Shown piece after piece: positions 1-41,072 of a DNA stretch of 41,072 bases (the stretch's first letter is position 1; the number at the start of each line of letters is the position of its first letter). The stretch is from Candidatus Peregrinibacteria bacterium CG2_30_44_17. Lineage in GTDB: Bacteria > Patescibacteriota > Gracilibacteria > UBA1369 > UBA12470. The DNA is taken from contig MNZJ01000023.1 in the NCBI GenBank assembly GCA_001873565.1, forward strand, positions 1 to 41,072, in the 5' to 3' direction. The notes under the pieces are model-generated. The model saw only the letters and a program-made list of their open reading frames with translations, was not told the origin of the DNA and searched no databases. The translations under genes were made by a program, and so were the position numbers.

Positions 1-1
1 T

Positions 2-232
2 CACGATTTTGTCGTAGATACGCAGGTAGGGCAATTGACGCAGCTTTATGTGGTAAAAAAAGCATTCTTCTTCACGGTGGAGAAGAGAATTATAGATTAC
101 CGGGAGATAGTCGAGATACTGGAAGACACAGTTATCGTGAAAAATGATTTGTCAGGGAAGAAAGAGCGTATCGAAGAGTTCTTTGAGCTCAGAGATAAGG
201 TTAAAATCATGACACCTGCTAGATACAATTAA
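2..232 (+). CDS. C-terminal part of a PRC-barrel-like protein (5' truncated by window edge)
   Basis: Open frame from base 2 (HDFVVDTQVGQLTQLYVVKKAFFFTVEKRIIDYREIVEILEDTVIVKND...) to TAA at 230-232; pattern resembles PRC-barrel repeats. Family call is by eye. Confidence 0.5.
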   Translation, partial: HDFVVDTQVGQLTQLYVVKKAFFFTVEKRIIDYREIVEILEDTVIVKNDLSGKKERIEEFFELRDKVKIMTPARYN

Positions 233-268
233 AAAGAGACCCCGCTAAGCAGCAGGGTCTCTTTTAGT
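232..268 (+). terminator. Rho-independent terminator, possibly bidirectional
   Basis: AAAAGAGACCC (232-242) / GGGTCTCTTTT (255-265) perfect inverted repeat with A/T tracts immediately after the stop codon. Confidence 0.9.
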
Positions 269-307
269 TTTGTTTTTGCGCTATATTAATTTTTATAGCG
301 AGTGGTC

Positions 308-727
308 TTACGTCGCGGCCTCGTTTCCGGTCCCGGCACCTGAGATAACTGTGTTCACTATAGCGAAGGAAAGTAGAATGATGACGATACCAACGATAGC
401 ATAAAGAAGGATCTTCTTGGCTTTGCCAGTCTGCTCTTCTTGTCCGCCTGAAGTTACATACAAGATACCTCCGTAGATAACCATTGCCGTAGCAAGGAAT
501 CCTAAGAAGTATAGGAAGAAGTTAATGATAGTTCGAGCAAGAGTCCTGAAGCTGCCTTCTCCTCCGGTAGCTTCCTGGATGTTCTCAGGGCTATCGCTGA
601 TGTCAATTAGTGCTGCTTCTGCACCAGGAATACCTACAAAATTCCAGAGTACAACCAAGGCTGTAAGAATCCCTCCGAAAATGAGGATATCCCTTACGAA
701 CTCTCTGTTGAAAGAAGTCGTTTTCAT
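308..727 (-). CDS. TrbC/VirB2-like small membrane pilin-type protein
   Basis: 139 aa, N-terminal hydrophobic segment plus two TM segments with FLGFLATAMVIYGGILYVTSGGQEEQTGKAKKILLYAIVGIVIILLSFAIVNTVI, typical of the TrbC/VirB2 or CPR pilin family. Confidence 0.7.
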   Translation of the reverse strand: MKTTSFNREFVRDILIFGGILTALVVLWNFVGIPGAEAALIDISDSPENIQEATGGEGSFRTLARTIINFFLYFLGFLATAMVIYGGILYVTSGGQEEQTGKAKKILLYAIVGIVIILLSFAIVNTVISGAGTGNEAAT

Positions 728-909
728 AGAGATAAATGTTAAATTTTATGTAAAGATTGATTAATTCCTCCTTAATCTCCTGTCCGTAACTTGCAACGAT
801 TATAAACAGGAATCTACTTGAAAACTAAGCTTTTGACATTGACACACTTCGCAAATAATTCGCGGCAAACACAGCGGGCATGTACGCGCGGGCGGCTTAT
901 GCGCTTGTG

Positions 910-1818
910 CTAGCCGATAATCTGGATTTCGGGATCAAGGTCGATATTAAATTGACCCTTCACCGCTTTCTTCGCCATGTCAGCAAGTTCAAGGATATCG
1001 CTGGCGGTTGCGTCTCCGGTATTGAGAATAAAATTAGCATGTTTCATGCTGATTTTGGCTCCGCCGACAGTCTTGCCTTTGAGTCCGCATTTGTCGATTA
1101 AGAAGCCTGCGGACAACTCGGGCGTAGATCCGGGGTTCTTAAAAAAGCATCCGGCCGTCTTTCCCCATGGTTGTTTCTCTCGCCTGACAGCAAGCACGTC
1201 TTTCATGCGGGATTTCTCACAGCCACCTTCCGTACGGAACGCTGCCTTGAGCAAAATCTCATGACTATCTTTGAGAGCAGACCATCGATATTTGAACTTA
1301 AAATAATCACTATCAACCTCGGTAAGTTTTCCATCCTTGAGTACCCAGCCTCTCGTCAAAACATCAGAAACCTCCTTCCAAAAACACCCCGCATTCCCAT
1401 AAACGGCGCCACCAACAGTACCGGGCAAGGAGATGAACTCTTCCATGCCTCCTCTGTCATTATCACAAGCGAACTTAGCTACGGCTGCAATCGGCGCGCC
1501 TGCATCGGCAATAACGGTATCACCCTCGGCAGATATTTTTTTTGCAGTGATTTTCACAACAAGTCCATCGAAGCCGGAATCTTTGAAAAGAATATTCGAT
1601 CCGATACCCATCACGAAATAGCGCATACCTTGGGACTCTACCCATGCAATGATCTCCGGAACATCGTCGATATCCGATGCCTCAAAAAAATACTTGGCCA
1701 ATCCGCCAACTCCAAAAGTAGAGTGCTTACTCAGAGGCTCGTTTTTGCGTATGTTGGATATGTCCATTTCTATGATTACACGGCGTAGAATAGAGACTTC
1801 AATCATAGCAAAAAGCAC
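910..1818 (-). CDS. murB: UDP-N-acetylenolpyruvoylglucosamine reductase
   Basis: STFGVGGLAKYF, GIGSNILFKDSGFDGLVVK, SLPGTVGGAVYGNAGCF, GCFFKNPGSTPELSAGFLIDKCGLKGKTVGGAKISMKHANFILNTGDAT motifs. True start may be an internal ATG (MDISNIRK). Confidence 0.95.
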   Translation of the reverse strand: MLFAMIEVSILRRVIIEMDISNIRKNEPLSKHSTFGVGGLAKYFFEASDIDDVPEIIAWVESQGMRYFVMGIGSNILFKDSGFDGLVVKITAKKISAEGDTVIADAGAPIAAVAKFACDNDRGGMEEFISLPGTVGGAVYGNAGCFWKEVSDVLTRGWVLKDGKLTEVDSDYFKFKYRWSALKDSHEILLKAAFRTEGGCEKSRMKDVLAVRREKQPWGKTAGCFFKNPGSTPELSAGFLIDKCGLKGKTVGGAKISMKHANFILNTGDATASDILELADMAKKAVKGQFNIDLDPEIQIIG

Positions 1819-1866
1819 ATCGGTTTGACAACAAAGTACAATTTAAATATCATTTGCCCGCCCTTA

Positions 1867-2088
1867 GCCACCTTAGCTCAGTAGGTAGAGAGAGCCGCCT
1901 TGTAAGCGGTGGGTCCTCGATTACGGAGCAACAAAAATTAGCCACCTTAGCTCAGTAGGTAGAGAGAGCCGCCTTGTAAGCGGTGGGTCCCCGACTACGG
2001 AGCAACAAAAATTAGCCACCTTAGCTCAGTAGGTAGAGAGAGCCGCCTTGTAAGCGGTGGGTCCTCGATTACAGAGCAACAAAAATTA
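1867..2088 (+). repeat. Three tandem 74-bp tRNA-Thr-derived partial copies
   Basis: Units 1867-1940, 1941-2014, 2015-2088: GCCACCTTAGCTCAGTAGGTAGAGAGAGCCGCCTTGTAAGCGGTGGGTC + CTCGATTACGGAGCAACAAAAATTA; near-identical to each other and to the 5' ~48 nt of the tRNA-Thr that follows. Confidence 0.95.
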
Positions 2089-2164
2089 GCCACCTTAGCT
2101 CAGTTGGTAGAGCAACCGCCTTGTAAGCGGTGGGTCGTCGGTTCGACTCCGACAGGTGGCTCCA
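2089..2164 (+). tRNA. tRNA-Thr (anticodon TGT), CCA encoded
   Basis: GCCACCT acceptor, D-arm GCTCAGTTGGTAGAGC, ASL ACCGCCTTGTAAGCGGT, T-arm GTCGGTTCGACTCCGAC, acceptor AGGTGGC, T, CCA. Confidence 0.97.
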
Positions 2165-2263
2165 GATTGGCTACAAAGAGATACTCATGTTTCCGAGCCT
2201 AATTTGACCATGGAAAAGACGCCATATGTCCATGCCTAGTTTAATTGCCGCAAATTTTCGCTC

Positions 2264-3379
2264 CTATTCGGCGGACTCAACCCTCTGTTCAATCCCATCG
2301 GAAATCACTCTGATTTTTGGCAGACCATATTTGTATTTTTTATAAAAACGCAGATCCATTAACTGAGCAACACCATGTTGATGTCTCAACGCGGCTTGTA
2401 CGAATCTTGTGGCTTGATGAGATAATGCAGGTTTATCGCGAGTCGCATACCCGAGGAGCCCGGGAGCCGGAGACTCGTCGATTAACAATCGCGAATGAGT
2501 ATTGTCGGGAGCCAATAAAAAAGGCTGCATCTGCGGAAGTTTGGGCAGTACTTCTTCATATAAAAGTCTTCTGCTTCGTTCTCTGGCAACAACAAGCTCT
2601 ATTCCTTCTTCGGGAGTGACGCCAAAGGTACGGTGCATATATACGGATTTGGGATTCTTAACCCTAAAATTCGCCTTTACCTTTCTGGCAAACTCACGAA
2701 CCTGAAAAAGTATTGGATTGCGGCGTCCGCCGCCACATTCGAACTGGTACGCCATATCCGGGTCCAAAACACCGGAATCCCTGATCCATTCCTGGACAGG
2801 TAGATATTTTTCAAATTCACGTGTGACCGAATAACGATACGCCATTCGATCACCAGAAAAATCCGCTGAAACATTACAATTTCCAAAATCACCACCATAA
2901 GGTTCCCATTGATCAACCAGTCTTACGCCATCCTGATTCGGATGTTCCGTAATAAGCCCATGCGGATAACCGGAAAAAGGAGTGACCGAAACGCTAACCC
3001 TTTTCGGATCATAGCCAAATCCCTCGACGGCGGCATATTTGAGGACATCCGGATGAGCACATCTCTGCCTAACCTGCTCAATTACCTTTGCGATACTATG
3101 GCGAGAAAACCAACCCATTTCAACAACCTCTGTCGGCATCGCGTCAACCATACCTCGAAAGTCGGTCGGCTCACTCGTTCTGACGATAACCCTATCGGAA
3201 CCAACCTCCCGACATGCCGCCTTAACACCTCTATGAGTTCCGCTTGTATAAGGGTCACCAGCCTTGAGAACCTCGAAAGGCAGAACATAATCCCCCCCCC
3301 TCGTCAACTCGCGCAGATAAACAAGCGCACCGTTCTTCCCTCCAAGCTCATCTATATGATCGCGAAGTTTTTTGTCCAA
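2264..3379 (-). CDS. Hypothetical protein with possible PEP/pyruvate-phosphate-dikinase N-terminal (ATP-grasp)-like features
   Basis: 371 aa ORF; segments RVIVRTSEPTDFRGMVDAMPTEVV and DMAYQFECGGGRRNPILFQVREF weakly recall PPDK-N type motifs (VxxRSS..., ...QxRPF). Remote, by eye only. Confidence 0.45.
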   Translation of the reverse strand: MDKKLRDHIDELGGKNGALVYLRELTRGGDYVLPFEVLKAGDPYTSGTHRGVKAACREVGSDRVIVRTSEPTDFRGMVDAMPTEVVEMGWFSRHSIAKVIEQVRQRCAHPDVLKYAAVEGFGYDPKRVSVSVTPFSGYPHGLITEHPNQDGVRLVDQWEPYGGDFGNCNVSADFSGDRMAYRYSVTREFEKYLPVQEWIRDSGVLDPDMAYQFECGGGRRNPILFQVREFARKVKANFRVKNPKSVYMHRTFGVTPEEGIELVVARERSRRLLYEEVLPKLPQMQPFLLAPDNTHSRLLIDESPAPGLLGYATRDKPALSHQATRFVQAALRHQHGVAQLMDLRFYKKYKYGLPKIRVISDGIEQRVESAE

Positions 3380-3484
3380 AATGGGGATTCAAAGAAAAGG
3401 AAAGCGATTTTACCCGAAAATTTATTAAAAGCAAATGAGAGATATGGCTTTAGGCAAGCGCAAGAGCTTATCGATCAAAAGTCG

Positions 3485-3508
3485 ATGGTGGGCAGGGAAG
3501 GATTCGAA
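3485..3508. repeat. 24-bp direct copy of tRNA-Tyr 3' end (att-like)
   Basis: ATGGTGGGCAGGGAAGGATTCGAA identical to 4494-4517 in the tRNA-Tyr gene. Confidence 0.85.
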
Positions 3509-3578
3509 GACCGTTTCGACAAAGTTTTTCTAAACCTGTTAGCCGAATAATTGAAAATGCTGAAGTGGGGGTGGGTTG

Positions 3579-3839
3579 TTATTCATAAACCTGGGCATGA
3601 GTGCCAATACTTATGAATTTTGCACTGTTTTTATCTATTAACTTATAAACAACTCTATAATCTCCTGTAACCGAGAAAGCTCTATACCCTATCAAATTCC
3701 CTCTCAATGGATGAACTTTAAGAAATGGATGTGATGGGGTTTTTATAAACATATCTAAACGCTTTTCAAATTTGTCCTGTATTTTCCCAGGAAGTTTATT
3801 GAATTTTTTCTTAAAATTCTCTGTGAAATATATTTGCAT
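3579..3839 (-). CDS. RelE/ParE/YafQ-type toxin
   Basis: 86 aa; FKKKFNKLPGKIQDKFEKRLDMFIKTPSHPFLKVHPLRGNLIGYRAFSVTGDYRVVYKLIDKNSAKFISIGTHAQVYE is the RelE/ParE fold pattern; adjacent antitoxin. Confidence 0.88.
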   Translation of the reverse strand: MQIYFTENFKKKFNKLPGKIQDKFEKRLDMFIKTPSHPFLKVHPLRGNLIGYRAFSVTGDYRVVYKLIDKNSAKFISIGTHAQVYE

Positions 3840-3840
3840 T

Positions 3841-4095
3841 TTATTTTTTTAGTGCCTGCATAGCGGATTTTGCTGTTTTAAAAGGACCTGAAACTTTGTC
3901 ATTCTCATCTGAATACAAAATATTTAATTCCTCCTCAACGGTAAGTCCGTTTTCTGTCGTCATTATGAGTTCACCATTTATTTTCTCTGTTAAAATCAGC
4001 TTTATATAAGCCGATGTATTGATACCTTTTTTCTGAGCAAGCTTCTCAAGCTTCTTTTTGAGCAGATCATCTGCCTTGAATGAAATTGTAGCCAT
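3841..4095 (-). CDS. RelB/DinJ-like RHH antitoxin
   Basis: 84 aa; MATISFKADDLLKKKLEKLAQKKGINTSAYIKLILTEKI ribbon-helix-helix N-terminus; directly upstream of toxin. Confidence 0.82.
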   Translation of the reverse strand: MATISFKADDLLKKKLEKLAQKKGINTSAYIKLILTEKINGELIMTTENGLTVEEELNILYSDENDKVSGPFKTAKSAMQALKK

Positions 4096-4156
4096 GTTGG
4101 TTTACTTAGTATTACTTTCGCTTATAATTGTATACTTTTGATGACTTGATGTCAAA

Positions 4157-4307
4157 TTGGGCAGGGAAGGATGACGCCTCCGCCGATGGCGGCGGCTAGG
4201 CTCCTGCGCCGCTCGGTAATCCTATGATTTTATCCTCGGAGCTCGAACCTACGGTTCTCATCCTTCCACATGAAAACTGCCCCCGAGCGTTGCTCGGAGC
4301 CATTTCC
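4157..4307 (-). repeat. tRNA-Tyr-associated repeat unit (unit B)
   Basis: Begins with tRNA-Tyr 3' T-stem/acceptor copy (TTGGGCAGGGAAGGATGACGCC), inverted repeat GGAAGGATGA (4165-4174) / TCATCCTTCC (4258-4267), core CTCCTGCGCCGCTCGGT, inter-unit hairpin. Confidence 0.85.
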
Positions 4308-4493
4308 ATGGTGGGCAGGGAAGGATGACGCCTCCCCCGCTAAGCGGGGTCGTCTTGTCCCTGCGCCGCTCGGTCATGCCAGAGTCTTCGCCTCTGTCGC
4401 GACTCTCGCTATCCTCGGGACCCGAACCCTAGGTTTCGATCCTTCCTGATCCGCATTCAAAAACAGCTCTCACCTTCGGTGGAGCTTTCTTGA
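4308..4493 (-). repeat. tRNA-Tyr-associated repeat unit (unit C)
   Basis: ATGGTGGGCAGGGAAGGATGACGCC (includes complement of CCA), inverted repeat GGAAGGAT (4319-4326) / ATCCTTCC (4439-4446), core CCTGCGCCGCTCGGTCATG and GACTCTCGCTATCCTCGGGACCCGAACCC. Confidence 0.88.
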
Positions 4494-4494
4494 A

Positions 4495-4579
4495 TGGTGG
4501 GCAGGGAAGGATTCGAACCTTCGAAGGCTGAGCCAACAGATTTACAGTCTGCCCCGTTTGACCGCTCCGGAACCTGCCC
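4495..4579 (-). tRNA. tRNA-Tyr (anticodon GTA), CCA encoded
   Basis: GGGCAGGTTCCGGAGCGGTCAAACGGGGCAGACTGTAAATCTGTTGGCTCAGCCTTCGAAGGTTCGAATCCTTCCCTGCCCACCA; class II tRNA with complete acceptor and T-arm. Confidence 0.97.
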
Positions 4580-4677
4580 ATAATGATTTGCCAAGCGATT
4601 ATAGCGAAAAAACGCCGTAAGGCAAAAGCTTTTTACATTTTTGAATAAGTGAAATACCTGCTAAAATAGCGGTCGCT

Positions 4678-5937
4678 ATGCCAAATTTCTTAGTACAAGG
4701 ACAACACGCGCTGAACGGAGAAATCGCAATCAGCGGCTCAAAAAACGCCGCTCTTCCGATCATTGCGGCATGTCTGCTTACAAAAGAACCATGCATACTT
4801 AATAATGTGCCTGATATATCGGACGTACATACGATGCTTAGTATTCTGGAATCGATAGGAGCGAAAGTAGCTTTCAAAAATCATCAAGTTTTCGTTGAGG
4901 CGAAAGATATTAGCGGAACATCGATCAGTCACGAACAGGTGGGAAAACTAAGGGCTTCCATACTGGTTATGGGGCCGCTTCTTGGACGAGCCGGAGAGGT
5001 GCAAATGGCTTTTCCGGGCGGATGCGTACTTGGCAAGAGGTCTGTACATGCACACACTCATGCACTCAAGAGTCTTGGAGCGGAAATAGTTGACGACGAA
5101 GCCAAGCTTCACTTAAAAGTTGGCAAACCGAAAGGAGCCAGAGTGATAATGGCGGAAGCAAGTGTAACGGCTACGGAAAACGCGATAATGATGGCTGTTC
5201 TGGCCGAAGGTTCTACCGAGATAAGATGGGCGGCGATGGAGCCACACGTTCAGGATCTTTGTAATTTCCTTAACAAAATGGGAGCAAAGATTACAGGAAT
5301 TGGTAGCCATACTTTGCAAATAGAAGGAGTCTCGGAACTGAGCGGCGCAAATCACGCTGTAACATCGGATTATCTTGAGACCGGCACACTCGCACTTGCG
5401 GGAGTTTTGACAAAAGGGAATCTGACGCTGACAAACTGCCATCCCGAGGACTTAGACAGTTTCTGGCAAAAGCTAGAAGAAGTCGGCGCAAGTTTCGAGC
5501 TTAGTGAGAACAAAGTAATAATCAGGCCTGTAAAAGAACTAAGATCGGTAGAAAAACTAAGGACAGCAGTATACCCTGGATTCGCAACGGACTTGCAAGC
5601 GCCATTCGCCGTACTGCTAACTCAAGCTGACGGAGAGAGCAAGATATACGAAACATTATTCGAAGGACGCCTTAATTACTTGTACGAACTGCAACGCATG
5701 GGTGCTGAGATCGACATGTTAAGTCCGGACCAAGCGCTGATTCACGGCCCGACGAAGCTACGCGGAGTACCGATAGCAAGTTGTGACATACGTGCCGGAG
5801 CCGCTATGGTGCTGGCCGCATTAATTGCAGAGGGAGAAACAGAGATCAGCAATATCAACTACATAGATCGAGGCTACGAAATGCTGGACGAGAAGCTACG
5901 CAGCTTAGGAGCCAAGATTGAGCGTAGAGGAGCCTAG
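4678..5937 (+). CDS. murA: UDP-N-acetylglucosamine 1-carboxyvinyltransferase
   Basis: ISGSKNAALPIIAACLLT; RASILVMGPLLGRAGEVQMAFPGGCVLGKRSVHAH (catalytic-Cys motif); YPGFATDLQAPFAVLLTQADG; DIRAGAAMVLAALIAEG. Confidence 0.97.
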   Translation: MPNFLVQGQHALNGEIAISGSKNAALPIIAACLLTKEPCILNNVPDISDVHTMLSILESIGAKVAFKNHQVFVEAKDISGTSISHEQVGKLRASILVMGPLLGRAGEVQMAFPGGCVLGKRSVHAHTHALKSLGAEIVDDEAKLHLKVGKPKGARVIMAEASVTATENAIMMAVLAEGSTEIRWAAMEPHVQDLCNFLNKMGAKITGIGSHTLQIEGVSELSGANHAVTSDYLETGTLALAGVLTKGNLTLTNCHPEDLDSFWQKLEEVGASFELSENKVIIRPVKELRSVEKLRTAVYPGFATDLQAPFAVLLTQADGESKIYETLFEGRLNYLYELQRMGAEIDMLSPDQALIHGPTKLRGVPIASCDIRAGAAMVLAALIAEGETEISNINYIDRGYEMLDEKLRSLGAKIERRGA

Positions 5938-6764
5938 AACACCATAGTGACTCTGCCATCCAGATCGGTCCGATAAACATCGGCGCCTATTTCTTCAAAT
6001 ATAGTCATAGCCTCGTCATGCGGATGGCCGAACGAATTATCAGATCCGCATTCTATTACGACAATCCCTGGTGAGACAGCCTGAACGAAAGCAGTGCTAC
6101 TCGCAGTACGGCTACCATGATGGCCGGCTTTCAGGATGTCGCTTGAGAGCAAGACTCCTTCGGAAAGAAGCATCTCTTCTACTTCGATTTCGGCATCACC
6201 GGTCAGTAAAATTGCGGTATCTCCATAAATAAGCCTGATAACAATGGAAGAGTTGTTCAAATTGTCGAACTCTTTACCCGAGATTTCGTCAAACGGATAC
6301 AAAACATCCAAAAAAACGCCATCGCCGAAATCAAAATCATGCTCGGCCGATGCAAAATACACATCAGCCTCAAGAGGCAGATCTTTTAAAAATTCCTCAT
6401 AATAACTGTTTGTATATGAGACGCCGGTAATCAGTGCCGCATCTACATTGTATCTCTTGAGTACGGCGACAAGCCCTTCGATATGGTCGCTATGCGGATG
6501 AGTCAGCACCATCAAGTCTATATCTTTCTCAAGAAAAGGGAGTACATCGTTAAGTTCGGTCAAAACAGAAGTGCCGGGGCCGCCATCAATCAAGATGATT
6601 TTGTCGCTCGGCGTCTGAATCAAAATCGAATCCCCTTGCCCGACATTGAGGAAGTTCACGACTAAGTGACCATGGGATAGCCTGGATACGTGAATCCACG
6701 TCAGCAGTAAGGTCAAGCAAACAAGAGGTACGATGTAACGGCGAAGTTTTTTCATGCCATGCAA
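5934..6764 (-). CDS. ComEC/Rec2-like metallo-beta-lactamase-fold hydrolase
   Basis: LVVNFLNVGQGDSILIQTPSDKIILIDGGPG, LMVLTHPHSDHIEGLVAVL, LLTGDAEIEVEEMLL, LKAGHHGSRTASS, IVVIECGSDNSFGHPHDEAM; the soluble ComEC C-terminal domain pattern. Confidence 0.9.
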   Translation of the reverse strand: MHGMKKLRRYIVPLVCLTLLLTWIHVSRLSHGHLVVNFLNVGQGDSILIQTPSDKIILIDGGPGTSVLTELNDVLPFLEKDIDLMVLTHPHSDHIEGLVAVLKRYNVDAALITGVSYTNSYYEEFLKDLPLEADVYFASAEHDFDFGDGVFLDVLYPFDEISGKEFDNLNNSSIVIRLIYGDTAILLTGDAEIEVEEMLLSEGVLLSSDILKAGHHGSRTASSTAFVQAVSPGIVVIECGSDNSFGHPHDEAMTIFEEIGADVYRTDLDGRVTMVF

Positions 6765-6804
6765 ACTAGCATAGCAACATTAAATTTCCGTGAAAAACCA
6801 CACC

Positions 6805-8283
6805 TTACACCCTCTTCCTCCTCAAATACCCTGTTCCAAGAGCTGTTGCAAGAAGGACGATGCCTAATCCTGCTCCAGTTTCCGGAAGAGTAACAGTTGT
6901 AATACTACCTTCGGTCTCATTGCCGTCAACGTCTACAACAGTAAGTTTGAAAGTATAAGTCTGGCCGGCGGTAAGTCCGCTCACAGTGTGACTTGTGACT
7001 TCTGAGCCAAGAGACTCAAAGTCGCCGTAGCTGTCACCATTGTCGTCACTTACGTATAGAAGCTGGTCTGCGATAATATCGACATTATTGTCGTTCGCAT
7101 CCCATGAAAGATCTACGGAATTATCATCCGATGCAACGCCAACGAAATTGTTAATATCTTCGATAGTAAGAATTTCACTTAACTCTGTAATGGGAGCACT
7201 GTAACTGGCAGTGCGATCAAAAGTGTTTGTAAGCTCATTGCCAGACATATCGCGTACACCTTCTGCAACCAGTATGTAGTCTTCGCCCGCAGCCATCTCT
7301 TCAACTTCGAGAACTACTACGGATGGATCACCTTCATCCTGAGTCACGCTCAAGACAGCAAGTTCCGACTCATCTGCTTTTAGAGTAATAACAAAAAGGT
7401 TCTCGGAATCTTCGGACAAGACAACATCTTCGCTGAAAGTAACGGTAACCTCTGTAAGACTAGAAACTTCGACTCCGGAAATCTCAGGAGATACTTCGTC
7501 AGCTTCTTCCGAAGCAGTGTCATGGTCCTCTGTGTCTTCCTCAGGGGTTGTCTCTTCGACTACCGGCTCAGATCCTCCGTCAAATACAGCAGTGTCAGTA
7601 GTACCACTTACAACAGCATTGCCGGAAAGATCAGTTATTTGAGTACCTACCGTAATCATATAACTCATACCTTCCTCTTGAGTACCTGTAACGACAAGAA
7701 CAGCCCTAGCGTCTTCGTCAGAAAGATAAGCATCAAGAATGTCTAACTCTTCGTCGGTTTCAAGACTTACGATATTAAAAGCCGATGTAGTGCTCGCAGG
7801 AAGATCGACATCCTCGGAAAAAACAACTTCAACCACCATATTATTTGTTGCGGTTACGCTAAGCACATAAGGAGCGGTTGTGTCTTCGGAGTCAGTAGAT
7901 ACGGGAGTAGCAGAAGCCTCATTACTGTAATATTCACTCTCGTTTCCGGTAGCATCTAGAGCTGTTACGGCAAAATAGTAAGTTACGCCGTTCTCTAGAC
8001 CATCAACAGTATAAGATATGTCATCATCAACTTCGAGTTTTCCCAATGTGTAGCTGCCACCATCTTCACTTACACTATCAAGACCATAATAAATCTTGTA
8101 GCCGGTAACGCCGACATTGTCAGTAGCAACGTTCCACTGGAGAATCACTTCGGAATCGCCAGGGTAAGCGACAAGACCTTCGACATCAGAAGGCACCTGC
8201 AGATCGTCTGCAGCGAAAGTATGTGGCACGGCAAGCCCCAATAGAAGAGTCACGATAGCCAGCGAAGGCAGTTTCCTAAACAT
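6805..8283 (-). CDS. Secreted fibronectin type III / SbsA-like Ig-repeat surface protein with LPETG sorting signal
   Basis: Signal peptide, Fn3-like repeats (TGYKIYYG...YTVDGLENGVTYYFAVTALDATGNES), repeated PEISGVEVSSLTEVTVTFSEDV segments, C-terminus LPETGAGLGIVLLATALGTGYLRRKRV. Confidence 0.88.
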   Translation of the reverse strand: MFRKLPSLAIVTLLLGLAVPHTFAADDLQVPSDVEGLVAYPGDSEVILQWNVATDNVGVTGYKIYYGLDSVSEDGGSYTLGKLEVDDDISYTVDGLENGVTYYFAVTALDATGNESEYYSNEASATPVSTDSEDTTAPYVLSVTATNNMVVEVVFSEDVDLPASTTSAFNIVSLETDEELDILDAYLSDEDARAVLVVTGTQEEGMSYMITVGTQITDLSGNAVVSGTTDTAVFDGGSEPVVEETTPEEDTEDHDTASEEADEVSPEISGVEVSSLTEVTVTFSEDVVLSEDSENLFVITLKADESELAVLSVTQDEGDPSVVVLEVEEMAAGEDYILVAEGVRDMSGNELTNTFDRTASYSAPITELSEILTIEDINNFVGVASDDNSVDLSWDANDNNVDIIADQLLYVSDDNGDSYGDFESLGSEVTSHTVSGLTAGQTYTFKLTVVDVDGNETEGSITTVTLPETGAGLGIVLLATALGTGYLRRKRV

Positions 8284-8383
8284 GGTAATTTTGTTTTAAA
8301 AGTTAGTTTTAAATCAGTAAATTATACCAAAAAAACGCACAAAGATCAAGACTGGCGCCATTTCCGTATACACCCACTAGGCC

Positions 8384-9637
8384 CTACTTCGTGCGGCCGG
8401 TCCTCTTGATTCTAACCTCTGCAACATGCTTGTTTCGATCAAGCATCAACACTTTCAGCTCGAATTTGTCAAAATTAATGACCTCGCCTTTCTTGGGGAA
8501 GCGACCAAGTTTTTCAACAATAAGATAATTAATCGTCTTATGTTCCGGCTCAGGGAATACGATGCCAAGTTCATCGCTGATATCCTCGAGTACCGCTCTG
8601 CCGTTTGCAAGGACGGTGTTATCACTGATTTTTGTGTAATGCTCCTCATCAATATCTGATTCATCGACGATTTCACCAACGATTTCTTCGAGCACGTCTT
8701 CAAGAGTGATCAAACCTGCAGTACCTCCGTGCTCATCAATGACAATAGCCATATGAGAGCGTTCTTTTTGGAAGATATGGAACAGCCTATCGATTTTCAT
8801 CGAAGGCGGAATTGTCAGGGCTTTGCTCGGGTCGATCTGTTTAAGGGTTTTGTCGTCATCCTCTCCATGCATGGCCGAAAGAACATCTTTGATATTTACT
8901 ATGCCGACAATATTATCGATGGTTTGGCGGTACACGGGAACCCGAGATAGCCCATGATGGACGATGAAACCGGCAGCTTCTTTGACGTGAGTGGTCTCGG
9001 GCAGAGCCTCTATCTCTACGCGAGGCACCATAATCTCCTCGACACGCGTATCGGTGAACTCAAGAACATTTTCAATCAATTCGCGCTCATGTTTTTCAAT
9101 CTCCCCTTCTTCCACTCCGATAGTCACCATAGCCTTGAGTTCATCTTCGGTAACGAGCTTTTTTATTGCATTCTTTCCTCCGCAAATATATACAAATACG
9201 GAAATGATTTTGTCCAGGATAAGAATAATCGGCCAAATAACGAATTGAAAACCAAGCAGAATCGGGGCGAACAATAGAGCAAGCGATTTGGAATGAGTTG
9301 TAGCAAAAGATTTCGGCATGATCTCTCCGAACATCAGAATGAAAAATGTCATTAAGGCCGTAACGATAGTAATCGATACGGAATGAAAAGCTTGTTCAAA
9401 AACAACAGCGGCATAAACGGCAGCCCATACATTCACGAGATTGTTCCCTACGAGAATCGTTATAAGAAGTTTGTGTGGATTGCGCTTGAGTCTTTTGAGG
9501 GCGATGGCACCGTTTAGCTTCTTGTGAGCCATGTCTCTTACCTGTGCCGGCGATAGCGACATTAGCGCGGTTTCGCTCGCCGAAAAGAATCCTGAAAGCA
9601 GGAGTAAGACGAGAAGTATTAGTATTTGCCCAATCAT
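8384..9637 (-). CDS. CorC/HlyC-type (CNNM + CBS pair + CorC_HlyC) membrane protein
   Basis: LLLLLLSGFFSASETALMSLS; VEEIMVPRVEIEALP; GLSRVPVYRQTIDNIVGIVNIKDVL; MAIVIDEHGGTAGLITLEDVLEEIVGEIVDESD. Confidence 0.95.
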   Translation of the reverse strand: MIGQILILLVLLLLSGFFSASETALMSLSPAQVRDMAHKKLNGAIALKRLKRNPHKLLITILVGNNLVNVWAAVYAAVVFEQAFHSVSITIVTALMTFFILMFGEIMPKSFATTHSKSLALLFAPILLGFQFVIWPIILILDKIISVFVYICGGKNAIKKLVTEDELKAMVTIGVEEGEIEKHERELIENVLEFTDTRVEEIMVPRVEIEALPETTHVKEAAGFIVHHGLSRVPVYRQTIDNIVGIVNIKDVLSAMHGEDDDKTLKQIDPSKALTIPPSMKIDRLFHIFQKERSHMAIVIDEHGGTAGLITLEDVLEEIVGEIVDESDIDEEHYTKISDNTVLANGRAVLEDISDELGIVFPEPEHKTINYLIVEKLGRFPKKGEVINFDKFELKVLMLDRNKHVAEVRIKRTGRTK

Positions 9638-9714
9638 TTTATTGAATTTTGTAAGCTCGCTCCGTTAATTATACCAAAAATATTTTTTTTAAACTAGATA
9701 TATATGCCAAGTGT

Positions 9715-11412
9715 TTGATAAACTACACGGCGATGTTATCGGAAGAAATTAAAAACTTGGTTAGGAAGGCCGCGTCGGAGCCAGAAATACCGTTGGAACA
9801 GCCTTCGGACAAATCTCATGGGGAGTACTCGACCTCTATAGCTCTTAAACTTGCGAAACAACAAAACATAAGCCCGAGAGAGTTTGCGACGGAGCTTGTC
9901 TCCAAGATCGACAGGTCGGATTTGATTAAAAGAATCGAGATCGCGGGTCCCGGATTTATAAATTTCCACTTAAGCAAAAAAGCTCTAAGAAAACAGATAG
10001 CGAGAAGCGGAGAGCAAGGCGAAAAGTTTGGTAACGGATCTCACTTCAAGGGTAAAAAGATCATGGTCGAATTTGCTCATCCGAACACTCACAAGGCCTT
10101 CCATATAGGTCACCTAAGAACGCTTAACCTCGGTGAATCACTCGCGAGAATTTTGACAGCTCAAGGCGCAACGGTGTTTCGCGCCAATTATCAGGGTGAT
10201 GTCGGGCTGCATGTAGCCAAATGTCTATGGGGCTATATGCATGAAGAAGAGCCGCAAGATCTCAAAACGCCGCAGGCAAAAACGGAATTTCTTGGCAAGG
10301 TTTACGCCAAGGGTGCTCAAACTTTTGAAAAAGACGAAAATGCAAAGGAAGAAATTTATGAAATCAATAAGAAAATATACGCACAAGATCCTGAAATAAT
10401 GCCTCTATGGAAAAAGACCAGACAGTGGAGTCTGGACTATTTTGATTATTCATATGAGAGATTCGGAACTTTCTTTGACAGACTTTTCTTTGAGAGCGAA
10501 GTTTATGACCTCGGAAGAAATTTGGTTTTGGAGCATCTGGACAAAGGAGTGTTCGAAAAATCGGAAGGTGCCGTGATCTTCCCCGGCGAGAAGCACGGAC
10601 TTCATAATAGAGTCTTCATAACCGGAGAGGGTAACCCGACATACGAAGCCAAGGAAATGGGGCTGGCAAAACTGGAGCAAGAAGCTTTTCCATTCGACTT
10701 AAATATCCACGTTGTTGGCAATGAACAAGCGGAGTATTTCCGTGTTGTTATAGAGGCTATGAACGCAATCTATCCGGGGCTAAAAGATCGTCAAAGACAT
10801 CTGGCGTACGGCATGGTCAATCTGGCGAGCGGCAAGATGTCATCACGTACTGGAGAGGTTATAACGGCCGAATTTTTGATAGAAGAGGTTAAGAAAGAGC
10901 TGGCAAAAGTCATGAAAGAATCGGACATGACTGACGAAGAGAAAACGGAAGTCATGGAGAAGGTGGCGATTGGTGGCATTAAGTTTATTATGCTATTTGG
11001 ACACGCGAAGAACGACATCGCTTTTGATATGGAAAAAGCTGTCAGGCTTGATGGAGACAGTGGACCGTACTTGCAATACGCTTATGCGAGAATTTCATCG
11101 ATTCTCAGCAAAGTCGAAAGTAGCGCGGAGCCGAATTTCGATATGTTAACCGAATCGGATTGGGACTTGGCACGCAAGTTGAACGGGTTTGAATACGCAG
11201 TAACCAAGGCGGCGGAAGAGCTTTCGCCTCATTATATTGCTCACTATTTGCTGGAGTTGGCGTCGGAATTCTCAGGATGGTACGGAGTAAGCAGCGTGAA
11301 AAACGCGGACACGGGACTTATGGAGGCAAGGATAGAGCTTCTTAAATCTGTCAGGCAAGTTATAAGGAACGGCCTGTACCTGATGGGCATAGAAGTGCTG
11401 CAAAAAATGTAA
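9715..11412 (+). CDS. argS: Arginyl-tRNA synthetase
   Basis: VEFAHPNTHKAFHIGHLRTLNLGESLARIL (HIGH), NYQGDVGLHVAKCLWG, LAYGMVNLASGKMSSRTGEVI, C-terminal LLELASEFSGWY. Start likely ATG 9733 (MLSEEIKNL). Confidence 0.96.
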   Translation: MINYTAMLSEEIKNLVRKAASEPEIPLEQPSDKSHGEYSTSIALKLAKQQNISPREFATELVSKIDRSDLIKRIEIAGPGFINFHLSKKALRKQIARSGEQGEKFGNGSHFKGKKIMVEFAHPNTHKAFHIGHLRTLNLGESLARILTAQGATVFRANYQGDVGLHVAKCLWGYMHEEEPQDLKTPQAKTEFLGKVYAKGAQTFEKDENAKEEIYEINKKIYAQDPEIMPLWKKTRQWSLDYFDYSYERFGTFFDRLFFESEVYDLGRNLVLEHLDKGVFEKSEGAVIFPGEKHGLHNRVFITGEGNPTYEAKEMGLAKLEQEAFPFDLNIHVVGNEQAEYFRVVIEAMNAIYPGLKDRQRHLAYGMVNLASGKMSSRTGEVITAEFLIEEVKKELAKVMKESDMTDEEKTEVMEKVAIGGIKFIMLFGHAKNDIAFDMEKAVRLDGDSGPYLQYAYARISSILSKVESSAEPNFDMLTESDWDLARKLNGFEYAVTKAAEELSPHYIAHYLLELASEFSGWYGVSSVKNADTGLMEARIELLKSVRQVIRNGLYLMGIEVLQKM

Positions 11413-11507
11413 TACAAACTGCGAATCGGTATAAGCAATTCGAAAATTTAGACAAAAATCAGCAGCTGGGTAATACTAAAGATACCTATAAACCTAAGGC
11501 CAAGACA

Positions 11508-14138
11508 ATGAAACTCATATACTCTTTTCGCGAGGGAGCGGCAAATATGAAAGATCTGCTCGGAGGGAAAGGGGCTAATTTGGCGGAGATGACCAAGTTA
11601 AGCCTGCCGGTACCGCAAGGATTTACGATTACAACGGAAACATGCAATCTGTTCTTGAAGAACGGAGACTATCCGGAGGATTTTGGAGACCAACTGCGGG
11701 AAAAACTACACGAGCTCGAGGACGCTTCCGGCAAACAACTTGGAAGTATCGGGAACCCACTCTTGGTATCTGTCAGGTCGGGAGCCAGAGTCTCAATGCC
11801 GGGAATGATGGATACGGTTTTGAATTTGGGACTCAATGACGAGACCGTAAAAGGGCTTATATCTCAGACCGAAGATGAGCGGTTCTGTTATGATGCGTAC
11901 AGAAGATTCGTGCAAATGTTCGGTGACGTGGTCCTTGGGGTTGACCATGACAAATTCGAAGAAGCCTTGGAATCACTCAAGGAGAAGCGAGGAGTGAAGC
12001 TGGACACGGAACTAAAAGCGGAAGACTTAAAAGAACTTGTGAGCACTTTTAAAAAAATAATCAGCGCCGAGACGGGAGGCGAATTCCCAGAACAGCCGGC
12101 ACTTCAGCTTAAATTGGCAATAGAGGCGGTCTTCAAATCATGGAATAACAAACGAGCAAGAACGTACCGTAATTTGAACGGAATTCCTCACGATATCGGA
12201 ACGGCGGTGAACATACAGTCGATGGTTTTTGGCAATATGGGCGAGACATCGGGTACGGGCGTGGCGTTCACGCGTTGTCCGTCTACGGGGGCGAAGATTT
12301 TTTATGGAGAGTATCTGATGAATGCTCAAGGCGAGGACGTAGTGGCGGGGATTCGTACTCCGGAGCCGATTGATGAACTTGAGAAACGTATGCCGGAGAT
12401 TTACGGACAACTTTTCGAGATAAAAAACATATTGGAGCAGCATTATAAGGACATGCAGGATCTGGAATTTACCATAGAAAAAGGGAAGCTCTTCATACTG
12501 CAGACAAGAAATGGCAAGAGAACGGCAAGATCAGCAGTGCGAATCTCCGTGGCGATGGTTGCCGAAGGACTTATCACAAAGGAGGAAGCTCTGATGCGCA
12601 TAAATCCGGAAGTTCTGAATCAACTGCTTCATCCATCGATAGATCCGAAGGCGCCACTAAAGGTATTAACCAGAGGGCTGCCAGCATCACCTGGTGCCGC
12701 TACGGGCAAAGCGGTCTTCACGCCGGACGATGCGGTGCAAATGGTGGAGGATGGTGAAAAAGCAATCCTTGTTCGTAAAGAGACAAGTCCGGAAGATATT
12801 CACGGAATGCATGCGGCGGAAGGCATACTGACTTCTACTGGTGGCAATACGAGCCACGCGGCGGTTGTTTGTCGCGGCATGGGCAAGCCATGTGTCGCAG
12901 GAGCAAGCGGCGTCATAGTAAATGGAAAAGCAAAAAAATTCATAGTCGGAGATCTGACAATAAAGGAAGGAGACTTGATTACATTAAATGGGACAACAGG
13001 AGAGCTTATCTTGGGCGAAGTGCCAATGGTAGAGCCAAAACTCGAAGACGAATTCGGGCATCTGATGCAATGGGCTGACGAAATACGGAAACTGCATATA
13101 CGAACGAATGCAGACACGCCGGAAGACGCCGAAGTGGCAAGACATTTTGGAGCGGAGGGGATCGGACTTTGCAGGACGGAGCACATGTTTTTCGAAGACG
13201 ATCGTATCCCTCTGATGCGAGAGATGATTATAAGCAAAGACAATCCGCAGGCGCGTAAGAGAGCGTTATCAAAGTTACTGCCGGTCCAGAGGAAAGATTT
13301 CATCGCAATTTTCGAAGCGATGAACGGGTTCCCAGTTACAATAAGACTGCTTGATCCGCCTTTGCATGAGTTCCTGCCGGACCCAAGCGATACAAAAAAA
13401 ACAGCTATGCTTGCAGGGGAACTTGGCATGACGTACGAAGAAGTACGCGACATTATAGAGAATTTGCATGAAGTAAATCCAATGCTCGGGCATCGCGGAT
13501 GCAGGCTTGGCATTACATATCCGGAAATCTACGAAATGCAGGTCAGAGCTATTCTGGAGGCAGGCATAGAATGTCATAATAAGGGAATTAACGTGAAGCC
13601 GGAGATAGAAGTGCCGTTGGTCAGTGACGTAGAAGAGCTAAAAACGGTAAAGAAGATGATTTCCAAGGTAGCCGATGAACTGGGAGAAGAGATCAAGTTC
13701 AAATACAAAGTGGGAACAATGGTGGAGTTGCCGAGAGCATGTCTGACAGCGGATAAAATAGCCAAAGAAGCGGAGTTCCTTTCATTCGGTACTAACGATC
13801 TTACTCAAACAACTTATGGTCTAAGCCGCGACGATGGAGGCAAGTTTTTACAACTATATATGGAGAACGGGATTATGCCGGAGGATCCAACAGTCACGAT
13901 TGACAGAGATGGAGTAGGCGCATTAATGAGGACGTGCGTAAGTCTCGCACGCAAGGAAAAAGAGAATATAGAGATAGGAATTTGCGGCGAACATGGAGGC
14001 GATCCAAGGTCGGTAGAATTCTGCCATGAAATAGGCCTCGATTACGTGAGTTGCTCTCCATACCGCGTGCCGATAGCCAGATTGGCAGCGGCACAAGCGG
14101 TAATAAAAGAGAGGCGGAATATAGCCGAACTACCATAA
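11508..14138 (+). CDS. ppdK: Pyruvate, phosphate dikinase
   Basis: GGKGANLAEMTKLSLPVPQGFTITTETC; SVRSGARVSMPGMMDTVLNLGLND; AAEGILTSTGGNTSHAAVVCRGMGKPCVAGA (catalytic His); GIGLCRTEHMFFEDDRIPLMREMI; GICGEHGGDPRSVEFCHEIGLDYVSCSPYRVPIARLAAAQA. Confidence 0.97.
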   Translation: MKLIYSFREGAANMKDLLGGKGANLAEMTKLSLPVPQGFTITTETCNLFLKNGDYPEDFGDQLREKLHELEDASGKQLGSIGNPLLVSVRSGARVSMPGMMDTVLNLGLNDETVKGLISQTEDERFCYDAYRRFVQMFGDVVLGVDHDKFEEALESLKEKRGVKLDTELKAEDLKELVSTFKKIISAETGGEFPEQPALQLKLAIEAVFKSWNNKRARTYRNLNGIPHDIGTAVNIQSMVFGNMGETSGTGVAFTRCPSTGAKIFYGEYLMNAQGEDVVAGIRTPEPIDELEKRMPEIYGQLFEIKNILEQHYKDMQDLEFTIEKGKLFILQTRNGKRTARSAVRISVAMVAEGLITKEEALMRINPEVLNQLLHPSIDPKAPLKVLTRGLPASPGAATGKAVFTPDDAVQMVEDGEKAILVRKETSPEDIHGMHAAEGILTSTGGNTSHAAVVCRGMGKPCVAGASGVIVNGKAKKFIVGDLTIKEGDLITLNGTTGELILGEVPMVEPKLEDEFGHLMQWADEIRKLHIRTNADTPEDAEVARHFGAEGIGLCRTEHMFFEDDRIPLMREMIISKDNPQARKRALSKLLPVQRKDFIAIFEAMNGFPVTIRLLDPPLHEFLPDPSDTKKTAMLAGELGMTYEEVRDIIENLHEVNPMLGHRGCRLGITYPEIYEMQVRAILEAGIECHNKGINVKPEIEVPLVSDVEELKTVKKMISKVADELGEEIKFKYKVGTMVELPRACLTADKIAKEAEFLSFGTNDLTQTTYGLSRDDGGKFLQLYMENGIMPEDPTVTIDRDGVGALMRTCVSLARKEKENIEIGICGEHGGDPRSVEFCHEIGLDYVSCSPYRVPIARLAAAQAVIKERRNIAELP

Positions 14139-14285
14139 AACGGCAGTAAACCTCAAAGACTATTTTGCCATATGGCTTTGTTGTCAAAAGCCTTAAATAG
14201 CTCTGCTATTCTTCGTTTTTGACGCCTTGCCATATGGACAAAATAGCCTCCGTTCTTTATGCCATTTTATGGTAGCTCGGCTATA
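14120..14285. repeat. 166-bp long imperfect palindrome (cruciform/terminator-like)
   Basis: TATAGCCGAACTACCATAAAACGGC...GACTATTTTGCCATATGGC...GTCAAAAGCC-loop-...TTTTTGACGCC...GCCATATGGACAAAATAGCC...GCCATTTTATGGTAGCTCGGCTATA; inner AATAGCTCTGCTATT. Confidence 0.92.
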
Positions 14286-17200
14286 CTATTCAATAGTTAT
14301 ACTTGAGAAGCCTCCGGAGAAATTTATGATGCTCGGATCGGACATGCTCTGTAATACTGCTGGTTCGGATACGAACTGGCCGGGATTTATTACGCGAGCA
14401 TAGTACGAGAAGCTTATAGTCTCTACCTCATAGTCGTTTTTGTAGACATAGAACGATGCGGATTGACCATCGATATTGTAAGGAGTTCGGATATCATCGT
14501 CATAATATTTGCCATTGGTAGCCTGTGACGTGATCTTAAGCCCACTCGGCAAATAGTCCGTCACTCTATAAGCACCGGACATTGAAGTCGGCACATCCAC
14601 CGTTATGTGGACTTCGACCAAGTCGCCGGGAGAAAAAGCTGTTGTTTGAGAGCCCTTGGTGCCATCAACAACGGTATAAAATCTCGAAACGGAGATAGCG
14701 GAATCGGTGTCGGCAATTTCAATATCCATAGTTTCATAAAACTTCGTGATCACCATGATGTCACCGGAAACCTCGGAGAATTCCGCATTCGCAACTTCAC
14801 TTGCCAGCATACTTTCCGTATGAATTTCTGCGTTCTTCAATGTAATCAGTTCTCGGTTGAGCTTGAAAGAAACTTCAGTATCAACCCCATAATACAGAAG
14901 GGCCTTTGCATACATAACTTTTTCAACAACACTGAGGTCATAAACGTCATCTGGAATATTAGAGAAAAAGTCATAGTGATCCGTGCTGCCAATTTGGGCT
15001 GCCAAAACAGCCATCAGAGGGGGATAAGAATCCTCATCGTTTACGGACAGATATAAGTCGATAGCCTTTGCCTTGGACCCTATCTCCATGTATGCAAGAG
15101 CGGAATAAATCTTCTCTTCATCTGAGAGTTCATACGATGACGTCAGGTAATCAAGATCGATCAGCATTTTGTCATCAACGGCGGCGAGGCCATAAATAGC
15201 CTGGATTTTTTCAAGAAGAGTGTAGTCGTCACCCTCAAGGATACTGTGGAAATAATTATTCAACCCTACAGTGTCCCAAAGACCGGAATCAAGTGATGCA
15301 AGTTTGGCACTAAGCTCCAGTCTGGTGCTATCGTTAGGGAAAAGACCGATTCCGCCATCGGCATCTTGGTATAAGAAATTGTCAAACTCGTATGGGGAGA
15401 AATCTTCACCGAAATAATCATTAAGGAGCTTGATAGCGGCGGCTTTTGCCGCGACTTCGTCGGCTCTGTCACCGGAGGACGTAGCGGCAGATACAAGTTC
15501 GTTATAAAAAACGCCGACCTCGTAATTCATGAAACTCATTTCGGTGCGTCCAGAGCTGCCATATTGCATGCCAGGAGTTTCCGACAAAAGACCTTTCCAT
15601 GTCTGTTCTGCGATAAGATGAGAGTCAAGCACTGTAACGGTAGTCATAAGCGCATCTCCTTCATCATCGACTTCTGCGTATGAGGTAATATTATGCTCAC
15701 CTTCGGTTAGAGTTCCAAGGTCAAAGTAAGCCGCTTCATAAGCCGTAGCACTCTTCTCCTCGGACAGTCCGAGACTTCCTGACTCGAGGCCAACACTAAG
15801 TTGCATGCCGGCAGACAGGTAATCTCCATAAGCACGCACGGATATAGTAGGAGTGTCGGCGGTCAAATACTCGTCGTTGATAACAGGCACAACGAACACA
15901 GGTTTAGAAACATCAAGGTTGGAGGTTCCAAATCCTGCCTTGCGATCATCGCTGATAGCGGTCGCAACAATCCTCCAAGAAGTTATATTGTCAGGCAGCT
16001 CAAATGTGACGGAGCCAACCCCGTTTGCACCAAGATCAATGACATCAAAAAGAGCAGTATCCTTGAGATCACTACGGACACTTCCCTTGTCATTGTGAAC
16101 ATAAATCCCGTTGGCAAAATAAGTGTGATAATCCTTTACCTCAAAATTGTATACATACACTGGCTCATCAATATATTGAATAGTCTCAACCAAGACGTCA
16201 TGTCCATCCGCGTCGACCAAAACGTCTCCAATAGTCATGTCTGACGCAAGCTTCCATTGGCCATTGATAAGCATCACGTGTTCCCCCGTTACGCCAAGCA
16301 TATTATTGATTAATATGTATTCAGAAACATAGTGCTCGTAAGTACCGGCAACTTCGCCGGTAACAAGCTCGTCATCAAACTCGCTACGCCTAGTCAAAAT
16401 AGTATCGCCGGATTCGATATCCTCAATATTCTTCATGCTGCCATCGGCCATCATTATCTGTGTACCGGCAACGAAACAACCACCCTTGCCACCACCGTCA
16501 TAAGCTGGGTATACATGCGAAGCATAGCCATACCTGGATCCTGGATCCAAGGGAGCATACAGGTCGCTCAAAGGGTCGGAGATTTCATCTGAGTAGAGAG
16601 CATAATAAGCTTCGTCCACCATAAATACGTTAAGAGCTCCGGAAGCAGGCTTGCCAGTGGCTGCATCAGTCACTGAGAAAGAAAGAGTTGCCATATCGCC
16701 GGGGCTATACTCGCCTGCGTCAGCGTCAATTTCTATATCGAGTTTCTCATTGCCCTCATAATCGTAATATATCTGCTCAGGATAAGTTGATAGATAATAC
16801 TGTCCATCAAACATAATAGCTTTGTATGTGATGCCGGGTATCATGTCTTCATCGAACTTTACCGAATAACTTGGACTTGAAGTGACTTCATAATCCCTAA
16901 GACCTCTTTGAAGCTCAAGGAAAAGAAAGCTGAAATTCTCTTCATCAAAAGTGTCAGGGACAGAGTACGCAAGATCCATATCAACACTGTCTCCAACGGA
17001 GAAGGAGTCTTCGTCCATATTATCAAACTCAACATAGTTGAAATCAGCATAGTACATGCTGTCGGCAGAACCGGCATAAATCCATTTGGAAGATTCGTAG
17101 TAGTTCCCGTATTGATCAATGACTGTGTAATAAACAACATAAGACGAATCGGCATTGAGGGTAAGCTCTCTATCAGCTTCGCCGTTCTCGTCAGAGTAAA

Positions 17201-19661
17201 TAGTGAACGCATCATAATCGACATAGTCATAAGTGTAGCTATATTTAGTCTTGGAAACTTTGTCGATGTAGTCGTAATAAGTGCCAGATTCCTTTTTGTC
17301 CGCAACATACTCCTTGATATCAACGTCTATCTGAGTGTTGGGGGCTGGAGATCCGTATATTTCGTCTGTAGATACGCTCATGTATCCATCGTAAGACCTG
17401 ACTTTGTCTATATCGACATTCATAGTTTGGAGGTGCAAGGATTCATGATCGGCAGACACTTCCGGAGCGCCTACGGTAGAAGCTATAATCTTGATTTTCG
17501 CTTCACCGGATATGTCAGCTTCTTCCTCGTATTGAGGGTAAACATTGACGTACTGAGATTCAAAAAACGGACAATAGGTCTGTGAGCAATTATTAGACTT
17601 TGCAATATACTCAAGAGCAAGGTTCCCTTGGTCGTTAGTCGCAACGTATTCATCGTCCCCAACAGGTGGAGCATACTTGACGGCCAAATTCGAGACCGGC
17701 GTGCCTTCGAAGAAAGTCGAATTAATATCTATGGAGACAGTGTCGCCGGGGAATACATAAGTTTCGTCGGTTTCAATACTAAGATCGTATGCAGGCTTTA
17801 CAAAGTACTCAACCGAGAACTGCGCGCTGTCTACAAAATTCTCTCCATCAAAAAGGTAGATTGCATAATCGCCGGAAGGATATTTCTCAAGGTCGACGTA
17901 GCTTTCGAAAGGCTCAGCGGAAGAGACAGAGAGAGACTCCTCAAGGTAAACAGTGCCATATTTTTCGATATATTCCATGTCAGAAGACCATGCATAATCA
18001 GAAACGATTAGCGTCAAATCTCCCTTGATAGCACTATCACGCCCCTCGACATAACCCCAGAAATAGACTCTGTCTGTAGGATGATAAGTCGTCCTTTCGG
18101 TAGTCAAAAAACTCCAATAATCAGACGCACCAATGCTGTCCTCGGAGGCATAATCAAAAGCATAATAAGTCTCGTAAGAACCATAAGTGACTCTGATAAA
18201 ATCATATTCGTCATTGTTGACCTCGGGCAGATCAAACTCGGCAGTGCCATCGGCATCGGTTGTGTATGAGTAAGACGTACCAACAAGCTCAACGTTTGCA
18301 CCGGATATAGGCTGACCTGTGGATACGTCATTGATCCACACCAGCCCAGAATCTTGCCCTGCGAAAACATACGCGGACATATCGCTAACTTGTACAAAAG
18401 CTTGATCTTTGGTATCGCCTTTTGAGACTTCCACTAAGTAATATCCCGGATCAAGAGTCTCCGGCAAAACCAGTAGATTAGAGGAGTAATAGCCATCGAC
18501 AATAGCCGTATCGGAAGACTCTAGGACAGTGGAAAGTCCATCCGTAGAGAGGGAATAGTATTTAGACGCATATCTGGCCCAGCTTGGAATATTGGCATCC
18601 TTAAGCTCAATATTACCCATGTAATCTTCGCCACTTGAATACTGGTACACGGTAACGTCAATAACTTCAGCCTCGTCCTCGTCCCATCCATAATAAGACA
18701 TCGTGAATGATGGAATGGCGCTTGTAGAGAATTCATACAGATCCCTATAAAATCCAAGATTCCCGCTGTCTCCGCTGTCTCCGCTAGTTTCGAACTGAAA
18801 GATATAGTCCTCGGCAAGGACTTTGTCAGATCCGGACAAAGGTAGCCCCGATAAAATAGTAACTGTATATATAGTGCCATCGGACATACCGTCTGGTACA
18901 AAAATCCCTGTCTTGCCCTGTACCTCGAATTGCCCATCGGTATACGGATCTATGTCGAAATAAGTCTCGAAGTCATCACTTGTAACTCCGTAAGAATTGA
19001 ACTCAACTTCAATGCCTGTATCAATGGAGACAGCCGCGGACTCATCGGCCGGGTAGCTGCCACGAATAGCAAAATCATCAGATATTTGATAAGCCCATGA
19101 GTACTCCATCGGATATGGGCTCTCCGGGATCAGCGTAGCATCTAGAGATACTTGATAGACCTCACCTTCTTCCAAATCAGCAGCAGGCATAATAAGTACA
19201 CTGGTGTCGGACTCTTGGTAGACCTCTATATCAAAATCAGGACTGATAGAGATAGCGGAAGTTGCAGCATCTGCATCAATAGGCCCTTTGCTTTCAAGCA
19301 AAAAGCCACTATCACTATCAACACCATCGGGGCCTTCACTAATAGCAGTCAAAACATAGTAATCTTTTGCGGCGGCGACATCTACGAGCCTCAAATTAGA
19401 GTCAAACAAGACTCCTCCCGGAGACACGGAATAAAACAGGACAGCTACGAGCAGAGCACCGGCAACCGCTGGTGCAAAAGCAATCTTCAAAAATCTCGGG
19501 ATATGCCATTTAGTCGCAGGTTTTTGCGAAGCTACAGGTACTGCATTTATCTCGTTAGCCTTGCGTAGCAATGTATTCCTAAGATCGTTTTTAAAGCCCG
19601 CCACAGAGCGATTTTTCAGGATTTTTGATAATTTTTTCATGTTGTCGTCGATATTGTTCAT
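14286..19661 (-). CDS. Membrane-anchored alpha-2-macroglobulin-like protein with inserted Hint/bacterial-intein-like domain
   Basis: 1791 aa; N-terminal TM (FLKIAFAPAVAGALLVAVLFYSV), MG-domain signatures (TDRVYFWGYVEGRD, YVFPGDTVSIDI, SPGDMATLSFSVTDAATGKPASGALNVFMVDEAYYAL), A2M domain signature (KDTALFDVIDLGANGVGSVTFELPDNITSWRIVATAIS...KPVFVVPVI). Hint-like segment between them. Confidence 0.87.
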   Translation of the reverse strand: MNNIDDNMKKLSKILKNRSVAGFKNDLRNTLLRKANEINAVPVASQKPATKWHIPRFLKIAFAPAVAGALLVAVLFYSVSPGGVLFDSNLRLVDVAAAKDYYVLTAISEGPDGVDSDSGFLLESKGPIDADAATSAISISPDFDIEVYQESDTSVLIMPAADLEEGEVYQVSLDATLIPESPYPMEYSWAYQISDDFAIRGSYPADESAAVSIDTGIEVEFNSYGVTSDDFETYFDIDPYTDGQFEVQGKTGIFVPDGMSDGTIYTVTILSGLPLSGSDKVLAEDYIFQFETSGDSGDSGNLGFYRDLYEFSTSAIPSFTMSYYGWDEDEAEVIDVTVYQYSSGEDYMGNIELKDANIPSWARYASKYYSLSTDGLSTVLESSDTAIVDGYYSSNLLVLPETLDPGYYLVEVSKGDTKDQAFVQVSDMSAYVFAGQDSGLVWINDVSTGQPISGANVELVGTSYSYTTDADGTAEFDLPEVNNDEYDFIRVTYGSYETYYAFDYASEDSIGASDYWSFLTTERTTYHPTDRVYFWGYVEGRDSAIKGDLTLIVSDYAWSSDMEYIEKYGTVYLEESLSVSSAEPFESYVDLEKYPSGDYAIYLFDGENFVDSAQFSVEYFVKPAYDLSIETDETYVFPGDTVSIDINSTFFEGTPVSNLAVKYAPPVGDDEYVATNDQGNLALEYIAKSNNCSQTYCPFFESQYVNVYPQYEEEADISGEAKIKIIASTVGAPEVSADHESLHLQTMNVDIDKVRSYDGYMSVSTDEIYGSPAPNTQIDVDIKEYVADKKESGTYYDYIDKVSKTKYSYTYDYVDYDAFTIYSDENGEADRELTLNADSSYVVYYTVIDQYGNYYESSKWIYAGSADSMYYADFNYVEFDNMDEDSFSVGDSVDMDLAYSVPDTFDEENFSFLFLELQRGLRDYEVTSSPSYSVKFDEDMIPGITYKAIMFDGQYYLSTYPEQIYYDYEGNEKLDIEIDADAGEYSPGDMATLSFSVTDAATGKPASGALNVFMVDEAYYALYSDEISDPLSDLYAPLDPGSRYGYASHVYPAYDGGGKGGCFVAGTQIMMADGSMKNIEDIESGDTILTRRSEFDDELVTGEVAGTYEHYVSEYILINNMLGVTGEHVMLINGQWKLASDMTIGDVLVDADGHDVLVETIQYIDEPVYVYNFEVKDYHTYFANGIYVHNDKGSVRSDLKDTALFDVIDLGANGVGSVTFELPDNITSWRIVATAISDDRKAGFGTSNLDVSKPVFVVPVINDEYLTADTPTISVRAYGDYLSAGMQLSVGLESGSLGLSEEKSATAYEAAYFDLGTLTEGEHNITSYAEVDDEGDALMTTVTVLDSHLIAEQTWKGLLSETPGMQYGSSGRTEMSFMNYEVGVFYNELVSAATSSGDRADEVAAKAAAIKLLNDYFGEDFSPYEFDNFLYQDADGGIGLFPNDSTRLELSAKLASLDSGLWDTVGLNNYFHSILEGDDYTLLEKIQAIYGLAAVDDKMLIDLDYLTSSYELSDEEKIYSALAYMEIGSKAKAIDLYLSVNDEDSYPPLMAVLAAQIGSTDHYDFFSNIPDDVYDLSVVEKVMYAKALLYYGVDTEVSFKLNRELITLKNAEIHTESMLASEVANAEFSEVSGDIMVITKFYETMDIEIADTDSAISVSRFYTVVDGTKGSQTTAFSPGDLVEVHITVDVPTSMSGAYRVTDYLPSGLKITSQATNGKYYDDDIRTPYNIDGQSASFYVYKNDYEVETISFSYYARVINPGQFVSEPAVLQSMSDPSIINFSGGFSSITIE
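16092..16478 (-). other. Hint / BIL (bacterial intein-like) domain, 129 aa, inside the macroglobulin-like CDS
   Basis: Starts CFVAGTQIMMADGSMKNIEDIESGDTIL (block A), GVTGEHVMLINGQWKLASDMTIGD (block B TxxH), ends VYVYNFEVKDYHTYFANGIYVHN followed by D; flanked by GGGKGG upstream. Confidence 0.9.
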
Positions 19662-19675
19662 AATGATTTAAAAGG

Positions 19676-20230
19676 TTAAAAATTGCATGTTTTCGCCAGT
19701 TTCGCAGTCGCGCGATTTAATTTCGCCCCAACGTTGGAAACAGTGATCCCAAGTACATCGGCTATCTCTTGATAGGACAACTCTTCGAAATACTTGAGTG
19801 ACAAGATGTCCTGGTCATCTTCTTCCATTTGCCTCATCGCACTATTCAGAACTTTGAGTTTCTCCAGATGGTCTATTTCATTTTCAGAGCCTTTGAGGCC
19901 TGCATCCGCAGGTTCAAAACCGGATTCTGTCTCATGCCAGTTTTTGATGGACACATCCTGCTCCTTCTTGGATTTGCGGAAATACAAATTCATCTCATTG
20001 ATAGAGATACGATAGAGCCACGCGGAGAAAGGTTTGCCCATGTATTCGTAAGTGTCGATTTTTTCCAGGGCGATCAGGAAAGTTTGAGAGGTCAAATCCT
20101 CTGCTAGCTGCACATCCGAGACGCGAGTCAGCATGTATTTGTAGATCTGATCGAAGTACTTATCGTACAGATTTACAAACTGCGTCTTGTCACGTTTGGC
20201 GGCAGCAACTAATTGCTGGTCCGATTCCAT
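19676..20230 (-). CDS. ECF-type RNA polymerase sigma factor
   Basis: FVNLYDKYFDQIYKYMLTRVSDVQLAEDLTSQTFLIALEKI (region 2) and LSLKYFEELSYQEIADVLGITVSNVGAKLNRATAKL (region 4). Confidence 0.93.
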   Translation of the reverse strand: MESDQQLVAAAKRDKTQFVNLYDKYFDQIYKYMLTRVSDVQLAEDLTSQTFLIALEKIDTYEYMGKPFSAWLYRISINEMNLYFRKSKKEQDVSIKNWHETESGFEPADAGLKGSENEIDHLEKLKVLNSAMRQMEEDDQDILSLKYFEELSYQEIADVLGITVSNVGAKLNRATAKLAKTCNF

Positions 20231-20368
20231 ATTTATAAGTTATTTATAATTTATCCATCAACTAAATCCTAAATCCTAAGTCCTATCATATAATGCTGCT
20301 TTTGGGATTTATTACAACTTTTATGACTTTTCGTATAGAATGATGTGCGTAAATTTAACAACTGATCA

Positions 20369-21853
20369 ATGGATAACTTGATGCAAGCTCTTAAGGGGGA
20401 GGCAAATTTGGCTGTAAAGCCACGCCCTTACTTCAATCATTCGGTGTCATTCAAAGGGGTGCACGACAGAAAAGCGCGAACGGAGATGATGGAGAAGGTA
20501 GGACTCAATGTGTTTTTCTTCCCTGCGGACATGATAACGGGATGCGATTTCTTGTCAGACTCTGGAACGACGACAATGACAGACGAGCAGTGGGCGGCAC
20601 TGCACATGGGAGATGAATCTTACGGTTCAAACAAAGGATACTTCATGCTGAGAGATGCGGTTAACGACACTTTCGGACAAGGATTTTGGAACGAGCCTAC
20701 GGCCAATAGACCGAATGCTTTTCTGTTTCATCAAGGGCGTGCTGCGGAAGACGCTCTTTTTTCTGTCTTGGGCGCGCTTGGCGAAGGGCAGATAATTCCA
20801 AGCAATGGGCACTTTGATACGACAGAAGCGAATATAGAAGCCAACAAGATCGAGGCCGTAAATCTTTTCTCTTCGGAGCTGAAAGACCCAAATTCAACTT
20901 CCAAGTTCAAAGGGAACATAGACACGAATAGACTGAAGACTCTTCTCGCAGAGTCGGCAGACAAGATCCCCGTGGTCTACATCACAATAACAAACAACAC
21001 AGGTGGAGGTCAGCCCGTATCAATGGCCAATATCAAGGAAGCTTCCGAGATAGCTAATGCAGCAGGCAAGCCACTATTTTTGGACTCATGTCGTTTCGCG
21101 GAGAACGCATGGTTCATCCAAAAAAACGAAGAAGGCTACGCTCAAAAATCGATCAAAGAGATAGTGCGCGAAATGTTTTCATACGCCGATGGATTTACAA
21201 TAAGTTTCAAAAAAGACGGACTCTCCAACATGGGCGGAGGTTTGTTCCTTAGAGATGGAGGCAAGTTCATGCAGAGTTATCCGCAAATCCCCGACATGTT
21301 AACGAATTTGCAGATTTTGCAAGAAGGACACCCCACATACGGAGGCATGTCCGGCAGAGATATTATGACTTTGGTTGTTGGCCTAAAAACAATCACAAGG
21401 CAGGAATACTTGGATGCTCGAGTACAGCAAGTTATAGACTTCGGACAAGCGATGGTCGATGCGGGAATACCGGTGCTCACGCCATTTGGAGGACACGCCG
21501 TATACCTTGACGTGAACAGATTCTTCGAAGGAACGAATATGCAGCCCGGCGACTTTGGAGGAATATCATTCACTGCAATACTACTCGCTGCTTACGGGCA
21601 TCGTGCCTGTGAACTTGGGTATTTCGCATTCGGCTCTTACAACGGGGAGACAAACGAGGAAAAATTCCCGGAAGTGAATTTTGTCAGGTTCGCAGTACCT
21701 CGCTTAAGATATGAAAAGACAGACCTGGACTCGGTAGTCGAAGCTGTCAAAGAGATATACGAAAATCGCGATAAAATCCCACCGACAGACGTCATATACG
21801 GCAAAGAGTTGCCACTAAGACATTTCAAGGCGAGATTCGAATTCAAGAACTAG
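20369..21853 (+). CDS. Tryptophanase / tyrosine phenol-lyase-like beta-eliminating lyase
   Basis: DFLSDSGTTTMTDEQWAALHMGDESYGSNKGYFMLRDAV; ITNNTGGGQPVSMANIKEASEIA; LFLDSCRFAENAWFI; ADGFTISFKKDGLSNMGG (PLP Lys). Substrate not determinable by eye. Confidence 0.9.
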   Translation: MDNLMQALKGEANLAVKPRPYFNHSVSFKGVHDRKARTEMMEKVGLNVFFFPADMITGCDFLSDSGTTTMTDEQWAALHMGDESYGSNKGYFMLRDAVNDTFGQGFWNEPTANRPNAFLFHQGRAAEDALFSVLGALGEGQIIPSNGHFDTTEANIEANKIEAVNLFSSELKDPNSTSKFKGNIDTNRLKTLLAESADKIPVVYITITNNTGGGQPVSMANIKEASEIANAAGKPLFLDSCRFAENAWFIQKNEEGYAQKSIKEIVREMFSYADGFTISFKKDGLSNMGGGLFLRDGGKFMQSYPQIPDMLTNLQILQEGHPTYGGMSGRDIMTLVVGLKTITRQEYLDARVQQVIDFGQAMVDAGIPVLTPFGGHAVYLDVNRFFEGTNMQPGDFGGISFTAILLAAYGHRACELGYFAFGSYNGETNEEKFPEVNFVRFAVPRLRYEKTDLDSVVEAVKEIYENRDKIPPTDVIYGKELPLRHFKARFEFKN

Positions 21854-22051
21854 CTATTTGGCGGTAGTGGTAAAATGAGCCATGCCAAATGCAAAAGCAA
21901 AGCAAAGTGCGTACGCAACAGCGAAGCTTATCCAGTGGTATTTTGGAAACTGCGAATTAAACCAAATCAGGAGGACACTAAATAAGATAGCAGCGATTGC
22001 TCCGTAAATTCCTCCAACAAGGAACTCTCTGGCGGAGTTTTTGTCGTTCAT
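21854..22051 (-). CDS. Small membrane protein
   Basis: 65 aa, two predicted TM segments; starts just after the 45-aa membrane ORF. Confidence 0.5.
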   Translation of the reverse strand: MNDKNSAREFLVGGIYGAIAAILFSVLLIWFNSQFPKYHWISFAVAYALCFAFAFGMAHFTTTAK

Positions 22052-22056
22052 CGTGA

Positions 22057-22194
22057 TTATAGCACGTATGAAACGGCGAAAACTATAGGGATTCCACCCA
22101 AGGCACCGGCCAATCTAGGCCCGACAAATTGCGTAACCAAAAGGATAATAGCTGTGATTATGGCGGCGGCGAGACTTTTTAGGATGATGACCAT
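22057..22194 (-). CDS. Very small membrane protein (45 aa), not in ORF track
   Basis: ATG at 22194-22192: MVIILKSLAAAIITAIILLVTQFVGPRLAGALGGIPIVFAVSYVL*, stop 6 bp before the next minus-strand start. Confidence 0.5.
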   Translation of the reverse strand: MVIILKSLAAAIITAIILLVTQFVGPRLAGALGGIPIVFAVSYVL

Positions 22195-22277
22195 GATGCT
22201 TTATACAGGGTTTATGCTACATGATTATAACACAGCTAAATCCGACCCTATAAATATAGAATAGGGCCGAATCTAGC

Positions 22278-22369
22278 TGGCGGAGAGGGGGGGATTCGAA
22301 CCCCCGCGGCGGTAAAACCACCCTACAGGTTTAGCAAACCCGCCCCTTCAGCCACTTGGGTACCTCTCC
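22278..22369 (-). tRNA. tRNA-Ser (anticodon GCT), CCA encoded
   Basis: GGAGAGGTACCCAAGTGGCTGAAGGGGCGGGTTTGCTAAACCTGTAGGGTGG...CGGGGGTTCGAATCCCCCCCTCTCCGCCA. Confidence 0.95.
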
Positions 22370-22466
22370 GCGATTGTGGCTTATGCTTCAGTCAGAACGA
22401 AAAATCAAAAAACGCGCACACAATTTTTACCTTTTCTAAAAGGAATAATCAAGGTATTAATGGAAC

Positions 22467-22982
22467 ATGCTTATAGACATCCTCAAACTACTATGGCTAT
22501 TTCTGCCGGCTGGCATAGCGAATATGAGCCCGGTGCTATTTAAAAAAGTACCGCTTCTCAACTATCCGATAGACGGTGGCAAGAAATTCCGTGGCGAGAG
22601 GATATTCGGAGAGCATAAGACATGGAGAGGCCTGATAGCCGGAATATTAATGGCAACGCTTGTCGTATATTTGCAAAAAATATCAGGACTAATCGACTAC
22701 TCGGGAATAAACCCGTTGGTACTCGGTCCCCTTCTCGGAGCAGGCGCCTTGATTGGGGATGCGGTAGAGAGTTTTTTTAAGCGTCAGCACAAAATCAAAC
22801 CAGGTCACTCATGGGTTCCTTTTGACCAAACCGATTGGATAATCGGAGCAGTAGTATTCGCGGAAATATATGTAAAGATAGGACTCGTTGATGCGATAAT
22901 CGTAATAGTAATCTCAGGGCTGCTTCATCCACTTGCGAACTTACTCAGCTTCGCGCTCAAATTCCAAAAAGTGAAGCTTTAG
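22467..22982 (+). CDS. CDP-archaeol synthase (CarS/DUF46)-like integral membrane protein
   Basis: FLPAGIANMSPVLFKK, PIDGGKKFRGERIFGEHKTWRGLIAG, GALIGDAVESFFKRQHKIKPGHSWVPFDQTDWIIGA: PF01864-type motifs. Confidence 0.82.
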   Translation: MLIDILKLLWLFLPAGIANMSPVLFKKVPLLNYPIDGGKKFRGERIFGEHKTWRGLIAGILMATLVVYLQKISGLIDYSGINPLVLGPLLGAGALIGDAVESFFKRQHKIKPGHSWVPFDQTDWIIGAVVFAEIYVKIGLVDAIIVIVISGLLHPLANLLSFALKFQKVKL

Positions 22983-23657
22983 CTTCTCTGCGACAGGCCC
23001 AACTTGGTTGCCTCCTATGACGTGTCCATCAATTTGCGTAATCGGCACTACGCCGGTGGTGGTTTTTGTTATAAAAACCTCATCCGCATCATAGAGATCC
23101 TCTGGAGTCACCTCGGCAAAAGAGACAGGCACAAGGTCTATGACCACTTGTCTGGTCACGCCTCTAAGGATCTGTCTATCCGTGGTGAAAATAGTCCCAT
23201 CTTTCACCCAAAATAGGTTTGAGTAAGCACCCTCGCGTACATATCCGCGATCATCCACAAGCAGCGCCTCGTAATGTCCGAGCCTCGTGGCTTCGTCATG
23301 AGCATCTGTGGACTTGTCGTAAGGGAAAGCCTTTGCTTCGGGGTGATCTCGCATAACTTCCATACAAGTCGCCGAAACGCCACAGAAGACATCATTATCG
23401 ATTTTCAGAGGATAGATCTCGACGATGACATCATCAGTAGTAGCAACAACTCTTATTCTGACTGGGAAAGTGCCATCATATTGCGAAACTTCGCTCTCAA
23501 TTTGGCTACGGATATCTGCAAGGCTTTTGGGTAGTTCCATGTAGACAATCTCGGCAGATCGAGATAGTCTTTCTAAGTGCTCGTCCAGCTTAAAAATGTC
23601 GTGCCCATAAGTACGCATCGTCTCAAAAACTCCAAATTCAGGTCTGAATGGCTTCAT
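22941..23657 (-). CDS. pabC: Class IV aminotransferase fold enzyme, probably aminodeoxychorismate lyase
   Basis: FETMRTYGHDIFKLDEHLERLSRSAEIV; EALLVDDRGYVREGAYSNLFWVKDGTIFTTDRQILRGVTRQVVIDL; DEVFITKTTTGVVPITQIDG. Function from context with pabA/pabB. Confidence 0.75.
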   Translation of the reverse strand: MKPFRPEFGVFETMRTYGHDIFKLDEHLERLSRSAEIVYMELPKSLADIRSQIESEVSQYDGTFPVRIRVVATTDDVIVEIYPLKIDNDVFCGVSATCMEVMRDHPEAKAFPYDKSTDAHDEATRLGHYEALLVDDRGYVREGAYSNLFWVKDGTIFTTDRQILRGVTRQVVIDLVPVSFAEVTPEDLYDADEVFITKTTTGVVPITQIDGHVIGGNQVGPVAEKLKLHFLEFEREAE

Positions 23658-23659
23658 CT

Positions 23660-24901
23660 CTATAAGTTTAAAAAAGATTTAGCTTTGTCGAGAGTCTCTT
23701 GATACTCGGCATCATTCTCTGAGTCGGCAACTATGCCACCACCAACATTCAAGTACAGTTTTCCGCCTTTTGCAATCAGTGTCCTGATAACGATGCTTGT
23801 GTCCATATTGCCACAATTGCTCAGGTATCCGATAGCTCCGGTATAAGGTCCGCGACAAACAGGCTCAAGCTCGTCAATTATCTCCATGCTCCGCTTTTTT
23901 GGGCAGCCTGTGATCGATCCACCAGGAATACACGCCTTAAGCAAATCAACGGCATCAAGGTCATCGCGCAAAACGCCTTCAACAAGAGAGTAAGTGTGCC
24001 AGACGGTAGGGCAAGCCTGAATAGCACGATGCGAAACAACTTGGACGCTGCCTATTTTGCAGACTTGTCCAATATCATTACGTAGAAGATCGGTTATCAT
24101 TGAGAGCTCCGCCGCCTCTTTCTCGCTCTCCATAAGATCCTGTTTCAGCATCTCGTCTTGAGGCGGCGTTTGTCCACGTGGACGTGTACCCTTGGTTGGA
24201 CATGTCTGGACAATGTCGCCATTAAGCTTGAGAAATCTCTCGGGTGAAGCACTCAAAATATGGAAGCCCTCGCCTTCTAAGTACGCGCTGAACGGGGCTG
24301 GATTGACTCCGCAAATTTTCGCAAAAAGCGCACGATAATCGCCGTCAAAATCCGCCACCAGGCGGTGCGTCAAATTAACCTGATAAATGTCACCATCCAA
24401 AATATACTCTTTGATTCTTGCAAAAGCTGCATCGTAATCATCTTCACTCATTTCAGGTTTGAACTCGAGTCCGAAAGGCTCTCTTCTACAGGCCAAATCT
24501 CGACTCCAAACCGCCTCGACTTCATCAGGAACGCTTGTAAAAAGCGTCCTCTCCTCATTATCAAAACATAAAAATTTCTCATAGTAGTTCGCGGAAATCA
24601 GCGGCATGCCAAGATCGTCCGTAGCCGTCTTTTTAATCTCAAAAAGATCATATCCAAGGTCGTAAGAAAAATAGCCGACTTCTCCACCGCAAAACGGAAT
24701 GCCGCAGCTCTCGGTACGCTTACGCCTTCTCAAATCGTCAAAACTCTCAGCATGCCCAGACGAATCCCACGCAATAATAGACCAACGTTCTCCCTCCGTA
24801 TTGCGCCCCGTATGCAGGAAACTAACTCCTGTTTCATCATTCATTTTGAGGAAAAAAAACACAGGGTCGAAATCACGAATTTTAAGCTCAGTAATTTGCA
24901 T
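23660..24901 (-). CDS. pabB: Aminodeoxychorismate synthase component I (chorismate-binding)
   Basis: ILDGDIYQVNLTHRL, FHILSASPERFLKLNGDIVQTCPTKGTRPRG (Lys in the PIKGT-like motif as in PabB), KEAAELSMITDLLRNDIGQVC, PGGSITGCPKKRSMEIIDELEPVCRGPYTGAIGY. Confidence 0.9.
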   Translation of the reverse strand: MQITELKIRDFDPVFFFLKMNDETGVSFLHTGRNTEGERWSIIAWDSSGHAESFDDLRRRKRTESCGIPFCGGEVGYFSYDLGYDLFEIKKTATDDLGMPLISANYYEKFLCFDNEERTLFTSVPDEVEAVWSRDLACRREPFGLEFKPEMSEDDYDAAFARIKEYILDGDIYQVNLTHRLVADFDGDYRALFAKICGVNPAPFSAYLEGEGFHILSASPERFLKLNGDIVQTCPTKGTRPRGQTPPQDEMLKQDLMESEKEAAELSMITDLLRNDIGQVCKIGSVQVVSHRAIQACPTVWHTYSLVEGVLRDDLDAVDLLKACIPGGSITGCPKKRSMEIIDELEPVCRGPYTGAIGYLSNCGNMDTSIVIRTLIAKGGKLYLNVGGGIVADSENDAEYQETLDKAKSFLNL

Positions 24902-25448
24902 GCAAAAAATTAGTAATAATAATGTCTCCGCCTTCGGTAAGGAACGACTCCGGATGGAATTGCACTCCGAAAACAGGGAGCTGCTCGTGCCGTATTCCCA
25001 TTATCACGTTGTCGGGTGTCCAGGCGGTCAGCTCAAAACCTTTTGGCACGTGGTCAATAACAAGGGAATGATAACGGGCGACCGTTAGTGGATTATTGGA
25101 GTTGCGAAAAATACCATCGCCATTATGAATAACATCAGTGGTTTTGCCGTGCATTACTTGTGGTGCTCTAACGGTTTTTGCTCCAAAGACTTCGCCTATA
25201 CATTGATGACCTAAGCATACACCCAGTATTGGTTTTTTGTCATAAAACTCACGAATGCAGTCGCAAGATATTCCTGCGGAAGACGGATCTTTTGGCCCGG
25301 GAGAGATCACGATTGCATCATATGGGCGAACATCATCGAGGGAAATCTCATCATGCTTCTTCACGTCTACATCGCCGCCAAGTCTTTCGATCTGCTGGTA
25401 TAGATTGAAAGTAAAAGAGTCGTAATTATCGATTAGCAAAACGTTCAT
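24888..25448 (-). CDS. pabA: Glutamine amidotransferase of ADC/anthranilate synthase
   Basis: MNVLLIDNYDSFTFNLYQQIERLGGDV; VISPGPKDPSSAG; ILGVCLGHQCIGEVFGA; VFGVQFHPESFLTEGG. ORF track start 25526 is probably too long; MNVLLIDNYDSF start preferred. Confidence 0.92.
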   Translation of the reverse strand: MNVLLIDNYDSFTFNLYQQIERLGGDVDVKKHDEISLDDVRPYDAIVISPGPKDPSSAGISCDCIREFYDKKPILGVCLGHQCIGEVFGAKTVRAPQVMHGKTTDVIHNGDGIFRNSNNPLTVARYHSLVIDHVPKGFELTAWTPDNVIMGIRHEQLPVFGVQFHPESFLTEGGDIIITNFLHANY

Positions 25449-25511
25449 AACGCAGTATTTATCGTGTACAATAGGCGCCGGAAAGGGATTATAATCTAAA
25501 TCCGCGAAGAT

Positions 25512-25775
25512 ATGGAGGATTTTCAAAAAGAAATCGAAAAACTAAAAGCGCGCAATCGAGAAGTCGAAGTAAATAAAGCGTGGGAAACAAGTATCACTCG
25601 AAGGACGATTTTATCTCTTCTTACATATATTGCAATCGGCGCGTATTTACAGGCAATTCAAATTCCAAATCCATGGCTCAGTGCAATCGTACCTGCGATC
25701 GCATTCATGATTTCCACTCTGGCACTCCCTTATATCAAAGCAATCTGGCTAAAAATTCACAAGCATGAAAATTAA
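25512..25775 (+). CDS. Small coiled-coil plus membrane protein
   Basis: 87 aa; charged N-terminus then two TM segments. Confidence 0.6.
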   Translation: MEDFQKEIEKLKARNREVEVNKAWETSITRRTILSLLTYIAIGAYLQAIQIPNPWLSAIVPAIAFMISTLALPYIKAIWLKIHKHEN

Positions 25776-26184
25776 GAAAATCGGCTCACGACTGATGATA
25801 AAACTGGAGAAAGGCGACGAAATAATCTCCTGCGTGAAGCAAGCCTGCGTAGACGAAGGGATCAAGCTAGCCTCTCTCACAGGCATCGGAGCTACCGGCG
25901 ACGTAAAAATCGGCTCAATGGACCCAATAACAGGTATATACGCATCGCGAACATTCACGGGGATGCTCGAAATCGCCTCGCTAAAAGGCAACATAACAAT
26001 GCTCGATGGAGAGCCTTACCCTCACCTGCACATTGTTATTGGCGATGAGGATCACAAGGCGTACGCAGGACATCTGATTGAAGCTCGTATCAATGTTGCC
26101 TGTGAAATAGTCATGGAAATAATCGAAGGCGAGATAACTCGTAGCTTCGACAAAAGTGTTCAGGCGAGAACGTGGGATCTATAA
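25765..26184 (+). CDS. PPC/DUF296 domain protein
   Basis: MIKLEKGDEIISCVKQACVDEGIKLASLTGIGATGDVKIGSMD...PHLHIVIGDEDHKAYAGHLIEARINVACEIVMEII: PPC-domain pattern including GxGAxxxxxxG and PHLHxxxxxxxxxxxGGHL-like stretch. Confidence 0.88.
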   Translation: MKIKKIGSRLMIKLEKGDEIISCVKQACVDEGIKLASLTGIGATGDVKIGSMDPITGIYASRTFTGMLEIASLKGNITMLDGEPYPHLHIVIGDEDHKAYAGHLIEARINVACEIVMEIIEGEITRSFDKSVQARTWDL

Positions 26185-26775
26185 CTACTCGTTGCCAAAA
26201 CTGCTGTCTACGAAGTCATGGCATTTTCCCTCCATGGACAAAAAAGCATCGACAAATTTATCTTCGATCTTTTTCTTGCGCAAAAGATACGCAATACTCC
26301 AGAAAACAGCCTCGCACACAACAATAACACCTGTAATACCAAGGAAATGCATCACCTCGTCGCCTGAAACCGACACTCCAAAGCCAACGCCAAGGTATTC
26401 TTGCGCACTCCACATGGCGGTACCTAGCACGGTCACAATAATGAGCATAATTCCAATCACTGCCGCAATGCCAAGTCCTATAATCGGCATCCAGATTGTT
26501 AAATATAGGATTTCAAAAAACAACCCAAGGGCTGTATGTAAATACTCGTTAAAAAGCCCGTTAATAGACTTGCCTTCACCTTGCAATACGCCTGAAATTA
26601 CAGGGAACAGAGGAATCAATACAAACACGGCAAGAATTGCTATAAGCCAATTTTGAGTAGTACTTAGGAACCATGGAAATAGCCAAAAAAGCCCTCCAAC
26701 AACAAAAATGATAGAAGCGAGCATTCCCATGAAAAGGCTCCAATCATGACGAAATTTTCTGAAACGTTTTCCCAT
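26185..26775 (-). CDS. Integral membrane protein of unknown function
   Basis: 196 aa with several hydrophobic segments; clean gap between neighbours. Confidence 0.65.
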   Translation of the reverse strand: MGKRFRKFRHDWSLFMGMLASIIFVVGGLFWLFPWFLSTTQNWLIAILAVFVLIPLFPVISGVLQGEGKSINGLFNEYLHTALGLFFEILYLTIWMPIIGLGIAAVIGIMLIIVTVLGTAMWSAQEYLGVGFGVSVSGDEVMHFLGITGVIVVCEAVFWSIAYLLRKKKIEDKFVDAFLSMEGKCHDFVDSSFGNE

Positions 26776-26784
26776 TAGGGCGTG

Positions 26785-27264
26785 TTAATACACATTGTTA
26801 GCTCCCTGCTCTTTCCACAGCTTAAACAGTGCGACATTCTCGTCTCTCATGAAGCCGGAAATAAAATTTACAGGGCTGCCCCCGAACTCTTTCATCTTTT
26901 CGTTGGAGATAGTGAGCTCATTGAACCCAGCATCCTGTGCATCGGCGATAAATGCGCCATAAACAACGGTGTCGATGCGTGCCCAGTGGATAGCGGAAAA
27001 ACACATCGGACAAGGCTCGCATGTTGAGTAAAGAATGCATCCGGAAAGATCGATACTGCCAATAGCTTTGCAAGCGGCACGTATGGTATGGACTTCGCCA
27101 TGCGAGGTTATATCCGTATCCTGCCACACTGTATTATGTTCGCAAGCTACAACCTTTCCATCTTTCACTATGCAGGCGCCAAAAGGGGTTTGCCCACTGA
27201 GAACGCCTTCACGTGTTTTGTCGATCGCCATTTGCATAAATTTCTCGCTAGGTTGATAAGCCAT
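26785..27264 (-). CDS. Nucleoside/guanine deaminase (cytidine deaminase-like zinc fold)
   Basis: HGEVHTIRAACKAIG (HxE) and STCEPCPMCFSAIHWARIDTVVYGA (PCxxC); DAGFNELTISNEKM typical of GuaD-like enzymes. Confidence 0.9.
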   Translation of the reverse strand: MAYQPSEKFMQMAIDKTREGVLSGQTPFGACIVKDGKVVACEHNTVWQDTDITSHGEVHTIRAACKAIGSIDLSGCILYSTCEPCPMCFSAIHWARIDTVVYGAFIADAQDAGFNELTISNEKMKEFGGSPVNFISGFMRDENVALFKLWKEQGANNVY

Positions 27265-27453
27265 TTTTTAAAAAGTTACTTTATTTAAACCATCTGTCAG
27301 TATCTCACTCTTTTGATTTTCATAGGCACAAAGATATTGCCAAAAATAGAGCACTAAGTAAAACAATAAATCGAGTAAGGGGAGGAAGTCCTTGGCGTTG
27401 AGGAGAGAGTAGATTTATGTTATAATTAATTAATATTATTTAAAACAAAATCT

Positions 27454-28434
27454 ATGCACAAAAAGAAAATATTCATAGCTGGTGCGGTAATAATCAGCGC
27501 CTTGGTAGGTGCAACAATATATCTGCTCCCATCTACGGATAGTTTGCAAGGTAGGATGTCTCTCGATTCCACGCCATCCAAAACATCATCGGTTGTAACA
27601 AACACACCGGTCGCGCCGTCAAAAGGAAGTTCGGTTAAATCCAGTTTGTCTACGCTGTTAGGCGCAACAGGATCTTCGGCAATAATGGATGAATTGTTAG
27701 ACGAAGCGGATGCCTTGACGGCAGACTTCGCAACTTTGAAAGACAATTATTATTGGGAGTTTATCAATAGGGATTTCGAAGCAGAGACATATCAGGATTT
27801 CGAAGATTCCGCAGCTTTTCTAGCAGAAACTTTGGATGGATTTCTAAGTATAGAATCGAGATTTAACGACTTCTTTGACAGTTATTACTCAATTGATCCA
27901 AGCGCAGAGCTGGAATCAAAAGTCACAGAGGCAGTGGCATATACGGAATCGACAGCAGGGTACACTTTGGAAGACATATATGCCAGAATGTTGCCTAGCA
28001 ACATCAGTTATCTAGAACATTATGATATTGATGCTTATGGAGATTTGGAACTAACGGATATGTCTGTGACAGTAGGTGCTGATGGCGACTTGCACTTTAT
28101 GATTACAGTTTCCAACAACGAAGATGCATCGGCAAGTGCAACACGCCCAATGGCTGCTGGTGACATTTATTTGGAAGGAGATTACTGGGTGACAGGAGCA
28201 GGATCATCGTATTTCGGTATGGACATCACCGATAATGTCGAAATAGAAGCAGGCAACTCTAGGGTAATAACTGGAACTCTGGATTTTTCAGATAGAACAG
28301 AGGAGATATACAACGCATATCTTGAAGGTGGCATCTTGTCCTTCGATGTTGATATTTACATCAACTACACTCACACGTACCAAGAGTATGACTCTGAGAA
28401 CAACAACGAGAGTAGGCAATTTAGTGCCCTATAA
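27454..28434 (+). CDS. Secreted/membrane-anchored hypothetical protein
   Basis: 326 aa; N-terminal signal anchor KKKIFIAGAVIISALVGATIYLL, acidic extracellular remainder. Confidence 0.7.
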   Translation: MHKKKIFIAGAVIISALVGATIYLLPSTDSLQGRMSLDSTPSKTSSVVTNTPVAPSKGSSVKSSLSTLLGATGSSAIMDELLDEADALTADFATLKDNYYWEFINRDFEAETYQDFEDSAAFLAETLDGFLSIESRFNDFFDSYYSIDPSAELESKVTEAVAYTESTAGYTLEDIYARMLPSNISYLEHYDIDAYGDLELTDMSVTVGADGDLHFMITVSNNEDASASATRPMAAGDIYLEGDYWVTGAGSSYFGMDITDNVEIEAGNSRVITGTLDFSDRTEEIYNAYLEGGILSFDVDIYINYTHTYQEYDSENNNESRQFSAL

Positions 28435-28541
28435 TCCACAATAGTGCTTTTTATATAACGCTCAGCACATTTACTCCGAGATATTTTCATCGAATAAGAT
28501 TGCAGCTATACTGCGAAGGACAGATTTTATAAATCCAAATC

Positions 28542-29651
28542 ATGCGAAAGACAATAATATATATATTCTCAGTTATCCTTCTCAGCTTCTCAATTATCAA
28601 CGTAGCCATGGCGGAAGAGGAAGTGCCGGGAGGACCAACGGAGACAACTGGTGTCATAGAGCAAGTGTTGGAAGAGAAAGAAGTGGAATCTTACGGAGGC
28701 ACTCAGATATATCAGAAGCTTGCAGTAGTGTTGGAGGATGGCGCCACAGTCACGATAGAGAGTGGAACGGAGAGTAAACTCAGCACGATGCTGTTTGAAG
28801 AGGGGGACAAGGTATTGGTAACTCATATCACGAGCATTGACGGTGAAGACATATATTATATTAGCGACTATATAAGGACAGGACCTATCTATGTATTATT
28901 CGTGATTTTTGTAGGTTTGGCGATTTTGGTTGCCGGCAAGACGGGTTTTCGTGCTTTGCTGGCGATGGGGCTATCTTTTGTTGTGATTTTCAAGCTTCTT
29001 TTGCCGATGCTGCTTAATGGATCGGATCCGATTTTTGTTATGATCTTGGGCTCGGTCATTCTGGCGCCATTATCTTTTTATGTGTCGTACGGAATCAATA
29101 AAAAAACTCACCTAGCAACGATAAGTACGGTGATCACGTTGGTTATTACAAGCTTGATGGCTGCCGTATTTGTATCAGCGACCAAACTCACCGGTTTCGC
29201 AAGCGAAGAAGCGGGATTTTTGCAAGGACTTAATGACGTAGAATACAGTATGGTCGGAATACTTTTGGCGGGAATTATTATCGGTCTTATGGGCGTAGTT
29301 GACGACGTGACTGTTACGCAGACAGCCTTGGTACACGAAATTTTTGAAACAAACAAGAAACTCAAATTCAAAGAGTTGTATTTGAAATCTTTTGCAGTAG
29401 GGCGCACTCATATTGCTTCTATGATTAACACATTGATATTGGTTTATGCCGGTGCATCTATGCCACTCATGATGATGTTTATCGACAATCCTCAGCCATT
29501 CGCTCATATCATAAATTACGAAATCATTGCGACGGAGATAGTGAGGACTCTAGTTGGCAGTATCGGACTGATTCTTGCAGTCCCGATAACAACATTCATT
29601 AGCTGTTACGGAGTAATACAAGGCGCGGGAAAGCAGGTTCCGAGACGGTAA
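28542..29651 (+). CDS. YibE/F family membrane protein
   Basis: 369 aa; signal peptide, beta domain, then multi-TM region with GLMGVVDDVTVTQTALVHEIFETN and RTHIASMINTLILVYAGASMPLMMMF motifs. Confidence 0.9.
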   Translation: MRKTIIYIFSVILLSFSIINVAMAEEEVPGGPTETTGVIEQVLEEKEVESYGGTQIYQKLAVVLEDGATVTIESGTESKLSTMLFEEGDKVLVTHITSIDGEDIYYISDYIRTGPIYVLFVIFVGLAILVAGKTGFRALLAMGLSFVVIFKLLLPMLLNGSDPIFVMILGSVILAPLSFYVSYGINKKTHLATISTVITLVITSLMAAVFVSATKLTGFASEEAGFLQGLNDVEYSMVGILLAGIIIGLMGVVDDVTVTQTALVHEIFETNKKLKFKELYLKSFAVGRTHIASMINTLILVYAGASMPLMMMFIDNPQPFAHIINYEIIATEIVRTLVGSIGLILAVPITTFISCYGVIQGAGKQVPRR

Positions 29652-29671
29652 TTATCGCAGGAGTGCAAAAT

Positions 29672-29847
29672 ACCGCCAGAGAGACTGGGATGACGCTCGT
29701 TTCACTCGCTATGCTCCTGCGTCGTTCGGTAATGTCGTAACTCCGTTCCGGCATTACTCTCACTATCCTCGGGACCCGAACCCGGTTCGACCCCGTCTTC
29801 CCACGCTTCAAAACCACTCCAACCTGAAGGCTGAACTGTTTTTGAAT
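29672..29847 (-). repeat. tRNA-Ser-associated repeat unit (unit E, outermost)
   Basis: GAGAGACTGGGATGACGC (tRNA-Ser 3' T-stem/acceptor copy), core TGCTCCTGCGTCGTTCGGTAATG, CACTATCCTCGGGACCCGAACCCGG. Confidence 0.88.
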
Positions 29848-30031
29848 TGGCGGAGAGACTGGGATGACGCTTTGCTACGCAAAGCTATGCTCCTGCGTCA
29901 TGCTCGGTCATGTGCCTGCAAGCAGTCACGCGACTCTCGCATATTCCTTGAAGTAGCGAACCCTTTGGGTTCTCACCCCAATTCTACATCAGTAATAACC
30001 CCTTACCCCATGAAGGGGTGCGGGCTTATTC
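29848..30031 (-). repeat. tRNA-Ser-associated repeat unit (unit F)
   Basis: TGGCGGAGAGACTGGGATGACGC, core ATGCTCCTGCGTCATGCTCGGTCATG, CGCGACTCTCGCATATTCC, closing complement TCACCCCAA (29973-29981). Confidence 0.88.
29994..30030 (-). terminator. Hairpin terminator downstream of tRNA-Ser(TGA)
   Basis: On minus strand AATAAGCCCGCACCCCTTCATGGGGTAAGGGGTTATT inverted repeat directly 3' of the tRNA CCA. Confidence 0.7.
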
Positions 30032-30121
30032 TGGCGGAGAGACTGGGATTCGAACCCAGGAGACCCTTGCGGGTCTAACGGTTTTCAAGACCGCCGCTTT
30101 CAACCGCTCAGCCATCTCTCC
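30032..30121 (-). tRNA. tRNA-Ser (anticodon TGA), CCA encoded
   Basis: GGAGAGATGGCTGAGCGGTTGAAAGCGGCGGTCTTGAAAACCGTTAGACCCGCAAGGGTCTCCTGGGTTCGAATCCCAGTCTCTCCGCCA. Confidence 0.97.
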
Positions 30122-30190
30122 TTATATTTCCGCGGGAATGCGCAGAAATTATAGGGAAATAGACGGATAAATCAACTTAAATTAACGAAA

Positions 30191-30859
30191 TTACTCGCAG
30201 TCGGACGGAGCTTCTTCGCACTCGGCTTCTTCCTCCGCACAAGGATTCTCACATTCGTTAGCGATAAGAAGCACCGCATAAGTGGCGTAAGCATCGAACA
30301 TATCTCTGTCGGCAGGCTCGGAAGATTCGCAGCCGGTGTATCCGAATTGAGTAGCTGTATTGTTATCAAGGCACTCGTCTATTCCATCTGCATTGGTATT
30401 ATCAAGCCACTCGGCATATCCGTCGCAATCGTCTTCGTCGTTAGCAGGTGTAGTTATGCAAGCAACTCCAACCCAAGGCTCATCCAGATCGTAATCATTC
30501 CGGGTCTCCCAATGAGCTGTAAAAGTCCCATCGCAGTCTGTATTTTTAACATCCATCTCTTCCCACCCCTGATCAAGAGTCGAACTGTGAGTGTCCACGA
30601 AACATCGCACGCGGTAAGAGTCTCTTGTAGAAGTCACTACGGTACCAATGACATCAACGGACTCTCTATGAGTAGGGAATTTGTCGCAAGTATGCATAGC
30701 GCGTTCGACTTCTACGGTGATAGTCGGATCGCAGGAATCAAACCCATTATTCACGCAGTTATCGCCTTTATGAGTACATCCTGAGGCAAAGAGAGTAAGT
30801 ACTGCGGCGGCAAGTGCATTGCGACCTGATCGGATTGTTTCAGAAGAAAGATTACTCAT
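30191..30859 (-). CDS. Cys-rich secreted putative lipoprotein
   Basis: 222 aa; ALAAAVLTLFASGC lipobox, many Cys and acidic residues in mature part. Confidence 0.7.
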   Translation of the reverse strand: MSNLSSETIRSGRNALAAAVLTLFASGCTHKGDNCVNNGFDSCDPTITVEVERAMHTCDKFPTHRESVDVIGTVVTSTRDSYRVRCFVDTHSSTLDQGWEEMDVKNTDCDGTFTAHWETRNDYDLDEPWVGVACITTPANDEDDCDGYAEWLDNTNADGIDECLDNNTATQFGYTGCESSEPADRDMFDAYATYAVLLIANECENPCAEEEAECEEAPSDCE

Positions 30860-30951
30860 GGCGAAAGCTGTTTAATAACTTATAGGAAAGTAATTAAACC
30901 ATATCTAGCATAACAAGTCAAGCGTATTCCGCATGCAAATAGAGACCTTAC

Positions 30952-33705
30952 TTAGGCTGCTGACTTGGCAAGGTCCTCTGGTAGGAAAGGATTATCAGTT
31001 GTCGCCATCTCCATAGCGGGACCAACCAAATACCCTAATGCAAAAGTTCTGAAAAATCTCTCTGAGTGATCTGCGAAATGCCTTGTAATATCAGCGAAGC
31101 TCATGCCTAGAGTTATAAGCGTTTTAAGTTCTCTGACAAAAGCTCTGAAATGCGGTGAATTGCCAATCGTACTCTCTCCGCCGCCAAAAATCGCGAACCA
31201 GATAGACACGTATTTTATTATAAGAAACTTATCGAACATTCTGGCGGAAAGACGCGTTCGTTCTTCTTGAGAAGCGTTACGAGTTTTCAAAATTCCATCC
31301 ATTTGTTCGGCGAGAAGTTGCCATTTCGTAACGACGTTTACATTTTTTGGCATGGTCATCTCGGACTCTTCGATGCCGAATTCTTCCAAAATCGGACCTA
31401 AGAATATGGTCTCGGACAGTTGAGCTGCATGTAGAAGTTGATCGGCCCAGTTATCCGCCACCGCGCTTACTCCGCTATGCATTAAGCCGGAAAGACCTAT
31501 TTTTGAAGCTTCTCCTGCGGAGCGTTGCAATGATTTGCCATGACCGAGATCTACTTCGGCTTTTGTTGGTACGACTTTATCAACGGTATCTCCAATGCCT
31601 ATCAGAACCGGATACGCGTATCTGTTCAAAACTTTTTCAAGCCCTTTCAAGCTAAGCCCTTGTGCGGTAACGACAAACACGGTTTCGGCCAACGTAGGTC
31701 CGACATGCATTTCCCAGTAATCATAACTCAAGGAATCAAGAGCTCTTGGCGAGTGCTCAAGCATCTCTGCGATATGACCAAGCCTCTCAATCATAGAAAT
31801 GCGTCTCTCATTAACACCAGCAGCCTCGTAGTCCCCTCGTGACGCCTCGCCAAGAGAGGTACTCAAGGCGCCTACGCATTGAGATATATGGCCGGCTGAC
31901 CGGTCACCTTGTTTCAGAGCTTTCATCAAGCTATTCACAGCATCAAGTTCAGTGCGAGACAACGATTCGTCCTCCTGAGTTCCGGCAACATGACTATTAC
32001 CGAGCGCTATAAGTTCATTTTGTATCACGCTCTCCAAATCCTGACATGCTCGTCTCACAAGCGACATATCTTCCTCGCATCCGGCAATACCGCGAGGTAT
32101 ATTCATGCCTCCTCCAGAAGCAGCTTTCAAAATATTGGTGATGTTGTTCAAAATACCTGTAATTATACTGAATCTCGCCCCGGAATTTCTTTCCAAGCCA
32201 ACTACGCCGGCAACAAAGTTAAAAATCGAAGAGATGAAAAAATTAACGGAATGCCTTAGCGTCGAAGTATTAAGAAGAGTACCTGTGTCGACGCCCAATC
32301 TTTGCGCGACAAGGCGCGTCTCGGCAATCCCATTCAAGCAGGACAAGAGGTAATTAACAGTCGCGGTCTTTATCATTTCATCAGCACCAAAGCTCTGGTA
32401 CGATCCGACAAGTGCCGGGGCTACATCCGCAAGTCCTTGGGTTACGTCCATTGTAGATGACATCATCCCAAGTCCCAGATTGGCAAAAAAAGCTTCTCCT
32501 GCTTTTGACAAATCTTCGGAAGAGCACGGGGCGTCTTTGTCGGCACGAGCAGCGCAAAAATTAATCAAAGCTTCTTGTACGCGTGGATTGTCGGTAATCT
32601 TACCTTCCTTCAAAGCATTTTCTATCTCGGAAGCGGAATACCGATTCAAGGATTCGAATAATCTCCTGCAAACAGGAAGTGCCGACTCAAGTCTTATGCG
32701 AGTGAGGTCGGCATTCCCAAAAGCGAATAGCGGAACCTGCATCATGGCTGCCATAAATGGAGCAGGCCCTATGATACGGGTTAACGCATCTATATGAAGT
32801 CCGATTTGGTTCGATACTTGTTCGATTGCGACTTTGTTTCCACTTATGGCAGATTCGCGCGTAACCTCTTGCGAGGAATCAGCTTCCTCTTGTTTGTTCT
32901 CCTCGAATTTTGCGAACAAAGAGCCTTCCGCGTAATCAATGCCATCGGCCGCAGAGGTGAGTAGCGCAATAAGTTCGACCCCAACTTCGGTCTCATGAAT
33001 AACATGATGTGCTTCCTCTTTTTTCTCCTCTCCAAGTCCGCCTGATGCCATATACAGATTGAGTAGCAAAGCCAAGTACAAATTAGGATGCGGGAAGTGG
33101 CCGTTGAAACCATGTTCGGCGTCATATTTACCAACGAGTCTTTCTACGGCTTTAGGGTATTTACCGCCTTTGCCGGCCAGTGCACCTGCTATAGCGGTAG
33201 TGAGTATGGACGAAAAACTTTTGCCCTTATAAGGATCCAGAGAGTCTGAGGCTTTAGCGCCGATTTTTCCGGCCTTGCCTGATAGTTTCTGTACAGCTTG
33301 AATGACGACATTTTCACCTGCAAGACCCATCACCAGATCTATAAAGTTCAATGTAATTAACCAATAAACGCCATCGCTTGATTCCAGATACTTTTCGACA
33401 TGCTCTGGACTATTCGTGATATCTTCCATTACATCATACGCATGAGATGCAATATCTTCGGCAATATCTTCGGCATCATTGCCGCCATCAGCAGAATTCT
33501 TATTTATGCATCCTGCATAAGGAGCGATGATTGTGGCACCAACAGCGCCACCAAGCAACCCCAAAAATCGCCTGCGAGAGAGATTGCGAGAGAGATCAAG
33601 ATCTCCGGAAGATTCTTGGTCCGTCGTAGTTTCGTCGGGATGAGGAGTTAAGAATAAATTTAGTAGTGCAGCCTTCGCTTTCGTAACAAATTCATGTCGT
33701 TCCAT
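30952..33705 (-). CDS. Large hypothetical protein with Tat-like (SRRRFLG) signal and lipobox
   Basis: 917 aa; LSRRRFLGLLGGAVGATIIAPYAGC near residue 43-67; rest has no family I recognise. Confidence 0.75.
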   Translation of the reverse strand: MERHEFVTKAKAALLNLFLTPHPDETTTDQESSGDLDLSRNLSRRRFLGLLGGAVGATIIAPYAGCINKNSADGGNDAEDIAEDIASHAYDVMEDITNSPEHVEKYLESSDGVYWLITLNFIDLVMGLAGENVVIQAVQKLSGKAGKIGAKASDSLDPYKGKSFSSILTTAIAGALAGKGGKYPKAVERLVGKYDAEHGFNGHFPHPNLYLALLLNLYMASGGLGEEKKEEAHHVIHETEVGVELIALLTSAADGIDYAEGSLFAKFEENKQEEADSSQEVTRESAISGNKVAIEQVSNQIGLHIDALTRIIGPAPFMAAMMQVPLFAFGNADLTRIRLESALPVCRRLFESLNRYSASEIENALKEGKITDNPRVQEALINFCAARADKDAPCSSEDLSKAGEAFFANLGLGMMSSTMDVTQGLADVAPALVGSYQSFGADEMIKTATVNYLLSCLNGIAETRLVAQRLGVDTGTLLNTSTLRHSVNFFISSIFNFVAGVVGLERNSGARFSIITGILNNITNILKAASGGGMNIPRGIAGCEEDMSLVRRACQDLESVIQNELIALGNSHVAGTQEDESLSRTELDAVNSLMKALKQGDRSAGHISQCVGALSTSLGEASRGDYEAAGVNERRISMIERLGHIAEMLEHSPRALDSLSYDYWEMHVGPTLAETVFVVTAQGLSLKGLEKVLNRYAYPVLIGIGDTVDKVVPTKAEVDLGHGKSLQRSAGEASKIGLSGLMHSGVSAVADNWADQLLHAAQLSETIFLGPILEEFGIEESEMTMPKNVNVVTKWQLLAEQMDGILKTRNASQEERTRLSARMFDKFLIIKYVSIWFAIFGGGESTIGNSPHFRAFVRELKTLITLGMSFADITRHFADHSERFFRTFALGYLVGPAMEMATTDNPFLPEDLAKSAA

Positions 33706-33785
33706 AACTGATTTTTTTTGGAAAAAATTAAGTACGCATAATATACCTAAATGGGAATAAAATCAATACCAACTATTTTTTTGGG

Positions 33786-35039
33786 CTACCTCCCTTCCAA
33801 GTAAGATACAGCTGCATCGAGCTGCTCATCTCCCTCGGTGTCGTAGTCAGGTTCGACCAATATATCAGGAGTTATCCCTGTGTCGTCGATGCTTCTTCCG
33901 GCCGGGGTATACCATTTGGCTATAGTCATCTTGAGGCTTGCTCCTCCGGGCAGGTCGTCAATGATTTGCACACTGCCTTTGCCAAAGGTTTGTTCACCCA
34001 TGATTATGCCGGATTGGTAGTCCTGAATAGCTCCGGCAACGATTTCGGAAGCTGAAGCAGATCCATCGTTAACCAAGACAACTAACGGGATGCCGCTAAG
34101 CTTAGCACTGCCCGAGGTATAATGAGCTTCGTCCAAGGATTCATCTCTCATCTTGACTGTAACGGCCTTTTCTTGCCCATCTATGATCTCGGACAGCATG
34201 TCTACGGCAGTCTCGAGATAACCTCCACCGTTATTTCTGACATCCAGAATTATTCCGGAAACGTCGTCTAGCAAGGCCTCATTCACAGCTTTCTGGAATT
34301 CATTAGCGGTGTTATCGCCAAACTGATAGATGTTGATGTGAGCTATATCAGAGTTTTCGCCTACCAGTTCAAAATCAACACTACTGACTTCGACTTTTGC
34401 TCTTACTATGTTGTAAACCAAGTAATCGTCTTCCCCATCCCTTATAATTGTAAGCTCGACAGATGTCCCTGCTTCTCCGCGAATCTTCATAACAGCCTCC
34501 AAGACAGTCATATCGGAAGCGTGCTCACCATCTATGAGATAAATAGTATCTCCAGGCAAAAGATACTCATCGGCAGGAGCACCTTTTATTGGAGAGATAA
34601 CAATCAGTCTTCCATCTTCTACGGTAAGTTCGGCGCCAATACCTTCGAGCTCGCCGCCCATATTTTCCATGAAATCGGAAGTCTCTTCCGGAGTCATGAA
34701 ATCGGTATAAGGATCCCCTAGGGCATCAACCATCCCGTCTATGGCGCCATAAATCATATCTTCATCATTAAGCACGGTAACGTCTATATAAGAATCATCT
34801 AGCATCGCCCACACATCCCAAAACAAATCTATGTTCATCTGCTCGTCGGTAGTTTCGGCCTCATCAGCCTCATAGTTCTGGAATGTATTATCTTCGGCTA
34901 CGTCATAATAGAAATAAGCTCCGGTCCATCCGGTCATAAGTATAATAAGGACGGATAGGAATCTGGAAACAAGACTTTTCTTATTATAGTAATATTTCAT
35001 TTGGTTTTGGTTATTTGCGATGCACAGAATACCAAACAA
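33786..35039 (-). CDS. C-terminal processing peptidase (S41, PDZ) CtpA-like
   Basis: YGAIDGMVDALGDPYTDFMTPEETSDF; GIGAELTVEDGRLIVISPIKGAPADEYLLPGDTIYLIDGE (PDZ); GIILDVRNNGGGYLETAVDM; LVVLVNDGSASASEIVAGAIQDY; GEQTFGKGSVQ. Start probably MKYYYNKK. Confidence 0.95.
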   Translation of the reverse strand: MFGILCIANNQNQMKYYYNKKSLVSRFLSVLIILMTGWTGAYFYYDVAEDNTFQNYEADEAETTDEQMNIDLFWDVWAMLDDSYIDVTVLNDEDMIYGAIDGMVDALGDPYTDFMTPEETSDFMENMGGELEGIGAELTVEDGRLIVISPIKGAPADEYLLPGDTIYLIDGEHASDMTVLEAVMKIRGEAGTSVELTIIRDGEDDYLVYNIVRAKVEVSSVDFELVGENSDIAHINIYQFGDNTANEFQKAVNEALLDDVSGIILDVRNNGGGYLETAVDMLSEIIDGQEKAVTVKMRDESLDEAHYTSGSAKLSGIPLVVLVNDGSASASEIVAGAIQDYQSGIIMGEQTFGKGSVQIIDDLPGGASLKMTIAKWYTPAGRSIDDTGITPDILVEPDYDTEGDEQLDAAVSYLEGR

Positions 35040-35108
35040 AAGAGAGTTTTGCGATGCGAAACCATCTCTCTGCTGTCTGCGCCTTGTCTACAGTCTACAG
35101 TCTACAGT

Positions 35109-35900
35109 CTACAGAACAACCTCCCGCAAAATCTGCTCGACCTTGACGGTCTTACCGCCTTCAATCTCAAAATATACTGCGCCAAAAACAGCAGGACCAT
35201 CATCAGCGATCTCATGTTTCACAGGCATCTGAGAGAGAAAATTCTTGAGTATCTCCTCTTTATTAACTCCGATAACGCCATACTTAATTCCGACCATCCC
35301 AACATCTGTGATATATCCAGTGCCGCCTGGCAAGATCTGAGAATCGGCAGTAGGTATATGAGTATGTGTGCCGACAATGGCGCTGACTTTTCCATCAAGA
35401 TAGTGTCCTAGAGCAACTTTTTCACTCGTAGCTTCGGCATGAAAATCAACAAAAATTCCATCGAGGTGTTCATGCGCGGTGTCAGCCAAGATTTTATCGA
35501 TTGTGCGAAAAGGACAGTCGTAATCACTATGCATAAAAACTCTCCCCTCAAGATTGACGACGAGTAGCCTCTTCATCATAGCCGTCTCCAGGATGCGCCA
35601 ACCACGACCGGGATTGTCTGGAGGAAAATTCGCAGGACGAATTACGTGCGGATCTTTCTCATCCATTCGACTCATAATACTCCGCTGTTGCCATATATGG
35701 TTGCCGGAAGTAAAAAAATTAATGCCGGCTTTAAGCATCTCATCCATATGCTCAGAGCTCATGCCCTTGCCATGGGATAGGTTCTCTCCATTTGCAATTA
35801 CGAGATCAGGATTAAGCTCCTTCTTAAGCTGCGGCAAAATCTCACGAGTAGCCTCGCGCCCAGGTTCACCGACGATATCTCCGATAAAAATAATTCTCAT
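35109..35900 (-). CDS. YmdB/TIGR00282-type metallophosphoesterase
   Basis: MRIIFIGDIVGEPGREATREILPQL; VIANGENLSHGKGMS; FFTSGNHIW; VDFHAEATSEKVALGHYLDGKVSAIVGTHTHIPTADSQILPGGTGYITDVGM. Confidence 0.94.
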   Translation of the reverse strand: MRIIFIGDIVGEPGREATREILPQLKKELNPDLVIANGENLSHGKGMSSEHMDEMLKAGINFFTSGNHIWQQRSIMSRMDEKDPHVIRPANFPPDNPGRGWRILETAMMKRLLVVNLEGRVFMHSDYDCPFRTIDKILADTAHEHLDGIFVDFHAEATSEKVALGHYLDGKVSAIVGTHTHIPTADSQILPGGTGYITDVGMVGIKYGVIGVNKEEILKNFLSQMPVKHEIADDGPAVFGAVYFEIEGGKTVKVEQILREVVL

Positions 35901-35958
35901 AATTGTAAACAGTGTATCAGCTTATTCGCCTAGCTTCCAGAAACAAACGAATAAAATC

Positions 35959-38169
35959 CTATATCCTACTAATCGGCGCCACGCTTGCAGCCAGCTTTTT
36001 AATCCCTATCCTAGGATCTTTGAAAGCGACAGTGATAACCCCTCCAGCAACGGCGGTAATAATGCCCTCCCCCCAAATTTTATGAGAGATTCGATCTCCA
36101 ATAGCAAGATCGGCAAGTTCTTGGTTTTCATCTTCATAAGGGATAGGCTGAGCACCAAATTCGTCCATCATAGGAACGCTGATGCCACCATGATTCCTGG
36201 CAACAAGTTCCTCCGGCAAGTCCATAAGGAACTGTGATGGCGAATTGGACTTATAATCTCCATAAAGCATTCTCTCCTCGGCATACAGAAGGAATAGGTC
36301 ATCAATGGCGCGTGTCATACCTACGTACATAAGCCTGCGCTCTTCCTCCATTTCTTGAGGATCAAGAAGACTCCTTGAATGAGGAAAAACCCCTTCCTCA
36401 AGTCCGCATATAAAAACACATGGGAATTCCAGTCCCTTAGCTCCATGCAGAGTCATCAAGGTTACGGCATTGTCTCTCTCGTCGAGAGTATCGATATCTG
36501 CAATAAGGGAAACTTCCTCCAAAAAAGTTCCAAGAGATATACTCGGTTCAAGTCTATCGTATTTACTAGCAACGGATATAAGCTCAAGCACATTCTCGTA
36601 ACGTATCTCGCCTTCTTCGGAGCCATCAAGAAGCATATTCTTGTAGCCACTCGCCATAAGGATATGCTTGATAACGGCGCTTGCCGTACCGATTTGGTTT
36701 TCACGATGCCCAGCATTGATAATAGATACAAATTTAGAAATAGCATCTCGCTTGCCTACCGGCAGTTCGCTCACAATTTCAATATCTTCAAAAACACTCC
36801 ACAAGCTTTGTTGTCTGATGTTTGCCGCTTCCTGACAAACTTCGATAGTTTTGGCTCCAATACTTCGGGCTGGAATATTGAGTATGCGGAGTAGGCTGAC
36901 GGTGTCATGAGGATTGTTAACAACTCTAAGATAAGCAATCAGGTCCTTGATCTCTTTTCTCTGATAAAATTTCACACCACCAATGATCCGATAAGGTATT
37001 CCGTATCTCATAAGCACCTCTTCCAGTACACGCGACTGAGCATTGGTTCGATACAAAACAGTAAAATTACTAAAATCAGGAGTTTCATATCCTCGTATCC
37101 TATCCTCTATTTCGCCGGCAATCATCTCGGCTTCGTCGCGTTCGTTGCGAGCCATCCAGATGCGAATATGTTCGCCACCTTCACGCTTAGTCCACATCTT
37201 CTTATCTTTTCTCTTCTGATTTTTGATAATAACACTATGAGCCGCGTCGAGAATAACAGGGGTGGAACGATAATTTTGTTCAAGCAGAATCACCTTCGCA
37301 TCGCTATAATCTTTTTCAAAATCCAAAATATTCTGCATGTTAGCACCGCGCCATGAATAGATGGACTGATCGCTGTCGCCAACAACGCAAATATTACGAT
37401 ATTTATCGGCAAGGAGCTTCACGAGAGTGTATTGAGCGTGATTTGTATCTTGGTACTCATCTACGAGAATGAACCTAAACTTCTCCTGATATTTGTCCAA
37501 AACATCTGGAAACTGATTAAAAATATTAACAGTCTGCATAATCAAATCATCAAAATCCATAGCCTGATTTTGCCTCAGCCTTTTCTGATACTCTTTGTAA
37601 ACTTCCGCAACCTTTTCGGTGAAATAATTGTGCCCTTGATGCTCATACTCTTCCCATCCGATAAGTTGATTCTTGGCTCCGGAAATATGAGACAAAACAG
37701 CCTTTGGGTTGACCTTGGTACTGTCAAAAGCGAGATGTTTCATGACCTGCTTTACAAGTACCTCGCTATCAGTCGCGTCATAAATAGTGAAACTGTTCTC
37801 ATAGCCAAGTAAGTGTCCCTCTTTTCGCAAAATTCTCACGCAAATTGAGTGAAAAGTACCCATCGAAGGCAGGCTATATCCACGCAAGCTAGCCGCATCC
37901 ATATCACTGTCTTGCATAGCTGCAGCCTCATCAGGATGTAGAAGCTTAAAAACCCTCTTAAGCATTTCTCCTGCAGCTTTATTAGTAAAAGTCACTGCGA
38001 GAATATTCCACGGTGGCACTTTCATATGGCGGATCAGGTAGGCTATCCTGTGAGTCAACGCCCTGGTTTTGCCCGATCCGGCACCTGCAATTATCAAGAC
38101 AGGTCCGTGTGTAGTAGTCACAGCCTCTGTCTGTTTTTCATTTAGATTTTCAAGAATTGAGTCGTTCAT
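35959..38169 (-). CDS. UvrD/PcrA-like SF1 DNA helicase
   Basis: LNEKQTEAVTTTHGPVLIIAGAGSGKTRALTHRIAYLI (Walker A), ILVDEYQDTNHAQ, VVGDSDQSIYSWRGAN, VTLMTLHGAKGLEFPCVFICGLEEGVFPHSRS, EEERRLMYVGMTRA. ORF opens at 38199; MNDSILENL start preferred. Confidence 0.96.
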   Translation of the reverse strand: MNDSILENLNEKQTEAVTTTHGPVLIIAGAGSGKTRALTHRIAYLIRHMKVPPWNILAVTFTNKAAGEMLKRVFKLLHPDEAAAMQDSDMDAASLRGYSLPSMGTFHSICVRILRKEGHLLGYENSFTIYDATDSEVLVKQVMKHLAFDSTKVNPKAVLSHISGAKNQLIGWEEYEHQGHNYFTEKVAEVYKEYQKRLRQNQAMDFDDLIMQTVNIFNQFPDVLDKYQEKFRFILVDEYQDTNHAQYTLVKLLADKYRNICVVGDSDQSIYSWRGANMQNILDFEKDYSDAKVILLEQNYRSTPVILDAAHSVIIKNQKRKDKKMWTKREGGEHIRIWMARNERDEAEMIAGEIEDRIRGYETPDFSNFTVLYRTNAQSRVLEEVLMRYGIPYRIIGGVKFYQRKEIKDLIAYLRVVNNPHDTVSLLRILNIPARSIGAKTIEVCQEAANIRQQSLWSVFEDIEIVSELPVGKRDAISKFVSIINAGHRENQIGTASAVIKHILMASGYKNMLLDGSEEGEIRYENVLELISVASKYDRLEPSISLGTFLEEVSLIADIDTLDERDNAVTLMTLHGAKGLEFPCVFICGLEEGVFPHSRSLLDPQEMEEERRLMYVGMTRAIDDLFLLYAEERMLYGDYKSNSPSQFLMDLPEELVARNHGGISVPMMDEFGAQPIPYEDENQELADLAIGDRISHKIWGEGIITAVAGGVITVAFKDPRIGIKKLAASVAPISRI

Positions 38170-38264
38170 AGGAATGCCAGTATATAAAAAAACAAGCACC
38201 TAGGGAAACTATTTTCGGTTCGCCAGATAGCTAAAAGCCTCTAAAAATGGTATAATTAACGGAT

Positions 38265-38474
38265 ATGGCTGAATCTAAAATCAAACAATTAGTAGAGAAC
38301 GCAGCTTTTTTGACACAAGATCAGAAAGCAAAAATGCTACGCCTGACTGCCAAAATGACTCCGGAAAAACTCACACAGATAGAACAGTTTTTCGAGAACA
38401 CGCAAAGAGACATAGCAGATATGATTCGTGTCCAGAATGCAAAAAGACAAAAAATAACCTCGAAAAATGGTTAA
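38265..38474 (+). CDS. Small hypothetical helical protein
   Basis: 69 aa, overlaps next CDS by 8 bp; translationally coupled arrangement. Confidence 0.6.
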   Translation: MAESKIKQLVENAAFLTQDQKAKMLRLTAKMTPEKLTQIEQFFENTQRDIADMIRVQNAKRQKITSKNG

Positions 38475-39423
38475 TGAAATGCCAAACAAAATGGATTATG
38501 GAGATGATGCTCGGACGGAGCTAAGTAAACTGCACATGGCGATCATGGGTAATGAAGATCTCGAAGAAACAGAAAAAAGCAAATTAATACAAGCAACTGA
38601 CGAGGTAATTGATGCTCAGAGGGAGCAGAGTGGTCGTGAGATACAAGCCTTTGAAGAGGCGGACGCAAGCCTTTTCCGAGATAAATTCAAACAAGAACAG
38701 CGCGAACTTAGAGCTCTTATAATCAGTTTGACCGAAGGCATAGATGCACAATTGGCCGTTGCAAGCGACTTCGGAAGCATAACTGATGAAGAGTTTGCGG
38801 AGCTCTACGGTGAAATAGACGGACTGGTGCCTCTTCGGGAAGATGAAGGGAATGCATACGACAGACCTGAAGCTGAAGAATGGAGAAGAACTAAGGTTAA
38901 AGAAGGATACAATCCGACGGAAGTTAGAGAATCGTCAGTCGCAATGGCCGGAGGAGGTACGATAACGGGATACAGCCCAACAGCACCTGATCAAGCTAGA
39001 GATGCATTGCTTTGGGTGAGAGATACATTGCTGTTGACGCCGGGAACAGAGGGGACGGCGGAAATGATGGATGCCCTGATTTTTGGAGAAATGGCTAGGG
39101 ATGTAGCAAGGAAGCAGTACGCTGCAATAGGTTTAACAGGGGCTGATTTGGAACGCGCCGTTGATATATCTCAAAAATCGTTCCCTCAGGCGCTCAAGGA
39201 TGATTGGTCAAGCGCGGCAGTCTATCTGGTTTCGGTTATGTTTGCTATGCTTGGAGGCAATGTGATGAAGGGTATACTTGAGCATGGAATATTAAAGCTG
39301 GGACTGGGGTCAACATTACGTCCAATTTTCGGCAATGCCGTAGAGAAAATACTTAGTGAAGCTGGAGAAGGTGGACTGGAAATGATTGAATCCGAAATAA
39401 AAAGCAGACTGGAAGCAGAGTAA
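38467..39423 (+). CDS. Hypothetical protein
   Basis: 318 aa, coherent acidic/helical protein; no family recognised. Start may be internal (MPNKMDYGDD). Confidence 0.65.
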   Translation: MVNEMPNKMDYGDDARTELSKLHMAIMGNEDLEETEKSKLIQATDEVIDAQREQSGREIQAFEEADASLFRDKFKQEQRELRALIISLTEGIDAQLAVASDFGSITDEEFAELYGEIDGLVPLREDEGNAYDRPEAEEWRRTKVKEGYNPTEVRESSVAMAGGGTITGYSPTAPDQARDALLWVRDTLLLTPGTEGTAEMMDALIFGEMARDVARKQYAAIGLTGADLERAVDISQKSFPQALKDDWSSAAVYLVSVMFAMLGGNVMKGILEHGILKLGLGSTLRPIFGNAVEKILSEAGEGGLEMIESEIKSRLEAE

Positions 39424-39457
39424 TGTGAACAGGCCCTAAAGAGCTGGAAGAAGCATT

Positions 39458-40660
39458 TTACTTCTCGATAACCAACTTCGTTCCGACTTCGCTGAATGCG
39501 AATACTTTCTCGGAATCATCAGGAAGCTGTCTTATGCATCCATGACTTACCGGTGTGCCAATATGTTCTAGAGCCTCGTACCAGAATGCTCCACCGTCAT
39601 TAGCAAGATAAGGCAGCGCATGTAGGCCGTGTCCGACAGATGTAAATCCCATCCAATTCGGCATGTAATAATGAGGCCATGCTCCGCCAATGCGAAGCTC
39701 CTGTTTATTAAGGATGTAGTAAGTTCCGGTAGGCGTAGGGGTATCCCACGCACCTGAACTCATAGGAAGTGACCAGATCATAGTCTCTCCAACATAGAGT
39801 TGCATCTCTTGATCGGAAAGATCTGCATGGATCCATTTCTCACCCTCTAGGTCGGAACTTTTTGTTGAAAATGAAACGATATCCATGATGCCTGCATCAA
39901 CATCATCTGTAATGCCCATCTTAATATCCACCTCCGCAAGTGCTTCATCCATCCATCTCACTCCTTCGGCAACAGGCGCAAAGTACTCTTTGTACCAGAC
40001 GTTTTCCCAGTTACTTTTGCTAGAGAATTTAAAAGTTGCAATATCTTCAGGGTAGACAACAGCCTCTGTCATTTCGATTCTGCTATCATTAAGCCATCCG
40101 GAAACTGCGTACTCGCTACTACCAAAAATACTTGATCTTCCCTCTTCCGCGAAAGTACCAAGGTTCACACTGACTTGGTTCTCGCAGTAATTATTACGGA
40201 ACCATGCGATGTCACCGGTATTAAGTACCTCAACCACGACGTCAAAAACTTGGTCCGGTCCAATAGATTCAGGGACTGTAACGGAGACAACCTCTCCTGC
40301 AAAAGTAGGTTCATCAGGCCCGATATAAAGACACTCGGACATCATGCCCTGTTTCTCCGGCAGATAAATAACATTCTCATCGGCGGCTTGTTCCTCGTCT
40401 GCGGAGTCGTATAGTTGATAGTCTGCGTCATCTACTCTTACCAAGTATATTTGGCGATTTTGCCTGGCTGCGGCATCGTTATTATGGAGCACGCTGGCAT
40501 AGAAATTGTGAGAATGTTTCATGTCGGCACGCGTAAGAACGGCGCTTCCTTTGTTTGCAGTGGCTTGTATCAAAAAAGCCGACATAGTGAATACAAGGAG
40601 TGCAAGCGCAGAGGAAATCACAGTGATTTTTCGGTGCTTTGAGTGGTGACTACTGCTCAT
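39458..40660 (-). CDS. L,D-transpeptidase (YkuD)
   Basis: DLSDQEMQLYVGETMIWSLPMSSGAWDTPTPTGTYYILNKQ ... WMGFTSVGHGLHALPY ... GTPVSHGCIRQLPDDSEKVF (catalytic HGCIR). Confidence 0.93.
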   Translation of the reverse strand: MSSSHHSKHRKITVISSALALLVFTMSAFLIQATANKGSAVLTRADMKHSHNFYASVLHNNDAAARQNRQIYLVRVDDADYQLYDSADEEQAADENVIYLPEKQGMMSECLYIGPDEPTFAGEVVSVTVPESIGPDQVFDVVVEVLNTGDIAWFRNNYCENQVSVNLGTFAEEGRSSIFGSSEYAVSGWLNDSRIEMTEAVVYPEDIATFKFSSKSNWENVWYKEYFAPVAEGVRWMDEALAEVDIKMGITDDVDAGIMDIVSFSTKSSDLEGEKWIHADLSDQEMQLYVGETMIWSLPMSSGAWDTPTPTGTYYILNKQELRIGGAWPHYYMPNWMGFTSVGHGLHALPYLANDGGAFWYEALEHIGTPVSHGCIRQLPDDSEKVFAFSEVGTKLVIEK

Positions 40661-40798
40661 ATATTTGGTTCAAGTTTTATTTTGATTAGTAAATTATAAA
40701 ACAAAAGTGGCAGAAAAGCAACCCCTATGTAATAGTTCAAGGCTCATGCCCAACCCAAAAGCAATTTTTCAAAGAATCCTTTGAGGTTCTTATTATTG

Positions 40799-40850
40799 TA
40801 TCGAGCGGCTCAAGGTAGTAGCGAATTTTGCGTTCCGCAGTCGCATGGAA
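40799..40850. repeat. 52-bp direct repeat copy 1
   Basis: TATCGAGCGGCTCAAGGTAGTAGCGAATTTTGCGTTCCGCAGTCGCATGGAA; 50/52 identical to 41021-41072. Confidence 0.95.
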
Positions 40851-41020
40851 GACGAGCTCTGCGAGACTTCCAGAAGACAAAGGACGACGAGTAGTGATTT
40901 TGGCAATCATGGTGACGACAGGATAACAAAATCTCTAACGAGTTGAGCAAAATCCTATTGCAGCCACGAAGTGGCGATGCCCTAGCGAGACATCATCACC
41001 ACATAAGTTTTTTTGTTATC

Positions 41021-41072
41021 TATCGAGCGACTCAAGATAGTAGCGAATTTTGCGTTCCGCAGTCGCATGGAA
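41021..41072. repeat. 52-bp direct repeat copy 2 (continues past window end)
   Basis: TATCGAGCGACTCAAGATAGTAGCGAATTTTGCGTTCCGCAGTCGCATGGAA, 222 bp after copy 1. Confidence 0.95.

Follow-up and report, generated by a model that had tools for sequence, protein, structure and literature searches.

RtT-like non-coding units with tRNA-specific ends downstream of tRNA genes in Peregrinibacteria

Downstream of seven tRNA genes of Candidatus Peregrinibacteria bacterium CG2_30_44_17, non-coding units are found in which a common structured core is enclosed between arms copied from the 3′ end of the preceding tRNA. It appears probable, at roughly 0.6, that these units are RtT-like, tRNA-targeted elements whose ends would be re-templated from each recipient tRNA. 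The window, that is, the whole stretch of 41,072 nucleotides that was analysed, corresponds to contig C32, one of the 51 into which the 1.17-Mb genome is divided, and it carries such units behind tRNA-Ser(TGA) and tRNA-Tyr.

The gene of tRNA-Ser(TGA), the source of the copied 3′ end, lies on the minus strand at 30032-30121 (ARAGORN, Rfam RF00005) and is followed on the same strand by two tandem units, F then E. Unit F (29848-30031) opens with a hairpin read from the sequence (hairpin 1, 29994-30031), the first element after the tRNA, which abuts its CCA. Then come the left arm AGAATTGGGGTGA (29973-29985), which repeats the 3′ end of tRNA-Ser in inverted orientation, and hairpin 2, GAACCCAAAGGGTTC (29958-29972), made of inverted and sense T-arm. 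The insert (29866-29956) is a structured core comprising helix B, tandem G.A pairs, hairpin 3 and hairpin 4. It was located with R1, a covariance model built from nine units of this genome, unit F among them (match 29862-29978, E=2.8e-11). The right arm (29848-29865) corresponds to tRNA-Ser positions 59-76, the terminal ATCCCAGTCTCTCCGCCA being identical to the last 18 nt of the tRNA at 18/18 positions. In unit E (29674-29847), hairpin 1 is found at 29807-29846 and the left arm GTGGGAAGACGGGGTCGAACC at 29784-29804, its last bases being shared with hairpin 2, GAACCGGGTTC (29778-29788). The structured core follows at 29692-29777 (R1 match 29688-29793, E=9.8e-16). The right arm (29674-29691), which forms with the left arm a duplex of -17.7 kcal/mol, ends in ATCCCAGTCTCTC and then diverges, so that 13 of its 18 nt, the first ones, are tRNA-like and the CCA end is lost. 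An earlier note on this DNA had described the two units as retargeted to the serine tRNA 3′ end. This description holds, over 18/18 nt in unit F and over the first 13 of 18 in unit E, and the closing strands of both units, as well as the GTAATG/CATTAC hairpin of unit E, are as it gave them. When the window was searched with Rfam at gathering score, tRNAs were the only matches, with no group I or group II intron or other known family. In an E-value scan of the serine region, RtT (RF00391) did not match the serine units up to E=5.

Two tandem units also follow the tRNA-Tyr(GTA) gene (4495-4579, minus strand, as are all the parts below). The first comprises hairpin 1 (4456-4494), a left arm (4436-4455), an insert (4327-4423; R1 match 4323-4442, E=1.1e-17) and a right arm (4309-4326) that equals tRNA-Tyr positions 59-76 at 18/18. 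The second comprises hairpin 1 (4269-4307), a left arm (4258-4270), an insert with a short hairpin 3 (4173-4243; R1 match 4169-4263, E=1.3e-13) and a right arm (4155-4172) that retains 15/18 identities and has lost the CCA. Two other repeats of the window may be mentioned. At 1864-2088, three tandem 74-nt copies of tRNA-Thr(TGT), degenerate in their 3′ half, stand immediately 5′ of an intact tRNA-Thr. At the contig end, a 67-nt repeat, TATCGAGCG..TCAAGRTAGTAGCGAATTTTGCGTTCCGCAGTCGCATGGAA, is present in two copies (40784-40850 and 41006-41072), and a stretch similar to it lies after tRNA-Arg(CCT).

Read on the tRNA strand, the order within a unit is hairpin 1, which abuts the CCA, the left arm, a GAACC..GGTTCG hairpin, an insert ending in GCGTC, and the right arm. 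The insert, of about 70-97 nt, interrupts the T-loop of the sense copy between positions 58 and 59 and is followed by tRNA positions 59-76. A unit is therefore an inverted copy of tRNA positions 76 to ~50, a short loop, and a sense copy of positions ~50-76 that is split at 58/59 by the insert. The copy following the insert can be said to start at T-loop position 59 because this position varies among tRNAs (A, T, C or G) and the copy follows the variation. In a set of 46 units, all selected for an adjacent tRNA (at most 420 nt upstream) and representing 13 amino acids, the right arm is 93-98% identical to the adjacent tRNA at positions 59-68, and identity goes down to 62-67% at positions 74-76. 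The right arm is perfect (18/18) in 20 of the 46, and across the set the left arm reproduces the end of the adjacent tRNA in inverted form. Left arms pair with their own right arm at a mean energy of -12.85 kcal/mol, as against -8.63 kcal/mol with the arms of other units, none of 2000 permutations being as good, and a control core segment showed no own-arm preference in the same test. Several left arms, such as those at Lys and Gln-CTG, pair poorly. In three units (Ala L128, Gly L132 and Gln L093), both arms depart from the tRNA sequence by joint changes, and hence it is the helix itself that is kept. Hairpin 2 is tRNA-specific as well: the bases before its TTC fit the adjacent T-stem better than the T-stems of others (0/2000), as exemplified by GAGTTCG at tRNA-Ala(CGC). 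The tRNA specificity of the ends thus goes further than had been noted, with a left arm that is an inverted copy and an inner hairpin that also tracks the T-stem.

The 35 tRNA genes of the genome were surveyed without any model. A perfect 12/12 copy of positions 59-70 is found downstream of seven of them, always at +160 to +174 nt: Tyr, Ser(TGA), Asn, Lys(CTT), Arg(TCG), Gln(TTG) and Gln(CTG). A tandem tRNA-Met gives 10/12, and the remaining tRNAs reach at most 9/12, which is the chance level. At tRNA-Arg(CCT), an 11/12 copy of its own end occurs at +260, unlike the usual distance, and a truncated remnant of a unit was recognized by eye downstream of tRNA-Leu(TAA). The search with R1 returned the same nine units behind these seven tRNA genes, which are distributed over several contigs; beyond these, it found a single displaced copy, on contig C8. 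The survey of tRNA loci for matching ends, which the earlier note had put forward as a check, has a clear outcome: every tRNA-linked unit matches positions 59-76 of its own tRNA, and the C8 copy has no tRNA nearby on its contig. Likewise, the core pieces quoted from the serine units are present, and the family core recurs at both Tyr units and at the Asn, Lys, Arg and two Gln tRNAs. The two tRNA-Gln loci (contigs C37 and C42) have in common about 200 nt beyond the unit, and the Gln locus was therefore probably duplicated together with it.

The fold of the core is supported by covariation. In an alignment of 56 sequences (A5), the compensatory changes that the earlier note had proposed to test are strong, with a covariation score of 0.581 against 0.170 after shuffling (0/500 shuffles) and two-sided changes in 28 of 30 pairs. 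An alignment of 25 sequences (A4) gave 0.517 against 0.167. It should be kept in mind that both alignments were fitted to the structure of the model, which favours that structure. Nevertheless, RNAalifold, run on A4 with its own structure prediction, recovered helix B and the pairs flanking the tandem G.A. The stem supported by covariation is helix B, GSYCC/GGRSC, with the tandem G.A pairs beyond it. The adjacent GACGC/GCGTC stem of the earlier note, considered either as a stem or as a pseudoknot, had to be given up: family-wide it is paired in 70.4% of cases against 67.7% after shuffling, and 70 of 500 shuffles score as high.

Such covariation, together with the joint evolution of both arms in three units, is what would be expected of a cis-acting or regulatory RNA under selection, for instance a processing signal, an attenuator or a source of small RNA. 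The arms of such a functional tRNA trailer would then stay matched to the tRNA because selection preserves the closing helix or their pairing with the tRNA itself, and no mobility would be involved. This reading also draws on the known RtT RNA, which is reported to be expressed as a small RNA in E. coli and Actinobacillus, amino-acid limitation being implicated (PMC4986893). It accounts less well for units that occur patchily among tRNAs and are missing in most genomes, for exact 18/18 identity reaching the CCA end, where pairing is not required, for cores that resemble those of other tRNAs in the same genome, and for the existence of precise empty alleles. Taken as a whole, it is rather unlikely. 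The re-templated, RtT-like element remains the preferred reading, and the relationships between cores bear on it directly.

Cores cluster by genome and not by tRNA. Their similarity is 0.55 between different tRNAs of the same genome and 0.54 for the same tRNA in sister genomes; across families, it is 0.38 for the same tRNA against 0.37 for other tRNAs. In genome G002, the nearest relative of the Ser(GGA) core is the Tyr core of the same genome (0.86), and the arms differ. Because the same core stands at different tRNA genes within a lineage, it may be proposed, from this sequence pattern, that the core reaches new tRNAs and that its ends would be re-made there. The alternative of a local tandem duplication at each tRNA, with cores alike by chance or convergence, is scarcely credible. 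Local duplication does occur, since Tyr and Ser each have two tandem units, but behind seven tRNA genes, spread over several contigs, the same core is found between different ends, and covariation is significant family-wide. An independent origin of the cores is untenable because they align. The earlier note's argument that a common core with tRNA-specific ends speaks against simple local duplication is therefore upheld, cores grouping by genome.

At the DNA level, filled and empty alleles were observed. For tRNA-Val(TAC), one of two sister genomes (G422 and G447) is empty and the other is filled, the unit being inserted exactly between the CCA and the tRNA's own terminator and bounded by an 18-nt exact direct repeat. 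Since a truncated unit stands at this tRNA-Val in G319, another genome of the genus and the third to be compared, the empty allele may have arisen by precise loss. In E. coli, the lysQ locus of K-12 is filled, with a direct repeat of 54 nt, and strain 23CRST049 lacks the unit, its sequence matching the joined empty site at 220/220 bases (100%). Among E. coli strains, the RtT unit after lysQ is thus either present, as in K-12 and DH10B, or exactly absent.

From these data, the following scheme may be envisaged. The unit would be transcribed with its own tRNA and would fold into a multi-way junction whose closing helix is formed by the inverted and the sense copies of the tRNA's 3′ end. By analogy with E. 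coli rtT, tRNA-processing enzymes would then release a small RNA whose 3′ end resembles that of a tRNA. The DNA would behave as an insertion that is gained and lost, with a direct repeat of tRNA positions 59-76, or 59 to the terminator, at its bounds. Beyond loss, presumably by recombination between the direct repeats, the core would spread to new tRNAs, its ends being re-made from the recipient tRNA. Template switching at the T-arm, or a route through cDNA (reverse transcription) and gene conversion, would be the most likely way of re-making them. As to a transposition protein, the genome was searched for large serine recombinases (PF07508), and none was found.

This last result also bears on another possibility, in which the unit would be a tiny integrated element produced by a tRNA-targeting integrase, the right arm representing the displaced tRNA end (attR). 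In its favour, the tRNA 3′ end is directly repeated starting in the T-loop, a classical location for integrases, and large serine recombinase elements do occupy tRNA genes, as in genome G389, where one separates a tRNA-Ser from its unit. Yet this genome has no large serine recombinase (PF07508 being the only family searched), the insert of about 70-97 nt has a covarying fold, and no overlap is repeated where the T-loop is split, at 58/59. In addition, the repeat length varies (18 versus 54 nt), the repeat is accompanied by the tRNA end in inverted orientation, and integrase elements do not switch target with rewritten ends. This origin is accordingly regarded as quite improbable.

Relatives of the units are dispersed. 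Within the order, R1 detected units in 10 of the 89 genomes. A second model, R2, applied across the phylum, had matches in 36 of 380 genomes, which is an upper bound because many low-scoring matches lie away from tRNAs. A same-strand tRNA is found at 38 of the 107 loci fetched, the 69 others being away from tRNAs. Among the tRNA-less loci inspected, a few are displaced units, and the others resemble free-standing G.A hairpins. A pattern scan of a collection of genome contigs matched only Candidatus Peregrinibacteria RIFOXYA2_FULL_41_18. Carriage by viruses was rejected, the strict core pattern having no match among viral contigs. The units without an adjacent tRNA come after a common GTTCGNAC..GTCC stretch. 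In G389, the tRNA-Ser is ~1.2 kb upstream of the unit, with a large serine recombinase gene between them, and the right arm is still 18/18. The element responsible for this displacement lies at tRNA-Ser(GGA) (L218, C16:36000-52000), and att-like stretches similar to its own precede other displaced units. A large serine recombinase was rejected as the general mover, since it is absent from the genome studied here, although such an element explains one displaced unit, that of G389. The displaced unit of G074 matches its upstream tRNA-Asn only in part. Separately, free-standing intergenic elements with the same AAATGAGTGAGAGAAAT..ATTTCCGAGCGAATGA motif and no tRNA nearby were seen in three genomes (L148, L153, L143 and L144, in G142, G450 and G313). 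There the motif is set within variable AT-rich stems, at times several in series. Lastly, at the tRNA-Ala and tRNA-Gly of G319 (L250 and L253), the right arm is followed by one more hairpin 1 with its inverted tRNA end, but by no insert, as if the array had lost it or never had it.

RtT RNA, found in E. coli tRNA operons, is little understood, and its copy of the tRNA end has been without explanation. The four units of the K-12 tyrT/tyrV stretch have the same anatomy as those described here; the best four matches of R1 on that stretch are these very units, and R2 finds the first of them at E = 8.6e-5. Conversely, RF00391 aligns over its full length with a Peregrinibacteria unit (L088, 30.4 bits) and with Tyr unit 1 (19.6 bits), scores that are below its gathering cut-off of 45 bits. 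In K-12, the lys operon units are above this cut-off and the arg operon units below it, and the right arms of both equal positions 59-76 of their own Lys and Arg tRNAs. The lysQ unit contains GATTCGAACCTGC..GCAGGTTTGA, in which the T-arm of tRNA-Lys is present both inverted and in sense. The Peregrinibacteria units are thus RtT-like in kind, their scores falling short of formal Rfam membership. They stand directly after a tRNA, end in a copy of its last ~18-19 nt (18/18 in 20 of the 46, as in the E. coli tyrT, lys and arg units) and have a covariation-supported tandem G.A motif, a motif also noted in RtT (PMC7657543). In Actinobacillus, expressed RtT small RNAs are reported to adjoin Asn- and Lys-tRNA genes (PMC4986893), and work cited in the same paper describes release of E. 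coli RtT from the tRNA transcript and an effect on the stringent response.

It is tempting to go further and to imagine a class of protein-less mobile elements common to E. coli and Patescibacteria. A core would enter T-loop position 58/59 of a partial tRNA duplicate, both flanks, inverted and sense, would be rebuilt from the tRNA entered, and the tRNA would stay intact, RtT RNA being the enterobacterial form. This wider proposal is tentative, and we hold it to be somewhat less probable than its contrary. If the rule were general, the RtT copy of the tRNA end would make up a third of a sense-inverted-sense zig-zag of the recipient tRNA around a structured insert, common to phyla as distant as Enterobacteria and Patescibacteria. 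An odd repeat would then become a testable question, namely how a non-coding element gains ends that fit each new tRNA, and the filled and empty lysQ alleles among E. coli strains make this question workable in the laboratory.

Three known systems may finally be compared with the units. Integrative elements at tRNA 3′ ends, driven by tyrosine integrases or large serine recombinases, have in common with them direct repeats at both ends (18 nt at tRNA-Val, 54 nt at E. coli lysQ) of a tRNA 3′ sequence starting in the T-loop. The units differ in that they lack a recombinase gene, carry a short structured insert together with the tRNA end in inverted orientation, and shift from target to target with ends made anew. 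REP/BIME-type and other intergenic palindromic repeats are also short, non-coding, structured and dispersed, whereas the units are tied to tRNA genes and have gene-specific ends. RtT RNA (RF00391; rttR of the tyrT operon and the lys and arg operon units) differs in the sub-threshold score, in the fourth hairpin (hp4) that many Patescibacteria units have before the right arm and that was seen in none of the E. coli units, and in the occurrence of the present units at tRNAs of 13 amino acids in another phylum. It resembles them in its position after a tRNA, its tandem repetition and tandem G.A motif, its hairpin, its left arm complementary to the tRNA end, its GAACC..GGTTCG hairpin, its G.A-rich core and its exact copy of tRNA positions 59-76 with the CCA, and the models of the two families match each other at the same places.
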